The notes under the pieces were generated by a model, which worked only from the letters and a program-made list of their open reading frames with translations, made no database searches and was not told the DNA's origin. Below are positions 1 to 64,000 of a stretch of DNA of 64,000 nucleotides, piece after piece (the first letter of the stretch is position 1; each line of letters opens with the position of its first letter). The stretch is from Phytohabitans rumicis. Lineage in GTDB: Bacteria; Actinomycetota; Actinomycetes; Mycobacteriales; Micromonosporaceae. A program made the translations under genes and the position numbers. The DNA lies in contig NZ_BLPG01000001.1 of the NCBI RefSeq assembly GCF_011764445.1, forward strand, positions 2,356,001-2,420,000. The letters are read 5' to 3'.

Positions 1-368
1 ACGAGGAACGCCATGTTGACCGACTCGTCGAGGGTTACCCGGTCGGCCGGGTCGACGGCGACGGCGGCGGACCGCTCGTCGAGCCACTCCGTATGGTCGG
101 GCAGCGGCTCCGGGATCCACTCGCCGACGTAGCGCTCCCGCCGGACCCGCGCCGAGCGGAGCAGGTCGAGGCAGATGCGACTGGCGACCGTGGTCAGCCA
201 GCCGGCGGGGGCTTCGATGGCTTCGCGCTGCGGCTCGGACATGGCGTACCAGCGGGCGTACGTCTCCTGCACGACGTCCTCCGCATCGGCCAGCGAGCCG
301 AGGAGCCGGTACGCGAGATTGATCAGGTGACGCCGCTCACCCATGATCACGCTCAGTTGGGTGCTCAT
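1..368 (-). CDS. SigJ/ECF41-type RNA polymerase sigma factor, C-terminus beyond window
   Basis: Minus-strand frame open from an ATG at 368 to the window edge (about 122 residues seen). It begins MSTQLSVIMGERRHLINLAY and has region 2 features LADAEDVVQETYARW (residues 26-40) and the stretch RRERYVGEWIPEPL near residue 77. That last stretch is typical of SigJ/ECF41 sigma factors, which carry an SnoaL-like C-terminal extension acting as an internal regulator; that part lies outside the window. A strong ribosome site (GGGAGGTGATG) precedes the ATG. The stop of the DUF1707 gene is only 4 bp upstream, so the three left-end genes look like one operon. Family assignment is firm; the target regulon is unknown. 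Confidence 0.85.
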   Translation of the reverse strand, partial: MSTQLSVIMGERRHLINLAYRLLGSLADAEDVVQETYARWYAMSEPQREAIEAPAGWLTTVASRICLDLLRSARVRRERYVGEWIPEPLPDHTEWLDERSAAVAVDPADRVTLDESVNMAFL

Positions 369-372
369 ACCA

Positions 373-807
373 TCACCTCCCACGGAAGCGCTCGATGAGG
401 TCAATGATCACCACCAGGAGCACGCAGAAGGCCACCGGCACCGCGAGTGCCCACCAGGCATCGTCGGTGAAGCCGAGCACCACCGCGACCGGCAGGCCGA
501 ACAGCATCGCCAGGATGCAGGCCACCCCGTAGAGCGGCATGTCGTCGCCGCCGGACCCCACCTTGCGCAGCGGCAGCGGCGGGGGTGGCTCCGGAAGCTC
601 GGGGTGCGGTGCCGGCAGGTCGGCGAAGACCCGCAGCAGCTCGGCCTGGGTCTTCGCCACCTTGGCGGTTTCCATCCGCCGCTCGAACTCGGCGGAGTCG
701 ATGCGGTTTTCGGCGACGTGGGTCCTCAGCGCCTGCTCGGCCGCGCGGATCTCCGGCGTGCCGATCCGCAGCGCCAGCCGGGCCGGCGGCAGGTCCTGAA
801 GACTCAC
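373..807 (-). CDS. DUF1707 domain membrane protein
   Basis: 144 residues from a GTG start. Residues about 12-65 match the actinobacterial DUF1707 pattern (LRIGTPEIRAAEQAL, then IDSAEFERRMETAKVAKTQ and FADLP). A proline-rich linker follows, then two hydrophobic segments (about 92-111 and 116-137). DUF1707 is common at the N-terminus of small actinobacterial membrane proteins, with no agreed biochemical role. The GTG overlaps the TGA of the upstream gene by 4 bp (GTGA), and the sigma factor begins 4 bp downstream. The protein could be membrane-linked to that sigma factor's signal, which is inference from position only. Confidence 0.8.
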   Translation of the reverse strand: MSLQDLPPARLALRIGTPEIRAAEQALRTHVAENRIDSAEFERRMETAKVAKTQAELLRVFADLPAPHPELPEPPPPLPLRKVGSGGDDMPLYGVACILAMLFGLPVAVVLGFTDDAWWALAVPVAFCVLLVVIIDLIERFRGR

Positions 808-1350
808 CCGCCGAGCGTAGCCTCCTGCAGGGTGGTGGCCAGACCTTCGACGTCGCGCACTCCGCCCCAGGCAGGGGCCAGTACGGTGTGCTCGACGTCG
901 ATGCCGTACATCTGGCTGTCCTGCGCGCCCTGCAGCCAGAGCCCGTCATGGTAGGCGTAGTACAGCGGGGCCGCCGCCGGTATGGCGGCCGGTCGCACGA
1001 CAGTCGCCTCCGGAACAGGCCGCCACGTGGTGATGTCGTCCAGCACAGCGACGATCGTGGCCTGCGGGTTCAGCTCCGCGAGCCGCCGCGGGGTCGCCTC
1101 GCTGCCGACCAGCACCGCGACGTAGACCTTGCCGTCCACGACCCGGCGGGCATCGCCGTCCAGCACCTTGTCGACCGCGACGACGAAGGTCGCGTAGTCG
1201 TCTGCCTCCCGCTCGGTCAGGGCCGCGCGTGGCCGGCGCTGTCCGCCAGGTAGGTCTCCGGGAACGGTGTCGCATGCGCCGCCGACGCGGGGCGACCAAC
1301 ACGCTGCCGAGCGTGACGACGGCAACCACGAACACTTGGCGCAGGCGCAT
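804..1350 (-). CDS. Secreted hypothetical protein, frame broken twice
   Basis: From an ATG at 1350 the frame encodes a signal peptide (MRLRQVFVVAVVTLGSVLVA). The continuation ASAAHATPFPETYLADSAG is in a second frame, and the rest (LTEREADDYATFVVAVDKV to the stop at 804) is in a third. Adding one base in the G run at 1289-1292 and one at 1220-1222 restores a single protein of about 180 residues with a normal signal-peptidase site. I do not recognise the mature domain; it contains a short alpha/beta-looking region and several Tyr/Trp. Another ATG at 1428 would add 26 residues. The end overlaps the DUF1707 start by 4 bp, which supports a genuine translated gene. See the finding on G/C-run deletions. 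Confidence 0.5.
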
Positions 1351-1506
1351 GAAGGGCTGCTTGGCCGTTGTCTGTAACTCCGTACTCGTCTCGATGGGTG
1401 GAGTGGCTCCGGAGACCGAGGCAAACATAGAACGACCCGCTTCGATTCCCCTTCGATTCCGCTTCGAGTCGCCGACCCGCCGGCCCTGGTGCGGCAGGAT
1501 GGCGGG

Positions 1507-3915
1507 GTGCTGCCCGTCGAAAAGGTCCTGCCCGCGATCGGCGACGCCCTGCGGAACGCAGGTGCCGCCGTCCTCGTGGCGCCGCCGGGCACCGGAAAGA
1601 CCACGATCGTGCCGCTGGCGCTCATGGACCGCATACCCGGCCGCATCGTGGTCGCCGAGCCGCGCCGGGTCGCCGCCCGCGCGGCGGCGCGCCGGATGGC
1701 GGCCCTGCTGGGCGACCGGGTCGGCGGGCGGGTCGGCTACGCCGTACGCGGGGATCGCCGGGTCGGCGCGGCCACCCGGGTGGAGGTGGTCACGACCGGT
1801 GTGCTGGTCCGGCGGTTGCAACGCGACCCGGAGCTGCCCGGCGTCGGCGCCGTGATCCTGGACGAGTGCCACGAGCGGCACCTGGACTCGGATCTCGCCC
1901 TCGCGTTCTGCGTCGACGTACGCGCCACGCTCCGGCCCGACCTGCGGCTGCTCGCCGCCTCGGCGACCGCCGACACCGCGGCGCTGGCCCGGGCACTGCG
2001 GACCGAGGAGATCATCACCGCCGACGAGGCGCTGTATCCGGTCGACGTGGTGTGGGCACCGCCGCCCCGGCCGGTCAACGCGCCGCACGGCCTGCGCGTC
2101 GACCCGCGGCTGCTCGACCATGTCGCCGCCACGGTACGGCGGGCGCTGGCCGACCACGACGGCGACGTGCTGGTCTTCCTGCCCGGAGCCGGCGAGATCG
2201 CCGCGGTCGCGTCCAGGCTGCGCGGGGCCACCGTGCTGACCCTGCACGGCCGCCAGGACGCGGCCGCCCAGGACGCCGTGCTGCGGCCGGGCACGGGCCG
2301 GCGGGTCGTGCTGGCCAGCGCGGTCGCGGAGAGCAGCCTGACCGTGCCGGGCGTCCGGGTCGTCGTCGACGCCGGCCTCAGCCGGGTGCCGCGCACCGAC
2401 CACGCCCGCGGGCTGGGCACGCTGGTCACCGTGCCGGTGTCCCGGTCGACGGCGGATCAGCGCGCCGGCCGGGCCGGGCGGGAGGCGCCCGGTGCGGTCT
2501 ACCGCTGCTGGTCGCCGGCCCAGCACGACCGGCTGCCGGCCCAGCCCGAGCCCGAGATCGCGGTGGCCGACCTGACCGGCTTCGCGCTCGACCTGGCCTG
2601 CTGGGGGCATCCGGACGGGGCCGGGCTGGCGCTGCCGGACCCACCCCCGGCGGGCGCGATGCAGGTCGCGTTCCAGACGCTGCGCGCGCTCGGCGCCGTC
2701 GACGCCGGCGGCCGGGTCACCGCGCGCGGGCGGGCCATCGCCGCCGTCGGCGCGCACCCGCGGCTGGCGCGGGCACTGCTCGACGGCGCCCCCATGGTCG
2801 GCGCGGACCGCGCCGCGCAGGTCGTCGCGCTGCTCACCGACCAGGTCCCGGGCGAGGATCTGGTCGCGGCGTGGCGCCAGCAGCGCTCCAGCGCCGACCA
2901 CCACTGGAAGACGGAGGTACGCCGGCTGCGCGCCGAAGCCGGCGACGGGTCGAGGACCGACCTGCCCGACGATCTGGCCGCCGGGCTGGTGGTCGGTCTG
3001 GCGTACCCGGAAAGGCTGGCCCGGGCACGGCAGCCGGGCGGCACGGCGTACCTCATGGTGAGTGGGACCGCGGCGGACCTGACGCCGGGGTCGGCGCTGG
3101 CGGGCGCGGCGTGGCTGGCGATCGCCGCCGCGGACCGCGACCAGAGTCGGCCCGCGGCGCGGATCCGGGTGGCCGCCGCGATCGACGAGGCGACCGCCCG
3201 GGTGGCGGGCGCCGACCACCTGACACGGGGCCAGGAGGTGGCCTGGTCCGGCGGCGACGTCGTGGCCCGCGCATTCGAGCGGCTCGGTGCGGTGACGCTG
3301 GTCGAACGGCCGCTGCGCGACCCGGACCGCGACGCGCTCGACCGCGCCCTGGCCGACGGCCTGCGCCGCGAGGGCCTCGCGCTGCTGCGGTGGGGCCGCG
3401 ACGCGCGTGCGCTGCGCGAGCGGCTGGCGTTCTGCCGGCACGCGCTGGGCGCGCCGTGGCCGGACGTGTCCGACGACGCCCTGCTCGGCACGGCCGAGCA
3501 GTGGCTGGGTCCGGAGCTGCACGCGGCACGGCGCCGGGCCGATCTGGAACGCGCCGACATCGTCACCGCGCTGCGCAGGCTGCTGCCGTGGCCGCAGGCC
3601 GCCGCGCTGGACCGGGTGGCGCCGGAGCGCCTCCCGGTGCCCGGCGGTTCGCGGCTGCGGGTGGACTACGCCGATCCGCAGGCGCCCGTGCTGGCGCTGC
3701 GGGTGCAGGAGGCGTTCGGCTGGCAGCAGGCACCCGTGATCGCGGATGGACGGGTGCCCGTGCTGCTGCATCTGCTGTCGCCCGCGGGCCGTCCGGTCGC
3801 GATCACCAACGACCTGGAATCCTTCTGGCGTACGGGATATCCGCGGGTACGCGCCGAGCTGCGCGGCCGGTACCCCCGTCACGCGTGGCCCGAGGATCCC
3901 ACCACCGCGCGCTGA
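1507..3915 (+). CDS. hrpB: ATP-dependent helicase HrpB
   Basis: About 802 residues, the usual HrpB length. DEAH/RHA-type helicase motifs appear in order: Walker A APPGTGKTT (residues 25-33), motif II DECHERH near 121, motif III SATAD, and motif VI DQRAGRAGR near 317. The C-terminal HrpB-specific region (LPVPGGSRLRVDYADPQAPVL) is near the end. The protein is a cytoplasmic ATP-dependent RNA helicase of unsettled physiological role. I chose the GTG at 1507, giving VLPVEKVLPAI like other HrpB proteins, with GGATGG just upstream; an in-frame GTG at 1489 is the alternative. It is divergent from the broken secreted gene and stands alone. Confidence 0.93.
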   Translation: MLPVEKVLPAIGDALRNAGAAVLVAPPGTGKTTIVPLALMDRIPGRIVVAEPRRVAARAAARRMAALLGDRVGGRVGYAVRGDRRVGAATRVEVVTTGVLVRRLQRDPELPGVGAVILDECHERHLDSDLALAFCVDVRATLRPDLRLLAASATADTAALARALRTEEIITADEALYPVDVVWAPPPRPVNAPHGLRVDPRLLDHVAATVRRALADHDGDVLVFLPGAGEIAAVASRLRGATVLTLHGRQDAAAQDAVLRPGTGRRVVLASAVAESSLTVPGVRVVVDAGLSRVPRTDHARGLGTLVTVPVSRSTADQRAGRAGREAPGAVYRCWSPAQHDRLPAQPEPEIAVADLTGFALDLACWGHPDGAGLALPDPPPAGAMQVAFQTLRALGAVDAGGRVTARGRAIAAVGAHPRLARALLDGAPMVGADRAAQVVALLTDQVPGEDLVAAWRQQRSSADHHWKTEVRRLRAEAGDGSRTDLPDDLAAGLVVGLAYPERLARARQPGGTAYLMVSGTAADLTPGSALAGAAWLAIAAADRDQSRPAARIRVAAAIDEATARVAGADHLTRGQEVAWSGGDVVARAFERLGAVTLVERPLRDPDRDALDRALADGLRREGLALLRWGRDARALRERLAFCRHALGAPWPDVSDDALLGTAEQWLGPELHAARRRADLERADIVTALRRLLPWPQAAALDRVAPERLPVPGGSRLRVDYADPQAPVLALRVQEAFGWQQAPVIADGRVPVLLHLLSPAGRPVAITNDLESFWRTGYPRVRAELRGRYPRHAWPEDPTTAR

Positions 3916-4048
3916 TCGGATGTCGGATTGCGCGCGGGCAAGCGCGGCACTGTGCATGCCTTGTTCCGCGCCTGCGCCGTAGAGGACGGTGAATCTGTTG
4001 CGGTGGCTCCGGACCCTGGTCACGTTGTCGAACGTGAAGGGAAGTCCG

Positions 4049-5368
4049 ATGCTGTGCACGCGGAGCAGGATGGGTCCGGCGCTGGCGGCGGCCAGCGTGA
4101 TCGCCGTGGTGGCGGGCGGCAACTCCGCGGTGGTTGCATCGCCGCGCGGCGCCGGGATCGAGCGGGTCAGTGTCTCCACCGGCGGCGGGCAGGCCGACGG
4201 TGACAGCGCGTTCCAGGCGATCAGCGCGAACGGGCGGTTCGTGGCCTTCGATTCCTTCGGATCGAACCTCGTACCGCAGGACACCAACGGCGCGTTGGAC
4301 GTTTTCGTGCGGGACCGGCGGGCCGGCACCACCGAACGGGTCAGCGTGTCCGGCACCGGCCAGCAGGGCGGCGGGGACAGCTACGGTCCGGCGATCAGTG
4401 CCGACGGCCGCTACGTCGCCTTCGGCTCCTTCGCCGATTTGGTACCTGGGGACATCAACGGCATTCCGGACATCTTCGTGCGAGACCGGCTGGCCGGCAC
4501 CACGACCCAGGTCAGCGTCTCGAGCTCCGAAGTACCCGCGGACTACGAAAGCCGATTCCCAGCGATCAGCGCCGACGGCCGGTACATAACGTTCTCCTCC
4601 TCCGCGGGCAACCTGGTCCGGGGTGACACGAACGAGGCCATGGACGTCTTCGTGCGGGACCGGCTGGCCGGCACGACCACCCGGGTCAGCGTGTCCAGCA
4701 CCGGCGGGCAGGCCGACGGCATCAGCGACGACGCGGCGATCAGCGCCAACGGCCGGTTCGTCACCTTCGCCACCGACGCGGCCAACCTGGTCCGGGGTGA
4801 CACGAACGACAACACCGACGTCCTCGTGCGGGACCGGCTGGCCGGCACGACCACCCGGGTCAGCGTCTCAAGCTCTGGCGGGCAGGCCAACGCCTACAAC
4901 GTGGACCCGGTGATCAGCGCCGACGGCCGGTACATTGCGTTCGAGTCGTACGCTGCGAATCTCGCTGGCGGCGACACCAACGACACCCCAGACATCTACG
5001 TACACGACCGATGGGCTCGCAGTACCACCCGGGTCAGCGTGTCGAGCACCGGCGAGCAACCGGACAGATTCGCCGGCGGGGCAAGCATCAGCGCCAACGG
5101 CCGATGGGTGCTGTTCTACTCCGACGCCTCGAACCTGACCCCAGCCGGCGGCGACGGGCTGGCGGGCGCCTTCGTCCGGGACCGGCTAGCCGGCACCACC
5201 ACCCGGGTCACTCCGTTGAACCCCGGCTGGGAATCCGAGACGGAGAGCATCTACCTGGCCAAGATCAGCGCGGACGGCCGGTCCATTGTGTTCACCACCG
5301 CCGCCGCCAACCTTGTCCCGGACGACACCAACGACCGGTACGACGTGTTCGCCCGGGACATCGGCTGA
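4049..5368 (+). CDS. Secreted seven-bladed PD40/TolB-like beta-propeller
   Basis: 439 residues. An N-terminal signal peptide (hydrophobic MGPALAAASVIAVVAGG) is followed by seven repeats of about 58 residues, each with IS(A/N)(D/N)GRxVxF and (D)VFVRDRLAGTTTRVSVSS. This is the PD40/WD40-like propeller seen in TolB C-termini and many secreted actinobacterial proteins. The blades are so alike that the DNA is a degenerate 174-bp tandem repeat. No catalytic domain is attached, so it is probably a binding or scaffold protein outside the cell. The ATG at 4049 is chosen because GAAGGGAAG precedes it; the frame is also open from a GTG at 3989. Exact ligand unknown. Confidence 0.85.
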   Translation: MLCTRSRMGPALAAASVIAVVAGGNSAVVASPRGAGIERVSVSTGGGQADGDSAFQAISANGRFVAFDSFGSNLVPQDTNGALDVFVRDRRAGTTERVSVSGTGQQGGGDSYGPAISADGRYVAFGSFADLVPGDINGIPDIFVRDRLAGTTTQVSVSSSEVPADYESRFPAISADGRYITFSSSAGNLVRGDTNEAMDVFVRDRLAGTTTRVSVSSTGGQADGISDDAAISANGRFVTFATDAANLVRGDTNDNTDVLVRDRLAGTTTRVSVSSSGGQANAYNVDPVISADGRYIAFESYAANLAGGDTNDTPDIYVHDRWARSTTRVSVSSTGEQPDRFAGGASISANGRWVLFYSDASNLTPAGGDGLAGAFVRDRLAGTTTRVTPLNPGWESETESIYLAKISADGRSIVFTTAAANLVPDDTNDRYDVFARDIG

Positions 5369-5382
5369 CAGCGGCCCGGCTT

Positions 5383-7566
5383 CTATGTGGTGTCCGGCCG
5401 GCCCTCGACGTGGAGCTGCGGCAGCACGCGCTCCAGCGGCGCGGGCAGCCACCAGTTGGCCCGGCCGAGCAGGTGCATGGCGGCCGGCACCAGCAGCATC
5501 CGCACCACGGTGACGTCGATGAGGATGGCCACCGCCATGCCGAAGCCGAAGACCTTGACCGCGATGTCCGAGCTGGGCACGAACGCCGCGAATACCGCGA
5601 GCATGATGGCCGCCGCCGCGGTGATCACCCGTCCGGTACTGGCGAGTCCGTCGCCCACCGCGCGACCGTTGTCCCGGGTGCGGACCCAGCCTTCGCGCAT
5701 GCGGCTGAGCAAGAACACCTCGTAGTCCATGGACAGTCCAAAGAGGATCGCGAACATCAGTACCGGGATGAACGCGGCGAGCGGCGTCGCGGTGTCGATG
5801 CCGATCAGCTGACCGAGCCAGCCTCCCTGCAGCGCGAGCGCCACCACGCCGTACGCCGCCGCGACCGACAGCAGGTTGAGCGCCGCCGCGGTCAGCGGGA
5901 TCACGACGCTGCGGAACGCCAGCATCAGCAGAAGCATCGACAGCAGCACCACGCCGCCGATGAGCAGTGGGAGCCGCTTGGCGATGTTGGTGTTGGTGTC
6001 GATCGCGGTCGCGGTCACCCCGCCCACGTACGCCTCGGCGTCGGTGCCGGCGGTGGCGGCCGGGATCACCCGCTCCCGGATGGTGCGGACGAGTTCCTCG
6101 GTGGCGGCGTCCTGCGGCCCGGTTGCCGGCACCACGGTCATCAGCGCGGTGTCACCGGCCGGGTTGAGCTGGGCTGGCGACACCGCCGCGACGCCGGGCG
6201 TTTCGGAGAGCTCGGCACCCAGGCGGGCGGCGACGGCCACGTCGGCGACCAGCAACAGCGGCCCGTTGGCACCCGGCCCGAAGCCCTCGGCCACCGCGTC
6301 GTACGACCGCCGGCTGGACGTGCCCGCGCCGTCGTTGCCCGCGTCCGGGAAGCCGAAGTTGACGCTGAGGAACGGCACAGCCAAGGCGAGCAGCGCCGCC
6401 ACCCCGGCCAGCATGCCCACGACGCGGTACCGGCGTACCAACCGGTTCCACCACGTCCAGCCGCGGGCCGGCCCCATCCGCGTGGCCTTGCGGGTTACCA
6501 GCGGTACCCGCAAGCGATCGATCCACTTGCCCAGGTAGCCCAGCAGCGCGGGGAAGAGCGTGACCGCCGCGGCCAACACCACGAAGACGGCCACCATCGT
6601 GACGGCGGCCGCCCCGCTCATGAAGGACAGCCCCATCGCGAACAGCCCCAGCATGCTCACCAGCACGGTGCCGCCGGCCACGAGCACCGCCCGGCCGGCT
6701 GTGTCCATTGTGGCCACCGTGGCGTCCTCCGGGTTCAGGCCTTTGGCGCGCCACTCCCGGAAGCGGGTCACCATCAGCAGGGCGTAGTCGATGCCCAGCG
6801 CGATCCCCAGCATCGAGGCCAGCACCGGCGCCCAATCGGGCACGTCGAGCAGCGCGGCGACGAGTCCGGTGAGCGTTCCGCTGACCGCCAGCCCGGCGAT
6901 CGCCACGCCGAGCGGCAGCCCCGCCGCGACCACGGTGCCGAACATGACCAGCAGGATGACGGCCGCCACCAGCAGGCCGATGCCCTCGGACCCGACCTCG
7001 TTTCCCTCGGCCACCTGGATGGAACGCCCGCCAAGCGCGACCTCCAGCCCCGGGCGGCTGGCCTCCTCGGCCGCCCCGAGGAGGCGCTCGGTGTCGGCGA
7101 CCGGCATGTCCGCCGGGTTCGCCACGTCGAGGTTCAGCCTGGCCAGCAGCGTCCGGCCGTCCGCGGATACGCCGCCGGGCGACGCGTACGGGTCGTCCAC
7201 GCCGGCCACATGAGGCAGGCCGGCCAGCTTGGCGAGCAGGGCGGCCACCTCTTCGCGTACGGCCACGTCGGTCACGGGGGTGTTCGCGCGTACCACGACG
7301 TCGACGCTGTCGCCGGCGCGCGCCGGGAACCGCTGCGCCAGCCGATCCTGGGCCAGCTTCGAGTCGGAGCCGGGCGCCGAGTAGTCGGCCGCGAAGTCAC
7401 CGCCCAATATGGACGACAGCCCGAACGCGATCGCGAGGCCCACCAACCAGGCCAGCAACACCCGCCCGCGCCGGCGGAAGGCTAACCCGCCAAGACGGCC
7501 GAGCACGCCCGGCCGCGCACGGGCCGGCGCCGGGCGTTCCTGGGTTCTGGGCAGGGTGACGGTCAT
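5383..7566 (-). CDS. MMPL/RND family transporter
   Basis: 727 residues with the MMPL layout: one N-terminal membrane helix (RVLLAWLVGLAIAFGLSS), an extracytoplasmic domain, a helix bundle including LGIALGIDYALLMVTRFRE, a second extracytoplasmic domain and a second bundle including FGLSMDYEVFLLSRMREG. The paired GIDYALLM and SMDYEVFLL motifs are the MMPL proton-relay signature. Family members export lipids or drugs using the proton gradient. The ATG at 7566 has an ideal AAGGAGG Shine-Dalgarno 5 bp away. That region lies inside a 10-bp perfect inverted repeat (7564-7598). The gene is convergent with the propeller gene, with 14 bp between stops. Substrate unknown. Confidence 0.9.
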   Translation of the reverse strand: MTVTLPRTQERPAPARARPGVLGRLGGLAFRRRGRVLLAWLVGLAIAFGLSSILGGDFAADYSAPGSDSKLAQDRLAQRFPARAGDSVDVVVRANTPVTDVAVREEVAALLAKLAGLPHVAGVDDPYASPGGVSADGRTLLARLNLDVANPADMPVADTERLLGAAEEASRPGLEVALGGRSIQVAEGNEVGSEGIGLLVAAVILLVMFGTVVAAGLPLGVAIAGLAVSGTLTGLVAALLDVPDWAPVLASMLGIALGIDYALLMVTRFREWRAKGLNPEDATVATMDTAGRAVLVAGGTVLVSMLGLFAMGLSFMSGAAAVTMVAVFVVLAAAVTLFPALLGYLGKWIDRLRVPLVTRKATRMGPARGWTWWNRLVRRYRVVGMLAGVAALLALAVPFLSVNFGFPDAGNDGAGTSSRRSYDAVAEGFGPGANGPLLLVADVAVAARLGAELSETPGVAAVSPAQLNPAGDTALMTVVPATGPQDAATEELVRTIRERVIPAATAGTDAEAYVGGVTATAIDTNTNIAKRLPLLIGGVVLLSMLLLMLAFRSVVIPLTAAALNLLSVAAAYGVVALALQGGWLGQLIGIDTATPLAAFIPVLMFAILFGLSMDYEVFLLSRMREGWVRTRDNGRAVGDGLASTGRVITAAAAIMLAVFAAFVPSSDIAVKVFGFGMAVAILIDVTVVRMLLVPAAMHLLGRANWWLPAPLERVLPQLHVEGRPDTT

Positions 7567-7598
7567 CGGATCCTCCTTCATGGATAACGGATCCGATG
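7564..7598 (-). promoter_or_regulatory. Perfect inverted repeat covering the MMPL start codon
   Basis: CATCGGATCC at 7564-7573 and GGATCCGATG at 7589-7598 are exact reverse complements separated by 15 bp. In the minus-strand transcript the second arm contains the MMPL start codon and abuts the AAGGAGG ribosome site. The element could be a protein operator or an mRNA hairpin hiding the start. No regulator gene lies beside it. Confidence 0.5.
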
Positions 7599-7700
7599 CT
7601 TCCGGGCGGCCGGCCCCGCGTCGTCCGCCCACGAGCGGCACCGCCTACGTACCGGCGCCTACCCGCGCCACACCCCGACTACGCCCCTCGACGTACGCCC

Positions 7701-9044
7701 CTACGCCGCGAAGCGCCGGGGGTACCACACTCCGATGGCTCCCCCGGTGCGGCGGCAGGTGACCGCGGCAGGACCGGCCTGGCAGCCGACGGCGTCGCGG
7801 GCGACCCCCAGCACCCGGGTGGTCCAGGCGGCCGGATCCAGCTCCGCGATCCAGGTACGGCTGGTGCCGGGCTCCGTCCGCACCCCTAACATGCGCCCGT
7901 CCGGGGCGATCGACCGCGACGTCTCCCACCGCCCGAGGTCGGCGATCTGCCGGCCACTGTTCGCGTCGAGAACCGCGATCTGCGCGGGCCCGGGCGCCTT
8001 GCCGAACCCGAGCAGGGTGGATCCGGCATAGCTCAGTTGTTCCCACCGGTCGTCGGCCCACCGGGTGCGCCCGGTGTCCCGTTCCAGCATCCGTACGCCG
8101 CTGCGGCCCTTCCGCCCGCTGACGCACAACTCAGCGCCACAGCCGTCGACGGCCTCGCTGGACAGGTCGATGTCCGCCTGCCAACGCCGGTCCAGTCGAT
8201 CGAGGCCGTACGCCGTGGCCACCGGCCGGTCACCGGCCCAGCCGGCGACCAGCAGCAGCCCGCCGGCGACCTGCACCCCGGGCGCGCTGCCGGGCGCGGC
8301 CCCGTTCTCGCCCCGCGACAGCGTGCCGCTGCTCACCACGGCACCGGTGCGCACATCGCGTACCTCGGCCCGACCGCGGTCCGACCACCTGACCAGGCGA
8401 CTCCGGTCGGGTAGCACCCACTCACCCGAGGGCACCGACATCGCCCACCGCGCCTGCCCGGTGGTCAACGCGACAGCCTGATAGGTGTCCATCCGCCCGC
8501 CGGGTGCCCGGGACGACAGCAGGAGCTCACCGGCGCCGGCCTGGACCCACGAGCCGGAACGCCGCCACAGAAACCGGCCGTCCGCGGCGCGTAACGCGAT
8601 CGTCTGCGGCTGGAATTCGCCGGTGTGCAACAGCAGCGTGCCCTCGACGACGTTGGCGCCGTACACCGCACCGGACGTCAGCACCGAGACCTGCCACGCC
8701 GGCACGGCGCCGGCCACGCCGTACCTGATGACCGTCCGCTCGCCCGGCCCGGCCTGTGCGCCCCTCGCCCGCACCAGGTAGAGGCCGTCGGCGCTGGCCG
8801 CGACGATGGGCTGGTCGGTCCGGGCCGGCACGCCGGGAAATGTCTGCTCGAGCAGCGCGACCCGTACCGGCGACGCCGCCACGGCCGTGGCCAATACCGC
8901 AGCCGCGGCGCCCAGCACCGCGGCCGTACGCCAGCGTTCCAGCCTGCTGGCCAAGGATCGGCCCGGCAGGACCGGCGGATCCCGCACCGCCCCGAGGTCG
9001 ATCACCGCACCCGCGGCAGCCCGTCGAGGCTGTCCGACTGACAT
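7701..9044 (-). CDS. Membrane-anchored PQQ-like beta-propeller protein
   Basis: About 447 residues. The N-terminus is cytoplasmic with basic residues, then a single anchor helix (AAVLGAAAAVLATAVAA, about residues 45-62). The rest has repeated Trp-docked motifs such as ALRAADGRFLWRRSG, LTTGQARWAMSVPSG and ERDTGRTRWADD, typical of PQQ-enzyme-like propellers. No dehydrogenase catalytic residues or cofactor site are apparent, so I read it as an extracytoplasmic scaffold like BamB rather than an enzyme. Four cysteines sit in the C-terminal blades (CGAELC and VGCQAGPAAVTC) and may form disulfides. The start could be the ATG at 9044 or a GTG at 9062. Confidence 0.8.
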   Translation of the reverse strand: MSVGQPRRAAAGAVIDLGAVRDPPVLPGRSLASRLERWRTAAVLGAAAAVLATAVAASPVRVALLEQTFPGVPARTDQPIVAASADGLYLVRARGAQAGPGERTVIRYGVAGAVPAWQVSVLTSGAVYGANVVEGTLLLHTGEFQPQTIALRAADGRFLWRRSGSWVQAGAGELLLSSRAPGGRMDTYQAVALTTGQARWAMSVPSGEWVLPDRSRLVRWSDRGRAEVRDVRTGAVVSSGTLSRGENGAAPGSAPGVQVAGGLLLVAGWAGDRPVATAYGLDRLDRRWQADIDLSSEAVDGCGAELCVSGRKGRSGVRMLERDTGRTRWADDRWEQLSYAGSTLLGFGKAPGPAQIAVLDANSGRQIADLGRWETSRSIAPDGRMLGVRTEPGTSRTWIAELDPAAWTTRVLGVARDAVGCQAGPAAVTCRRTGGAIGVWYPRRFAA

Positions 9045-9151
9045 GCCTACATCATCCGCCACCCAACGCGTGGCGGACGAGCCTCGGTCCTGGGTGGCAC
9101 GTCCTACTCTGAGGTCGGCGTGCCGTCGCCGGGGTGCTGAGGTGCGATGTC

Positions 9152-11556
9152 GTGGCGGTAGATCTGGTTGGCGCGGTCGTCGGATGGTTGACCGCCGAGG
9201 CCGCGACCCGGACGGTCGCGGGTGGCCGGCGGCTGGTACTGGGTGATGCGCAGCGACGGGCGCTGCGTCGCGTCGTGCGGCAGGCGGTGGCCGACACCGT
9301 CGGGGGCGCCGGGCTACCCAAGCACGAAGCCGCGCGGCTGCGCACCGCGCTACTGGCGGCCAGCGGCCCGGTGCGGCGAATCCGCGCGGCGACAGCCACG
9401 GAGCTGCGGGCCGCGGTCGCGGAATGGGTACGGCCGCTGGCGCCGCGGGGTGTGAGTTGCGGCGAGCTGTCCGACGAATTGGTCACCCGGATCCTTGACG
9501 GTATCGAGGCGGACGCGCGTACCGGCGGGCCGCTCAGACACGTGGCGGACTGGCTTTGGCGCGACGATGCCACCCGGCTTCTGGAGGCGATCGACGGGCG
9601 GTTCGCGGCCTGGGAACCGCCCGGTGCCGACCATGCGCGGCGCGGACTCCCCGGCGGCATCCCGGACTTCACGGGTAGGGACGCGGCCCTGGCCGACCTT
9701 CACGCGCGGCTGGCTCGGCACGATCCCGACGGCCGGTTCGCAGCCGTCTACGCGATCAGCGGGATGGGCGGCGTCGGCAAGACGACGCTCGCCATCCAAG
9801 CGGCCTGGGACGTCGCGGAACGGTATCCGGACGGTGGCTTCTTCATCGACCTGCACGGGTTCACGGCCGGTATCGCGCCGTTGTCGCCGGAGGCCGCCCT
9901 GGAGCAGTTGCTGCGCGACGCCGGATTGCCGGCCGGCGCGATCCCGCTCGGCGTGGCGGCCCGGCAGGCGCGCTGGCGTTCGCACATGGCGAGCCGCAAG
10001 GCGATCGTGGTACTCGACAACGCCGTGGACAGCGCCCAGGTCCGCCCGCTGCTGCCGGGCGCGCCCGGCAGCCTGGTCATCGTCACGAGCCGGCGCCGGC
10101 TGACCGCACTGCCCGAGGCCGAAGAAATCTTCCTGAACGTGTTGAGCCCCGTCGAGGCGGAGGAACTGCTCCTGCGCGTCGCGGGTACACACCGCGCCGA
10201 GGACCCGGAGGAGGTACGGCGGATCGTCCGGCTGTGTGGCCACCTGCCCCTGGCGATACGGATCGTCGCCGCCCGCCTCCGCCGGGAGCCGGCCGCCCCA
10301 CTGAGCGCCCTCGTCGCCGAGCTCGGTCAAACCAACCGGCTGGCCGAGTTGAGCCCCGAGGGCGCCGGAGTGGAGGGGCGCTACACCTTTCGATGGCCCG
10401 CCTGGACGCCGCGCAGGTGCGTGCCGTACACCTGCTGGGTCTGCATCCCGGCCCGTGCTATCGCCCGCCGGCGCTGGCCCGTCTCGCCGATTCCGGGGAA
10501 ACGGCCGCGCGGGCGCTGCTTCGGGCGCTGGCCGAGCATCACCTCCTCGCGCCGGTGGCCGGCACCGACGTCGAGGCCGGGTTCGAGTGCCATGACCTGG
10601 TGCGGGACTTCGCCCGTGCACAGGCCCTGCGGCACGTCGACCCGGCGGCCCGGGAGGCGGCCAACCGGCGGCTCAACGGTTGGTACCAGCACGTGGTCGA
10701 CGAGAAGACACCGGACTGGCTCGCCGCGGAACGCGACAACCTCGTGGCCTTTTGCGTCGACTCCCACGCGAAGGATGCGATCTCCGTCGGGCTGGACGCC
10801 GCCGGCAAGCTCTCCGTCCTCGGTTTCTACGAGCACGCCCGCCGCCTGTACGCCCACGCGCATCGGGTGAGCAAGGCCCGCGGCGACCTGGCCGAGCAGG
10901 CCAAGGCCGCGTTCGGGCTGGCCGACCTCGCCCGGCTCACCTTCGGCGAACTCGAGTACGCGCTCGCGCACTACCAGGAGGCTCGCGACCGGTACGCCGC
11001 GGTCGGTGACGAGGCTGGCGAAGCCACCGCGGTACTGGGTATCGCCCACATCGCGCGGATCACCGGCGATAACCGGTCCGCCCTCCACCGCTACCAGGAG
11101 GCCGCCGGCGCGTTCGCCCGCCTGCGTGATCCTCGTGGTCACGCCTACGCGACGTGGGGAATGGCGGCCATCCACAACCGTCTCGGCGACCTCGATCGCG
11201 CGCGGGAACTGTTCGAGCGGGCCCTCGCCCACGACATCCGCCTCGGCTACGAGTTCGGACAGGCGGAAGACGAACGCGGGCTCGGCAAGGTGGCGCTCCA
11301 CGCGGGGGACCTGGACGCCGCCCGAATCCGGTTCCACAACGCGTACGAGTTGTCCTCCAAGATCGGCTACCGTCGCGGCCAAGCGCACAACCTGCTCGGT
11401 CTCGGCAAGGTCGCCCGAGCCGCCGGAGACATGGAAACCGCCCGGCGCCTCTGCACCCAGGCGTTGACTATCTATCGCGAACTGGGCCTCGCTCTCGCCG
11501 CCAAAGCCCGCGACGAACTGGCAGCCATCGACGCTGAACCGACGGCCCGCCCATGA
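9152..11556 (+). CDS. NB-ARC/TPR STAND ATPase, frameshifted
   Basis: Domains: an N-terminal helical region of about 170 residues without a known name, then an NB-ARC module with P-loop GMGGVGKTTLA, kinase-2 IVVLDNAVD, LVIVTSRRR and the GLPL-like GHLPLAIRIVAARL. A helical region and at least six TPR units follow (for example LARLTFGELEYALAHYQEA). The NB-ARC part ends in one frame at about 10380 and the remainder (LHLSMARLDAAQVRAVHLLG) continues in another. One extra G in the run at 10375-10378 joins them into about 801 residues. Proteins of this type are signal-transduction or defence switches; there is no SARP DNA-binding domain. GTG at 9152 is preferred because GAGGTG precedes it. Confidence 0.75.
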
Positions 11557-11563
11557 AGCACGG

Positions 11564-12061
11564 TCAGCGGGTATCGCGGCGGGCCTGGCGGCGTGCTCCC
11601 TTCGCCAACGTGGACGCTTGACGCTTGCGCAGCGCCGGTGACATCGGGCTGAGGTCGGTGCGCTGCGGTGCCACCGTTTCCGATCGGGGCCGGGCAGCCG
11701 GCCGCGGCGCCGTACCCCGTTGCTCCCGCGCCGCCGCGATCCGCTCGGCCCGCAACTCCGCGGCGCTGCGCCGCGCCGCGGTCGCGAGTGCCCGGCTCAC
11801 CCGGGCCAGCGCGTCCTCGAAGACCTCCGCCTTCTGCGCGCTGCGGCGGTTCTTCGGCCGCGCCTTGCCCCGCGCGCCCACCTCGGCGACCCGGGTGCTC
11901 GCCTGGCGGCGGTAGAGCTTGACGTACTTGTTTCGGGTCCGCCGCACCCGCGTGTGCAGTTCCACCAGCGCGTCCTCGTCCAGCTCGGCCAATCGCTCGC
12001 GGTCGGTCTCTCGCACCACGGCCAGCTCGGCTTCGGTGAGCGAGTTCAGCAGAGCGTTCAT
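11564..12061 (-). CDS. Conserved actinobacterial hypothetical protein, basic, helical
   Basis: 165 residues starting MNALLNSLTEAELAVVRETD. It is rich in Arg and Ala, with a predicted helical N-terminal half (LDEDALVELHTRVRRTRNKY) and a strongly basic disordered tail ending in RRQARRDTR. The composition suggests nucleic-acid binding, but no domain is recognised. It lies 15 bp downstream of the FAD oxidoreductase on the same strand, so it may be co-transcribed, and is convergent with the STAND ATPase. Similar proteins are common as hypotheticals in actinomycetes, from memory. Confidence 0.75.
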   Translation of the reverse strand: MNALLNSLTEAELAVVRETDRERLAELDEDALVELHTRVRRTRNKYVKLYRRQASTRVAEVGARGKARPKNRRSAQKAEVFEDALARVSRALATAARRSAAELRAERIAAAREQRGTAPRPAARPRSETVAPQRTDLSPMSPALRKRQASTLAKGARRQARRDTR

Positions 12062-12076
12062 GCACCAATCCCCCAG

Positions 12077-13513
12077 TCAGCTGGCGGGCGTGATGTTGTT
12101 GTTGTTGCGGAAGAAGTTGCCCGGGTCGTACGTCGCTTTGATCTGGGCGAGGCGGGCCAGATTGCGGCCGAAGGCGGTGTCCACATTGGTGCTCGGTGCC
12201 TCGTCGGCCAGTCCCATGAAGTTGAGATAGACCTCGCCGGTGCCGAACCTGGCGACGTCGTCCCACGCCGAGCGGACCCAGGCGATCTTTTCGGCGTTCT
12301 GGGCCGGGTCGGGCCAGTGTCCGTCGATCGACACCATGAACGGCGCCCGCCGCTGCGCGAAAGCGGTCTCCTCCTCGCCGACGCGGGCAACGGCTCCGCC
12401 CATGTGCAGGAGGTTGACCAGGGTGAGCGGCGTGGGCCGGTGCCGTGCCTTGGCCGCGACGACGTCGATCGCCCCGTCGGTCAGGTCCGGCAGGTAGACA
12501 GACTTCCAGTACGCCTGAAACGCGGCGCGGGGGAAGAAGGCGTCGAAGTCCGACTGGATGACGGAGTACGGCATCGGTTGTGAGGCGTCGGCCAGCGGGG
12601 TGCCCAACTCGCGCAGGGGTTGCAGGGCGCGCATGCCCGCGTCGAGATCCTTTCCGGCGTATACGCCGGCGACGACGACGCACGGCTGGTCGTGGATCTC
12701 GGGTGGCAGCTCCGGCGCAGCCGGCATGGTGACGCAGACCAGTTCGGTGGTCACCTCGTCCGGGACCGTCGCCACGTGGTCCCGCCAGCGCCGGAGGACC
12801 TGCTCGGCCGCGTCCATCGGGTAGAAGACCGTGGCGGCCGCGACGATCGGCCCGAGCTCATGGAGCCGGAACGTGAACGAGGTGATGATGCCGAAGTTTC
12901 CGCCGCCGCCGCGGATCGCCCAGAACAGGTCGGGATTGGTGGCGGGTGACGCGGTCCGCAGCACCCCGTCGGCGCAGACGACCTTCGCGGACAGCACGTT
13001 GTCGCAGGAGAGCCCGTACTTGCGGCGCAGCCAGCCGTAGCCGCCGCCGAGGGTCAGGCCGGCGACGCCGGTATCGGAGACCACTCCACCCGGGGTGGCC
13101 AGGCCGAACGCCTGGGTTTCCCGGTCCACGTCGCCCCAGAGCGCGCCGCCCTGTACGTGCGCGACCCGTTCCTCGACGTCCACGTCCACGGCGCGCATCT
13201 GGGACAGGTCGATCAGGACGCCGCCCTCCTGGCTGGACAGGCCGGCGACCGAGTGCCCGCCGCCGCGTACCGTCACGGCGAGCTGGCGATCGCGGGCGAA
13301 GTTCACCGCGTCGATGACGTCTGCCGTGCCGCTGCACTCGATGGCGAGCGCGGGTTTTTCCTGGTGCATGGCGTTGAACACCGGGCGGACCTGGTCGAAG
13401 CCCGGGTCGCTCGCGGTCAGCACCTCGCCGCGCAGTTGCGCCCGGAACTGGTCGAGCACGTCGTCCGGAAGCTCTGTCCGCGTGCCGCTGAGCGTCGCCG
13501 TGGTGATGGTCAT
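12077..13513 (-). CDS. FAD-binding oxidoreductase, BBE/berberine-bridge type
   Basis: 478 residues. The PCMH-type FAD domain has the His-containing loop TVRGGGHSVAGLSS (the His usually carries covalent FAD), then GLTLGGGYGWLRRKYGLSCD and GGGGNFGIITSF. The C-terminal BBE segment YDPGNFFRNNNNI closes the enzyme. Family members oxidise sugars, alcohols or natural-product intermediates using O2. No signal peptide is present, so it acts in the cytoplasm. The ATG at 13513 (MTITTATLSG) has GTGAGGAG upstream. Substrate cannot be told from context. Confidence 0.9.
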   Translation of the reverse strand: MTITTATLSGTRTELPDDVLDQFRAQLRGEVLTASDPGFDQVRPVFNAMHQEKPALAIECSGTADVIDAVNFARDRQLAVTVRGGGHSVAGLSSQEGGVLIDLSQMRAVDVDVEERVAHVQGGALWGDVDRETQAFGLATPGGVVSDTGVAGLTLGGGYGWLRRKYGLSCDNVLSAKVVCADGVLRTASPATNPDLFWAIRGGGGNFGIITSFTFRLHELGPIVAAATVFYPMDAAEQVLRRWRDHVATVPDEVTTELVCVTMPAAPELPPEIHDQPCVVVAGVYAGKDLDAGMRALQPLRELGTPLADASQPMPYSVIQSDFDAFFPRAAFQAYWKSVYLPDLTDGAIDVVAAKARHRPTPLTLVNLLHMGGAVARVGEEETAFAQRRAPFMVSIDGHWPDPAQNAEKIAWVRSAWDDVARFGTGEVYLNFMGLADEAPSTNVDTAFGRNLARLAQIKATYDPGNFFRNNNNITPAS

Positions 13514-13606
13514 GATCGCGCTCCTCACCTGCCACTACCGACGCTACGCACGTCGTCGACGCGATGGCGGCGTTTCGCGTACACGAAGCGTGCGGGAGCT
13601 CCCTAC

Positions 13607-13631
13607 GGGCCCCGCGCCGCGCGCGGGGCCC
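13607..13631 (-). terminator. GC hairpin terminator after the CBM2-like gene
   Basis: Perfect 11-bp arms at 13607-13617 and 13621-13631 with a 3-nt loop, starting 9 bp beyond the stop of the CBM2-like gene at 13641. There is no T-run, as is common in actinomycetes. It separates that gene from the FAD oxidoreductase downstream. Confidence 0.6.
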
Positions 13632-13640
13632 CAGGCCCCG

Positions 13641-14072
13641 TCAGGAGGACACGGCCGTCGTGATGCTGCACGGCGTGCCGCGGGTGACGCAGTTGATTGG
13701 CCAACTGTCGCCGAGGATGGCGATGCCGTAGCTGGCCGACTGGCCCGGGGCCAGCACGATCTGCCTCGCGTTCTCGAGGATGAAATGCGGGTCGGCCCTG
13801 GTGACGCGGATATCGAACGCGAAAAGCCCTTGGACGAGCTCTCCCGGGGGAAGGTCGAACTCCATCCGCCAGCCGTTTATTGGAGCGCTCGTATCGTTTG
13901 TGATCGTGAAGTTAAGGATGTACGAATGTGGGCCGAGTGGCCGCCGGCTCAGGGTCGCCGTGTCCGCGAAGGCCGCGCCAGGCGCGACCAGCACCGCTCC
14001 CCCGATAAGCAGAGCCAGCAGCCCGGCCAATGCGCCGAGCCGTGATCGCCACCGCATTGCGTTATTACGCAC
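13641..14072 (-). CDS. Secreted CBM2-like carbohydrate-binding protein
   Basis: 143 residues from a GTG at 14072 with an excellent ribosome site (GGGGAGGAAGAA). A signal peptide (about residues 1-36, ending GAAFA) is followed by a domain of about 100 residues with the CBM2/CBM37-like pattern LNFTITNDTSAPINGWRMEF and LAPGQSASYGI. A Cys pair (INCVTRG and TPCSI) lies near the end. It is essentially a bare binding module, without an attached catalytic domain. In actinomycetes such proteins bind cellulose or chitin. A longer open frame to 14195 exists but would bury the signal peptide. Confidence 0.75.
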   Translation of the reverse strand: MRNNAMRWRSRLGALAGLLALLIGGAVLVAPGAAFADTATLSRRPLGPHSYILNFTITNDTSAPINGWRMEFDLPPGELVQGLFAFDIRVTRADPHFILENARQIVLAPGQSASYGIAILGDSWPINCVTRGTPCSITTAVSS

Positions 14073-14181
14073 TTCTTCCTCCCCTAAGACGTATCCGGTG
14101 ATTTGTTCCTGCGGACAGTCTGGTTGATGCGCCTGGAGGGAAACTCGATGAACACTGGATCGCCGCCGGTACCTTTCGTTG

Positions 14182-14613
14182 ATGGCGGAGATCAAGGTCA
14201 GGCTCGACCACTGCGTGATCGCGGTGAGCGACTGGGAGCGGTCGACGAACTTCTACCGGGACGTGCTGGGAGCGGAGGTCGTCGACCACCCCGACGGTCG
14301 CGTCGCATACCGGTTCGGCGATCAGCAACTCAACGTCCACGGACCCGGTTTGGACATCGGCACGCTGGTGGCGAGCCCGCCGGTGGTGCCGGGCGGTAGC
14401 GATCTCTGCTTCGTGTGGCCGGGCACCGTCGAGGAAGCCATGGCCCGCCTACGCCACCACCGAGTGCCGGTGGAGCAGGGACCGGTCGTCCGCTGGGGCG
14501 GGCGCGGCCAGGGCACGAGTATCTACTTTCGCGACCCGGACGGTTCGCTGCTGGAACTGATCGTCTACGCGCCTAACGCCGCGGCGCGGACCCATCCGGC
14601 CGCGCCGGCGTGA
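14182..14613 (+). CDS. VOC (glyoxalase/dioxygenase) family protein
   Basis: 143 residues. Two beta-alpha-beta-beta-beta modules typical of vicinal oxygen chelate proteins are visible: VRLDHCVIAVSDWERSTNFY at the start and TSIYFRDPDGSLLELIVY near the end. His in LDHCVI and Glu in LLELIVY occupy expected metal-ligand positions. The reaction cannot be assigned; members include glyoxalases, extradiol dioxygenases and antibiotic-binding proteins. The ATG at 14182 follows an in-frame TTG. The 3' end overlaps the convergent neighbouring gene by 41 bp. Confidence 0.85.
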   Translation: MAEIKVRLDHCVIAVSDWERSTNFYRDVLGAEVVDHPDGRVAYRFGDQQLNVHGPGLDIGTLVASPPVVPGGSDLCFVWPGTVEEAMARLRHHRVPVEQGPVVRWGGRGQGTSIYFRDPDGSLLELIVYAPNAAARTHPAAPA

Positions 14614-15769
14614 ACGGACCGGTGACGATCGCACGCCGGAAGTGCGGGCGGCCGTGGACCCGGCCCGGTCCTACGTCGTACGTGAATTGGTCGAGCACCC
14701 GCAGGTCGCGTACGCCGATGCGCACCGGGTGACGTACCTCGTAGAGCGCCGACCACGGACAGGAGTAGTAGCAGGTCCAGCCGCGCGGGGTGCGGTGGTG
14801 GACGATGCGGCCGGCGGCCAGTGCGCGGTCGATGTCCATCTTGATCGCCAAGGTCGCGGCCGGATTGGGATCGCTGCGCCACAGGCGCTCGATCGCCTGG
14901 ACAGCTGCTGCGTCCGCCCGCCAGCGCGGGAGGCTGATCGGGTCGGTCAGGCACCACGGATCAAATCTGGCCCCGCCCGGCAGGAGCCCGGGATCGAGCA
15001 GCAGGGCGGAGCGCGGTGCGTGGTACCCGGCCAGGAGCTTGGGCATCGCCGCGAGCTGGCCGATATGAAACCACAGAGCCACCGTGCTGCGGGTCTTGTG
15101 GTCGATCAGGTCGTGTAGGCGCTCGTCGTCGTAGCCGGCCCGCAGGCCGGTGACATAGTCGGCTCCGGCCGCGGCCAGGGCGGCCAACTGCTGTACGCCG
15201 TCCACCGCCGGCTGAGCCTGCGGCGGCGCGTGTTCCTGGAGCGTGAACAGAGCCAGCTCGGCGTGGTGACGGATTGATTCGGCGGCGTGCAGCATCGCCT
15301 CCCGATGCTCCTGCGGGCAGCCGCGCATCACCGGGCCGACGGTCAGCGGTGCCGGCAGCGCCAGCTCGGCCGAGATGTCGTACCTGGGGTTGTTGCGCGC
15401 TTCCCGGGCCCGGATGGTCCAACCGTCCACAGCGGACAGCCAGTGCCATGCCTGGTTGAAGGTCACCGGAGGGACATACCCGACGGTGCCCGGGTTCGCG
15501 GCGTACGCGGAGTCCAGGATCGTCTCGCCGAGGGTCTGCAGCACCATCGCGCTCCATGCCGCCAGGATCTGGCTGTTGGCCGCGGCCGGCGCCGTCCACA
15601 CCGTCGCGCCATCGGCGGACAGTTGGTCGCGGAGCCGCTCGGCCAGCATCCACTCCTGGTAGGCCACCCCGCCCGCCTGGCGCAGCGCCTCAAGAACCCG
15701 GGCGTCCTGCTCCCCGCCGAAACTGGCCCGGAGCCGCGCCATCAGGGTCGGCCGCAGCGGATCCGCCAT
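14573..15769 (-). CDS. Conserved hypothetical protein (about 398 aa)
   Basis: Starts MADPLRPTLMARLRASFGGE at an ATG preceded by GAGGTGGGG. It is rich in Trp and Ala and largely helical by composition, with no signal peptide or membrane segment. Recognisable blocks are VPPVTFNQAWHWLSAVDGWT and GWTCYYSCPWSALYEVRHPV, which I cannot tie to a named family. It overlaps the end of the VOC gene by 41 bp on the opposite strand, and its 3' reading frame remains well conserved in character through the overlap. No function is proposed. Confidence 0.75.
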   Translation of the reverse strand: MADPLRPTLMARLRASFGGEQDARVLEALRQAGGVAYQEWMLAERLRDQLSADGATVWTAPAAANSQILAAWSAMVLQTLGETILDSAYAANPGTVGYVPPVTFNQAWHWLSAVDGWTIRAREARNNPRYDISAELALPAPLTVGPVMRGCPQEHREAMLHAAESIRHHAELALFTLQEHAPPQAQPAVDGVQQLAALAAAGADYVTGLRAGYDDERLHDLIDHKTRSTVALWFHIGQLAAMPKLLAGYHAPRSALLLDPGLLPGGARFDPWCLTDPISLPRWRADAAAVQAIERLWRSDPNPAATLAIKMDIDRALAAGRIVHHRTPRGWTCYYSCPWSALYEVRHPVRIGVRDLRVLDQFTYDVGPGRVHGRPHFRRAIVTGPFTPARPDGSAPRR

Positions 15770-15796
15770 CGTCCCCACCTCGATCCGCCGACCACG

Positions 15797-16735
15797 CTAG
15801 CGCACCCGCGCTCGCGCCCAGGACGGGAGCCAGACGGTCTCGGGGAGCGGTGTCAGGTTTCCGAAATGGTTGATGATCGCCCGCAGTCCCGGGTGCGGAT
15901 CCGTTCTGCGGAAGATGAGCGAGAGCGGGTACGCGAGCGTCGGGTTCACGATCGGGATGCGGCGTAGGTCGTGGTTCGTCGGCCAGATGTACCGGTCGCG
16001 CGAGCCCACGAGGGTCGCCACGTCCGTGGAGTCCGCGAGGGCGTCGAGGAGTACCTCGTTGCCGAAGTTCGGGCCCGCGGCGTCGATGCGGAGATCGAAG
16101 TCGGTGGCGAGCTCGTCGTAGAACTCCGCCCATTCGCTTCGCGGCGCGATGCCCGGCACCCAGATCCGATGCTTGCGCAACTGGGGTGGTGTCAGTGTGC
16201 GCGCGGCGGCGAGCGGATGCCTGGGGCCGACGAGGAGTTCCAGCGGGGAGTCGAACGCGTGGATCATTTGCACGTCGCGCGGCAGCGTGGCCGGGTCGGT
16301 GACCGTGCGGAACGAGGCGTCGACATCGCCCGCCTGGACGGCGGCGACCGCCACGCGCGGGTCGTTGACCCGGAGGGTCACCACGTCGAGGTCGGTTTCG
16401 GGATGCGACCGCCAGTAGTCATGCAGGACGACGGCCTGCGCGGATCGCAGGCCGAGGACGTCGATCCGAAGGGCCCGTGACCCCGGTCTGATCGCGGTGA
16501 TGGCGCGATCGACGCCCGTGACGATGCTCCGGGCGTGCGGAAGAAACGCCTGGCCGTCGAGGGTCAGCTCGACCCCGCGGGCGGTACGGGTGAACAAGCG
16601 GACGCCGACCTCGCGCTCGAGGGTGGCGATCCGCTTCGACACGGCCTGTTGCGTCACGCCGAGCTCGTCGGCCGCGTGTTGCAGCTGTCCGAGCTCGGCC
16701 GCGCGGACGAACGATCGCACTGCCTCGGAGTCCAT
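15797..16735 (-). CDS. LysR family transcriptional regulator
   Basis: 312 residues. The N-terminal winged helix-turn-helix is clear (LQHAADELGVTQQAVSKRI, residues 17-35, then LEREVGVRLFTRTARGVELT). The two-lobed periplasmic-binding-like effector domain follows (LRIDVLGLRSAQAV, LELLVGPRHPLAAARTL). It is transcribed divergently from the MFS exporter, the classic arrangement for a LysR gene controlling its neighbour. A perfect inverted repeat CACAAC-N5-GTTGTG lies 19 bp upstream of its start at 16754-16770. Confidence 0.9.
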   Translation of the reverse strand: MDSEAVRSFVRAAELGQLQHAADELGVTQQAVSKRIATLEREVGVRLFTRTARGVELTLDGQAFLPHARSIVTGVDRAITAIRPGSRALRIDVLGLRSAQAVVLHDYWRSHPETDLDVVTLRVNDPRVAVAAVQAGDVDASFRTVTDPATLPRDVQMIHAFDSPLELLVGPRHPLAAARTLTPPQLRKHRIWVPGIAPRSEWAEFYDELATDFDLRIDAAGPNFGNEVLLDALADSTDVATLVGSRDRYIWPTNHDLRRIPIVNPTLAYPLSLIFRRTDPHPGLRAIINHFGNLTPLPETVWLPSWARARVR

Positions 16736-16753
16736 CGACCCAGCATACGTACG

Positions 16754-16770
16754 CACAACTGAACGTTGTG
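16754..16770. promoter_or_regulatory. Candidate LysR operator between LysR and MFS genes
   Basis: CACAAC at 16754-16759 and GTTGTG at 16765-16770 are exact inverted arms around TGAAC. The site is in the 123-bp divergent intergenic region, close to the LysR start. Dyads of this size are usual for LysR autoregulation, but assignment is by position only. Confidence 0.45.
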
Positions 16771-16858
16771 GCTCGCCGAGGCCCGAGTTGTTTGTTTCTG
16801 CTCCGGTGCGGCTGATGCGATTTCGGGGACCCGAACATCGGTTGTGCGAGGGAGTCGT

Positions 16859-18151
16859 ATGCGCGTGCAAATGGGACGCAGTTTCGGCTGGCTGTGGTCG
16901 GCCTACGCGGTCAGCACCTACGGCACGTGGATCGCCTTCGGCGCGTTCCCGCTCATCGCGGTTCGAGTGCTGCACTCGCCGGCGTTCGCCGTTTCGCTTC
17001 TGGGGGCGGCCGGGCTTGCGGTCGCGGCGATCGTTGCGTTCCCGCTCGGGCCGTGGATCGAGCACCGGGCCAAGCGTCCGGTGATGATCGCGATGGACCT
17101 GGTCCGGTTCCTCGCGATGGCGAGCGTTCCGATCGCGTACGTCCTCGGCGTGCTGTCCTACGGCCAACTGCTGGTCGTCTCGGTCGTCTCCGGGACCGCG
17201 AGCATCGCCTTCGCCGCCGCGTCCGGCGCGTATCTGAAATACCTCGTCCGCGGCGATCAGCTCCTTGTCGCGAACCGAAGATTCGAGGGTACGAGTTGGG
17301 TGGCGACCGCGGCGGGACCGCCCCTCGGCGGCGCGCTCATCGGGTTGCTCGGCCCGGTCGTCACCGTCCTGGCCGACGCCCTCAGCTACCTGCTGTCGGC
17401 GCTCGGGGTGCTCCGCATCCGCGGGGGCGATGTCGCGGCACCCCGCGACCCGGCCGCCAGGTGGCGCGGAGCCGACCTTCTGGCCGGCTGGCGGTTCATC
17501 CGCCGCGACCGCGCACTATGGCGCCTGTTCCTCAACTCAATCCTGGTCAGCGGCCTGATCATGGCCACCGTCCCGCTCCTGTCCGTGCTCCTGCTGGGCC
17601 AGTACCGGTTCCCGGCGTGGCAATACGGTCTTGCCTTCGGCGTCCCGGCACTCGGCGGCTTCGTGGGCGCCCGCCTCTGCGCACGCCTCGTGACCCGCTA
17701 CGGCCGGCACCGGGTCATGGCCGTCTCCGGCTGGCTGCGCTCGCTCTTCCCGCTCGGTCTCGCGTTCATCCGGCCCGGCATCCCCGGACTCCTCACAGTG
17801 ATCATCGTCGAGGGCCTGCTGATCACCTGCATGGGCGTCTTCAATCCGATCTACGCGACCGAACGCCTGCAACGGACTCCCGCGGACCATGCCGCCCGGG
17901 TCCTGACGACATGGAGTGTCAGCAGCAAGCTCCTCCAGGCCGCCCTGATGATGATCTGGGGCATCCTCGCCACACTCACCAGCCCGCTGGCCGCGATCAC
18001 CATCTCCGGCGTCCTCCTGCTCGCCACCCCACTCCTGCTACCCGAACGGGTTAGGTCGCCATTGCGTCGCGTACGTTCCACAGTGCACCTGACCGATACG
18101 CTGAGCAGCGTGCCGCGACGCCCCGATGGAGGTGCTCGATGTATGCGCTGA
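16859..18151 (+). CDS. MFS transporter, DHA3/enterobactin-exporter type
   Basis: 430 residues with about 12 hydrophobic helices. Features are the N-terminal GRSFGWLWSAYAVSTYGTWI and the motif-A-like loop PWIEHRAKRPVMIAMDLVRF, both as in the MFS_3/EntS-like group of drug or siderophore exporters. The ATG at 16859 follows GAGGGAGTCGT. Divergent from LysR, which probably regulates it. The 3' end overlaps the next gene by 13 bp, but that gene has its own strong ribosome site. Substrate unknown. Confidence 0.88.
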   Translation: MRVQMGRSFGWLWSAYAVSTYGTWIAFGAFPLIAVRVLHSPAFAVSLLGAAGLAVAAIVAFPLGPWIEHRAKRPVMIAMDLVRFLAMASVPIAYVLGVLSYGQLLVVSVVSGTASIAFAAASGAYLKYLVRGDQLLVANRRFEGTSWVATAAGPPLGGALIGLLGPVVTVLADALSYLLSALGVLRIRGGDVAAPRDPAARWRGADLLAGWRFIRRDRALWRLFLNSILVSGLIMATVPLLSVLLLGQYRFPAWQYGLAFGVPALGGFVGARLCARLVTRYGRHRVMAVSGWLRSLFPLGLAFIRPGIPGLLTVIIVEGLLITCMGVFNPIYATERLQRTPADHAARVLTTWSVSSKLLQAALMMIWGILATLTSPLAAITISGVLLLATPLLLPERVRSPLRRVRSTVHLTDTLSSVPRRPDGGARCMR

Positions 18152-19740
18152 GTGCGGCCGGAGTCGCGCTGGTCATGGCCATGACCGCCGCCGGTCCGAC
18201 GGTTCTCCACGATCGGGTGGCGGTCGCAAGCGAGCGCGTGGTGGCCGCGCCGGCGCCGGACGCCCCGATCGGGGACGTGGATCTCACCGACGTTCCCATG
18301 GAGGGCACGGCGCTGCCGCCGCGCGCCGACGTGGCCGCGGCAAAGGCCAGGCAGCGGCGTGTCGGTGCGGCGGCCACGGCGGCCGCGGCAGCTCCCGTCA
18401 CCGGATTCCGGACCACCGGGTTCACGCTGAGGGACGTGCCCGCGGCCCTGTTGCCGTACGCGAACGAGAAGATCACGCCGCGGGTCGACCCCGGCGTGCA
18501 CGACGCGACCGGCGTGCGGATGTTCGTCGTCAACGGCCAGCTCTACAACCACCCGGTGGCCCAGGCGCAGTACGGGCTGATCAACATGAACGCCTACCGG
18601 TTGACCAAGGACCGGTTCTACCTCGATCGCGCCGGGCTCCAGGCGCAGCGGTTGATCGACACCCGGGTGGAGTCGGCCGGCGCGTGGTGGTACCCGTACG
18701 ACTTCGACTTCGCCGTCCACGGCGACACCGCCCACCTGCTCACCGCGCCGTGGTACTCCGACATGGCGCAGGGGCAGGCGCTGAGCCTGTACGTGATGCT
18801 CTTCGAGGCCACCGGCGCCAGCGCGTGGAAGGCGGCCGCGGACGCCACGTTCCTGAGCCTGTCGCTCGACGTCGACCCGGCGCAGCCGTGGGGCAGCTGG
18901 GTCGACAGCTCCGGCAACCTGTGGCTGGAGGAGTATCCGCGCTTGCCCGCGGCGAACAGCGAGCGCGTGCTCAACGGCCACCTGTTCGCCGCGTTCGGCC
19001 TGTTCGACTACCACCGGATCACCGCTGCCCCGCGAGCCGCCGAGCTCTACGACGGCGCGTTGACGACCGTGCTGAACACCCTGCCGACCGGGTTCCGCCG
19101 CCCCAACTGGGCCAGCTTGTACTCGCTGTTCCACCGCATCCCGAGCCGCAACTACCACCAAGTGCACATCAGCGAACTGCTCGCCGTGCAACGCCAGACC
19201 TGGGACCTGCGCTTCGCCCGGTTCGCCGAGACGCTCCGGGCGGACTATCCCGCGCCGCGGTTCGACCGGACGCTGCGGTTCGCCGCCGGCGACCACACGT
19301 TCCGCACCTTCGACACCAGCGGTCGGATCACCGGCACCCGGTACGCCTCGTTCGGCCGCGCCACCGCGGCACCGGCCAGCCACCGGCAACGCATCGAGGG
19401 CCGCGGCATCTTCCTTCGCGTGTCCGCCGGGCCCTACCAGGGGTGGTGGGTCGCGGAGTCGCGGCCGGCTCGCTACCTCGTCGGTCCGCTCGTCGTGCTG
19501 TCGTACCTGCCGGGCCGGTGGCTCACCATTCTGCCGGGCGCGCACTCCTTCTACCGCTACGACGCGAACAGCAGGCCGACCGGTTCGCGTAACACCACGT
19601 TCGCGGCGCCGTCCGGGGCACCGTTCACCGCGTCGGCGATCGTCGACGGCAGGCTGGCCGTACGGGTGTCGGCGGGGCCGTACACGGGGTACTGGCTGCC
19701 GGTGACCTCGAAGGTCCAGCTCGACAGCGACCAGCGATAA
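18139..19740 (+). CDS. Secreted D-glucuronyl C5-epimerase-domain protein
   Basis: 533 residues. An N-terminal hydrophobic signal or anchor (MYALSAAGVALVMAM) and an Ala-rich linker lead into a (alpha/alpha) toroid with the GLCE C-terminal pattern. Visible blocks are WYPYDFDFAVHG, APWYSDMAQGQALSLYVMLF, NLWLEEYP and VLNGHLFAAFGLFDYHRI. That family epimerises glucuronyl to iduronyl units in heparosan-like glycans in animals; bacterial members are mostly uncharacterised. After about residue 375 there are two copies of a small domain marked by VSAGPYQGWWVAES and VSAGPYTGYWLPV, which look like wall- or glycan-binding modules. GGAGGTG precedes the ATG. Confidence 0.82.
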   Translation: MYALSAAGVALVMAMTAAGPTVLHDRVAVASERVVAAPAPDAPIGDVDLTDVPMEGTALPPRADVAAAKARQRRVGAAATAAAAAPVTGFRTTGFTLRDVPAALLPYANEKITPRVDPGVHDATGVRMFVVNGQLYNHPVAQAQYGLINMNAYRLTKDRFYLDRAGLQAQRLIDTRVESAGAWWYPYDFDFAVHGDTAHLLTAPWYSDMAQGQALSLYVMLFEATGASAWKAAADATFLSLSLDVDPAQPWGSWVDSSGNLWLEEYPRLPAANSERVLNGHLFAAFGLFDYHRITAAPRAAELYDGALTTVLNTLPTGFRRPNWASLYSLFHRIPSRNYHQVHISELLAVQRQTWDLRFARFAETLRADYPAPRFDRTLRFAAGDHTFRTFDTSGRITGTRYASFGRATAAPASHRQRIEGRGIFLRVSAGPYQGWWVAESRPARYLVGPLVVLSYLPGRWLTILPGAHSFYRYDANSRPTGSRNTTFAAPSGAPFTASAIVDGRLAVRVSAGPYTGYWLPVTSKVQLDSDQR

Positions 19741-19835
19741 AAGAAGTCGCGGTGGGATGTCGAGAACCCGAGTGCGGCTCCGTCCCCGAGGTGAACACGG
19801 CAACAATGGGCCGTACCGCATCAAGGGAGAACATG

Positions 19836-20255
19836 ATGGCCAAGTACCTGCTGCTCAAGCACTACCGGGGCGCGCCGGCAGCGGTCAACGACGTGCCGAT
19901 GGACCAGTGGACGCCGGAGGAGGTCTCGGCCCACATCCAGTACATGCGGGATTTCGCCACCCGGCTGGAGGGCACCGGCGAGTACGTCGGCGGTGAGGCG
20001 CTCTCCCCGGAGGGCACGTTCGTCCGCTACGACGGCGAGGGGCAGCCACCGGTCACCGACGGCCCGTTCGCGGAGACCAAGGACCTGATCGCCGGCTGGA
20101 TGGTGATCGACGTCGAGACCTACGAGCGGGCGGTCGAGCTGGCCGGCGAGCTGTCCGCGGCTCCGGGTGCGGGTGGGAAGCCGATCCACGAGTGGCTCGA
20201 GGTGCGCCCCTTCCTGACCGCACCCCCGACCATCTCGGAGTGCCATGGTGGATGA
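19836..20255 (+). CDS. YciI/DGPF family protein
   Basis: About 139 residues beginning MAKYLLLKHYRGAP with the hallmark TDGPFAETKDLIAGWMVID. DGPF proteins are small dimeric ferredoxin-like-fold proteins of unknown activity. They are regularly encoded next to ECF42 sigma factors, as here: the sigma gene starts 10 bp before this gene ends. Two adjacent ATGs (19833 and 19836) follow AAGGGAGA. A second module of the same composition is at 35342-36894. Confidence 0.88.
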   Translation: MAKYLLLKHYRGAPAAVNDVPMDQWTPEEVSAHIQYMRDFATRLEGTGEYVGGEALSPEGTFVRYDGEGQPPVTDGPFAETKDLIAGWMVIDVETYERAVELAGELSAAPGAGGKPIHEWLEVRPFLTAPPTISECHGG

Positions 20256-21387
20256 GGCCCTGCTGCGCACCCTCACCCCCACAGTGATCGGGATCCTCGT
20301 CCGTCGCGGAGCTGACTTCGCGGCGGCCGAGGATGCCGTGCAGGACGCCCTGGTCGAGGCGGTGCGCGTGTGGCCGGGCGGCCCGCCGCGGGACCCGCAG
20401 GGCTGGCTGGTCACCGTGGCCTGGCGGAAGTTCCTCGACGCCACCCGCGCCGATACCTCCCGGCAGCGGCGCGAGGTGCTCGTCGAGGCCGAGCCCGTGG
20501 CCGGTCCGGGCGAGGCGGTGGACGACACGCTCCAGCTGTACTTCCTGTGCGCGCACCCGTCCCTGACACCGGCCTCGGCCGTCGCACTCACGCTGCGCGC
20601 GGTCGGCGGCCTGACCACGCGGCAGATCGCGCAGGCGTACCTCGTGCCGGAGGCGACCATGGCCCAGCGCATCAGCCGGGCCAAGCGGACCGTCTCCGGC
20701 GTCCAGTTCAACCAGCCCGGTGACGTCGCCACCGTGCTGCGCGTGCTCTACCTGGTCTTCAACGAGGGCTACTCCGGCGACGTCGACCTCGCCGCCGAGG
20801 CGATCCGGCTCACCCGCCAACTGGCGGCCAAGATCAACCATGCGGAGGTCGCGGGCCTGCTCTCGCTCATGCTGCTCCACCACGCCCGGCGCCCGGCACG
20901 GACCGGGCCCGACGGCAGGCTCGTGCCCCTCGCCGAGCAGGACCGCGGCCGGTGGAACACCCGCCTGATCGCCGAGGGCGTCGACGTGCTCCAGATCGCC
21001 CTCGCCAGCGACCGCCTGGGTGAGTTCCAGGCCCAGGCGGCCATCGCCGCGCTGCACGCCGACGCCCGGAAGGCCGAGGAGACCGACTGGGTGCAGATCG
21101 TCGAGTGGTACGACGAACTGGTGCGCCTCACCGACAGCCCGGTGGCCCGCCTCAACCGGGCCGTCGCGGTCGGCGAGGCCGACGGCCCGCGGGCCGGCCT
21201 GGCCGCCCTGGCGGAGCTCGATCCCGCCCTGCCCCGCTACACCGCCGTCGCGGCGTACCTGCACGAGCGTGACGGTGACCTCGTCACCGCCGCGCGGCTC
21301 TACGCCGAAGCCGCCCGGTCGGCGCCCAACCTCCCCGAACGCGAGCACCTCACGCGACAGGCCGCCCGGCTCAATTTGCTGAAGTAG
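20245..21387 (+). CDS. ECF42-type sigma factor with C-terminal TPR-like domain
   Basis: 380 residues. Sigma region 2 (DFAAAEDAVQDALVEAVRVW) and region 4 (LTTRQIAQAYLVPEATMAQR) occupy the first 175 residues. The conserved LVFNEGYSGD follows, then a helical C-terminal extension of about 190 residues (LNRAVAVGEADGPRAGL) characteristic of ECF42. This group has no anti-sigma factor; the extension is thought to control activity, and the partner DGPF genes are the usual targets. Translation is coupled to the DGPF gene by an 11-bp overlap. Confidence 0.9.
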   Translation: MVDEALLRTLTPTVIGILVRRGADFAAAEDAVQDALVEAVRVWPGGPPRDPQGWLVTVAWRKFLDATRADTSRQRREVLVEAEPVAGPGEAVDDTLQLYFLCAHPSLTPASAVALTLRAVGGLTTRQIAQAYLVPEATMAQRISRAKRTVSGVQFNQPGDVATVLRVLYLVFNEGYSGDVDLAAEAIRLTRQLAAKINHAEVAGLLSLMLLHHARRPARTGPDGRLVPLAEQDRGRWNTRLIAEGVDVLQIALASDRLGEFQAQAAIAALHADARKAEETDWVQIVEWYDELVRLTDSPVARLNRAVAVGEADGPRAGLAALAELDPALPRYTAVAAYLHERDGDLVTAARLYAEAARSAPNLPEREHLTRQAARLNLLK

Positions 21388-21433
21388 CAAGCTTCTTTGT
21401 CGGGATCGGAGGTCCTGGAGAAGGCTGGTGGGC

Positions 21434-22084
21434 ATGAGCGCACATGAACACCAACTCGCCGGGGACCACGCCGACCTGTTCGAGCCACCGGGTTGGGACG
21501 AGCGGTATTCCGGCCAGGAGAAGGTGTGGAGCGGGAACCCCAATCCACAACTGGTCGCGGAGGCGGCCGGACTGCGGCCGGGCACCGCGTTGGACGTCGG
21601 CTGCGGCGAGGGCGGTGACGTGATCTGGCTGGCTCGCCATGGTTGGACGGTCACCGGCGCCGACTTCTCCGCCAACGGTCTGGCACGTGCCGCCCGGCAT
21701 GCCGAGCAGGCCGGGGTCGCCGACCGCGTCGACTGGTGGCAGGTCGACGCGCGGACCTTCGCGGCGGACGGACGCTCCTACGACCTGGTCACCACCCACT
21801 ACCTGCACCCGCCGGAGGGCGGGATGGTGCAGGTGGCCGGCCGGTTGGCCGAGGCTGTCGCGGCCGGTGGCCACCTGCTCATCGTTGGTCACGCGCCGTC
21901 GGAGGCGTTCACCCAGCTGTCCGCGAGCCAGCACCGGGCGATGTTCCTCGCCGAGCAGTTGCTGCCCGCCCTGCCGGACGGCTTCGACGCCATCGTGGTC
22001 GAGCAACGGCCGCGAACGGTGATCCGTGGCGGCGTAACGGTCGACATTCAGGACTCCATACTGCTCGCCCGCCGCACCTCCTAG
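21434..22084 (+). CDS. Class I SAM-dependent methyltransferase
   Basis: About 216 residues beginning MSAHEHQLAGDHADLFEPPG. Motif I is ALDVGCGEGGDVIWLARHGW (residues 46-65), followed by the acidic strand end VTGADFS, and VDARTFAADGRSYDLVTTHY gives motifs II-III. It resembles the tellurite-resistance/TehB-like and thiopurine-type small methyltransferases, but the substrate is not determinable. An upstream GTG at 21428 with GGAGAAGG is an alternative start. It is convergent with the large nuclease-propeller gene, with 7 bp between stops. Confidence 0.85.
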   Translation: MSAHEHQLAGDHADLFEPPGWDERYSGQEKVWSGNPNPQLVAEAAGLRPGTALDVGCGEGGDVIWLARHGWTVTGADFSANGLARAARHAEQAGVADRVDWWQVDARTFAADGRSYDLVTTHYLHPPEGGMVQVAGRLAEAVAAGGHLLIVGHAPSEAFTQLSASQHRAMFLAEQLLPALPDGFDAIVVEQRPRTVIRGGVTVDIQDSILLARRTS

Positions 22085-22091
22085 TCCGGGG

Positions 22092-24537
22092 TTACTTGGG
22101 CACGATCCGGAACGACACGAACCTGGGCCGGTAGATGCTCGGGTCGCGGTAGTGATCACCTTCCGCGGAGACCCGACTGTCCATGCTGTTGACGTTGTAG
22201 GACAGGGTCCATCGGTCGCCGACCCGCAGCCCGGATGGACGTGCGCGTTGTAGCCGATGATGTCGCCGTCCCAATAGCTGCCGTACGGGCCGGGCTCAGG
22301 CATGCGGTACACCAGGTCGTGATCCACCCAGTAGCCGAACGGTCCATACGGCGAGCAGCTGTGCCAGATGCGGATCTTCCCGCTGAACGCCTCGGTGCTG
22401 TCCTGGCTGATCAGCACGAATCCGCCATTCCACGGTGTCACGCTGTATTCGTTGGCGATGCCGGTGAGGGAGGTGGTCCCGTCCCGCTCGTCGCGCACCC
22501 AGTAGCCCTCGGCCGTGTCGAAGAACTGCCAGTCCTCGACCTTGCTCAGGTCGCTCCCCTTGACCCGGGCGACGCGCATCTTCTTGTTGATGGGGGCGTC
22601 GGATACACCATAGATGTAGGTGTATCCGTCGCCGCTCCTGCTGGCTTCGAGCAGGGCGGAGCCCCAGGCCACCCGCGCCGCGGACGGCAACTGGTCGACG
22701 CGTTCCGGCTCGGTGAGGTCGTCGAGCGAGAAGGTGGCGACGACGTTCCGGTTGAATTCCCAGTCCCAGGCGCCGAGGCCGAACCGTCGATACTCGTAGT
22801 ACATGACCTGGAGCTTCTGCTCGCCGCCCACGTTGGCGAGCATCCCGTCGCCCGCCCAGTACCAGTGGTTCTCCGCGGCGGGTGGCATGATCGCGGTGGG
22901 TGCGGCCTTGGTGCCGCCCGTGATCGTGGTGAGGCTGTCACCGTTCTGGATGACGAATGTGCTGTTGACGAACCCCGCGCTCGTCGGTCGTGTGCCGTCC
23001 GAGTTGAGCGGCCCCAGGAAGGTGTCCGAGAAGATCCACAGGCGTCGGCCGTCGGGCAGCGTGACGGAGTAGGTGGAGTCGCCCCGGTCCAGCCGTCCGG
23101 CGTGTTCTCGGCGTAGTTGTTGAACAGGTCCTGCGGTGCCGCCTTCGTTTCGACCTCCTCGATCTCGGGAAGGGCGCTGTTCTCGCACTGCGGGTATTCG
23201 ATGGGTGTGATCGGGCCGGTCGGGAAGGCGTCCGTGCGCCCGTACGGCTTTCCGTCCGCGGTCAGCACGTCGACGTAGAACTTGTCCTGCTCGATGATTC
23301 GCCGCTCGTTGTAGAACTTGTTGAGGTGCTCTCCGCCCACCCGGTTGTGGCTCGTGTCGATCACGTCGACCGAGAAGTGGGACGTGCCGTCGCCGCCGAT
23401 CGACGACCCCTGCCAGGTCGACTGGAACGGGTACTCGTCGCACTGCTTCGTGTTGTTCTGGCTGTAGCCCCTGCCCCAGTATCGCTGGCAGAACCGGCGG
23501 GACTTGTCGTTGTTCGCCTTCTTCGTGGTCTCGTCGGTGAGGCGTTCCAGCGGGCTGCCGCTGTTGCGTGAGCCGGGAATGGACTTGCCCGCCATCGGCA
23601 GCGGAAGCGTCGTGTTCGGCTGATTCTGTGCCCGCCACACGTGAGCCGCTTCCTGGGCGACGTCGGGCGTGGCCTTGAGCCAGAACTGCTCGATGACGTC
23701 GGGGTAGACACACCCGTAGTAGCTGACCTTCGAGGAGGAGTCGCAGCGGAACCCGCTCTCCGGGCCCATGATCCAGCTCTCGTACCCGATCGGGTTGTCG
23801 AGGATGTTCGCCTTGATCATGAAGTCGCCGTACGCGATCCGGTCGGCGCCATCGACGTTGCCGGCCGGCAGCACGAACGTGAAGTAGGTGCTGCCCGCGA
23901 GCATCCATTGGGTGAGGGTCGCTGTGTCGCCGTCCTCGGTGACGTCGCACGAGGTGCCCGCGGTCGAGCTGGAGCAGGTCCCGTTGAGCTTGAGCCTGCG
24001 GTCCATCCTGGGCGCGCCGGTGACGACCGGCTCGTCCAGCAGGACCCACACCCGCGTCTTGCGGTCGTCGGTGCTGTGCGAGCCCTGATGCCCCATCCCT
24101 TGTACGGACAGGCGGAACACGATCGAGCCCTGGACCTTGCACGATCCGTTGCTACAGAGCACGTCCTCGATGGTCAGGTAGCCCAGGCTGCACCAGGTGA
24201 AGTGGTTGAGCGTGACTTGACCGCCGAGACCGGCCCCGAAGGCGCCCCAGCACTCGGTCATGTTGACGAAGTCGGTCGCCTGTACGCGGTCCTCCAGCGT
24301 GGCCAGGTAATCCGTACGCAGCTTGGCTCGCTGTGGTGTCTCCGGCGTTATCCGTCTCTTCTCCTTGTCCGACTTCGGCGCCCGCGGTGTTTTCGGCAGT
24401 GCCTTTCCTTCGGGCGTGGTGACGGTCAGCCTGGTGTAGGACTGCTTCTCGGCCGGTGCCGCGGCGGCCGGTGATGCCGGCGCCAGCAGAACGACGGCCG
24501 CGACGATCGCCGCCGCAACGGATCTCGATGCTCGCAA
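22092..24537 (-). CDS. Secreted NucA/NucB-type nuclease fused to a DUF4185/DUF5005-like propeller, frame broken twice
   Basis: Reconstructed length is about 815 residues from a TTG at 24537. Order: signal peptide (to about 27), an uncharacterised Cys-containing region (NMTECWGAFGAGLGGQVTLN), a NucA/NucB-like domain with QCDEYPFQSTWQ (near 366) and RRIIEQDKFYVDV, then a five-bladed propeller starting PDGWTGGDSTYSVTLPDGR. The propeller continues with WIFSDTFLG, GAWDWEF and DIIGYNAHVHP and ends in FVSFRIVPK. CDEYPF and the downstream Glu-rich stretch are the nuclease hallmarks. One missing C/G at 23082-23085 and another at 22230-22232 split the frame; restoring both gives uninterrupted family motifs across each join. 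It is probably a secreted DNase or related hydrolase with a glycan-binding or hydrolase module. Confidence 0.7.
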
Positions 24538-24651
24538 CAGCGCTGCCTTTCGAACGTGGACTCCCCAGTCCCCCGGTCCGATGCCTGGCCAGGGGGCGAA
24601 GGGACCGTATCGATGAGCGCTGAAGCAGTACTGAAACTCCGCTGAACATCG

Positions 24652-26380
24652 CTAGCCGTGCCATGAGCGCCACAGGGCGGCGTAGGTGCCGCCGGCGCGT
24701 ACCAGTTCGTCGTGGCTGCCGAGTTCGGCGATCCGGCCGTCTTCGAGTACGGCGACCCGGTCGGCGTCGTGTGCGGTGTTGAGCCGGTGCGCGATGGCCA
24801 CGACGGTGCGCCCCTCCAGGACCGCGGCGAGCGCGCGTTCGGTACGGCGGGCGGTTGTCGGGTCGAGCGCGGCGGTGGCCTCGTCGAGGATCAGCGTGTG
24901 CGGGTCGGCGAGCACGAGGCGTGCCAGTGCGAGCTGCTGCGCCTGCGCCGCGTTGAGTTCCAGGGCGCCGTCGCCGAGTTGCGTGTCGAGCCCTTCGGGA
25001 AGGTCGGTGGACCAGTCCACGCCCACCGCGGCCAGCGCGGAGCGCATCTGCTCGTCGGCCGCGCCCGGCGCGGCCAGAGCCAGGTTGTCACGAAGCGAGC
25101 CCATGAAGACGTGGTGCTCCTGGGTGACGAGCGCGATCCGGCGGCGACGCTCGGCCGGGTCGAGGTCGGTGACCGGGCAGCCGCCAACGCTGACCGTGCC
25201 TTCGCGCGGTGCGTCGATGCCGGCGAGCAGCCGGGCGAGCGTCGACTTGCCGGCGCCGGACGGGCCAACGATGGCTAGCCGCTCGCCGGGATACACCTCC
25301 AGGTCGATGCCGTGCAGCACGTCAACGCCCTCCGGGTAGGCGAACCGCGCACCGTGCACGACGAGCCGCTCGCCGCGTGGTTCGGACGTCGCGCCACGCG
25401 GCTGCGGCGGCACCAGACCGACGCCCAGCACGCGGGCGAAAGAGGCGATGCCGCGCTGCCCTGCTCGATCCATTGCAGCAGCCGGTCGAGCGGCTCGATC
25501 GCACGCTGGAGGTACAGCGCGGCGGCGACCACCTCGCCGAGCGAGAACCAGCCGTCGGCCAGGAAGAAGCCGCCGAGCAGCAGGACAGCGGCGATGGGAA
25601 GCGCATAGCTCGCTTCGATCACCGGAAAGAACACCGACCGCAGCGCGAGCGTGGCCCGCCGGGTCGCCCACACCTGGCCGATGCGCTCTGTGCCGTACCC
25701 GATGCGCTCGCCGCGCAGGCCGAGCGCTTCGACGGTGCGTGCGCCCTCGGCGGTCGTGGTGAGCGCGTCCGTGAGCTCCGCGGTCGCGGCGCCCTCGGCG
25801 AGGTACGCGGCGCTGGCTCGACGCAGGTACCAGCGGGCGACCGCGACGATCGACGGGAGGCCAACCAGCGCCGCCAGGCCGAGCATGGGATGCAGCAGGA
25901 AGATCGCCCCAAATAGCAGAGCCAGCTCGGCCGACGCGAGCACGATGATCGGCAGCACGTCCCGGACGGTGGTGCCCACCGTGCCCACGTCGACCGAGCT
26001 GCGCGTGGCCAGGTCGCCGGTGCCGGCGTGCTCGACCACGGACACGGGAAGCCGGAGTGTCTGCCGGACGAACTGTTCCCGTAGCCGCGCGACGGCCCGC
26101 TCGCCGAAGCGGTGGCCGGCGTACTGCGCGTACCGGGTCACCAGCCCTGTACGAGCACGCATCCGCCGATGGCCAACGCCAGCCGGTCGACCGTGCCGAC
26201 GTCCGCGCCGGCCGACACCTCGTCGACGATGCGACCGACCAGCCACGGTGTCGCGAGGCCGGCGATCGCGGCAGCGCTTTGCAGGATCAGCACGATCGCG
26301 ACCGCGCGACGGTCACGGGCGATCAGGCCGAGCGTGGCATGGCGTACGGCGGCCCGATCCGCGACCGGGAGCTGCTTCAT
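24652..26380 (-). CDS. ABC exporter half B (canonical Walker sites, degenerate signature), frame broken twice
   Basis: Reconstructed length about 576 residues. The membrane domain (start MKQLPVADRAAVRHATLGLI) is followed by an ATPase with an intact Walker A (GPSGAGKSTLARLLAG), Q-loop VTQEHHVF, Walker B TLILDEATAALD and His switch AIAHRL. The signature is LNAAQAQQLALARL instead of LSGGQ. Missing bases at 26145-26147 and 25459-25461 (CCC runs on the plus strand) split it into three frames; single-base insertions rejoin VLVQGLVTRY and WIEQGQRGIASF. Its start overlaps the stop of half A by 4 bp (ATGA), so the two halves are translated together as a heterodimeric exporter. Confidence 0.8.
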
Positions 26381-28065
26381 CGCCGCACCCTGCCGTGGCC
26401 CGCTTCGTCTTCGATGTCGGCGTCCCGCGCCACCAATGCCCGGTAGCTCGGGTCTTGTTCGAGCAGCTCGGCATGGCGTCCGGCGGCGAGGACCCGCCCG
26501 TCGCGTACGTGCGCCACCGTGTCGGCGCAGCCAAGCAGCAACGGCGACGTGGAGATGACGACCGTGGTATGGCCGGCCCGCGCGTCACGCAGTCGCTGCC
26601 CGATGCGCGCCTCGGTGTGCGCGTCGACCGCGGAGGTCGGGTCGACCAGAATCAGCACGTCGGGTTCGGCCAGCAAGGCTCGCGCCAGGCGTACCCGCTG
26701 CCGCTGGCCGCCGGAGAGGGTGCGGGCGCGCGCGGTGACCGAGGTGGCCAATCCGTCGGGCAGCGCGTCGACGACGTCCTCGGCGGACGCGGCCCGCATC
26801 GCCGACCGGATCTCGGCATCGCCGACGCCGTCCCGGATCCGCAAGATCTCGCGCAGCGTGCCCGCGAAAAGGTAGGAGTCGTGGTCGGCGACGAGGATCC
26901 GGGCCCGCACCTCGTCGAGCGCCATCTCCCTGATCGGAACGCCACCCCAGGTGACGTCGCTGCGGATGAACCGCCCGAGCCGGTCACCGAGCGCGGTCGC
27001 CTCGGCCGGGTCGTCGGCCGCCACGCCGACCAGCCGGCCGGCGGGCACCAGCAGCCCGCTGCCGGGATCGTGGAGGTCGGCGGGACGCGCCGGAACGGGC
27101 CGGGTGCCGGGGCCACCGGCGTCGTCCGGCGTCAGGCTCAGCAGGGTGACGATCCGCCGGGCGGCGACCCGACCGCGAATCATCTGGTAGGCGCTTTCCA
27201 ACAGGAACCAGACCGGCACGATCAGCACCGTCACATAGCCGTACACGGCCACCATCTGCCCGATCGTGATGTCGCCCTGCACCGCCATCCGGGCCGCGAG
27301 CCACACCACGGCTGAGAGGAACAGCCCAGGTATCACGATCGCCAGCGCGTCGATCCAGCTCCGGACCGCGCCGACCCGATAACCCAGGGCCAGCAACTGC
27401 TCGGAGTGAGCCGCATACCGCCGGGCGAACAGGCCCCGCCCGCCAACGCCGGCGAGCACCCGCAGCCCCGCCACGATGTCGCCCGCCCGGGCTGTCAGCG
27501 CGCCCTGCTGTCGCCGGTAAACATGCTCGGCACTCTCCAGGCGGCGCAACAGCGGCCCGACGAGGACCGCCATCGCCGGCACTCCGAGCAGCACACACAG
27601 CGCGAGGAACGGGGACACCGACCACAGCAGGACGGCGACGACCGCGTACGCGAGGACGGCGCCCACGCCCGGCCCGGTCATCGTCAGTACCGCCGACACA
27701 TTCCCGATGTCGGCGCCGCCCACGGTGGCGATCTCGCCCGCGGCCAGCTTGCGCGGCAGCACGGCGCCGATGCGGGACAGCTGACGCAGCAGGACACCGG
27801 CGGACCTGGCGGTCGCGTCTTCCCGGACGAACGTCATCGTGCGGTGCCGCATGATGCCCAGGTACGCCAGCCCGAACCCGGCGACCGTGATCGCACCCAC
27901 CCACAGCGCCAAGGCCCGCCGGTCGTGCGCACGAAGCCCATCGTCGATGGCCCGGGAGATCAGGTATGGCCGCACCGACAGCCCGATCATCCACGCCGTG
28001 CCGATCAGGCTGCCGCGCAGCACGCGCACCGGCTGGCTGCGGACCAACCACCACATGTACCGCAT
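26377..28065 (-). CDS. ABC exporter half A (no Walker A, intact LSGGQ)
   Basis: 562 residues: six-helix type IV exporter membrane domain, then an ATPase domain. Where Walker A should lie the sequence reads GRLVGVAADDPAEATALGD, with no GxxGxGKS/T. Walker B ends ILVDPTSAVDA, with Pro in place of the catalytic Glu. The signature ARTLSGGQRQRVRLARALL is perfect. So this half contributes its signature to the active site completed by half B's Walker motifs, while its own site is dead. Start MRYMWWLVRSQ at 28065 with AGGGG upstream. Substrate unknown; the family exports lipids, peptides or drugs. Confidence 0.88.
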   Translation of the reverse strand: MRYMWWLVRSQPVRVLRGSLIGTAWMIGLSVRPYLISRAIDDGLRAHDRRALALWVGAITVAGFGLAYLGIMRHRTMTFVREDATARSAGVLLRQLSRIGAVLPRKLAAGEIATVGGADIGNVSAVLTMTGPGVGAVLAYAVVAVLLWSVSPFLALCVLLGVPAMAVLVGPLLRRLESAEHVYRRQQGALTARAGDIVAGLRVLAGVGGRGLFARRYAAHSEQLLALGYRVGAVRSWIDALAIVIPGLFLSAVVWLAARMAVQGDITIGQMVAVYGYVTVLIVPVWFLLESAYQMIRGRVAARRIVTLLSLTPDDAGGPGTRPVPARPADLHDPGSGLLVPAGRLVGVAADDPAEATALGDRLGRFIRSDVTWGGVPIREMALDEVRARILVADHDSYLFAGTLREILRIRDGVGDAEIRSAMRAASAEDVVDALPDGLATSVTARARTLSGGQRQRVRLARALLAEPDVLILVDPTSAVDAHTEARIGQRLRDARAGHTTVVISTSPLLLGCADTVAHVRDGRVLAAGRHAELLEQDPSYRALVARDADIEDEAGHGRVRR

Positions 28066-28177
28066 CGGCCCCTGGTATCCGGACAGCCAGGATCCGGATG
28101 AGGGAGCTTCAGCGGCATGAGCGACAGGCTACCGATCGCCCAGACGCGGATAAATCCAATATTCCGGCCCCTGCCGG

Positions 28178-28257
28178 CCGGGGCGGGTTGTGGACCGCGG
28201 AGGGTGCGGCCGCGGGAGCAACGGCCCGGACCACGACGGGCATCGCGGCAGCTCAAC
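28178..28257 (+). repeat. Dispersed intergenic repeat, copy A
   Basis: About 80 bp containing GGTTGTGGACCGCGGAGG, GGCCGCGGGAGCAAC and CATCGCGGCAGCTC. The 69-bp core 28189-28251 region matches copy C at 36931-36999 (opposite strand) at about 60 of 69 positions. Its left 39 bp match copy B at 37025-37063 at 37 of 39. It lies between the ABC exporter and the membrane-protein gene, outside coding sequence. Confidence 0.75.
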
Positions 28258-28323
28258 ATCTTTTCGATTTCCTCACCCACCACCTATCGTGGCGATACGT
28301 ACCTTTCCACGGGATTTGGGTGG

Positions 28324-28983
28324 GTGGCAGTGGGTGATCAAGCGCAGTCCGGTTGGGATCGGCGCCTGACGAAGCAGCGGCTCGAGCTCGTCGCTACGGT
28401 GATCCTCGCCGTGGCGGCGCTGGCCACGACGTTCAGCGGCTACCAGGCGTCGCTGTGGGACGGCATCCAGTCGACCGACTACTCGAAGGCGTCGGCGCTG
28501 CGAACCGAGGCCGCGCAGAAGCACACCGAGGCGAACCAACTGCGCCTGGCCGATCTGAGCGTCTTTGAGAGCTACCTGGAGGCGCAGGCCATCGGCGCCG
28601 ATGAACTGGCTCGGTTCTACCGGGTGCGATTCCGGGAGGAGTTCGAGATCGCGTTCAACGCGTGGGAGTCGCTGCAGCCACGGACCAACCCCGACGCGCC
28701 GCCGAGCCCGCTGGCCATGCCGGACTACCAGTTGGCTGTCGAACAGCAGGCGCGTGACCTGACGGCGCGGGCGGAGTCCACCTTCGCCGCCGGCCAGGAC
28801 GCGAACTCGTATTCGGATGCCTTTACGCTCGCGACGCTGTTCTTCGCGGCCGTGCTGTTCTTCGCCGCCGTCTCCGAACGGTTCTCCCACCGGCCATACC
28901 GGGCGGTGCTCTTGGGGATCGCGGCCCTCGGCCTCATCGGCGGGGCGATCATCACGGCCAGCCAGCCGCTGACCACCGGCTGA
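28324..28983 (+). CDS. Hypothetical membrane protein with three membrane helices
   Basis: About 219 residues. One N-terminal helix (LELVATVILAVAALATTFSG), a long soluble loop of about 120 residues (KASALRTEAAQKHTEANQLR, then ELARFYRVRFREEFEIAFNA), and two C-terminal helices (TLFFAAVLFFAAVSERF and AVLLGIAALGLIGGAI). The overall plan resembles bacterial proteins annotated only as DUF4337-like or hypothetical. The frame is open back to 28117 but that extension runs through repeat copy A, so I use the GTG at 28324 (or 28330). It ends 3 bp from the convergent YciO gene. Confidence 0.75.
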   Translation: MAVGDQAQSGWDRRLTKQRLELVATVILAVAALATTFSGYQASLWDGIQSTDYSKASALRTEAAQKHTEANQLRLADLSVFESYLEAQAIGADELARFYRVRFREEFEIAFNAWESLQPRTNPDAPPSPLAMPDYQLAVEQQARDLTARAESTFAAGQDANSYSDAFTLATLFFAAVLFFAAVSERFSHRPYRAVLLGIAALGLIGGAIITASQPLTTG

Positions 28984-28986
28984 GCG

Positions 28987-29607
28987 CTATTCGAATCGCG
29001 ATGGATCGCCGGCGCCGACGCGTACGATCTGCGGCTCGTCCTGGGACAGGTCGACGACGGTGGTGGGCTCGGTCCCGCAGTCGCCGGAGTCGATCACGGC
29101 GTCGATCTCGTGTTCGAGTCGCTGCTTGATCTGCTGGCCGTTCGTCATGGGGTCGTCCTCCCCGGGCAGCAGCAGGGTGCTGGACAGCATCGGTTCGCCG
29201 AGTTCGGCCAGTAGTGCCTGCGCGACGCGGTGGTCGGGAATACGCACGCCGACCGTGCGCTTGCGCGGGTGCATCAGCCGACGCGGCACGTCCCGGGTCG
29301 CCGGCAGCACGAACGTGTACGGGCCGGGTGTGGCGGCCTTGATCAGCCGGAACATCGAGTTAGTAATCTTGACGAGCTGGCCGAGTTGGGCGAAGTCCCG
29401 GCAGACGAGCGTGAAATGGTGGCTCGGGTCGAGCTTGCGGATGTCGCGGATGCGCTCCAGGCTGGCCGTGTTGCCCATTTGGCAGCCGAGAGCGAAGCAC
29501 GAGTCCGTCGGATATGCGATCAGCCCGCCCGCGCGCACCACGTCGACGACCTGCCGGATCGAACGCGGCTGCGGGTTGTCCGGATGCACCTCGAAATAGG
29601 TCGCCAC
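28987..29607 (-). CDS. YciO/TsaC (Sua5-YrdC) family L-threonylcarbamoyladenylate synthase-like protein
   Basis: 206 residues, exactly the YciO length. Hallmarks: YPTDSCFALGCQMGN (nucleotide/threonine pocket), IRKLDPSHHFTLVCRD (KRxxxKP-type region), PGPYTFVLPATRDVPRRLMH and VGVRIPDHRVAQALL. YrdC enzymes make threonylcarbamoyl-AMP for tRNA t6A37; the YciO branch shares the fold but its in vivo role is less certain, so tRNA modification is likely but not proven here. GTG start at 29607. RNase HI lies immediately upstream on the same strand. Confidence 0.88.
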   Translation of the reverse strand: MATYFEVHPDNPQPRSIRQVVDVVRAGGLIAYPTDSCFALGCQMGNTASLERIRDIRKLDPSHHFTLVCRDFAQLGQLVKITNSMFRLIKAATPGPYTFVLPATRDVPRRLMHPRKRTVGVRIPDHRVAQALLAELGEPMLSSTLLLPGEDDPMTNGQQIKQRLEHEIDAVIDSGDCGTEPTTVVDLSQDEPQIVRVGAGDPSRFE

Positions 29608-29647
29608 CGGGTGAGCGTAGTTCGCACCTTGGGGCGACAAAATGCGG

Positions 29648-30109
29648 TTACGCCTTTCGCGCCTCCCGCATGCCTTTGGCCGCCAGTTGATCAGCACGCT
29701 CGTTCTCCGGATGGCCGGCGTGGCCCTTGACCCAGTGCCACTCCACCTGATGCCGGCCGACCGCGGCGTCCAGGCGCCGCCACAGGTCGGCGTTCTTGAC
29801 CGGCTGCTTGCCCGTGGTCTGCCAGCCGTTCTGCTTCCAGCGCAGGACCCACTTCGTGATGCCGTCCCGCACATAGGTGCTGTCGGTGTGTACCCGAACC
29901 ACCGAAGGCCGGGTCAGACTCTCCAGCGCCACGATCGGGGCCATCAGCTCCATCCGGTTGTTGGTTGTCGCGGTCGCCTCACCACCGCAGAGTTCCTTCT
30001 CGTACGCGCCGTACCGCAGCAGCGCGCCCCAACCGCCCGGCCCCGGATTTCCGCTGCACGCGCCGTCGGTGTAGATGTCCACCGCCCGAGGCCGGTCATC
30101 ACGCGGCAT
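29648..30109 (-). CDS. rnhA: Ribonuclease HI
   Basis: 153 residues. All four catalytic acidic residues are visible: Asp in [17 protein letters not shown], Glu in [13 protein letters not shown], Asp in [12 protein letters not shown] and Asp in [11 protein letters not shown]. The catalytic His is in [11 protein letters not shown]. It degrades the RNA strand of RNA-DNA hybrids in the cytoplasm. The upstream hypothetical gene overlaps its start by 11 bp, so the two are probably co-transcribed. Confidence 0.95.
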
Positions 30110-31381
30110 GGAGTTCGGCTTTTAGGTCGGCTGGGCATTCCCAGAGTGCGCGGGTGAGGCGTGCGTTGCTCCCGCTCCACGTCATCGTGAGGCGGCAGGC
30201 GCCGTCACGGGTGTCGAGCGCGACCATGGGTTTGACCGATTGGCTCAGCCCCTTCAGTCCGAACAGGGCGATCGGTTCGGCCGCGGGCCGGCGGGCCGTC
30301 TGCCGCTCGTCCTGCCAGACCTGGTACGCGGCGGCCAGCCGCCAAGGTGCGCAGGTTCGCAACTGCTCGTACAGCGTCTTGACCCAGGTGTCGGTGTATC
30401 GGGCGTACTGATAGCTGATCGGATAGCCGTCGAGTAGCGCGGCGAGACGGGTGTCGACGTCGACGCCGCACCGGGTGAGCGCGTCTGCCAGCGCGTGCCG
30501 GTCGAGCAGGGCGAGGATGGGGCGCGCCTGGTCGGCGTCCGGTACCTGCCACCGTTGCTCGGCGGTGACGTCGCGGTGGGCCGTGCTCCACAGCCACGGC
30601 AGCCGATCCCACCGATGGTCCTGGTTCGCACCGATCAACGCCTCGACGCTGACCGCGAGCTCGTCGCCGTCCGCCCGCACGGCGAGCCACGGTCCACGCT
30701 TGCTCAGGCCAGCCTGGTACCCGGTGAGCGCGACAACGGCGCTCTTGGCGTAGCGGCCGAACCTGTCGCGGGGAAAGTGGAAGCAGAGCTGGGCCTGGTC
30801 CAGCTCGGCCAGGTGCCGGGCGAGGGCCCGACTCTGCTGCGGCGGGACCGCCGAGGCGTCCACCGCCAGCCGGACCCGGGCGGCCGCGGCCGCCGAGCGG
30901 CGGGCCTCGACCTGACGGGCGAGCTCCGCCTGCCTGCGGGCCGGGTCGGCACGGGGCGCGGTGGCGCGCAGCATGTCCCGATACCCGTGCCACAGCCGGA
31001 TCGCGTCGACCACCGCCTCCGGCTCCCGGACCAGTCGCCGCGGCGCCCAGACGGCAGGCGGATTCCCGGGGCCATCGCCGCGCCCTTCCAGGGTGCTGAC
31101 CTCGAAGACGACCTCGCCGTCGATGTCGTACTCCAGCTCCACGTCGCGCACCCAGGTATCGCCGTCTCGGCGCGCGGCCACCACGGTGACCTGCATCCGC
31201 CCGTGTCGGCCGCGTCGCGGACGGAAAGGCCGGTCAGCCCATCAGGTATCGCGCCGTAGAGGTCGTAGTACGGCACCAGCACGCCGAAAGCGGCCTCGAT
31301 GCCCAGCTCGCGCAATCGGGCGGACACCCCGGCCAGCAGAAGCTCACGACGCGTACGGAATCGGTCGAGCGGCTGCGACAC
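30099..31381 (-). CDS. Hypothetical protein (about 427 aa), frameshifted
   Basis: The first part ([20 protein letters not shown] to SVRDAADTG) reads in one frame and the rest ([20 protein letters not shown] to the stop) in another. One extra C in the plus-strand run at 31200-31202 joins them as [10 protein letters not shown]. The second part alone is open from an ATG at 31196 (365 residues) and may be annotated separately. Features: an acidic [20 protein letters not shown] strand region and several Trp/Tyr-rich segments ([17 protein letters not shown]). No named domain recognised. GTG at 31381 is the preferred start; an ATG at 31426 would add 15 residues. Confidence 0.65.
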
Positions 31382-31435
31382 GCGCGCAATCCTGCCACAG
31401 CACCCGTCTCGCACGCGGTAGGGCATGATCACCCG

Positions 31436-31960
31436 GTGCCGAAATCCCGTTGCGACCTGCTGCGTTGGCAATTCGACATGACCTGGTCGCTGTTCGAGTA
31501 CCACCTCGAGCGGCTGGCACCGGCCGATGTGCTCTGGGAACCCGCCGCGCACTGCTGGACGGTACGACCGGGTGCCGAGGGCGGATGGACGCCGGACTGG
31601 GCGGACGCCGAGCCCGACCCTGTCCCCGTCCCGACGATCGGCTGGATCACCTGGCACATCGGCTGGTGGTGGAGCGTCACGATCGACCACGCCCAGGGGC
31701 GGACCCCGCGGGAACGCACCGACATCCACTGGCCCGGGGACGGCATCAGGACCGTGGCGTGGCTGCGTGACCTGCGTACCGAGTGGTTGGCGGTGCTCGG
31801 CCGGCTCAGCGACGCCGACCTCGATGAGACCGCGCCGTTCCCGTGGCAGGACGACCCCGAACACACCGTCGCCCACATGATCGCCTGGGTGAACGCCGAG
31901 CTGATGAAGAACTGCGCCGAGATCGGCCAACTCCGGTTGCTACGGATCGCGCGCGGGTAG
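31436..31960 (+). CDS. DinB superfamily protein
   Basis: 174 residues starting from a GTG at 31436. The four-helix DinB fold is suggested by DLLRWQFDMTWSLFEYHLER at the start, IGWITWHIGWWWSVTID (first His ligand) in the middle and HTVAHMIAWVNAELMKNCAE (third His) near the end. Most members bind a divalent metal through three His; some are mycothiol-dependent transferases in actinomycetes. Activity here cannot be assigned. Divergent from the preceding hypothetical gene. Confidence 0.82.
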   Translation: MPKSRCDLLRWQFDMTWSLFEYHLERLAPADVLWEPAAHCWTVRPGAEGGWTPDWADAEPDPVPVPTIGWITWHIGWWWSVTIDHAQGRTPRERTDIHWPGDGIRTVAWLRDLRTEWLAVLGRLSDADLDETAPFPWQDDPEHTVAHMIAWVNAELMKNCAEIGQLRLLRIARG

Positions 31961-32380
31961 CCGTACACGTCGCCCACAAGGCGGTCTCTCGCGGCCGGCA
32001 ACCGCGTTCTGGTCGAGCACGAGCGGCGCGGCGGCCGTGTCGCGATGTGATCGTGGCGAGGAACTGCCCCTCCAGAGCGTGGCGCGCAATTCGTTGTCGG
32101 CGCGGTCGACAAGGCGTCGAGCGAGCACGTTGCGCCTCTTGATCTTTCTTGGTGGGGCAGGGCGGGATTTTGAGGGCGGAAATGCCCGACATAACCGGAC
32201 GCAAGATCCCGGTTCGGCCCACCAAGTGAGATCAAACGGCTCCGTGGGGATCAGCTTGACAAGCCGCGATCATGAATTGCGCGCCAGGCTCTCCAAGGGC
32301 AGAAATTCGCCACAGACGACCCGAGCAGCCACCGCCGCCGGGCTCGGCGTTGCTCTGGCGACTGCCTCGTTGGTGGCGCT

Positions 32381-32415
32381 ACGCCCCGCCCCAGTAGGGG
32401 ACCCCTACGGGGCGT
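32381..32415. repeat. GC-rich inverted repeat (hairpin 1)
   Basis: ACGCCCC at 32381-32387 pairs with GGGGCGT at 32409-32415, and GTAGGGG at 32394-32400 pairs with CCCCTAC at 32402-32408. A 6-nt bulge lies on the left arm. A palindrome CGTCGCGACG follows directly. Confidence 0.6.
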
Positions 32416-32421
32416 CGCGAC

Positions 32422-32475
32422 GTGAGTAGGGCGCCCCTATACCTGTCCGGACGGGCATAGGGGCACCCCACTCAC
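32422..32475. repeat. 19-bp near-perfect inverted repeat (hairpin 2)
   Basis: Arms 32422-32440 and 32457-32475 match at 17 of 19 positions (GTGAGTAGGGCGCCCCTAT type). The 16-nt loop itself contains the palindrome GTCCGGAC. It shares the CCCCTA/TAGGGG words with hairpin 1. Confidence 0.7.
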
Positions 32476-32580
32476 GCCGCTCGCCCCAGGAGGGCCCCTA
32501 CGTCGATCAAGGACTTTCGCGTGGATCAAGGGCCGACGGCCGCCTGTGCCGGGTGTGGGAGGTGCTCGTGCTCGCCGTGG

Positions 32581-33333
32581 TCAGGGCCGGAAGCTGGCTC
32601 GGTAATCCGTGGGTGTACGTGCGGTCAGCTGTCGGAACGCGGCGTTGAAGGCTGACAGCGAGGTGTAGCCGACCATGAATGCGATCTTGGTGATCGGTGT
32701 GTCGCCCGCAGCGAGTTCTTCGATCGCGCGTAGCACCCGCATGCGGCGCAGGACTGCCCGCCATGTCATGCCGGTCTCGTCCTCGAAACGCCGCGCCAGC
32801 GACCGCGGTGCCAGGCCCACCTCGTCCGCCACGTCCTCGAAGCTGATCTGGCTGCCGAGCCGCTGCGCGGTCAGGTGCAGGGCTCGGCGTAGTTCCGGTG
32901 ACCGCCCGGCCGGCACGACGACTGGACTCGGCTGCTCGGCCAGCCGCCAGGTCACCGCGGCGAGGGCCGCGAACAGCGTCTCGGCGTACGCCGTGAGGGG
33001 TTCGTCGCTGTCGCCCCACGCGCCGCACTCGCTCACCAGTACGCGCGCCAAGGGGGTGAGGTCGAACACGGTCAACGGCGCGGGCGGGCCCGGCGTGAAC
33101 CCGGTATCGAACAGGACCGATGCGGTGGTGACCGGCTGCGGGATGCTCACCTGGATCGCCCGGCCCGCCTCGATCAGGGCGGCCCGTGCCGGCGGCAGCA
33201 GCCATGCCTGGCCCTGCGCTTCCAGCCGCAGGACGCCGGCTGAGGCGCAGAGCAGGTAGTGCCGGTCCACATTGAGAACGCGGGCCGGCTCCCGCGCGAA
33301 GGTGCGGACGAAGCTGTACGCCTTCCGGGTCAT
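32581..33333 (-). CDS. AraC family transcriptional regulator
   Basis: 250 residues. N-terminal cupin-like sensor (YLLCASAGVLRLEAQGQAWL) and C-terminal double HTH: ISFEDVADEVGLAPRSLARR and ITKIAFMVGYTSLSAFNAAF, ending with the family signature LTARTPTDYRASF. The ABM monooxygenase gene lies 45 bp upstream on the same strand, so the pair may be one operon with the regulator second. It probably senses a small ligand through the cupin domain. Confidence 0.9.
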   Translation of the reverse strand: MTRKAYSFVRTFAREPARVLNVDRHYLLCASAGVLRLEAQGQAWLLPPARAALIEAGRAIQVSIPQPVTTASVLFDTGFTPGPPAPLTVFDLTPLARVLVSECGAWGDSDEPLTAYAETLFAALAAVTWRLAEQPSPVVVPAGRSPELRRALHLTAQRLGSQISFEDVADEVGLAPRSLARRFEDETGMTWRAVLRRMRVLRAIEELAAGDTPITKIAFMVGYTSLSAFNAAFRQLTARTPTDYRASFRP

Positions 33334-33378
33334 CGACGGCCTCGCACCACCCGATCGTAGGAGCCGCCGTGCCGCCGC

Positions 33379-33681
33379 TCAGGCAAGGGTCTCCCGCAGC
33401 TCCGCGTGAAAGCGCCGGCTCACCGGCGCCCCGATCATCATCGGCCGAAGCACCTCGCCGGAGCGGGCGAAGGAATCCGACTGCTGGTAGCCGACGAACG
33501 ACTCCTCATCGTCCCACTCGTGGATCACGCCAACCCTGTTCTCGTCCTCGCGGTCGGCGTAAACCCGGAAGGCGACATTGCCCGGCATCGCACGCACCTG
33601 CTCACGTTCCCCGTCGAGCTGGGCCAGGGCAGCCGGCCGGTCGGCAGCAGCGGTACTGAAGTCGAGAATCACGATAAACAC
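33379..33681 (-). CDS. Antibiotic biosynthesis monooxygenase (ABM) domain protein
   Basis: 100 residues, a single ABM ferredoxin-like domain: MFIVILDFSTAAADRPAALA, MPGNVAFRVYADREDENRVG and VIHEWDDEESFVGYQQSD. Members are small dimeric cofactor-free oxygenases, quinol monooxygenases or simply stress proteins; the exact reaction is unclear. It is just upstream of the AraC gene and probably under its control. Confidence 0.82.
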   Translation of the reverse strand: MFIVILDFSTAAADRPAALAQLDGEREQVRAMPGNVAFRVYADREDENRVGVIHEWDDEESFVGYQQSDSFARSGEVLRPMMIGAPVSRRFHAELRETLA

Positions 33682-33821
33682 AGGGACCTCCTGGAACGCG
33701 CGGCGATCGCCGCTGACCGAATACCCCGATCCTCACGCCGCGCCTACCCGGCCAACCTCCCTGAGCCGGACGCGTTCACGCTTCCAACGGACACACCCGC
33801 CCGGCACCGGAGGAACCTGCG

Positions 33822-34619
33822 CTACGCGGGCACCCAGTCGAGGCCGCCCACCTCGTTCACCTCAGCCCGGTAGCCGCCGCACGGCTGGCCGCTGTCCAGC
33901 GCCCGCGCGGTCTGCTCCAGCAGCGTCGCCAGCGAGTCCGGCTCACCCTCGAAATGCATGCCGTCTTCGTGGCTGTGCAGGCCAACCCGGCCACCGCCCT
34001 CGGGGCGCTGGTCGACCACCAGTACGTCACCGCCGAAGTCCTGCGCGAACGGGACGAACTTGGCGTGCCACCACCAGCCCGGCTGGTCGCCCGCCCGCTC
34101 GATGATGCCGCACCGGGTACGCCAGTCCTGCCGCACCTCGTCCAGGGACATCAGCCCGTACATCGGCGGCAGCTGGAACACCGTGGACAAGTTGGTCGTG
34201 CGCGCCCCGTCATGCCGGCGCAACGACGCGACCAGATCGGCGGGGAAGCCGACCGACATCGCCGCCTCGGCGGCCCGTACCCGACGCGCCGAGGCCGGCG
34301 CCTTCAGCGTTGCCAGCGTGGCGGGCGCGTGCGCGCGGAGCCACCGCTCGATGCGGTCCCACGCCCGGTTGACCCGCGCGGTGACATCCGGCTGGCCGGT
34401 GGCGCGCGGCGGCTCCGGCGGGCGGCCGGTCGGGCAGAGCGCGCCCGGCGGGTGCGGCGTACGCGGCGGTTCACTGTGGACGTACGTGGGTATCGCCGTC
34501 GGCAGCGCAGGCCGCGGCCGGGTGGTCAGCTCGACCCGGACCTCGGGCCCGCCGGTCTGACAGCCGGCGGCCACGATGGCGAGGACAGCGAGGACGGCGA
34601 TCAGGGTGACCCGGCGCAC
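33822..34619 (-). CDS. Lipoprotein with SMI1/KNR4-type domain
   Basis: 265 residues. A lipobox (LAIVAAGC, Cys 19) is followed by a Pro-rich linker to about residue 75. A domain of about 180 residues then shows the SMI1/KNR4 pattern: RAAEAAMSVGFPADLVASLR, RHDGARTT, WWHAKFVPFAQDFGGDVLVV and GRVGLHSHEDG. In bacteria this domain is frequent in immunity proteins of toxin systems, but a surface-anchored form may do something else. No adjacent toxin gene is seen. The start is 9 bp after the stop of the Hsp70 fragment. Confidence 0.82.
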   Translation of the reverse strand: MRRVTLIAVLAVLAIVAAGCQTGGPEVRVELTTRPRPALPTAIPTYVHSEPPRTPHPPGALCPTGRPPEPPRATGQPDVTARVNRAWDRIERWLRAHAPATLATLKAPASARRVRAAEAAMSVGFPADLVASLRRHDGARTTNLSTVFQLPPMYGLMSLDEVRQDWRTRCGIIERAGDQPGWWWHAKFVPFAQDFGGDVLVVDQRPEGGGRVGLHSHEDGMHFEGEPDSLATLLEQTARALDSGQPCGGYRAEVNEVGGLDWVPA

Positions 34620-34628
34620 CGGGTCACC

Positions 34629-34949
34629 TTAGCCTCGGTCCGGGGCGGTGACCATCGCGAGCAGGCCGGGGCTCTCACCGCCGAGCAGCACCATGCCATC
34701 ATCCACGCGCTGCTTGGGGTGCGGCTCGAACGCGTCCGGTGTGGACATCGCCGTGTGCAGCGCGTCCCGGCCGACCAGAATCCGCCCGGTCGGGTCGACA
34801 CAGACCGCCGACGGCAGCAGCGGCGAGCCGTCGAACAGCAACGGCCGCGCGTCCCGATCCGGCAGGCGGAGGACCGCGACCGTGCTGGAGGTACCGAAGT
34901 CGATGCCCAACCGGGCCGCGGCAACCCGATCCGAAGCGGTCACCCGCAC
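34629..34949 (-). pseudogene. N-terminal fragment of an Hsp70-family ATPase
   Basis: Only 106 residues. RLGIDFGTSSTVAVLRLPD is the phosphate-1 loop of the Hsp70/actin ATPase fold, followed by LLFDGSPLLPSAVCVDPTGR and FEPHPKQRVDDGMVLLGG as in actinobacterial Hsp70-like proteins of 500 or more residues. The match stops at about residue 94, and the rest of the gene is absent. The next gene (lipoprotein) begins within 10 bp. I see no way to restore the frame with one base, so this looks like a true truncation rather than a homopolymer artefact. Confidence 0.7.
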
Positions 34950-34976
34950 AACGTATCGAACCCGATCACGCAGATC

Positions 34977-35243
34977 CTAAACGTCGACCCGCGCCTGCTT
35001 GTACCGTGTGCAGTCGTGGCTGCGGAGCACCAACGGCGGGAGATGGCGCTCGCCATCGAGGCAGACGACGGCCCGGAAACGGCGGCTGTAGGCGTACCGG
35101 TCGGCGGGCGCTACCGCGGCACATGGCTGCGGATCGCGGTCGAAGCAGCGGTTGCGTCCGTTTTGAAGGGCTCCCCAGACCACCGGACCACCGCAGTATC
35201 GGCACTCGTCCGAGCGCAGGGGTTTTGGGGCGTTAATACTCAT
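34977..35243 (-). CDS. Small CxxC protein of the 'CGGPVxW' type
   Basis: 88 residues beginning MSINAPKPLRSDECRYCGGP. CRYCGGPVVWGALQNGRNRC is the short zinc-ribbon-like knuckle seen in many small actinobacterial hypotheticals; a third pair near the end (SHDCTRYK) may complete a metal site. No enzymatic motif. It is upstream of the Hsp70 fragment on the same strand. Function unknown; nucleic-acid or protein binding is plausible. Confidence 0.65.
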   Translation of the reverse strand: MSINAPKPLRSDECRYCGGPVVWGALQNGRNRCFDRDPQPCAAVAPADRYAYSRRFRAVVCLDGERHLPPLVLRSHDCTRYKQARVDV

Positions 35244-35341
35244 TTGCGAATGATCTCAAAACATGTCCCTAATAGGCGCATTCTGGCCACGGCGCGGCGC
35301 AGTCGGAGGTGTCGGTCCCAGACCACAGGAGATGAGCCGAG

Positions 35342-35665
35342 ATGCAGTACCTGATTTCCGTGATCTTTGACAAGCCCGACCTCGCCACCCCGGACGAGAT
35401 GGCTGCGATCGACGTCTTCAACGACCAGCTCAACGCGGACGGTCACTGGGTCTTCGCCGGTGGCCTCGCGGAGCCAGGCGCGGCCACCGTCATCGACAAC
35501 CGCGGTGGGGAGGCGCTGTTCACCGACGGGCCGTTCCTCGAGTCCAAGGAGTACCTCGCCGGCTTCTGGATCATCGAGGCCGCCGGCCTCGACGTGGCGC
35601 ACAGGCTCGCCGCCGAGGGGTCGAGGGCCTGCAATCGGAAGGTCGAGGTGCGGCCGTTCCGGTGA
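35342..35665 (+). CDS. YciI/DGPF family protein (second copy)
   Basis: 107 residues: MQYLISVIFDKPDLATPDEM at the start and the hallmark TDGPFLESKEYLAGFWIIE in the middle. Shorter than the copy at 19836-20255. Its TGA overlaps the GTG of the following sigma gene by 4 bp (GTGA), so the two are translationally coupled. AGGAGATGAG lies upstream of the ATG. Probable target and partner of the ECF42 factor next to it. Confidence 0.88.
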   Translation: MQYLISVIFDKPDLATPDEMAAIDVFNDQLNADGHWVFAGGLAEPGAATVIDNRGGEALFTDGPFLESKEYLAGFWIIEAAGLDVAHRLAAEGSRACNRKVEVRPFR

Positions 35666-36894
35666 GCGAGGTCGACGTCCCGGAGGCGATCACCCAGGCG
35701 CACACGCGGGAGTGGGCGCGGGTGGTCGCCGCCCTGACCAGGCGTTTCGGTGACCTGGACATCGCCGAGGAGGCGGCGGCCGATGCGTTCGCGACCGCCG
35801 TCGAGCGGTGGCCGGCCGACGGCGTGCCCCCCAACCCCGGCGCCTGGCTGACCACCACCGCCAACCGCAAGGCCATCGACCGGATCCGGCGCGAGAACAA
35901 GCGCGACGACAAGCAGAAGGAGGCTCAGATGTTGTACGACGACGACCCGCCCGAGCCTCTCGGCGCCATCGACGACGAGCGGCTCCGCCTGATCTTCACC
36001 TGCTGTCACCCGGCGCTCGCGCTGGAGACCCGCGTGGCGCTGACGCTGCGCATGGTCGGCGGTCTGACCGTGCCCGAGATCGCCCGTGCCTTCCTGGTGC
36101 AGGAGACCGCCATGGGGCAGCGGATCACCCGCGCGAAGACCAAGATCAAGGCGGCTCGCATCCCCTATCGGGTGCCCTCCGCGGAGGATCTGCCGGCACG
36201 CGTCTCCGGCGTGCTCGCCGTCCTCTTCCTCGTCTTCAACGAGGGCTACCTGGCGACCGGCCCGGACACCGACCCCGTGCGTCACGACCTGACCGCCGAG
36301 GCGATCCGGCTCACCCACCTGATCCGTGACCTCATGCCGCAGGACGGCGAGGTGGCCGGGCTGCTGGCGCTGATGCTCCTCACCGAGGCCCGCCGCACCG
36401 CCCGGGTTTCGGCGACCGGCGAACTGGTCACCCTCGACGAGCAGGACCGCGGGGCCTGGGACGCGGCACTGGTCGCCGAGGGTCATCGGCTGGTGCGCGA
36501 GCGCCTGGCCGCCGGGGTGGCTCCGGGTCGCTACCAGATCCTCGCAGCGATCAACGCCGTACACACCTCCGCCCGCGATGTACGTGACACCGACTGGTCG
36601 CAGGTCGTCGCCCTCTACGACCAGCTCGTCCGCATCGACACCTCACCGATCATCGCCCTCAACCGGGCCATCGCGGTCGCCGAGCTTGACGGCCCAGAGG
36701 TCGCACTGGCAGCCGTCGACCGCCTTGAGGACAGGTTGGCCGGCTATCACGCCTTCCATGCGACCCGCGCCGACCTGCTGCGCCGGCTGGGGCGCAGTCA
36801 GAAGTCGCGCGCGGCGTACGACAAAGCCATCGAGCTGGCGGGCAACGCCGCCGAGATCGCCTACCTGACCCGCCGCCGCGACCAGCTGGGCTAG
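35662..36894 (+). CDS. ECF42-type sigma factor (second copy)
   Basis: 410 residues. Region 2 (DLDIAEEAAADAFATAVERW, then PNPGAWLTTTANRKAIDRIR), region 4 (LTVPEIARAFLVQETAMGQR) and the conserved VLFLVFNEGYLATG are clear. The C-terminal TPR-like extension (ALNRAIAVAELDGPEVALAA) matches that of the sigma factor at 20245-21387. Same gene order and coupling as the first module, but sequence differs enough to suggest separate regulons. Confidence 0.92.
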   Translation: MSEVDVPEAITQAHTREWARVVAALTRRFGDLDIAEEAAADAFATAVERWPADGVPPNPGAWLTTTANRKAIDRIRRENKRDDKQKEAQMLYDDDPPEPLGAIDDERLRLIFTCCHPALALETRVALTLRMVGGLTVPEIARAFLVQETAMGQRITRAKTKIKAARIPYRVPSAEDLPARVSGVLAVLFLVFNEGYLATGPDTDPVRHDLTAEAIRLTHLIRDLMPQDGEVAGLLALMLLTEARRTARVSATGELVTLDEQDRGAWDAALVAEGHRLVRERLAAGVAPGRYQILAAINAVHTSARDVRDTDWSQVVALYDQLVRIDTSPIIALNRAIAVAELDGPEVALAAVDRLEDRLAGYHAFHATRADLLRRLGRSQKSRAAYDKAIELAGNAAEIAYLTRRRDQLG

Positions 36895-36930
36895 ATCTTG
36901 AGGTTGGGCTCAGGATCAGGATCGAGTTCT

Positions 36931-36999
36931 GAGCTGCCGCGATGTCCGTCGCGGTCCATGCTGTTGCTCCCGCGGCCTCGCCCTGCGCGGTCCACAATC
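36931..36999 (-). repeat. Dispersed intergenic repeat, copy C
   Basis: 69 bp whose reverse complement matches copy A (28178-28257) with about 9 mismatches. It shares the blocks TTGTGGACCGCG, GGCCGCGGGAGCAAC and CATCGCGGCAGCTC. It lies just downstream of the second ECF42 gene and forms an inverted pair with copy B. Confidence 0.75.
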
Positions 37000-37024
37000 G
37001 ACAGAGCGCGCGGCGCGCCGGACC

Positions 37025-37063
37025 GGGGCGGGTTGTGGACCGCGGAGGGTAAGGCCGCGGGAG
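37025..37063 (+). repeat. Dispersed intergenic repeat, partial copy B
   Basis: 39 bp matching the left half of copy A at 37 of 39 positions (GGTTGTGGACCGCGGAGG, then GGCCGCGGGAG). The right half has diverged or is absent. With copy C it makes a large imperfect palindrome at 36961-37063, upstream of the isonitrile cluster. The rest of the gap (to 37149) holds nothing else I recognise. Confidence 0.7.
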
Positions 37064-37149
37064 TAATAGAGAAGGGGCACATGGGAAGAAGCCGTTGCCA
37101 CCGACGGCAACCGATACTTCGTAGGTCAGGATAGGCGGACCGGGAATAG

Positions 37150-38207
37150 GTGTACGGCGTGAGCGTAACGATTGATGTGGCGCCCTCGACCGCCGGCCGA
37201 CCCGTGACGGCAAAGACCAAGCTGCACGTCATCACCGCCAATGTGGTGCTACTGCGACCCCCGACGCTCAGCGCGCTGAAGGCCATGTTGTGGGCGGATG
37301 TGCTGACCAAGGCGACCCGTCAGATCAGGCCGGCGACGATCACCTATCGCGCGCACGTGGACGTCGACACGTTGGGGTTCTGGGAATTCTTGGACCGGGT
37401 CGCCGGCGACCGGCACTATCCCGGACTCGACTCTGCCGACCTGGCGGCGCTATATCACCGGTACCGCCGGCAGCCCTGGCAGCCGCCGCACAAACGACTC
37501 ATTTCCTATGCGCAGGCGGTCGCTTTCGGTTGGCTGCATCCGGCCGGCCGGCGCACTGTCGACCTCTTCACGCGATACGCGCGGCTGCTTCGGCTGGCTG
37601 GTTTTGACGCGCTGCCGGACGCGGCGGGTTCGGCGGCGGCAGCCGGGAACGGCACCGCCACCACGCTGGCGCACGCCTACGGCGGCGCCCTGCCCAGGCA
37701 CCTGACCCGAACCGTCCTCGATCTGGCGCCGGCCATCGACCGGCAGGAGCCCGCGGTGATTCTGCACGACGTCCGCCGTACGGGGACTACAAGCGCCTGG
37801 AGCGGACGCTGCGCGGGTGGGTCCCGGCCCTGTCCCGGCTGGCGCTGCGCCGCTTGCACGACGACATGCCCGGTGGCGGCGACTCGGCGTCCCTGTCCGA
37901 CCTCGAACGCGTCGTCGAATCAGCCCGCCAGGCACTCGGCGACCAGGCGACCCAACTGGGCGTCCGGCTGTACTTCCTCGCCGTACTGGGACGCGACGAG
38001 CCGCACCGTTTCCACCCGGGCCTGTTACACAGATGGATCGGCCGGGCAGACCGGCTGCTGTGCCGGATTGCGGGCGGCGGGGACGTTACCGCCGCGCTGC
38101 GCCGCTTCGCCCGGCAGGGATACGTCAGCCCCTACGAGCTGACCACCGACCTGCTCGGCCACCGACCCATGCCGAGAAAGGACATCGTGCGCAGCGTCTA
38201 TGCCTGA
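37150..38207 (+). CDS. Unrecognised protein heading the isonitrile cluster, frameshifted
   Basis: Reconstructed length about 352 residues. The first 210 residues (TAKTKLHVITANVVLLRPPT, then FGWLHPAGRRTVDLFTRYAR) and the rest (GDYKRLERTLRGWVPALSRL to MPRKDIVRSVYA) are in different frames. One extra G in the run at 37782-37785 joins them as DVRRTGDYKRLE. The protein is helical by composition, with no signal peptide, membrane segment or motif I can name. It is 38 bp upstream of the isocyanide synthase, on the same strand, so a role in that pathway is likely. Starts: GTG at 37150 or 37159. Confidence 0.65.
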
Positions 38208-38245
38208 CGCTGGCCGCAACGCACGCGATGCGAAAGGCGGATGCC

Positions 38246-39235
38246 GTGACCGCGGACGCCCCTTCGACCGCTGTCGACCGGATTCTTCATATCATCACGG
38301 CCCAGCAGCGGTTCACGCCCGGCAACGAGTGCGCCGTGCGGCCCTGCCCGCGCTGCGCCGACGTGCACGGGGCGAAGATCCAGCAACAGATGGCGCGCGG
38401 TGAGCCGCTGTGCTTCCTGCTGCCCGCCTTCCCCGGCAAGTCACCGAACCCGCGCAAGGTCCTCGGCGTCCTGCCGGACATGGCCGAGGCCGTCTCGCTG
38501 GGTCGCCTCGATGAAATGTGCCGGCGTATCGGCGCCGTCTACGCTCCCGGCGCGCAGGTCGTCATCTGCTCCGACGGGCGGGTGTTCAGCGACGCGGTCG
38601 GCATCCGGGATGAGGCCATCACCGCGTACCAGCGCGCCCTGCGCGAGATGGCCGGGCGCATCGGTCCGAACACACTCGCGCTCTACCACCTCGACGACGT
38701 GTACCCCCAGGCGAGCCACGAGGACATGCGCGCGACGCTGACCGCCCGGTACGGCGAGGATCTGACCCTGCTCAAGCAGTGGATCAGCGAGGGCGGCGAG
38801 TTGCTGGCGCTGTACCGGGGAATCACCCGGTTCCTGTTCGAGGACGCCGACCGCCCGGACCGGCAGGACAGCCGGGCCGCCCGGCAACGCGACAGCCGGG
38901 CCCGCGCCTACGTGGTCATCCAGCGCAGCCGGGCGTGGGGCGAACTGGTCGGGCGGCACTTCCCCGACGCGCTGCGGCTGTCCATCCACCCCCAGGCATG
39001 CGGCGCGAAGAAGCTCGGCATCAGCCTGATGGACGCCACCGAGAACTGGCTGACCGCCTGGCACGGGGTTGCCGTGGACGTCGGCGGTCGCTTCCTGCTC
39101 ATGAAGCGGTACCACGCGGAAAGCCTCGGCGCGGAGCTGGTCCACCGCGACGGGCGCCCCTCTCACTTCCGGCTCGCGGATCCGTCCAGCCTGCCGCCCT
39201 CGAAGGAGATCCAGCATGAGACCACCGCCGCCTAG
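38246..39235 (+). CDS. PvcA/Dit1-type isocyanide (isonitrile) synthase
   Basis: 329 residues, the usual PvcA length. Hallmarks: CPRCADVHGAKIQQQMARGE, FLLPAFPGKSPNPRKVLGVL (conserved P-F-x-x-K-S-x-N and KVLG), VICSDGRVFSDAVG, and RLSIHPQACGAKKLGISLMD near the C-terminus. PvcA-family enzymes convert the amino group of L-tyrosine or L-tryptophan to an isonitrile using ribulose-5-phosphate as carbon source. GTG at 38246 is chosen because AAAGGCGG precedes it; an ATG at 38228 lacks a ribosome site. The oxygenase gene starts inside its last 20 bp, which fits a PvcA-PvcB pair. Confidence 0.92.
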   Translation: MTADAPSTAVDRILHIITAQQRFTPGNECAVRPCPRCADVHGAKIQQQMARGEPLCFLLPAFPGKSPNPRKVLGVLPDMAEAVSLGRLDEMCRRIGAVYAPGAQVVICSDGRVFSDAVGIRDEAITAYQRALREMAGRIGPNTLALYHLDDVYPQASHEDMRATLTARYGEDLTLLKQWISEGGELLALYRGITRFLFEDADRPDRQDSRAARQRDSRARAYVVIQRSRAWGELVGRHFPDALRLSIHPQACGAKKLGISLMDATENWLTAWHGVAVDVGGRFLLMKRYHAESLGAELVHRDGRPSHFRLADPSSLPPSKEIQHETTAA

Positions 39236-40076
39236 CCTGCTCGATCACGTGGAACTACGGCCCCAGGCCCCGTTCGGGCTGCTCGTCGAGGCACGCACCG
39301 GGGATGCCCGGCTCGACGAGCTCCCGGCGAAGCTCTTGCTGGACAAGGCCCGCGAGCACCGGCTACTGCTGCTGCGCGGGTTCGTCCCCTTCGCCGACGC
39401 GCGGCAGTTGACCGCGTTCGGCGAGTACCTGGGCGACGTACCCATCTGGTCCTTCGGCCCGATCCTGGAGTTGGTCGAGCACGAGCACCCGGCGGACGGG
39501 GTGTTCGGCAACAACTGGCTGCCGTTCCACTGGGACGGCATGTTCCTCGATCGGATCCCGGAATTTCAAGTATTCCAATGCATCTACGCACCGGGCGATG
39601 GCCAGGGCGGGCGCACCGTCTTCTCGGACACCACGCTGGTCCTGGCGGACCTCCCGGCGGACTCGCGTTCCGTCTGGGAGGCGACCGAGGTGGTCTACAC
39701 GGTCGCCAAGAAAGCCCACTACGGCGGGCTGGTGCGCTCCCCGCTGGTCGTACCGCATCCGGACCGCAGCTTCCCGACCTTGCGATACCACGAGCCGGTA
39801 CCGGCGGAGATGGCCTACCCGAACCCGGTCACGCTGCGGTACGAGGGCATTCGCCCCGACGAGGTACCGCGGGTCGAACAGACGGTACGCGAGGCGCTGT
39901 ACCACCCCCGGCACGCCTACACCCACGACTGGCACACCGGAGACGTCGTCATCGCCGACAACTACACACTGCTACACGCCCGCGAGTCCTACACCAGGCA
40001 CTGCAACCGACACCTCCGCCGGGTGCACGTGATGGGCGATCCGCCGTTGACCAACCCCGCGCTGCCGCGCCCGTGA
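39216..40076 (+). CDS. PvcB-type Fe(II)/2-oxoglutarate oxygenase (TauD/TfdA family)
   Basis: 286 residues. The iron-binding facial triad is visible: HWD in NWLPFHWDGMFLDRIP (about residue 108) and the distal His in NYTLLHARESYTRH (about 252). The downstream RHLRRVHVMG supplies the 2-oxoglutarate Arg. PvcB enzymes act on the isonitrile made by PvcA, typically introducing a vinyl group with loss of CO2 or by desaturation. Overlap of 20 bp with the synthase gene and 4 bp with the methyltransferase gene shows one operon. Whether the product is tyrosine- or tryptophan-derived cannot be read from sequence. Confidence 0.9.
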   Translation: MRPPPPSLLDHVELRPQAPFGLLVEARTGDARLDELPAKLLLDKAREHRLLLLRGFVPFADARQLTAFGEYLGDVPIWSFGPILELVEHEHPADGVFGNNWLPFHWDGMFLDRIPEFQVFQCIYAPGDGQGGRTVFSDTTLVLADLPADSRSVWEATEVVYTVAKKAHYGGLVRSPLVVPHPDRSFPTLRYHEPVPAEMAYPNPVTLRYEGIRPDEVPRVEQTVREALYHPRHAYTHDWHTGDVVIADNYTLLHARESYTRHCNRHLRRVHVMGDPPLTNPALPRP

Positions 40077-40876
40077 CCGCGTCCCAGGATCGGTACACCT
40101 TCGACAACGCCGCCCCCACGGCGGCCCAGCGGGTTCGGCTGCTCGCCGAGTCGATCGACGGGCACACCACCGAAGTGCTCGCCGGGCTGGGCATCGCACA
40201 GGGCTGGCGGTGCCTGGAGGTGGGTCCGGGCGCCGGCACAATCACCGCCTGGCTGGCCGCCCGGGTCGGTCCGCGCGGCCGAGTCACCGCGCTGGACCTC
40301 GACCCGCGGCACGTACCGGGCGGCCCGACCATCGAGGTACGCCAGGACGACGTGCGCACCGCCGCCCTGCCCGATGCCCACTTCGATCTGATCCACGCCC
40401 GGCTCGTGCTGATGCACCTGCCGGAGCGCGACGAGGTGCTGCGCCGCTTGGCCGGTGCGCTGCGCCCGGGCGGGCTGCTGGTCGTCTCCGATTGGGACAC
40501 CACCTGGCGCCGGGGGCTGCTCATCGCGGCCAGCGACCCAGCCGCGGCCGGCGCGTTCGACGCCTACCAGGACGCGCTGGCCAACCTCGTGGTCAGCAAC
40601 GGCGGCGACCTCGCGTGGGCCAGCCGCGTACCGCTGGCGATGCGCTCCACCGGGCTGGTCGGCATCACCGGGGTCGGGCACAACCGGCTGCACGCCGGCG
40701 GCGACGCCGGCTGCCTGCTGCACGCCGCGAACACTCACCAACTGGCCGACCCGTTGCGCCGGTGGGGGTTGACCGTCGAGCAGATCGAGCGGGTACGCGC
40801 GGCGATGGCCCACCCCGACACGTTGATCCACTCGTACTGGCTGTACACGACGGTCGGCCGCCGCCCGGAGGAGTGA
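40073..40876 (+). CDS. SAM-dependent methyltransferase of the isonitrile cluster
   Basis: 267 residues from a GTG overlapping the previous TGA (GTGA). Class I fold: motif I CLEVGPGAGTITAWLAARVG (residues 44-63), ALDLDPRH, DLIHARLVLMHLPERDEVLR and LRPGGLLVVSDWDTTW. UbiE-like small-molecule methyltransferase. Its place at the end of the PvcA-PvcB operon suggests tailoring of the isonitrile product, for example O-methylation of a phenol or carboxylate; that is inference. Convergent with the beta-helix glycosidase gene, 17 bp between stops. Confidence 0.88.
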   Translation: MTASQDRYTFDNAAPTAAQRVRLLAESIDGHTTEVLAGLGIAQGWRCLEVGPGAGTITAWLAARVGPRGRVTALDLDPRHVPGGPTIEVRQDDVRTAALPDAHFDLIHARLVLMHLPERDEVLRRLAGALRPGGLLVVSDWDTTWRRGLLIAASDPAAAGAFDAYQDALANLVVSNGGDLAWASRVPLAMRSTGLVGITGVGHNRLHAGGDAGCLLHAANTHQLADPLRRWGLTVEQIERVRAAMAHPDTLIHSYWLYTTVGRRPEE

Positions 40877-40893
40877 GAGTCCGTCGGGCTCCA

Positions 40894-43487
40894 TCAGCGC
40901 TCGCCGAAGACCTGTAGCTCGGACACGCTGCCGCCCGAGCCGCTGGAATCGGTGACCGTCAGCCGGACGTGGCGGGCCGGCACACCGCCCGTGGCGAGCG
41001 AATAGTTGGTCGCCCCGGTGGTCAGCGACCCGGTGTGGTCGTCGAGCAGGGTCCAGGTGGTGGGCGTGTCGCCGGCGTCGGCGGAGACCTCGACCCGGTA
41101 CCGGTAGCCGCTCGCCTTCTCGAAGGTCGTCACCACCGCCGTCACCTGCCGGACCGCACCGAGGTCGACCTGCAACCAGGACGGGTCCGGCAGGCCGGCT
41201 CCCTGTGCCCAACGGGTGCCGGGGGCGCCGTCGACGGCCTTCTCCGGTGCGTACTCGGCGGAGTACCGCGAGGAGCTTGTGGCCTTCGCGTGGCGGGCGA
41301 GGTTGTCCAACTGGGGTTGGGTGACCGTCACCGTCGCGCTCGGCGCGCCGAGGTTGCCCGCCGCGTCGCGGGCCCGGACCGTGAGGGGGTAGGTGGTGCC
41401 CGGGACGAGGCCGCCGATCCGCACCTTCGTGGTCGCGGAGGCACTGACCAGGCGCCCGTCGGCGAAGATCTCGTAGCCGGTCACCGCCACGTTGTCGCGG
41501 GCCGTGGTCCAGCTCAGGTCCGCGACCGAGGGCAGGACGGCGACGGCGGACACCCCCTCGGCCCGGCCCGGCGCGGTCCGGTCGGCGATCGGTGCCGGCG
41601 GGTCGAGGTCGCGGTAGGCGGGTTCGAGCCCGGCGCCGGTCGTGACGGAGGCGGGCAGGGCGTCGCAGGACGGCACGACGGCGTTGTCGGCGATCACGTT
41701 GTTGGGGCTGCCCTGCACGGCGACATCTGGGTTGGTGGTGACGTTGTGGTCGGCGGCGTTGTACCGCGCTCCGCCTCCGTTGATGAGCAGCCACCGTACG
41801 TCGGTACGGCAGAAGGCGTTCTCGGTGACGTGCACGAAGCGGCTGCCCTCGTCGAGGTAGACCGGGCCGTACCCGGTCGGCCCGAGGTCGTGGACGTAGT
41901 TCCGGTGGATGACGGTGCCGGGGTCGGCGCCCAGGTGGTAGATGCCGCCGCCGTCGGCGAGCGTGTTCATCAGGTCGTAGATGTGGTTGGCGTAGACCGC
42001 GTTGTCCAGGCTCGTCGTGGCGGTGTCGTACATGGTGACGCCGAGGTTGCCGGGATAGGCGGGGTTGCCGCCCGGATCGGTCAACCCGAAGCCCCAGCCG
42101 ATCGAGATGCCGCTGTAGGGCAGGTTGTGCAGGGTGTTGTGGTGCACCGCGCTGCGGGTGGTGTACCCGACGAAGATCGCGACGGCGTCCGCGTACTCGG
42201 TGCCGATCCGGGTGACCAGGTTGTTGGCGAGGGTGTTGTCGCTGGTGATCAGGCGCGGGTCGGCGGGGTGGTGGTCGGCCTCGTCGATGCCGCCGAGCTG
42301 GATGCCGGCGGAGGAGATGTCCTCGAACCGGTTGCCGATGACGGTGCCGCGCTGGCTGCCGGTGCCCAGGTTGAGCCCGGCGGCGCCCAGCCGGGTGAAG
42401 ACGTTGCGGTCGAAGGCGAGGTCGCGATCGTTCTCGAAGCTCACCGCGGCCGGGGTCTTGGCCCAGGCCGCACGGGTGGAGTCGAAGTCGGGGTTGGTGG
42501 CGACGGCGCCGACGATGTGGAACCCGGCCTGCACGTCGGCATAGCCCTCGTCGGTGTCGGGTGCGAGCCAGGTGGCGTACGAGAAGGTCAGCCCTTGGAA
42601 CCGGAGGTTGCGCACCGGGTCGCCGGGCGTGCCGTGGCCCCGGATCAGCGTCTCCAGCCTGGGCGCCACGACGTTCGCCGTCGCCATGTCCTGCCCGGTG
42701 AGCGGCTTGTAGTACAGGTAGCCGGCGGTCCGGTCGAGATACCACTCGCCGGGCTCGTCGAGCAGTTCGTAGGCGTTCTCGAACCAGGTCGGCGCCTCCA
42801 TGCCGATGCCGGTGTGCAGGTTGGCGTTGTGCCAGCACGGCTGCTGCACGGCGACGGCGGTGCCGGCGATCGACGCGACCGGGCAGCGGATGAGCTTCCA
42901 GGCGATCTGGGTGACCACCTCGACGTCGGACTGGTTTCGCCACCCGGCGCGGGTGCTGTCCGGTGCGGTGAACCCGTTGTCGGCCTTGGTGAAGCCGGTC
43001 AGCGGGGCCTGGGTGCGGGCCCGGGTGGCGCGCCGGCCGTCCACGAAGAGCTGGCGGGTCTTCAGGTCGCCGACCGGAGCCCGGTAGATGCCGCTGGCCG
43101 CGTCGTACCTCGACCAGCCGGTGATGCGCTGCCCCCGCTGATCACCGGGCGCTGGCCGGCGATCGCGCGGTACGTCACGCGGTGCCCGTCGGCGCCCGAG
43201 TCGGCGCCGGTCAGTTCGAGGGTGCGGTCCAGGACGTACGTGCCGCCCTGGAGGTTGACGAACACGTCGCCGCCACGGCCGGTGAGCTTGCGCGCCTCGT
43301 CGCGAGCGCGTTCGAGCGTCCGGAACGGGCGGGCCTTCGTGCCGGGCGCGGTGTCGGCGCCGCTCGGTGCCACGTAGATCTGGGCGGTCGACGAGCTGGC
43401 CGAGGCGGCGCCCGGGAGGGGCAGGAGGGTGGCGGTGAGGGCGAGGGCGAGGATCCTGGTGCCACGCCGCCGGTCGGGTGTCTTCAA
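40894..43487 (-). CDS. Secreted beta-helix glycosidase-like protein with FN3 and F5/8C domains, frameshifted
   Basis: About 864 residues. Signal peptide (RILALALTATLLPLPGAASA), then IYVAPSGADTAPGTKARPFR and VNLQGGTYVLDRTLELT, typical of GH141-like right-handed beta-helix enzymes. The helix region has repeated NxxVYANHIYDL and HRNYVHDLGPTG turns. FN3 (SAVAVLPSVADLSWTTARDN) and a C-terminal discoidin/CBM32 domain (NLARHAKATSSSRYSAEYAP) follow. One extra C in the plus-strand run at 43132-43136 joins PVISGG to QRITGWSRYD. The TTG start (GGAGGAAC upstream) overlaps the preceding stop by 4 bp (TTGA). Probably degrades a plant or algal polysaccharide outside the cell. Confidence 0.78.
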
Positions 43488-44536
43488 CGAGTTCCTCCGT
43501 CCTCGGCGAGGCCCGGCTCGGTGGCGGCCTGGACCAGCCCGCCGCTGTCGACCGAGTCGTCGGTGCGGATCGGGTTGCCCCACACGAGGGCCTCGTAGTA
43601 CGTGGTGTTCGGGATGGCCATGCAGAGGTGCTGGTTGACCACGCCCATGCCGTGCACCTCGGCGCGCAGGCCGAAGCTCTCCGCCAGGTGGGCGACGCGT
43701 ATGGCCCCCGTGATGCCGCCCTTGAAGATGGCGGAGGTCCGCACCCGGGTGGCCGTGCCGAGGGCGATGAAGTCGGCGATGTTCCGGTGTGCGCCGTCGC
43801 TGGTCTCCCCGACCAGCAGCGGCACGCCCACCCGCTCGGCGAGCCAGCGATGGCTGGTGATGTTGAACTCGCGCATCGGCTCCTCGTACCAGAGGAAGTC
43901 CGACTCGGACAGGACCCGGCCAAGGGACACCGCGTCGGCGAGGTCGAAGCCGGCCGAACCGTCGTACATGAGCGGGAAGTCGTCGCCGACGTGCGCGCGC
44001 AGCGCGACGGCGAGCTTGGCATCGCGGCGGGCGTCGCCCCAGGCGTGCAGCTTGATGGCCCGGAAACCCCGGGCGATGCACTGGTCGGCGACGTCGAGGT
44101 ACTCCTCGATCGAGTCGTAGGTGACCGTCGAGGCGTACGCCGGGATCGACTGGCGGAAGTTGCCGAGCAGCTCGTGGACCGGGGCGCCGGCGATCCGTCC
44201 GGCGATGTCCCACAGGGCGACGTCGACGAGGCCGAGGAAGTAGAGCGGGAACTCCTCGATGCGGTCCAGCTCCCACATCCGGTGCCACAGCCATTCCCGG
44301 CGCAGCGCGTCCTGGCCCAGCAGCTCGTCGCGGATGCGCCGGCCGACCAGGTCGGCGGCGATGACGCCGCGCGGGGTGGGTGCGCTGCCGACGACGCCGT
44401 CGCGGGTGCGGATGCGCAGGACGCCGGCCTGGCGGGCCGGCTCCGCGCCGGGCAGCCCGTCGCGCCACCGGTATCCGGGCTGTGCCGGCAGCTCCACCAC
44501 GTCGACCCAGACGTCCTGGATCCGCGAGCCCCTCAT
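43484..44536 (-). CDS. Mandelate racemase/muconate lactonizing (enolase superfamily) enzyme
   Basis: 350 residues. Enolase-superfamily residues: base region AIKLHAWGDARRD (KxH instead of the usual KxK), metal ligands Asp in LMYDGSAGFDLAD, Glu in FLWYEEPMREF and Glu in LVGETSDGAHRN, and a C-terminal His in RAEVHGMGVVNQH. This resembles acid-sugar dehydratases and related enzymes. ATG overlaps the GntR stop by 4 bp, and the glycosidase follows directly, so it probably processes a sugar acid released by that enzyme. The exact reaction is not determinable. Confidence 0.87.
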   Translation of the reverse strand: MRGSRIQDVWVDVVELPAQPGYRWRDGLPGAEPARQAGVLRIRTRDGVVGSAPTPRGVIAADLVGRRIRDELLGQDALRREWLWHRMWELDRIEEFPLYFLGLVDVALWDIAGRIAGAPVHELLGNFRQSIPAYASTVTYDSIEEYLDVADQCIARGFRAIKLHAWGDARRDAKLAVALRAHVGDDFPLMYDGSAGFDLADAVSLGRVLSESDFLWYEEPMREFNITSHRWLAERVGVPLLVGETSDGAHRNIADFIALGTATRVRTSAIFKGGITGAIRVAHLAESFGLRAEVHGMGVVNQHLCMAIPNTTYYEALVWGNPIRTDDSVDSGGLVQAATEPGLAEDGGTR

Positions 44537-45339
44537 CCCGCGTCCGGGGTGGGGTCGGCCTTGAGCAGCCGGTTGTGGATGCGTTCCTCGAACTGGGCCT
44601 GGGTGGTGTCGACGTGCTCGATCATGGCGGCCGCCGCCGCGTCCGGCCGCCCCTCGGCGATCGCGGCGGCGATCGCGAGGTGCTGGTGCGCCGCGACCTC
44701 CAGCGAGCCCGGAAGCTCGCCGAGGAACAGCAGCCGGTCGGACTGCGCGGCGAAGTCCCGGATGTCGCTGACGGCGGCTTCGAGGAAGACATTGCCGGCG
44801 GCCACGGCGACGGCGTCGTGGAAGAGGGCGTCGAAGCGGGCGAACTCGCTGGGGTCGGCCTCGGCCCACACCGCCATCGTGCCCTCCGCGGCCTCCCGGA
44901 CCGCCCGTACCTGGATCGGGGTGGCCAGGTTGGCGGCCCGGCGGGCGGAATCCGCCTCGATCAGGCGCCGGTACTCGAACATCATGCGGACCTGTACCAG
45001 GTCGGTCGGCTGGAAGTAGGCGATCCGCCGGCCGGCGATCGGGTTGGCGGGCGCCGCGACGAAGAGGCCGGCGCCCTTGCGTACGCTGATGCGCCCGACC
45101 GCGGCCAGCACCTTCACCGCCTCCCGGGTGACCGTCCGGCCGGTCTGCAGGATCTCGGCGAGGCCGCGCTCGGTGGGCAGCCGGTCGCCGGGCCGCAACT
45201 GCTGCTCGGCGATGTACTCCAGCAGGCGCTCCGCGGCGAGCACGTAGCCCGGCTGGTAGGCGGTGGCCGGTGCGGGCGTCGCGGTGTCACGCGCCCCGTC
45301 GCCCGGGGTGCCTGGTGAGGTCGTCAAGCCGCTCTCCAA
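44533..45339 (-). CDS. GntR family regulator, FadR/FCD subfamily
   Basis: 268 residues. Winged HTH: LEYIAEQQLRPGDRLPTERG, TVTREAVKVLAAVGRISVRK. FCD effector domain: RMMFEYRRLIEADSARRAAN, FDALFHDAVAVAAGN with the metal-binding Asp/His set, and HQHLAIAAAIAEGRPDAAAA. It heads the operon with the enolase and glycosidase genes and is divergent from the sugar importer. FCD regulators bind sugar acids or carboxylates and repress catabolic genes. The first codon is a TTG with a weak ribosome site; a downstream start is possible. Confidence 0.88.
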   Translation of the reverse strand: MESGLTTSPGTPGDGARDTATPAPATAYQPGYVLAAERLLEYIAEQQLRPGDRLPTERGLAEILQTGRTVTREAVKVLAAVGRISVRKGAGLFVAAPANPIAGRRIAYFQPTDLVQVRMMFEYRRLIEADSARRAANLATPIQVRAVREAAEGTMAVWAEADPSEFARFDALFHDAVAVAAGNVFLEAAVSDIRDFAAQSDRLLFLGELPGSLEVAAHQHLAIAAAIAEGRPDAAAAAMIEHVDTTQAQFEERIHNRLLKADPTPDAG

Positions 45340-45351
45340 CCAACAGAAGCT

Positions 45352-45361
45352 TCAGATCTAT
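45352..45361 (-). promoter_or_regulatory. GntR-type operator, site 1
   Basis: Reverse complement reads ATAGATCTGA, identical to sites 2 and 3. It is 13 bp upstream of the GntR start, in position to control GntR itself. Confidence 0.6.
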
Positions 45362-45398
45362 CTCGATCCCCGACGTTACACCAGGGTGTCAGGCGAGT

Positions 45399-45408
45399 AT
45401 AGATCTGA
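45399..45408 (+). promoter_or_regulatory. GntR-type operator, site 2
   Basis: ATAGATCTGA around the palindromic core AGATCT, 22 bp upstream of the candidate -35 box of the importer operon. Confidence 0.6.
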
Positions 45409-45429
45409 CTCTTCTCGTCACGTCGAGCC

Positions 45430-45459
45430 TTGACAGCGCGGAAATCTCCAGCCAATACT
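45430..45459 (+). promoter_or_regulatory. Candidate promoter of the sugar importer operon
   Basis: TTGACA at 45430-45435 and AATACT at 45454-45459, 18 bp apart. The pair sits between operator sites 2 and 3 and 85 bp upstream of the binding-protein ATG. Confidence 0.45.
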
Positions 45460-45485
45460 GGCCGCCACTCCGAAAGCCGCCACCG

Positions 45486-45495
45486 ATAGATCTGA
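45486..45495 (+). promoter_or_regulatory. GntR-type operator, site 3
   Basis: Third exact ATAGATCTGA, about 26 bp downstream of the candidate -10 box, so a bound repressor would block transcription of the importer operon. Confidence 0.6.
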
Positions 45496-45544
45496 TACTT
45501 CAGTTGCCGGGTGACGTCTCCCCGGCCCCACGAAGGGCTCCCCC

Positions 45545-46855
45545 ATGAACCGTCACGCGCGCCGCCGTGCCGCCGGCACGGTCAGCCTGGCGCTCGTCGC
45601 CGCACTGGCCCTGACCGGCTGCGGCAACGACAGCGGCGAGAAGCCATCCGCCCCCGACCCGCACGCGAAGGTCGTCGTCTGGGCCGACGCCACCCGGCTG
45701 CCCATGGTCGAGGCGTACCAGAAGTCCCACCCCGACGCGAAGATCGACCTGACGACCATCCCCAACGAGGCCGGCTACGTCCAGACCAAGGTCCAGCTCG
45801 CCAACCGCTCCGGGCAGGGCTGGCCGGACGTCGTGTTCACCGGCGCCGACGTCGCGGCGCTACAGGCCAAGCCCTACAACTGGGCGGCACCGCTGGACGA
45901 CTACGTCAAGAAGGATGTCGTCGACGGCTTCGCCGCCAGCTCCACCACCAACTGCACCATCGACGGCCACCTCTACTGCCTGCAGAACGACATCGCGCAG
46001 ACCGTGCTCTGGTACGACAAGGGCCTGCTGGACCAGTTCGGCTACACCGTGCCGAAGACCTGGGCGGAGTACCAGCAACTGGGTGCCAAGGTCGCCGCCG
46101 AGCACCCGGGCTACGTCGTCGGCGCGCTGGGCGCGCACGGCATGATGTACACCTACTACCAGGCCAGCGGCTGCCCGCTCAGCGAGGTCAGGTCCGACAC
46201 CGAGGTACGCATCGACGCGCGCGCCCCCGAGTGCACCCGGGTCAACGACCTGCTCCAGCCCATGCTGGACAACGGTTCGGTGTCCCGCCTCGATCCGTTC
46301 GACCCGGCCTTCGTCAAGCTCGGCACGGACCGGAAGCTGCTCATGCTGCCGTTCGCCTCCTGGGCAGGGAACTTCGCGTTCAAGCCGACGTTCAAGACGC
46401 CGCCGGGGCAGCTCTCCGCCGCGCCGATGCCGACCTGGCCGGGCGAGACGGTCGGGTATTCGGGCGCCGTAGGCGGTGGGGTGTGGGTGATGGGCCGGCA
46501 CGCGGCCAACCCGCAGGGCGCTGCCGACCTCATCACCTGGCTGACGACCGACATCGAGCTGCAGAAGGCCCAGCCGACGTACCCCGCCTACCAGCCGGCC
46601 GCGAAGGCGTGGGCCGCGGCCAAGGCGACCGACCCCTACTACGCGGCCGACCCCACGCCGGTGTTCGCCACCCAGGCCGAACTGATTCGCGACAACTGGA
46701 ACTACACCCGCTTCGCGTCGACCCTGACCAACGGATACAACGAATCCGTCGCCAAGGGCATCCAGGACCGCGGCAAGCTGTCCGATCTGCTGCCGGCCTT
46801 CGCCAAGACGCTGGGCCAGGCCGCCGAGGACACCGGCTACACCGTCATCCAATAG
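45545..46855 (+). CDS. Sugar ABC transporter substrate-binding lipoprotein
   Basis: 436 residues. Lipoprotein signal with lipobox ALTGC (Cys 26), then the family 1 solute-binding fold: VVVWADATRLPMVEAYQKSH, GWPDVVFTGADVAALQ, LQNDIAQTVLWYDKGLLDQF, and SWAGNFAFKP. It captures oligosaccharides outside the membrane. First gene of an importer operon with two permeases. No ATPase gene accompanies them, so a shared MsiK-type ATPase encoded elsewhere is presumably used. GAAGGG lies upstream of the ATG. Confidence 0.92.
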   Translation: MNRHARRRAAGTVSLALVAALALTGCGNDSGEKPSAPDPHAKVVVWADATRLPMVEAYQKSHPDAKIDLTTIPNEAGYVQTKVQLANRSGQGWPDVVFTGADVAALQAKPYNWAAPLDDYVKKDVVDGFAASSTTNCTIDGHLYCLQNDIAQTVLWYDKGLLDQFGYTVPKTWAEYQQLGAKVAAEHPGYVVGALGAHGMMYTYYQASGCPLSEVRSDTEVRIDARAPECTRVNDLLQPMLDNGSVSRLDPFDPAFVKLGTDRKLLMLPFASWAGNFAFKPTFKTPPGQLSAAPMPTWPGETVGYSGAVGGGVWVMGRHAANPQGAADLITWLTTDIELQKAQPTYPAYQPAAKAWAAAKATDPYYAADPTPVFATQAELIRDNWNYTRFASTLTNGYNESVAKGIQDRGKLSDLLPAFAKTLGQAAEDTGYTVIQ

Positions 46856-46871
46856 AAGGACGTCGATCAAA

Positions 46872-47756
46872 ATGCATTCCCGGGTACGGCCCGACCGCAC
46901 CGCCCCCTACCTGCTGATCGCGCCGTACGTGCTGTTCCTCGTGCTGTTCGGTGTGGTACCCGCCGCGTACGCCGTCTGGGTGTCCCTGCGAACCCAGGAG
47001 GACACGTTCGCCGGCGCCCGCAACTGGGTCGCGGTGTTCACCGACGAGCGCCTCCTGCCGTCGGTGCAGAACGTCGGGTCGTACCTGGGAATGTGGCTGC
47101 CCACGATGCTCCTGCTGGTAACCGGACTGTCCCTGCTGGCACACCAGCGCGGCGGGCGGGTCTCTCAGGTCAGCCGCTTTCTCTGGTACGTGCCGGGTGC
47201 CGTCACCGGCGCGGCCGCGGCTCTGCTGTGGCTGTTCATGCTCAGCCCCGGGATCAGCCCGTTCTCCCCGCTGCTGGACCTGGCCGGCGTGACGTCCGGC
47301 TCCGACCTGCTGGCCGGGCAGGGCCTGTCGATGGTGCTGACCCTGATGGGCACGATGATCACCGCGGGCGGCTGGATCGTGGTGGTCTACGCGGCGCTCA
47401 ACAGCGTGCCCGAGGAGGTGATCGAGGCGGCGCGCGTCGACGGCGCCGGGCCGTGGCAGGTCGCCTGGCGGGTCAAGGTGCCGCACATCCGCCCGCAGTT
47501 GGCGCTGATGCTCATCTCCAGCTTCGCGTACGGCACCCAGATCTTCGTGGAGCCCCAGGTGCTGCGGTCGGCCTTCCCCAGCCAGGTCAGCCAGACCTGG
47601 TCGGTGAACCAACTCGCCTACTTCTTCGCCACGGAGCGCGGCGACTTCGGCATGGCCGCCGCCCTCTCGCTGCTGCTGCTCGCGGCCGGCCTGCTGGTGG
47701 CGGTGCTGGTCGTCGCCCGCACCGACCTCTACGCCACCGAAGCACGGAAGGGCTGA
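46872..47756 (+). CDS. Sugar ABC transporter permease (MalF/UgpA type)
   Basis: 294 residues, six membrane helices. Starts MHSRVRPDRTAPYLLIAPYV; the EAA loop EVIEAARVDGAGPWQVAWRV (the ATPase docking site) is well conserved. It starts 16 bp after the binding-protein gene and is followed 1 bp later by the second permease, consistent with one operon. Confidence 0.92.
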   Translation: MHSRVRPDRTAPYLLIAPYVLFLVLFGVVPAAYAVWVSLRTQEDTFAGARNWVAVFTDERLLPSVQNVGSYLGMWLPTMLLLVTGLSLLAHQRGGRVSQVSRFLWYVPGAVTGAAAALLWLFMLSPGISPFSPLLDLAGVTSGSDLLAGQGLSMVLTLMGTMITAGGWIVVVYAALNSVPEEVIEAARVDGAGPWQVAWRVKVPHIRPQLALMLISSFAYGTQIFVEPQVLRSAFPSQVSQTWSVNQLAYFFATERGDFGMAAALSLLLLAAGLLVAVLVVARTDLYATEARKG

Positions 47757-47757
47757 C

Positions 47758-48648
47758 ATGACCGTACGGCGATCCCCCGTGACCCGGCGGGCCGGCTCGG
47801 CGGTGGGCACGGTGGTGCTGCTGGTCACCGCCACCGCCTTCGTAATCCCGGTGATCTGGCTGCTGCTGGCGCCGACCCACAGCCGGGCCCGGCTGACCGC
47901 CGGCTCGTCGCTGAGCTTCGGCTCCCTGGACGACCTCGGCCGGGCCTGGACCAACCTGATGTCCTATCAGGACGGTCAGGTGCTGCGCTGGCTGCTCAAC
48001 TCGGTGGGCTACTCGGCAGGCGCGGTACTGCTCGCACTGCTCATGGCCGCCCCGGCGGGCTACGCCCTGGCGATGTACGACTTTCCGGGGCGCCGGGCCG
48101 TGCTCAACGCCACCCTGCTCACGATGATCATCCCGCAGGCGGCGCTGATCCTCCCGCTGTACCTGGAGATGGTGCAGTTCGGCCTCGTCGGCACCGTGTG
48201 GTCGGTGATCCTGCCCAGCGCCTTCTTCCCGTTCGGGGTCTACCTCAGCTACCTCTACTACAACGAGAGCGTGCCCCGCAGCCTGCTCGAGGCCGCCCGC
48301 ATGGACGGCGCGGGCGAGCTGCGGATCTTCTGGTCGCTCGGGCTGCCGCTGGGCCGGCCCGCCCTCGGGCTCATCGGCTTCTTCTGCTTCGTGCAGGCGT
48401 GGAACCAGTACTTCCTGCCGTTCGTGATGTTCTCCAGCGACCACCTGTACAACCTGCAACTGGGGCTGCAGACGCTGATCAGCTCGACCGGGGCGGTCAA
48501 CCCGTCCTACGGCGCCACCACCCTGCCGATCTACCAGCCGGAGGCGGCGCTGGCCGCCATCCTGACCGTGGCCCCGACGCTCGTCGTCTTCGTCGTCGCC
48601 CAGCGCTACCTGCGGGCCGGCCAGGTTCGCGGCGCCGTGAAGGGCTGA
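47758..48648 (+). CDS. Sugar ABC transporter permease (MalG/UgpE type)
   Basis: 296 residues, six membrane helices. EAA loop: SLLEAARMDGAGELRIFWSL followed by GLPLGRPA. Partner of the preceding permease. Together with the binding protein they import a glycan fragment, probably that produced by the divergently encoded beta-helix enzyme, since the three operator-like sites link both operons. Confidence 0.92.
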   Translation: MTVRRSPVTRRAGSAVGTVVLLVTATAFVIPVIWLLLAPTHSRARLTAGSSLSFGSLDDLGRAWTNLMSYQDGQVLRWLLNSVGYSAGAVLLALLMAAPAGYALAMYDFPGRRAVLNATLLTMIIPQAALILPLYLEMVQFGLVGTVWSVILPSAFFPFGVYLSYLYYNESVPRSLLEAARMDGAGELRIFWSLGLPLGRPALGLIGFFCFVQAWNQYFLPFVMFSSDHLYNLQLGLQTLISSTGAVNPSYGATTLPIYQPEAALAAILTVAPTLVVFVVAQRYLRAGQVRGAVKG

Positions 48649-48797
48649 TCGTCCCGGTCACCCGACAGTCCTCGGGCGCGTCGACGGAACTGTTTGTGAA
48701 TCGTGCGCCCGGCTTTCGTTCAGTGGCCGTCAAGTACCCAGATCTACGCTGACCGCGATCACTGTTGAGCAGGCCAGATGTTGAAGGGTATACGTTG

Positions 48798-49595
48798 ATG
48801 ACGACGACTCGCCGCACGTTGCTGGCCGGATCCGCGGCGATCGCGGCTGGCGCCGCACTCGAAGCGCCCGCCGCGCAGGCACACAACCGATCTGGCGGCA
48901 AGCAAAAGCCCACTGTGGTACTCGTGCACGGCGCGTTCGCCGACGCCTCCGGCTGGAACGGCGTCGCCGCACAGCTCATCCGCGACGGCTACCCGGTCAT
49001 CGCCCCGCCGAACCCGCTGCGCGGCGTGGCCGCCGACTCCGCCTACCTGGCCAGCATCCTGGCCACGCTGGGCGGCCCGCTCATCCTCGCCGCGCACTCC
49101 TACGGCGGCATCGTCGTCACGAACGCCGCGACCGGCAACGCGAACGTCAAGGCGCTGGTCTACGTGGCCGCGTTCGCACCGGATCAGGGTGAGACGTTGC
49201 TGGGCCTGCAGACGACGTACCCGGGAAGCAGGCTGAACGAGGCGGCGCTGGACTTTCGTCCCTACGGTGCGGGCCTCGTGGATGGCTACATCAAGCGTGA
49301 GGTCTTCCGCGATGTATTCGCCGGCGACGTGCCCAGGTCGACCACCGACCTGATGTGGGCCGGCCAGCGGCCGGCCGACGCCCGAACCCTCGGGGAGCCG
49401 TCCGGCGCCCCGGCCTGGAAGACCATTCCGTCCTGGTACCTCGTGGCCCGCAACGACCAGGTGCTGCCCGCCGCGGCGCAGCGGTTCATGGCACAGCGCG
49501 CCGGCGCCCAGGTCCGGGAGGTCGGTGCCTCGCACATCGCGATGATCTCGCAGCCCGCCGTGACAGCCGAGCTCATCAAGCGCGCCGCGCGCTGA
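48798..49595 (+). CDS. Tat-exported alpha/beta hydrolase
   Basis: 265 residues. A twin-Arg signal (TTTRRTLLAGSAAIAAGAAL) is followed by an alpha/beta hydrolase core: TVVLVHGAFADASGWNGVAA, nucleophile elbow AAHSYGGIV (Ser), Asp in SWYLVARNDQVLP and His in VREVGASHIAMIS. The closest general type is the secreted EstC/haloperoxidase-like hydrolase group common in actinomycetes. It lies 21 bp before the MMPL gene and is probably co-transcribed. A GTG-type extension to 48765 is possible, but the ATG has GAAGGG upstream and starts the signal cleanly. Confidence 0.88.
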   Translation: MTTTRRTLLAGSAAIAAGAALEAPAAQAHNRSGGKQKPTVVLVHGAFADASGWNGVAAQLIRDGYPVIAPPNPLRGVAADSAYLASILATLGGPLILAAHSYGGIVVTNAATGNANVKALVYVAAFAPDQGETLLGLQTTYPGSRLNEAALDFRPYGAGLVDGYIKREVFRDVFAGDVPRSTTDLMWAGQRPADARTLGEPSGAPAWKTIPSWYLVARNDQVLPAAAQRFMAQRAGAQVREVGASHIAMISQPAVTAELIKRAAR

Positions 49596-49616
49596 CGAGA
49601 CCGTGGAGGGGCAGCG

Positions 49617-51797
49617 ATGTTCGAGCGGTTGGGGCGGACGATGGTCCGCCGCCGGTGGTGGGTCGTCAGCCTGGCCCTGGCCTTCATGGCGTTCGGCGGC
49701 GTCTGGGGTACGCAGGTCTTCGGCGCGTTGACCACCGAAGGGTTCGACGACCCGGCCAGCGAGAGTTCCCGTGCGGTCGAACGCGCCGAGGCGACACTGG
49801 GCCGGACCGGCAACGACGTGGTGGTGCTCTACAGCAGCCCTACCATGACCGTCGACGACCCGGCGTTCCAGCGGGCCGTCACCGAGACGCTCGACGCGCT
49901 CCCGGACGGCGTGGTGGCCGGGGCCGTCACCTATTGGAGCACCACCAGCCCGGCCCTGATCAGCCACGACCGGCACGCCACCTACGCGGTGCTGACCCTG
50001 GCCGGCGACGACGAGACGCAGCGCGGCGAAGCACTGGAGCAGATCGAGGACGAACTGGCCGCACCCGGCCTGCAGACCCAGGTCGGCGGCATCACCGCGG
50101 TCAGCCGCGACATCGGCGAGCAGGTCGCGGCGGACATCGCCCTCGCCGAGACGATCTCCATACCGGTCCTGCTCGTGCTCCTGGTGCTCGTCTTCGGCAG
50201 CTTGGCCGCGGCCAGCCTGCCGCTCGCGATCGGCGGCCTGGCCATCCTCGGGGCGTTCACCGCGCTACGCGGGATGAGCTACCTGACCGACGTCTCGGTC
50301 TTCTCCATCAACGTGGTGACGATCCTCGGGCTGGGCCTCGCGATCGACTACGGCCTGTTCATGGTCGGCCGGTTCCGGGAAGAGATCGCCCGCGGGCTCG
50401 GCGTCGAGGACGCGGTCGCCCGCACGATGGCCACCGCCGGTCGTACCGTCGCGGTCTCCGGCGTCACCGTCGCGGTCTCCCTCGCAGGACTGCTGATCTT
50501 CCCGATGACCTTCCTGCGCTCGATGGGCCTCGGCGGCCTGTCCGCGGTCGTGGTGGCGATGGTGGCCGCGCTGACCGTGCTACCCGCCCTGCTCGCCATC
50601 CTCGGCCCCCGGGTGGAGGCACTCTCGGTGCGGCGACTGCTCCGCCGCCCGCCGCGGTCGGCTCCCGTAGCGGGCGAGATCGCGCACGGATTCTGGTACC
50701 GCCTCGCGCACAGCATCATGCGCCGCCCGATCCTCTACACGGTCGGGGTACTCGCGATCCTGCTGCTGGCCGCCGCGCCGTTCCTGCGCGTCGAGTTCGG
50801 CGGCATCGACCCCAGAGTGCTCCCGGCCGGCACGCAGAGCCGCGTGGTCTCCGAAACCGTCGACCGCGACTTCGTCCAGAACAGCCAGCTACCGATCGAG
50901 GCGATCGTGACCTCGTCCGACCCGGCCGGTCTGGAGCGCTACGTCGCCGCCGTCCGGACCGTCGACGGGGTGACCGGGGCCGAGGTCACCGGCCAGTCCG
51001 GCGACGCCGCCCGGGTCACGATCACCTACCAGAGCGACCCCATATCGGCGCAGGCGCGCGACCTGGTGAGCCGGGTCCGGGCCGTACCGGCACCACCCGG
51101 CGGCGAGGTGCTGGTCGGTGGCCTGACCGCCCGGCTGGCCGACCAGCTCGACACCGTGGGCGATCTACTGCCCTGGATGGCGCTGATCATCGTCGGCGCC
51201 ACGTTGGTCCTGCTGTTCCTCGCCTTCGGCTCGGTCGTACTGCCGATCAAGGCGATCGTGATGAACATCCTGTCGCTCGGCGCCTCGTTCGGCGCGCTGG
51301 TCCTGATCTTCCAGGACGGCCACCTGTCCGGCCTGCTGAACTTCACCTCCACCGGAACGCTGGAGGCGACCCAACCGATCCTCGTGCTCGCCGTCGTGTT
51401 CGGACTGTCGATGGACTACGAGGTCTTCCTGATGTCCCGGATCCGCGAAGAGTACGACCGCACCGGCGACAACACCGCGGCGGTCGCGGTCGGACTGCAA
51501 CGCAGCGGCCGGATCATCACCAGCGCCGCCCTGCTCATCCTGGTCGTCATCGGGCTGTTCTCCATCTCCGGAATCACGTTCATCAAACTCATCGGCGTGG
51601 CCCTGCTCATCGCGATCCTGGTCGACGCCACCGTCGTCCGGGCCTTGCTGGTACCGGCCACCATGCGCCTGCTCGGCAACGCGAACTGGTGGGCACCGGC
51701 GCCACTGCGACGCTTCTACGCCCGCCACGGGCTCCGTGAAACGGAGGACCCGCCCCCGCCGGCGCCAGACCTCCGTCTCTCCCGAGCCCATACTTGA
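49617..51797 (+). CDS. MMPL/RND family transporter (second)
   Basis: 726 residues with the same layout as the gene at 5383-7566: LGLGLAIDYGLFMVGRFREE in the first bundle and VFGLSMDYEVFLMSRIREEY in the second, both proton-relay motifs. ATG preceded by GGAGGGG. It lies in a probable operon with the Tat-exported hydrolase upstream and the DUF4188 gene 10 bp downstream. Likely exports a lipid or small hydrophobic molecule. Confidence 0.92.
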   Translation: MFERLGRTMVRRRWWVVSLALAFMAFGGVWGTQVFGALTTEGFDDPASESSRAVERAEATLGRTGNDVVVLYSSPTMTVDDPAFQRAVTETLDALPDGVVAGAVTYWSTTSPALISHDRHATYAVLTLAGDDETQRGEALEQIEDELAAPGLQTQVGGITAVSRDIGEQVAADIALAETISIPVLLVLLVLVFGSLAAASLPLAIGGLAILGAFTALRGMSYLTDVSVFSINVVTILGLGLAIDYGLFMVGRFREEIARGLGVEDAVARTMATAGRTVAVSGVTVAVSLAGLLIFPMTFLRSMGLGGLSAVVVAMVAALTVLPALLAILGPRVEALSVRRLLRRPPRSAPVAGEIAHGFWYRLAHSIMRRPILYTVGVLAILLLAAAPFLRVEFGGIDPRVLPAGTQSRVVSETVDRDFVQNSQLPIEAIVTSSDPAGLERYVAAVRTVDGVTGAEVTGQSGDAARVTITYQSDPISAQARDLVSRVRAVPAPPGGEVLVGGLTARLADQLDTVGDLLPWMALIIVGATLVLLFLAFGSVVLPIKAIVMNILSLGASFGALVLIFQDGHLSGLLNFTSTGTLEATQPILVLAVVFGLSMDYEVFLMSRIREEYDRTGDNTAAVAVGLQRSGRIITSAALLILVVIGLFSISGITFIKLIGVALLIAILVDATVVRALLVPATMRLLGNANWWAPAPLRRFYARHGLRETEDPPPPAPDLRLSRAHT

Positions 51798-51807
51798 GGA
51801 GCCTGAG

Positions 51808-52314
51808 ATGCCGACCCGAGTGACCCGGCAGACCGTGGACCTGTCCGCCTACCCAGACCTGCTGGTCCTGTACCTCGGCATGCGGGTGAACCGCCTGTAT
51901 GGGATCCGGACCTTCATGAGTTTCGGACGGAAGATCCGTGAGTCGGTCGCGGACAAACCCGACGGGCTGCTGCTGCACGAGCCCGTGTACTACTCGATCT
52001 TCCCGATGAACATGGGCATGCGCCAGTACTGGCGCGACCTGCCCTCGCTGCTCGCCTACGCCCGGTCGGAGCCGCATCGGCAATGGTGGCTGGGCTTCCT
52101 ACAGGACTCCGGCGGCACCGGCTTCTGGCACGAGACGTACTCAGCCAGGGGCGGAATGGAGGCCGTCTACGACGACGTACCCAAGCCGCTCGGCTTTGGA
52201 CGGTTCGCTGGGATCCAGCGCGCTCGTGGACCCATGTTCGGCTCCGCGGCCCGCCTGGGACGCTCCGACGGTGGCATCCCAGCCGTCTCCGAGACGGACC
52301 TCTACGGGTCCTAA
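51808..52314 (+). CDS. DUF4188 family protein
   Basis: 168 residues. Conserved blocks MGMRQYWRDLPSLLAYARSE, PHRQWWLGFLQDSGGTGFWH and ETYSARGGMEAVYDDVPKPL match DUF4188, a group related to phenylacetaldoxime dehydratase/heme-type monooxygenases whose activity is mostly untested. His in FWHETY could be a heme ligand. GAGGAG ribosome site. Sits between the MMPL exporter and the FAD oxidoreductase and probably shares their operon. Confidence 0.85.
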   Translation: MPTRVTRQTVDLSAYPDLLVLYLGMRVNRLYGIRTFMSFGRKIRESVADKPDGLLLHEPVYYSIFPMNMGMRQYWRDLPSLLAYARSEPHRQWWLGFLQDSGGTGFWHETYSARGGMEAVYDDVPKPLGFGRFAGIQRARGPMFGSAARLGRSDGGIPAVSETDLYGS

Positions 52315-52325
52315 AGGGCAGCCAC

Positions 52326-53948
52326 GTGAACGACGGTGCGGCGCCGCGCGGGCCGGTCCTGGACGACGAGCAGTTCCGCCGGCTCGCCGAGTACGGCGAG
52401 GTGGAGCACGCCGAGGTCGGCCGGGACCTGTTCACGTCCGGCGACGACTCCTACGACTTCTTCCTGCTCCAGTCGGCCACTGTGGACATCGTCCGGGACG
52501 CGACGGCGATCGAGCCGGAGCGTCTGATCTACCACGGTGGCCCCGGCGACTTCCTCGGCGAGCTCAACCTGCTGACCGGCCAGCACGTCTACCTGACCGC
52601 CCGGGTCGTGTCCGCCGGGACAGTCGTCCGGATCGGCGCGTCGATGCTGCGCCGGGCCCTGGCCGAGCAGGTCGACATCGCCGACATCCTCATCGAGGCG
52701 TTCCGGGAACGGCGCGAGGTCATCCGCGCGGCGGCCGGCAACGCCCTGGAACTCGTCGGCCGGCCGGACGCCGCGCAGACGCTGGAGTTGCGCACCTACG
52801 TGACGCAACTGCTCCTGCCGCACACCTGGTTCGACGCCGCCTCGCACTCCGGCCGCTCGCTGATGAGACTGGCCGGGCTCGGCGAGGACGACCTTCCGGC
52901 CGCGATGGTCAACAGTTCGGTGCTGCCGCGCGCCACACCCAGAACCGTTGCCGAGGCGCTCGGTCTCACCTACCGGGCCGACGGACGCCCGGTCGATCTC
53001 GTCGTCGTCGGCGCCGGCCCGGCAGGTCTGGCCGCCGCCGTGTACGGGGCGTCCGAGGGCCTCGCCACCGTCCTGCTGGACCGCACCGGGCTCGGCGGCC
53101 AAGCCGCCAAGAGCGCCCGCATCGAAAACTACCTAGGCTTCCCGCACGGGATCAGCGGCGAAAACCTCACCCGGCTGGCGATGATCCAAGCGCTCAAATT
53201 CGGCGTACGAATCCACTCGCCCTGCGCCGTAGCCGGCCTCGACCTCTCCGACGACCAACGGCCAGCCGTCCTGCTGGAAGACGGCACACGTATCCAGTGC
53301 CGCGCGGTGATCGCCGCGACCGGCGCGCACTACCGACGCCTCGACATCCCACAATGGACAACCTTCGAAAAGTCCGGCTGCATCCGGTACGCGGCAACCG
53401 AACTGGACGTCCGAGGCTACGAAAATCAGCCGGTGACAGTCGTCGGAGGAGCCAACTCGGCCGGGCAGGCGGCGCTATCCCTCGCAGCCCGCGGCGCGAC
53501 GGTCGATCTGATCATCCGCGGCACCGACCTCGGAGTCCGGATGTCGTCCTACCTCACCGACCGGATCCAGGCACATACCCGGATCCAGGTCCACACCAGC
53601 AGCACGGTCCGCGAACTGGCCGGCGACGACACCCTCACGTCAATCGTCGCCGAGCGATCCGGCGGGCGCCAGCACCGGCTGGACAGCCGCGCACTGTTCT
53701 GCTTCATCGGCGCCGACCCGGTCTCGGACTGGCTCGCCGGCGTGGCCAAGGACAACGACCGCTTCATCCTCACCGACAGCCGGCTGCCCGCCAGATCCTC
53801 CGGCACTCCCCTACCGTTCCAAACAAGCGCACCCCGAGTCTTCGCCGCCGGCGACCTCCGCTCAGGCTCGACGAAACGGGTGGCCACCGCAGTCGGCGAC
53901 GGCGCGAGCGCAGTCTCCTCCGTCCACGCCGCACTCGCCACCGACTGA
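52326..53948 (+). CDS. Cyclic-nucleotide-domain/thioredoxin-reductase-like FAD oxidoreductase
   Basis: 540 residues. An N-terminal cNMP-binding fold (about 1-135: PGDFLGELNLLTGQHVYLTA) joins a thioredoxin-reductase-like half: FAD P-loop VVVGAGPAGLAAAVYGASEG, GLGGQAAKSARIENYLGFPH, NADPH P-loop VVGGANSAGQAALSLAARGA, and ending SGSTKRVATAVGDGA. The active-site CxxC of true thioredoxin reductase is absent; only GCIRYAAT remains. So it is more likely an NADPH-linked oxidoreductase regulated by a ligand than a disulfide reductase. Start GTG at 52326, 11 bp after the DUF4188 stop. Confidence 0.88.
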   Translation: MNDGAAPRGPVLDDEQFRRLAEYGEVEHAEVGRDLFTSGDDSYDFFLLQSATVDIVRDATAIEPERLIYHGGPGDFLGELNLLTGQHVYLTARVVSAGTVVRIGASMLRRALAEQVDIADILIEAFRERREVIRAAAGNALELVGRPDAAQTLELRTYVTQLLLPHTWFDAASHSGRSLMRLAGLGEDDLPAAMVNSSVLPRATPRTVAEALGLTYRADGRPVDLVVVGAGPAGLAAAVYGASEGLATVLLDRTGLGGQAAKSARIENYLGFPHGISGENLTRLAMIQALKFGVRIHSPCAVAGLDLSDDQRPAVLLEDGTRIQCRAVIAATGAHYRRLDIPQWTTFEKSGCIRYAATELDVRGYENQPVTVVGGANSAGQAALSLAARGATVDLIIRGTDLGVRMSSYLTDRIQAHTRIQVHTSSTVRELAGDDTLTSIVAERSGGRQHRLDSRALFCFIGADPVSDWLAGVAKDNDRFILTDSRLPARSSGTPLPFQTSAPRVFAAGDLRSGSTKRVATAVGDGASAVSSVHAALATD

Positions 53949-53973
53949 CATCTAGGCGAAGCTCGGGTGCGCA

Positions 53974-54513
53974 TCAAGGGCTGTCCGGCGTGCAGACCGA
54001 ACAGGTTTCGGAGCCGTCCCAGCCAGGCCAGCCAAAGGTTGATGGGGCAAGGGCGGTAGAACCAAGTTCTCGCCGTACCGCCGCCCGGTAAGCCCATACG
54101 GCGGCCAGGTAAGGGTGGTACGCCTCGTGGAACTCGGCGGAGGTCATCTTGGCACCGTTGCCGACTGCACGACGGAGCGCGCGAAGGCGCTCAAACATGG
54201 TTTGCCCGGTCGCAGTCACCGCAGGCGTGCCGTCGATGAACAGCCGCTCCCGGGCTTCGTAGATGCCGGCCTCGGTAAGTGCCGCCCGGCTGCGCTGTTC
54301 CTGGTCGGTACCTGAGTCGTTGTGCTCGGCGAGCTGCCTCAGCCTCGTGTGGCAGAGGCCAGCGGCCACGATGAAGTCGACATAGAGGTCCCGGCGACGC
54401 TGTCGCCGGCTGCTGTCGACCTCGTTGCGATGCCGGAGTCGGTCTGCAAGGACGGTCCCGGTGAAGGCGATTGCGGCGCCGCCGATGGTCGCCACGAGGG
54501 GTAGCCAGGTCAC
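53974..54513 (-). CDS. Hypothetical membrane-anchored protein
   Basis: About 179 residues. GTG at 54513 gives VTWLPLVATIGGAAIAFTGT, a single N-terminal membrane helix, then a cytoplasmic helical domain with many Arg (ADRLRHRNEVDSSRRQRRRD). The final segment has two cysteines (GSETCSVCTPDSP). The plan resembles many actinobacterial hypotheticals of unknown role. Convergent with the FAD oxidoreductase gene. The open frame extends to 54585 but without a good start. Confidence 0.65.
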   Translation of the reverse strand: MTWLPLVATIGGAAIAFTGTVLADRLRHRNEVDSSRRQRRRDLYVDFIVAAGLCHTRLRQLAEHNDSGTDQEQRSRAALTEAGIYEARERLFIDGTPAVTATGQTMFERLRALRRAVGNGAKMTSAEFHEAYHPYLAAVWAYRAAVRRELGSTALAPSTFGWPGWDGSETCSVCTPDSP

Positions 54514-54617
54514 GCGTCGATGGTGCGACAGCCCCGCCACAAGCGATGGTGGCTGTAGATCCCGAACGAGACAAAGAGAGGGCATATCCGTCGATGGACA
54601 ATGCCCTCTGACCTGGG

Positions 54618-54689
54618 TGGGCGATACTGGGATCGAACCAGTGACCTCTTCGGTGTGAACGAAGCGCTCTCCCGCTGAGCTAATCGCCC
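54618..54689 (-). tRNA. tRNA-Val (CAC anticodon)
   Basis: On the minus strand the acceptor arms GGGCGAT and ATCGCCC pair, the D-arm reads TAGCTCAGCGGGAGAGC, the anticodon loop TTCACAC gives CAC (reads GUG), and the T-arm is CTGGTTCGATCCCAG. Discriminator A; the CCA end is not encoded. 72 nt without CCA. No direct repeats suggesting an integrated element were seen near it. Confidence 0.96.
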
Positions 54690-54739
54690 TCAGCGCGGAC
54701 GACTGTACCTGATCCGGTCCCCGGGGCGCACCTTTGGGG

Positions 54740-55225
54740 TCAGTGCGTCGCGAAGTAGTCCAGGACCGTGGTCACCAGGTTGAGGTCGAAGCTCACCAGC
54801 ACCGACAGCCACACGACCACGCCGACGAAGACCATCCCCACGAGGCCGAGCATGATCCGGACGGACCAGGACTGGCGGGTGACCCAGCGGGTCCAGATCT
54901 GCAGGTTGCGCCGGGTGAACTGGAGGAGCTTGCGGGCCCACGAGAACTCGATGGCCCAGATGCCGAGTCCACCCAGGACGATCAGCCAGCCGGGGCCGGG
55001 CAACGGGATCAGCAGGGCGCCGACGGCTACCACCAGGAGGCCGGCCAGGCCGACGAAGACCTTCAGCGCGATCCGGCCGGTGGGGTTGGCGCGGATGACG
55101 TCGAGGGTGGTGCCGATCCGGTCGCGCCAGCGGGGCTTGCGCAAGCTATCGGGTTCTGTGGTGTCGCCCACTTGCACCTCCAGCGAAGGCGTTCGGGTGT
55201 CCGATCTGGCCTGGTTTGCGGCCAT
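54740..55225 (-). CDS. TIGR02611 (PGPGW) family membrane protein
   Basis: 161 residues. Two hydrophobic pairs: VFVGLAGLLVVAVGALLIPL leads into PGPGWLIVLGGLGIWAIEFS, the family hallmark, and IMLGLVGMVFVGVVVWLSVL follows. Cytoplasmic N-terminus without signal. Role unknown; widely conserved in actinomycetes. GGAGGCGAA precedes the ATG. Same strand as tRNA-Val, 50 bp away. Confidence 0.9.
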   Translation of the reverse strand: MAANQARSDTRTPSLEVQVGDTTEPDSLRKPRWRDRIGTTLDVIRANPTGRIALKVFVGLAGLLVVAVGALLIPLPGPGWLIVLGGLGIWAIEFSWARKLLQFTRRNLQIWTRWVTRQSWSVRIMLGLVGMVFVGVVVWLSVLVSFDLNLVTTVLDYFATH

Positions 55226-55503
55226 TTCGCCTCCACAGTCTCGACCTGCCCGTCACTCATCCGGACCACTGGACGTTACCGGAGTGAGTCGACGTCTGAA
55301 CCACACCCGACGCCGGGCGGCAACCACCACTAAAAAAGAACCGGACATCCTATATGAAAGCGGTTCAATCGAGTGGCAAATTGGGGCCGTCTTCCCACTA
55401 CTGGGTGAGATCAGCGTATGGCGGAGCGTAATCAGGAGTATCCACTGAGTATGGGAGACGCGGGACACGTGCGTCCCGCAGCGGTGCCGGGGGGAGAACG
55501 TCA

Positions 55504-55934
55504 ATGAGTGTCATCCGACCGACGACCGTCGAGGTCGAGACGTCGCTGCGGCTCGTCGCACCGGATGCGACGGCGCTGCCGGTACGAGCCAGCCTGCGGT
55601 ACGACCCGGCTGACCCGTACGCGGTCCATGTCCTGTTCCACGCGGAGTCGGCCGGCGGCGAGGCGGTCAGTTGGTCGTTCGCCCGGGAGTTGCTCGTCAC
55701 GGGGTTGGACGAGCCGGCCGGGATCGGCGACGTGCGGGTGTGGCCGTGGGCCACGCCGCGGGGGACTTCGTCGCGCTCGCGCTGTCGTCGCCAGACGGCA
55801 ACGCGCTGTTCGAGGTGCCGCGGAGCGTGCTGGTCCGGTTCCTGCGCCGGACGTACGTCGTGGTGCCGCGTGGTCGGGAAACCGACCACCTCGACGTGGA
55901 CGCGGCGGTCAACCGGCTACTCGCGGGCCGGTAG
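55504..55934 (+). CDS. SsgA-family sporulation/cell-division protein, frameshifted
   Basis: Reconstructed about 143 residues. SsgA/SsgB family blocks: ADPYAVHVLFHAE, SWSFARELLVTGLDE and GIGDVRVWPW, then in the other frame GDFVALALSSPDGNALFEVP. One extra G in the run at 55760-55764 joins the halves. SsgA-like proteins act in septum placement and spore-wall maturation in sporulating actinomycetes; SsgB recruits FtsZ. A hairpin terminator follows 16 bp after the stop. About 280 bp of AT-rich upstream DNA may hold its promoter (TATATG near 55350), not otherwise defined. Confidence 0.82.
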
Positions 55935-55949
55935 CGACAGCACACACGA

Positions 55950-55983
55950 ACGCCGCGCGGAGCCGCCGTACTCCGCGCGGCGT
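55950..55983 (+). terminator. Hairpin terminator after the SsgA-like gene
   Basis: Perfect 13-bp arms at 55950-55962 and 55971-55983 with an 8-nt loop, starting 16 bp beyond the stop. No T-run. No competing convergent gene, so a plus-strand terminator is the simplest reading. Confidence 0.75.
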
Positions 55984-56139
55984 CTCCATGCGAAGCGCAC
56001 GTGAACACATCGAAATGCATCTTGTGAACGCGGTAACAATTACGCTACCGTTCAGTAACTTAGACGTGGTGGCGCCACCGCGGCAGGCTCGCCGGACCCG
56101 GCCGTCCTCCGGGTCCGGCCGAAACTCCGCGAGGTTCGC

Positions 56140-57638
56140 ATGGCGATCTCCCACCGCGTGTTCACCGCCGCCCTCATCACTCTCACGCTGGTCACGGCCG
56201 CACCCGCGCAAGCGGCGGCAGCCCCACAACCGGCTTCCAACGCGTTGACCTCACCAGCCACGACGGTGCCGTGCTCAAGGCCAACGTCATCTCCCCCACC
56301 ACCGCCGGACCGCATCCGGCCATCGTCTTCATCTCCAGCTGGGGACTGAACGACGCCGAGTACCTGGCGCAGGCCAAAGCGCTCGCCGAGGCCGGGTACG
56401 TCGTGCTGTCCTACACCGCGCGCGGCTTCTGGGGCTCCGGCGGCTTCATCGATACCGGCGGCCCGGCCGACATCGCCGACGTCTCGGCCGCCATCGACTG
56501 GCTGGACGCCAATACCACGGCAGACCCGGCGCGGGTCGGTGTCGGGGGCGTCTCGTACGGCGCCGGCATCGGGCTGATCGCCGCCGGGCACGACCCGCGG
56601 ATCCGCGCGGTCGTCGCGCTGTCCGCGTGGACCGACCTGGTCGAGTCGCTGTACGCCGACCAGACCCGGCACCCGCAGGCGGTCTGGCTGCTGCGGATCA
56701 CGGCGGAGCTGCTGGGCCGGCCCAGCGCCGAGTTCGACCAGATGCTCGACGACTACTTCGCCAACCGGAACGTCGGCGCCATCACCGAGTGGGGCCGGAT
56801 CCGCTCGGCGGAGACCTATCTGGACGCCATCCGGGCCAGCAGGCCGGCCATCCTCATTGCCAACGCGTACGGCGACAGCATCTTCGGGCCCAACCAGTTG
56901 GTCGACTTCTTCGGGCAGCTGACCGGGCCGAAGCGGCTGGAGTTCGCGGCCGGCGACCATGCCATCCCGGAGCTGACCGGGCTCGCCGGCCTGCCCAACC
57001 ACGTCTGGACGAGCGCGCGCCAGTGGTTCGACGACCACGTCGCCAACTCCCGGCAGACAGCCGATCAGGTCGTCCTGCGCGTCCGCAACGCCAACAACAC
57101 CGTCGAGTCCTACGTGGACTGGGCGGACGTGACCGGCGGGACGACCCGCTACCCGCTGAGTGAGAAGGCGTTCCGGGCCAATGGCGACACCGTGGCGACG
57201 GCGGGCGTCGTGCTGCTCACCAACGGCCTGGAGGCGCTGACCGGCATACCCCCGCTGGCCTGGCTGCCGGCCGTCGACCGGTCGCGGGCCGCGGTCTGGC
57301 AGACCGGCCTGCTGTCCGGCGGCGCCGCGGTGCGCGGCATCCCGCGGGTGCACCTCACCATCCAGCCCGACGCCGCGACCGGCACGGTGGTCGCCTACCT
57401 GTACGACGTGGACCTGCTCGGCACCGGCCGGCTGATCACCCACGCGCCGTACACGTGGCTGTCCGGCGGGACGCAGGCGATCGACCTGGCGCTGCCGGCC
57501 ACCGCCTGGGACGTACCGGCCGGGCACCGGCTCGCCCTGGTCGTGGACACCGAAGATCCGCTCTACATCGACACAAATGCTCCAGGATCAGCGATATCGG
57601 TTACTGGATCCAGTTGGGTCGACGTACCACTGCGTTAG
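56140..57638 (+). CDS. Secreted S15/X-Pro dipeptidyl-peptidase-type hydrolase, frameshifted
   Basis: About 500 residues. Signal peptide AALITLTLVTAAPAQAAAA in one frame; then, in another, FQRVDLTSHDGAVLKANVIS and PAIVFISSWGLNDAEYLAQA, the nucleophile elbow GVGGVSYGAGIGLIAAG (Ser in GVSYG), Asp in ANAYGDSIF and His in AAGDHAIPE. A C-terminal jelly-roll (SGGTQAIDLALPATAW) is as in CocE/S15 enzymes. One extra C in the run at 56222-56225 rejoins signal and mature parts. Exported peptidase or esterase; exact substrate unknown. Confidence 0.8.
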
Positions 57639-57684
57639 AGCGTTAGGCGTGCAAGGTCACGCGGCTCGGGTTACGGTCGGTGGG

Positions 57685-58542
57685 ATGGTCCGTATCGGTC
57701 ACGCCCCCTGGCACACGGGCGACGCCGGGATGACCACACTCACCCTGCGTGACCTTGCACCCGACGGTCCGTACATTCTGGACCATCACCAGCTCATGCT
57801 CGTCACCAAGGGCCACGGCACGCACGAGGTGGACTTCGTGGCGTACCCCTGCCGGCCCGGCGTCCTCTTCTGGGCCCGCCCCGGGCAGGTCGTCCGGTTC
57901 GGCGGCCAGGTGGGCCTCGACGCCGTCCTCGTGTGCTGGTCCCCCGACCTGGACACGCCGCCCGACGGCCCCACCCACTGGCTGCCCGCCGGCGAGGACG
58001 AAGACGCCGTCATCAACGAGGTCAGCCAGCTCGTCGTCGACTGCGAGCGCCGGCTCTCCGCCGTCCTCCTGCGCCAGCAGCTCGCCGTGCTCCTGCTGCG
58101 GATCGCGCTGCTCGGCACGTCCAACCCGGACAGCCGGGCCGCCGCCGAGGGCGAGGCCGAGACATTCCGGCGGTTCCGCGCGCATATTGAGCAGGAGTAC
58201 GCCAGGACCCGTCGCGTGGATGACTACGCCGCGCACCTGGGGTGTTGCGTGCGCACGCTCACCAGGGCCAGCCTGGCCGCCACCGGGCGCAGCGCCAAGC
58301 AGGTGATCGACGACCGGGTGGCGTTGCAGGCCAAGCGCCTGCTGGCCGGCACCGACCTGCCGGTGGCCGAGATCGGACGGCGGCTGGGCTTTCCCGAGCC
58401 GACCAACTTCGGCCGGTACTTCCAGCGCGAGGTGGGGCAGAGCCCGGGTTCGTTCCGGCAGGGGTTGGCCGACCAGCCATTGGCGGTCGTGCCCGCGCCA
58501 CGGCAACCCCTGGACACCATCCACAGTCGCATACAGGCATGA
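57685..58542 (+). CDS. AraC family transcriptional regulator
   Basis: 285 residues. N-terminal cupin-like sensor (HHQLMLVTKGHGTHEVDFVA, FWARPGQVVRFGG) and C-terminal double HTH (VDDYAAHLGCCVRTLTRASL; VAEIGRRLGFPEPTNFGRYF, ending VGQSPGSFR). 46 bp after the S15-type gene and 7 bp before the Rrf2 gene, both on the same strand. May regulate either neighbour. Confidence 0.9.
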   Translation: MVRIGHAPWHTGDAGMTTLTLRDLAPDGPYILDHHQLMLVTKGHGTHEVDFVAYPCRPGVLFWARPGQVVRFGGQVGLDAVLVCWSPDLDTPPDGPTHWLPAGEDEDAVINEVSQLVVDCERRLSAVLLRQQLAVLLLRIALLGTSNPDSRAAAEGEAETFRRFRAHIEQEYARTRRVDDYAAHLGCCVRTLTRASLAATGRSAKQVIDDRVALQAKRLLAGTDLPVAEIGRRLGFPEPTNFGRYFQREVGQSPGSFRQGLADQPLAVVPAPRQPLDTIHSRIQA

Positions 58543-58549
58543 TGGAGGC

Positions 58550-59004
58550 GTGCAAATCTCCGCCCGCGGCGACTACGCGGTGCGAGCCGCCCTCAGCCTC
58601 GCATCCGCCTACCCGTCCTTGATGTCGGCCCAGGCCATCGCGCAGGACCAGGACATGCCGCGAAAGTTCCTGGAGGCGGTCCTGGCCGACCTGCGCCGGG
58701 CCGGCATCGTGCGCGCCCAGCGCGGGGCCGAGGGCGGATACACGCTGGCCAATCCGCCACGCGAGGTGACGATCGGGGCGATCCTGCGCGCGGTCGACGG
58801 CCCGCTGGCCGGGGTGCGCGGGCTGCGCCCCGAGGAGACCAAGTACGAGGGCGCCGCCGAAAACCTCCCCGCCTCTGGGTGGCCGTCCGGGCCGCGGTCC
58901 GCGAGGTCGTCGACGAGGTGACCCTGGCGGAGATGCTGAGCGGCAAGATGCCGGCCCACGTCCGCAAGCTGACCACCCGCCCCGACGCCTGGGAACCCCG
59001 CTAA
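58550..59004 (+). CDS. Rrf2 family transcriptional regulator, frameshifted
   Basis: About 151 residues. Winged HTH start MQISARGDYAVRAALSLASA, then SAQAIAQDQDMPRKFLEAVL and GIVRAQRGAEGGYTLANPPR. The C-terminal part VRAAVREVVDEVTLAEMLSG is in another frame; one extra C in the run at 58867-58870 joins LPRLWVAVRAA. The three cysteines of the iron-sulfur IscR type are absent, so it is not expected to carry a cluster. It starts 7 bp after the AraC gene and overlaps the next (convergent) gene by 4 bp. Confidence 0.82.
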
Positions 59005-59867
59005 CGCGGGCTGATGAGGACGTCGCCGGAGAGGCGGCCTCGCTCGGGGGTACGGCGTACGGCGCCCGCGGACAGCAGGGCGGTCAGCACGCGGACCGTG
59101 TCGGCGGCGCGGTAGACGGTGTGGGTCAGGGTGAACTCGCGCAGGTCGGTCACCGAGCGCTCGCCGGCCGCCGCCAGGTGGGCCAGCAGCTCGCGGCGCA
59201 GCGGGCCGGGGTGCGGGTTGAGCGAGATGTCGAGCAGGTGCCCCTCGGGGTCGCGGGGGTCGCGGTAGCGCACGCCGGCGTACTCGTCCACGGCCCAGAG
59301 CGCGTTCTTGAAAGCCTCCAGGCTCTTGCCCTGCCGCGTGGCGAACGTGACCAACCGGGCTTCGTCGTTGACCAGCTCCACGTGAGCCGTCAATGGGAAC
59401 GGCGGGTCGGGGAGCTCCCGCGTACTCGAGACAAGCAGGACCTCGGCGGGCTTGCCGGTGGCGACGGCCGCGAGCGCCGCGGGCCCGGCTCCGTCCAGGT
59501 GGGCCAGCAGCGGCGCGCCGGCGGCGCCCGCGGCCTTGAGCGCGACGGGCAGCTTGCCGTCCAGCTCGCCCTCGACGGCGTGGACGCTCAGCTCGGGCGG
59601 CGTGCCCAGCTCGGCCTGGATGGCGGCGAGCGGGCGGGCGACCTCGACGGCGGTCGGCCCGACCAGGAGCACGGCCAGCCGGCGACCGCGCAGCCGGTCG
59701 GCGAACTCGGCGAATACCCGCAGCGCGGCCTCGGGAGCCGCGGCGTCCGGCGCGCCGGTCCAGCCGTGCGCGAACGTGGCGCCCCGGGCCCCGTGCAGCG
59801 CGCCGGGCGTCCAGGCGTCGAGGTAGCGCACCAACAACTCACGCACGACGCCGGCGATCGCGGTCAT
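59001..59867 (-). CDS. Conserved hypothetical protein (288 aa)
   Basis: Begins MTAIAGVVRELLVRYLDAWT. Features: FAHGWTGAPDAAAPEA, RGRRLAVLLVGPTAVEVARP and GAPLLAHLDGAGPAALAAVA suggest an alpha/beta domain; VELVNDEARLVTFATRQGKS and a C-terminal LREFTLTHTVYRAADTVRVL suggest a winged-helix-like tail. The plan is like the TcmP/SAM-type partner proteins seen with some radical enzymes, but I could not confirm it. No signal peptide. Ribosome site is weak. Convergent with Rrf2. Confidence 0.7.
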   Translation of the reverse strand: MTAIAGVVRELLVRYLDAWTPGALHGARGATFAHGWTGAPDAAAPEAALRVFAEFADRLRGRRLAVLLVGPTAVEVARPLAAIQAELGTPPELSVHAVEGELDGKLPVALKAAGAAGAPLLAHLDGAGPAALAAVATGKPAEVLLVSSTRELPDPPFPLTAHVELVNDEARLVTFATRQGKSLEAFKNALWAVDEYAGVRYRDPRDPEGHLLDISLNPHPGPLRRELLAHLAAAGERSVTDLREFTLTHTVYRAADTVRVLTALLSAGAVRRTPERGRLSGDVLISPR

Positions 59868-59883
59868 GGCTTAGTTGTACCCG

Positions 59884-60405
59884 CTACGCGGGTATCGAGA
59901 TACCCACTCCGCCCCGGGTCTGGGCGCCGTACCGCTGCTTTTCGCGCTGGATGTCGAGCGGGCCGATCCGCTTGCGGGCGTCGATGGCGCCTTGGTCGAG
60001 CAGGTCGGCCGGGATGAGCCACACGACCTCGAACTCCAGCCCGTCCGGGTCCTTGGCGTAGAGGCTCTTGGTGGTCCCGTGGTCGGACGTGCCGACGAGC
60101 GCGCCGGCCTCGACCAGGCGGGCGGCGACGCGTTCCAGCTCGGCGAGCGTGTCGACCTCCCACGCGAGGTGGTAGAGGCCGACCGCGGTCCGGCCCGCCG
60201 GGGACGCCGCGGCGTCCGCCCCGATCTCGAACAGGCCCAGGTCGTGGTCGTTGGTGGAGTCCGGCGCCTGCAGGAACGCGGCGCCGCGGAAGCCGTCCGG
60301 GGTCATCGCGATCGGGCGAAAGCCGAGGACGTCACGGTAGAAGGCAACGCTACGGTTGACGTCGCGGACGAAGAGAACGGCATGGTTGAGCCGATGAACA
60401 CCCAT
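59884..60405 (-). CDS. VOC family protein (catechol-dioxygenase-like)
   Basis: 173 residues. MGVHRLNHAVLFVRDVNRSV, DVLGFRPIAMTPDGFRGAAF, VGLYHLAWEVDTLAELERVA and LYAKDPDGLEFEVVWL give the two VOC modules; His in LNHAVL and YHLAWEV and Glu in LEFEVVW are the likely metal ligands. Divergent from MarR, which probably controls it, with the palindrome 60425-60442 between the two core promoters. Confidence 0.88.
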   Translation of the reverse strand: MGVHRLNHAVLFVRDVNRSVAFYRDVLGFRPIAMTPDGFRGAAFLQAPDSTNDHDLGLFEIGADAAASPAGRTAVGLYHLAWEVDTLAELERVAARLVEAGALVGTSDHGTTKSLYAKDPDGLEFEVVWLIPADLLDQGAIDARKRIGPLDIQREKQRYGAQTRGGVGISIPA

Positions 60406-60885
60406 ACGAACGACGGTAGCGCAGTTGTTGAGAGTTCAACAAGGTGGCTGAACGGTGATGAGCAGCGCACCTGGCGGGCGTTCCTGTCCGCGTCCCGGGC
60501 GCTGCTGGACACCCTGGATCGCGAGCTGCAGCGGGACGCCGGGATGCCACACGCCTACTACGAGATCCTGGTACGCCTGTCCGAGGCGCCGGCCCGCACC
60601 CTGCGGATGAGCGACCTGGCGGAGGCCACGTCGTCCTCACGCAGCCGGCTCTCGCACGCCGTGGCCCGCCTGGAGGAGTCCGGCTGGGTACGCCGGGAAG
60701 ACTGCCCCACCGACCGCCGCGGCCAGCTCGCTGTCCTCACCGACCTGGGCTTTCAGGTGCTGGCGGACGCGGCGCCGGGGCACGTCGAGGGGGTACGGAC
60801 GCACCTGTTCGATCAACTGACACCCGAACAGGTGAGGCAATTACGGACGATCAGCGAGGCGATGCTGAACCATCTCGATCCCTAG
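60394..60885 (+). CDS. MarR family transcriptional regulator
   Basis: 163 residues as the open frame stands. Core: RWLNGDEQRTWRAFLSASRA, AYYEILVRLSEAPARTLRMS, winged HTH MSDLAEATSSSRSRLSHAVA and GWVRREDCPTDRRGQLAVLT. The only in-frame ATGs (60382, 60394) would place the palindrome 60425-60442 inside the coding sequence and overlap the divergent VOC start. Homologues of this core usually begin nearer RWL, so the real start may be downstream from a non-standard codon. MarR proteins bind phenolics and de-repress neighbours. Confidence 0.85.
   Translation: MNTHTNDGSAVVESSTRWLNGDEQRTWRAFLSASRALLDTLDRELQRDAGMPHAYYEILVRLSEAPARTLRMSDLAEATSSSRSRLSHAVARLEESGWVRREDCPTDRRGQLAVLTDLGFQVLADAAPGHVEGVRTHLFDQLTPEQVRQLRTISEAMLNHLDP
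60425..60442. promoter_or_regulatory. Candidate MarR operator
   Basis: TTGTTGA at 60425-60431 and TCAACAA at 60436-60442 are exact inverted arms with GAGT between, matching usual MarR operator geometry. It is 20 bp upstream of the VOC start and within the annotated 5' end of the MarR gene. Confidence 0.6.
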
Positions 60886-60917
60886 GGCCTTGTACTGATC
60901 GTGCACAGTCGAGCACC

Positions 60918-61565
60918 ATGGGGCACGTGTCGACTGGTCTGGCTGAATTGACCGCGCGGGCGTACGACCTCGTCGAGGCCGGCGACCTGTCCGCGGCGCA
61001 ACTACTGCTCGGCGACGCCCTGGCCAGCGTCGACACCGATCCGCGCAACGCGTCCGAGGCCCTCGCCGACGCCGCCAGCCTGCACTCGCGCGTCCTGGTC
61101 GGGCTGGGTGAGCCGCACTCCGCGCGGGCCTGGGCCACCTTCGCGTACGAGGCGGAGAGCCGGCTCTACGGCCGCGGCCACGAGCGCACCATCCGGGCGG
61201 CCGCCACGCTCGCCGCCGTCCTGCACCGCACCGGCAGCCTCGCCGATTCGGCCGGCCTGTACGGCGTGGTGATCGAGGGCCTGACCGCGCTCGAAGGACC
61301 CGACTCGCCGCAGGTGCTGGCCGCGCACGCCGACCTGGCGACCGTCGAGTACGCCCGCGGCGACTGCGACACCGCCCGCGCCCGGCTGGCCGAGGCGTGG
61401 GACATGACCCGGGAGGCGCACGGCGACGCGAACCCCGCCGGCATCAAGATGCTGGCCCGCCTCGGCGCGATGGAACGCGACTGCGGCCACTTCACCGAGG
61501 CCCACCAGCACCTGGCCCACGCCCGCGAGCTGTGCCGCGCCTACCTCACCCCGACGACCCGATGA
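60918..61565 (+). CDS. Tetratricopeptide repeat protein
   Basis: 215 residues. Repeats of about 42 residues: LTARAYDLVEAGDLSAAQLL, ASLHSRVLVGLGEPHSARAW, ATLAAVLHRTGSLADSAGLY, ADLATVEYARGDCDTARARL and LGAMERDCGHFTEAHQHLAH. This looks like the TPR_12/AfsR-type repeat. ATG at 60918 or GTG at 60927. Its stop overlaps the next start by 4 bp (ATGA), so the FN3 membrane protein is translated with it. Confidence 0.85.
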   Translation: MGHVSTGLAELTARAYDLVEAGDLSAAQLLLGDALASVDTDPRNASEALADAASLHSRVLVGLGEPHSARAWATFAYEAESRLYGRGHERTIRAAATLAAVLHRTGSLADSAGLYGVVIEGLTALEGPDSPQVLAAHADLATVEYARGDCDTARARLAEAWDMTREAHGDANPAGIKMLARLGAMERDCGHFTEAHQHLAHARELCRAYLTPTTR

Positions 61566-62267
61566 CCGCGCAGGTCGCCTCCCTGTCCCGCGCCCCCGCC
61601 AACCCCAACCACCTCTGCGGCGGGAATGCGCTCCCTGCTGGGGTAGAGGGCTCGGGGATCCACGTACCCTTCGACCCGCCGCAGTCGCCGATCCCGCCGG
61701 ACGTGGCCGACACCTGGCAGCCCGCCGACGACAAGCCGGCACCCAACCTCCCCGTGCTGGTGGAGCGCCCCCGCCCCGGGCGCACCGGCGGACCGGACCG
61801 CGCCGCGCGCCACTGATCACCGGCGCCCTGGTCGCGGCCACCATCGGCGCGGTGGCCGTCATCGCCGGGCTCTCCGCCGTCGAGGATCGGCAGTCCGGTG
61901 CGCCCTCCCCCACGACGCCAGCCCCACGAGCGCGCCCGCCCCCAGCCCGACGCCGAGCCCGACGCCGAGCCCCACGCCGGCCGCCGCCCAGCCCGGCACC
62001 CCGCCCAGCAAGGTGACCCTGCGCGACAACCGGGACAGCATCTCGCTCGCGTGGGCGTACCCGGCCGGTGCCAAGGGGCGGGTGCTGGTCTCGGGCGCCC
62101 CGGAAGGCCAGCAGCAGCGCCCCTTCCAGGAGCTCCCGGCCGGTGCCACCAGCTACGTCGTGCACGGCCTGGACCAGGACATCGACTTCTGCTTCACAGT
62201 GGCCGTCGTCTACTCCGCCCAAAGCGTGGGCCGCGCCAAGCCGGTCTGCACGGCCCGCGAGGGCTAG
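61562..62267 (+). CDS. FN3-domain membrane protein, frame broken twice
   Basis: Reconstructed about 235 residues. Cytoplasmic Pro-rich N-terminus (MTAQVASLSRAPANPNHLCG), one membrane helix (LITGALVAATIGAVAVIAGL), a Pro/Ser/Thr linker (SPTPSPTPSPTPAAAQPGTP) and a fibronectin-III-like domain (VTLRDNRDSISLAWAYPAGA, then SYVVHGLDQDIDFCFTVAVV). Three frames are used; one extra C at 61810-61811 and one in the run 61922-61925 give a continuous protein. Similar anchor-plus-FN3 proteins in actinomycetes sit at the cell surface. Partner TPR protein is immediately upstream. Confidence 0.7.
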
Positions 62268-62273
62268 GGAGGG

Positions 62274-63624
62274 CTAGGCACCGTCCGTCGCGGGGAGGCG
62301 GACCTCGGCGCGCAGGCCGGGACCAGCGTCCGCGAGGCGCACCGTGCCGCCGTACCGCCGGACCAGCTCGCGGACGATCGCGAGCCCCAGCCCGGCGCCG
62401 CCGGCGTCGCGGGCCCGCGCGTCGTCCAGGCGGGTGAAGCGGTCGAAGACCCGGTCCCGGTCCGCGACCGGGATGCCGGGTCCGTCGTCGGTCACGGTGA
62501 TCAAGTGGTACGCCCCGTCCGGCTGGACGGCGACCTCGACCCGGGTACGGGTGTGCCGCAGCGCGTTGTCGAGCAGGTTGGCGACTGCCCGGGCCAGCGC
62601 GTCCGGCTCCCCGGTCGTCCACAGTGGATCGTCGGGGCCGCCACCGCGACCGACGGGTACCGCTCGGCCAGCGTGGTGACCAGCTCACCCAGTTCCACCG
62701 GCATCGAGCGGACCGCCCGCGCGCCCGCGTCGTCGGCGCGCGCCAGCAGCAGCAGGTCGTCGACCAGGCGGCTGAGCCGCTGCGTGTCGGCGAGCAGGTC
62801 CTCCCCACGGCCGGCCAGTCGGTGCGGTCGCCGAGCCGCTGCGCCACCTCCAGTTGGGTACGCATGTTGGCCAGCGGGCTGCGCAGCTCGTGCGCGGCGT
62901 CGGCCACGAACGCCCGCTGCTTGGCCCGCGCCGCCTCCAGCCGGTCGAGCATGTCGTTGAGCGTCACGGCCAGCCGGTGGATCTCGTCCCGCGAGTCCGG
63001 CACCGGCAGCTGACCCGGCCGGCCCCCGCCGGTGATCTCCTCGGCCCCGGTGCGCAGCCCCTCCACCGGGCGCAGGGTGAGCCCGACGACCCGCCAGGCC
63101 ACCGCCGCCAGAGCGATCAACAACAGCGGGAACGCGACGAGCAGGATGTTGCGCAGCAGCCGCACGCTCTGCGTGAGGTCGCCCATCGACTTCGCCACGA
63201 GCACGGTCTGCGCGTTGTCCGGGCCGGCGGGCACCGCGACGACCCGCACCGGCCCGCGGATGCCGAGCCGGTCACCGGGGATGAAAAGGTGCTCCCCGTC
63301 CCGGGCCCGCGGCATCTCGTCCCGGTAGAGCACCGGCACCAGCCGGTCGGCGTCGATCGAGGCGGCCAGCACCCGGTGGTCGGCGTCGACGACCTGCACC
63401 CGGACGTCCCCGACGACGGGCAGCGGCTCGGGCACCTCGTTCTCGTTGACCATCGCGGCCACGCCCCGGGCGCTCTGCAGCGCCTCGCTGTCCGCGGTGG
63501 CCTGCAGGGCCAGCCCGAGCGCGAACACCATCCCGACACCGCCCACCGTCAGGCCGACCGCCAGCCCCGCGACGCCGATCAACATCAGCCGCGCACGCAG
63601 GCTGATGCGACGCCACCACCCCAT
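62274..63624 (-). CDS. Two-component sensor histidine kinase, frame broken twice
   Basis: Reconstructed about 450 residues. Two membrane helices (LMLIGVAGLAVGLTVGGVGM and NILLVAFPLLLIALAAVAW) frame an extracytoplasmic sensor. Then HAMP (LTLRPVEGLRTGAEEITGGG), HisKA with phospho-His in FVADAAHELRSPLANM, N-box AVANLLDNALRH, G1 DDGPGIP, F VFDRFTRL and G2 GAGLGLAIV. Missing bases in the C run 62803-62806 and G run 62634-62637 (plus strand) split it; one base in each restores GEDLLADTQRLS and APDDPLWTTGEP. Follows the response regulator on the same strand, separated by a 62-bp palindrome. Signal unknown. Confidence 0.85.
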
Positions 63625-63630
63625 CCGCTG

Positions 63631-63692
63631 GCGTGCAAGGAAGGGCCCCTTCCTATCGCTTTTTGAATAGGAAGGGGCCCTTCCTTGCACGC
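63631..63692. repeat. Perfect 26-bp inverted repeat in the regulator-kinase gap
   Basis: Arms 63631-63656 and 63667-63692 are exact reverse complements (26 of 26), separated by a 10-nt loop. Each arm contains the nested palindrome GGAAGGGCCCCTTCC. It fills the space between the response regulator stop (63696) and the kinase start (63624), where no promoter or ribosome site is otherwise seen. Confidence 0.85.
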
Positions 63693-63695
63693 CGC

Positions 63696-64000
63696 TCACG
63701 ACGAGAGACGGTAACCGGCGCCGCGGACCGTCTCCAGGACATCGCGGCCGATCTTGCGGCGCAGGTATCCGACGTACACCTCGACCGCGTTGGGCGCGGT
63801 CTCGATGCTCGCGTCCCACACGTGGTCGAGCAGCTCGGTCTTGGAGACCACCTCGCCGGCCCGGCGCATCAGGTACTCCAGCAGGGCGAACTCCCGCGCG
63901 GTCAGCCCGATCTCGGCGCCGTCCAGGGTCACCCGCCGCTCGGCGGGGTCGAGCCGCAGGCCGCCCGCGGCGAGCACCGTCGGGCGCTGCGGCGCGCCCC
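63696..64000 (-). CDS. OmpR/PhoB-type response regulator, N-terminus beyond window
   Basis: About 100 C-terminal residues visible. Winged-helix DNA-binding domain: LRLDPAERRVTLDGAEIGLT, AREFALLEYLMRRAGEVVSK, LLDHVWDASIETAPNAVEVY, VGYLRRKIGRDVLETVRGAG and YRLSS. The receiver domain lies outside the window. It pairs with the histidine kinase directly downstream. Confidence 0.92.
   Translation of the reverse strand, partial: GAPQRPTVLAAGGLRLDPAERRVTLDGAEIGLTAREFALLEYLMRRAGEVVSKTELLDHVWDASIETAPNAVEVYVGYLRRKIGRDVLETVRGAGYRLSS

Follow-up and report, generated by a model that had tools for sequence, protein, structure and literature searches.

An isonitrile operon of Phytohabitans rumicis in which PvcA, PvcB and a methyltransferase are joined by a protein that looks like a worn-down arginyl-tRNA synthetase

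What does a compact operon of Phytohabitans rumicis make from an isonitrile synthase, an oxygenase and a methyltransferase, and what is the protein, here called X, that precedes them? The genes lie within the window, by which we mean the whole 64,000-nucleotide stretch of DNA analysed in this work, and are read as follows:

37150..37764, + strand: X, N-terminal piece; ArgRS-like family, PvcA-linked type (profile match, E 3.7e-15)
37773..38207, + strand: X, C-terminal piece, in a frame different from that of the N-terminal piece (profile match, E 3.3e-13)
38246..39235, + strand: PvcA/IsnA-type isocyanide (isonitrile) synthase, 329 aa (PF05141, 4.3e-74)
39216..40076, + strand: PvcB/IsnB-type Fe(II)/2-oxoglutarate oxygenase, 286 aa (PF02668, TauD, 1.3e-40)
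40073..40876, + strand: class I SAM methyltransferase, 267 aa (PF08241, Methyltransf_11, 1.2e-15)

The X-PvcA-PvcB-methyltransferase operon is real. The initial annotation had read it as an operon for an isonitrile that also holds a methyltransferase and a protein that it could not assign, and the Pfam families, the overlaps and the conserved residues agree with that reading: PvcA and PvcB share 20 bp (39216-39235), PvcB and the methyltransferase share 4 bp (40073-40076), a gap of 38 bp separates the stop of the preceding frame (38207) from the GTG start of PvcA (38246), and the sequences FPGKSPNPRKVLG in PvcA and HWD...H in PvcB are present. A small aromatic isonitrile is very probably what these four packed genes produce; an O-methylated or otherwise capped form of it is plausible. 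The four-gene make-up had also been called unfamiliar, and no characterised X-PvcA-PvcB-methyltransferase cluster was found in the literature searched. The parallel drawn with the hazimycins of Micromonospora found no backing there: no paper in that literature joins 'isonitrile' and 'hazimycin', and the latter word is absent among the matches listed.

The PvcA and PvcB proteins

The synthase matches Pfam PF05141 (DIT1_PvcA) over positions 1-271 of 273 with 249.9 bits against a cut-off of 26.4, and Pseudomonas aeruginosa PvcA (3e59) at 2.1e-81. Of the 68 columns conserved to 95% or more among 84 relatives it keeps 66, the exceptions being positions 87 and 271. With the L-tyrosine-specific equivalog NF045653 it scores 289 bits, below the 600-bit cut-off; family precedent suggests that the substrate would be Tyr or Trp. 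In the PvcA tree the window protein takes no resolved position and is not sister to PvcA of Wenjunlia tyrosinilytica, which pairs weakly with that of another locus, L059 (84/89).

The oxygenase matches PvcB (3eat) at 9.7e-76 and 7tcl, which we take to be PIsnB because its residue numbers fit PMC9467999, at 1.1e-69. It keeps 58 of 61 highly conserved family columns, and its H105, D107, H254 and R269 align with H101, D103, H250 and R265 of PIsnB, the iron ligands and the carboxylate-binding Arg. According to the excerpted text of PMC9467999, selectivity goes with K107 and N188 in PIsnB and with Leu and Cys in the isocyanoacrylate-forming PvcB type, and the single mutants studied there left the product unswitched. 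The window PvcB carries a mixed signature, with Leu at the K107 position, as in the PvcB type, and His at the N188 position, which is PIsnB-type and not the Cys of the PvcB type. Lys or Arg occupies the first position in 73 of 80 PvcB homologs; five of the seven others lack X, and at L059 the contig ends too soon for a whole X gene to be seen. The tree of PvcB (79 of 81 sequences, shorter pieces being excluded) groups the window protein with those of Wenjunlia and of a Pseudonocardiales MAG in one clade (support 99/91), whose members lack the Lys or Arg that enzymes forming vinyl isonitriles typically have. We infer that an enzyme of this clade would probably leave the carboxylate on, giving an isocyanoacrylate, rather than remove it.

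Recurrence and reading frame of X

X occurs at two of 90 PvcA loci, the window included. The relatives obtained with an alignment query were the best 80 of at least 493, so that X-PvcA loci could be missed among the rest; among the 29 matches to PF05141 that were listed, nine of the stronger ones, not counting the window itself, were inspected together with wide flanks, and a genome scan with PvcA alone as query found no relative. The second locus, in W. tyrosinilytica (L089, NZ_BMMS01000011.1), has X-PvcA-PvcB in the order and on the strand seen in the window, with identities of 60% for PvcB, 50% for PvcA and about 33-36% for X over the matched stretches. It differs from the window in that X lies in one open frame and overlaps PvcA by 4 bp, and in that no methyltransferase follows PvcB. 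With its X in one open frame, Wenjunlia is a direct place to examine this protein.

The methyltransferase has no homolog in the 80 PvcA loci (tblastn, 1e-5). Matches at E 1e-20 were found in 35 of 197 genomes of the class, its own included, the best by identity in another genome reaching 43%, and within 1.5 kb of nine fetched relatives there was no match to PvcA, PvcB or X. Being common, and with no such neighbour among the nine, these relatives were rejected as clues to function and give no hint of the substrate.

In the window X had been annotated as one open frame, which does not hold, as its coding pieces sit in two. The ORF that begins at 37150 runs to 38142 (the start codon is uncertain, GTG 37150 or 37162), and its tail, 37780-38139, has a codon-position GC of 0.51/0.88/0.78, which is not gene-like; the C-terminal part of X is read in another frame, which begins at about 37773 and stops at 38207. 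The N-terminal and C-terminal pieces both have gene-like values (0.70/0.53/0.83 and 0.76/0.51/0.88), and homologs match both. Two further genes of the window, for an ABC transporter (24652-26246) and a beta-helix/F5_F8 protein (40894-43469), also look split, and because of them the break in X is probably an assembly error. We therefore infer a sequencing artefact, while a true loss of function could be the cause. By eye, no standard slippery site for a programmed frameshift is present at the junction.

Were X dead, the locus would be a plain PvcA-PvcB operon with a methyltransferase, and three enzymes would make an O-methylated vinyl isonitrile or isocyanoacrylate. The split of X between frames in this assembly speaks for this, as does the appearance of the window X, by eye the most degenerate of the aligned sequences. 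A fungal system also offers a parallel for the methyltransferase: as far as the excerpted text of PMC5974471 goes, the xan cluster of Aspergillus fumigatus, which makes xanthocillin, contains, as the window does, both an isocyanide synthase and a methyltransferase (the putative XanE), although it is fungal, has a dioxygenase-synthase fusion and a P450, XanG, with a possible role in dimerisation, and X is not described in that text. However, both pieces of X retain homology and gene-like codon-position GC, the other split-looking genes of the window point to assembly indels, and Wenjunlia keeps X-PvcA-PvcB with X in one open frame. On this evidence we consider a dead X unlikely.

The family of X and its likeness to arginyl-tRNA synthetase

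Neither Pfam nor NCBIfam has a name for the family of X, and Pfam gave no match for two other members (E up to 10) or for the pieces of the window X (E up to 1). X can now be placed in a distant ArgRS-like family. The E values listed above for its two pieces were obtained with a profile of those two other members, one of which matches Wenjunlia X at 1e-44. With the X profile, hmmsearch finds the N-terminal piece at 2e-29, and the PvcA-linked X rows match the X family at 100%; both the locus search with this profile and the latter match are partly circular, Wenjunlia X being itself a row of it, and independent support for membership is thus given by the two-protein profile and the Wenjunlia match.

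At profile level the X family is similar to ArgRS (PF00750), with a value of 94.3% in hhalign (E 1e-7, 278 columns), or 93.0% without Wenjunlia X, and two regions, which we take to be HIGH and KMSKS, are in register. Controls gave at most 0.3% for 20 column-shuffles, 0.1% for the reversed profile and at most 1.1% for six other families. The X profile, which excludes L201, L202 and L214, had 21 rows, 19 of them used by hhalign, and the ArgRS profile 24 of 30 fetched loci. ArgRS was the second synthetase tried, chosen for its better-fitting motif spacing; MetRS had looked right by eye, but reached at most 4.1% with two profiles of 9 and 7 sequences. The PvcA-linked X rows by themselves reach only 0.9% against ArgRS, so it is the other members of the family that carry the link. 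Unlike ArgRS, the window and Wenjunlia X have lost, in the alignment, both the HIGH- and the KMSKS-equivalent stretch, and X has 373-416 aa against 544-651 aa in 23 of 24 ArgRS frames, which leaves no room for an anticodon domain. Judged by its sequence, the window X looks like a worn-down relative of arginyl-tRNA synthetase, and it may descend from an ArgRS-like catalytic domain without the anticodon domain. An AlphaFold model of Wenjunlia X, built with a three-row alignment, has a mean pLDDT of 39.1, too low to support a statement on its fold. A PDB sequence search with a single X protein gave no match, and one with the X profile gave four that we take as chance, the best to an anti-CRISPR protein (0.042) and the rest to RecR (0.61-0.71).

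Outside the PvcA loci the family has another setting. DUF6182 adjoins X in 42 of 45 other X loci. Among 22 wider loci around other members, some of them cut by contig ends, 17 have a GH3 acyl-ligase and none has PvcA or PvcB. A [ST]H motif is kept in all 45 and lost in both PvcA-linked X proteins (two of the 47 X loci were set aside in this tally, L260, which coincides with L089, and L288, without a match; L277 duplicates L198, while L289 comes from a genome with two copies). A search for DUF6182 in the window and in the Wenjunlia locus found nothing at 1e-3. The family occurs in 29 of 394 genomes of Wenjunlia's family, one of them by a weak match, and its presence points to a group of cassettes with DUF6182 and GH3 that are probably biosynthetic. 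Three proteins, drawn from the X family and its partner, had no match in PADLOC, and the term 'DUF6182' was not found in the literature searched.

Could X still be an active ligase, like a class I synthetase, in which an altered motif serves to activate a carboxylate with ATP, so that an isocyano acid is joined to an amine to give an isonitrile amide? The profile-level relation to ArgRS and the presence of GH3, which suggests that the family moves in acyl-ligase contexts, fit this idea, and aaRS-like ligases exist, such as MshC, which acts on Cys in mycothiol, according to the excerpted text of PMC9437257. The missing HIGH- and KMSKS-equivalent stretches count against it, as does the lack of a recognised amine-supplying enzyme within the operon, and we regard it as quite improbable.

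X might instead take aminoacyl-tRNA as donor without ATP, as a cyclodipeptide synthase does, and add an amino acid to the isonitrile core. To our knowledge, cyclodipeptide synthases have no ATP motifs. They use charged tRNA and are similar to the TyrRS and TrpRS catalytic domains (excerpted text of PMC12945691). Against such a role, X matches no Pfam family within the E limits given above and no tRNA-binding region was identified in it, which makes this very improbable.

A predicted pathway and its relation to known systems

We propose, as a reading that we hold to be somewhat probable, that a variant PvcA/PvcB pair leads to a methylated aromatic isonitrile, maybe with its carboxylate kept, and that an aaRS-derived, non-adenylating X takes part. 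PvcA is predicted to act with ribulose-5-phosphate on an aromatic amino acid, whose amino group becomes the isonitrile, PvcB would desaturate the side chain, and the methyltransferase would cap an oxygen, that of the phenol or of the retained carboxylate. Since its ATP-binding signature is lost, X is most likely non-adenylating; it would instead bind, and hold or transfer, either the isonitrile acid or an aminoacyl donor. If X works on the isonitrile acid, this would be a new tailoring step. No synthetase-like partner of PvcA-PvcB pathways was found in the literature searched.

The proteins of the pvcABCD (paerucumarin) system of P. aeruginosa are clearly homologous to both PvcA and PvcB of the window; its PvcB shares the Leu at the PIsnB-107 position and differs in having Cys, not His, at 188. 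We know of no X or methyltransferase next to PvcB in that system. The isnAB-glycosyltransferase systems (rhabduscin, byelyankacin) combine an isonitrile synthase, an Fe/2OG enzyme and a tailoring enzyme that glycosylates, whereas the tailoring enzyme of the window is a methyltransferase and its PvcB has Leu/His in place of the Lys107/Asn188 of PIsnB.

The X-DUF6182-GH3 cassettes of Streptomycetaceae and other actinobacteria contain an X homologous to that of the window, but they have no PvcA or PvcB in the 22 wider loci, keep the [ST]H motif and mostly have DUF6182 as neighbour. A tentative and rather doubtful extension of the proposed pathway is that this ArgRS-derived family, found in such cassettes, was recruited to the isonitrile pathway, minus its ATP-binding signature and DUF6182, and acts on the carboxylate retained by PvcB. 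If true, the isonitrile produced would be transferred or carboxyl-modified, and of a kind that bacteria are not yet known to make.

X-like matches, both weak, also lie inside a giant NRPS-like ORF in two genomes, at the loci L034 and L035 (E 4.7e-5 and 8.1e-4).

Operon layout and the reading frame of the upstream gene

Four genes run in one direction within positions 37150–40876 of the window, and the overlaps reported in the initial annotation, 20 bp between PvcA and PvcB and 4 bp between PvcB and the methyltransferase, were borne out by the coordinates. The upstream gene, here called X, is read as two pieces.

Genes of the operon (window positions)
37162–37764, + strand: X, N-terminal piece; codon-position GC 0.70/0.53/0.83, gene-like
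37773–38204, + strand: X, C-terminal piece, in a different frame; codon-position GC 0.76/0.51/0.88, gene-like
38246–39235, + strand: PvcA; Pfam DIT1_PvcA, 4.3e-74
39216–40076, + strand: PvcB; Pfam TauD, 1.3e-40
40073–40876, + strand: SAM methyltransferase; Pfam Methyltransf_11, 1.2e-15

The 330-aa ORF from 37150 that had been taken as the upstream unknown protein holds only in part, since the codon-position GC of its last part (0.51/0.88/0.78) is unlike that of genes here. Both X pieces are matched by relatives in sequence searches. Judging from the window sequence, an assembly indel would be the likelier cause of the frame break, because two other genes in the window also look split. One is an ABC transporter (24652–26246) lying across two frames, with its membrane part at 25275–26246 and its ATPase part at 24652–25671; the other is a beta-helix/F5_F8 type C protein (40894–43469) adjoining the operon, with its main part at 40894–43101 and a smaller other-frame piece that has no Pfam match. 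The flanking genes scanned, coding for a YCII protein and an ECF sigma factor on the 5' side and for convergent beta-helix/F5_F8, mandelate-racemase-like and GntR/FCD proteins on the 3' side, do not appear to belong to the isonitrile cluster.

PvcA, PvcB and the predicted product

According to the introduction of PMC9467999 the PvcA/PvcB route is established for both families, and the two enzymes described here would follow this known isonitrile route. The closest solved structure to PvcA by sequence is P. aeruginosa PvcA (3e59, 2.1e-81). Compared with 84 relatives, the window PvcA keeps 66 of the 68 columns conserved at 95% or more, the departures being at positions 87 and 271. Its score on the curated equivalog for tyrosine isonitrile is 289 bits, against a cut-off of 600, and the PvcA tree places it without resolution and not paired with the PvcA of Wenjunlia tyrosinilytica. 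In the window's genus, this PvcA is present in one of six genomes, the window's own; one relative carries a larger protein with a match of about 146 residues. Long ORFs with a merely partial DIT1_PvcA match were seen at loci L013–L028 and L158, ten of them exceeding 1000 aa, and at L017 and L158 the match sits far inside the pieces read.

By sequence, PvcB is closest to the solved structures 3eat (PvcB, 9.7e-76) and 7tcl (1.1e-69); since the residue numbering of 7tcl agrees with PMC9467999, it is taken to be the vinyl-isonitrile-forming oxygenase PIsnB. Compared with 78 relatives it keeps 58 of 61 conserved columns, among them H105, D107, H254 and R269, which align with the PIsnB metal ligands and with Arg265, the residue of PIsnB that binds the carboxylate (PMC9467999, section 7). 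Section 12 of that paper gives Lys/Arg at PIsnB position 107 and Asn/His at 188 for vinyl-isonitrile formers, and Leu and Cys for isocyanoacrylate formers, and states that single mutants did not change which product forms. The window PvcB has Leu at 107, the isocyanoacrylate type, and His at 188, the vinyl type; its signature is therefore mixed, and in our reading of the sequence leans towards a retained carboxylate. Lys or Arg occupies position 107 in 73 of 80 PvcB homologs. Among the seven others, Val and Gln stand at 107/188 in the proteins of W. tyrosinilytica (locus L089) and of a Pseudonocardiales MAG (L059), and the remaining five carry different pairs and lack X at the locus. The window, Wenjunlia and L059 proteins form a clade in the PvcB tree (support 99/91); the L059 contig starts about 660 bases before PvcA, so a whole X gene could not appear there.

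Methyltransferases of this type are common, with matches at 1e-20 in 35 of 197 genomes of the class, the window's own included; the one in the operon would probably cap the phenol or the retained carboxylate. A different type of isonitrile cluster was seen at four loci (L060, L068, L085, L102), where PvcA-PvcB is followed by a protein of about 505 aa with YLESLRDGR near its start; in the last three the next protein starts MCGITGW and is presumably glutamine-amidotransferase-like.

Probable relationship of the X family to arginyl-tRNA synthetase

The window X pieces have no Pfam or NCBIfam match at E up to 1. When 21 X proteins (19 after filtering) were compared by hhalign with 24 arginyl-tRNA synthetases (ArgRS), the two families aligned over 278 columns at 94.3%, with an E of 1e-7 for this single comparison, and at 93.0% when the Wenjunlia X was left out. 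The X stretch PTKPLTPSHLKGLLWTDV aligns with the synthetase HVGH region, and GKVRSARHGDW with the GKIFRTRAGDT region; these we take to be the HIGH and KMSKS sites. Scores of the controls run against that ArgRS profile stayed low: 20 column-shuffles gave at most 0.3%, the reversed alignment 0.1%, PvcA 0.7%, PvcB 0.2%, GH3 0.3%, DUF6182 1.1%, a LysR-like protein 0.4% and a kinase-like protein 0.1%. X reached at most 4.1% against MetRS. Counting against the link, the PvcA-linked X rows alone gave 0.9% against ArgRS, PDB sequence searches with X found nothing convincing, and the AlphaFold model of the Wenjunlia X is too poor for a fold (mean pLDDT 39.1). Taken together, these comparisons are good evidence for an ArgRS relationship of the X family, and indirect evidence for that of the window X.

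X as a partner of PvcA

With a window X piece as the query, relatives turned up in two genomes of the order, along with two weak matches in giant ORFs. With X alignments, matches came from 8 of 394 genomes of the class (the window's own included, two weak), from 16 of 246 of one genus, and from 29 of 394 of that genus's family, to which Wenjunlia belongs (one weak). Of 22 X loci examined with wider flanks, 21 carry DUF6182 and 17 carry GH3, and none has PvcA or PvcB. X, DUF6182, a GH3 acyl-ligase and a weakly thymidylate-kinase-like protein recur as actinobacterial cassettes (L036, L140, L141, L142, L215–L229), often also with a LysR-substrate-like protein and with what we take, by motif, to be an FAD enzyme; such cassettes resemble a biosynthetic system. 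DUF6182 found no mention in the literature searched, mostly outside subscription journals.

X stands beside PvcA in two loci only, the window and L089, in a profile search of the 80 best PvcA loci out of at least 493, nine further loci and the window; the L089 X score is inflated there because the profile itself includes L089 X. At 45 other X loci (47 minus two set aside, with one repeat and one second copy in the same genome included), all keep the [ST]H in the HIGH-like stretch, and 42 have DUF6182 within 1.5 kb of X. This site reads LSALK in the window X and LTTVK in the Wenjunlia X, the RSARHG-like stretch is missing from both, and DUF6182 has no match at 1e-3 in the window or L089. The pattern fits a sub-family with changed partners that would have lost the usual adenylation. 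Parts of PMC9437257 and PMC12945691 describe aaRS-like proteins in natural-product pathways (MshC, SbzA, AcmF, cyclodipeptide synthases); given this precedent, X would most likely bind or transfer a carboxyl-bearing substrate with no adenylate made.

PvcA/PvcB isonitrile operons are already known, and what is new is X as a partner: X with PvcA-PvcB and a methyltransferase was not among the matches listed in the literature, a search mostly outside subscription journals. In L089, X (6745–7926) and PvcA (7923–9014) share 4 bp and PvcB comes next on that strand, with identities to the window of 60% for PvcB, 50% for PvcA and about 33–36% for the matched X pieces. Unlike the window, L089 has no methyltransferase after PvcB; the opposite strand carries one some 3.6 kb upstream of X, and it does not match the methyltransferase of the window. 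Locus L260 is the same DNA as L089, and its genome (G965) carries on another contig a second X gene (C20:123910–125007, E 2.6e-38), which may coexist there with the PvcA-linked X.
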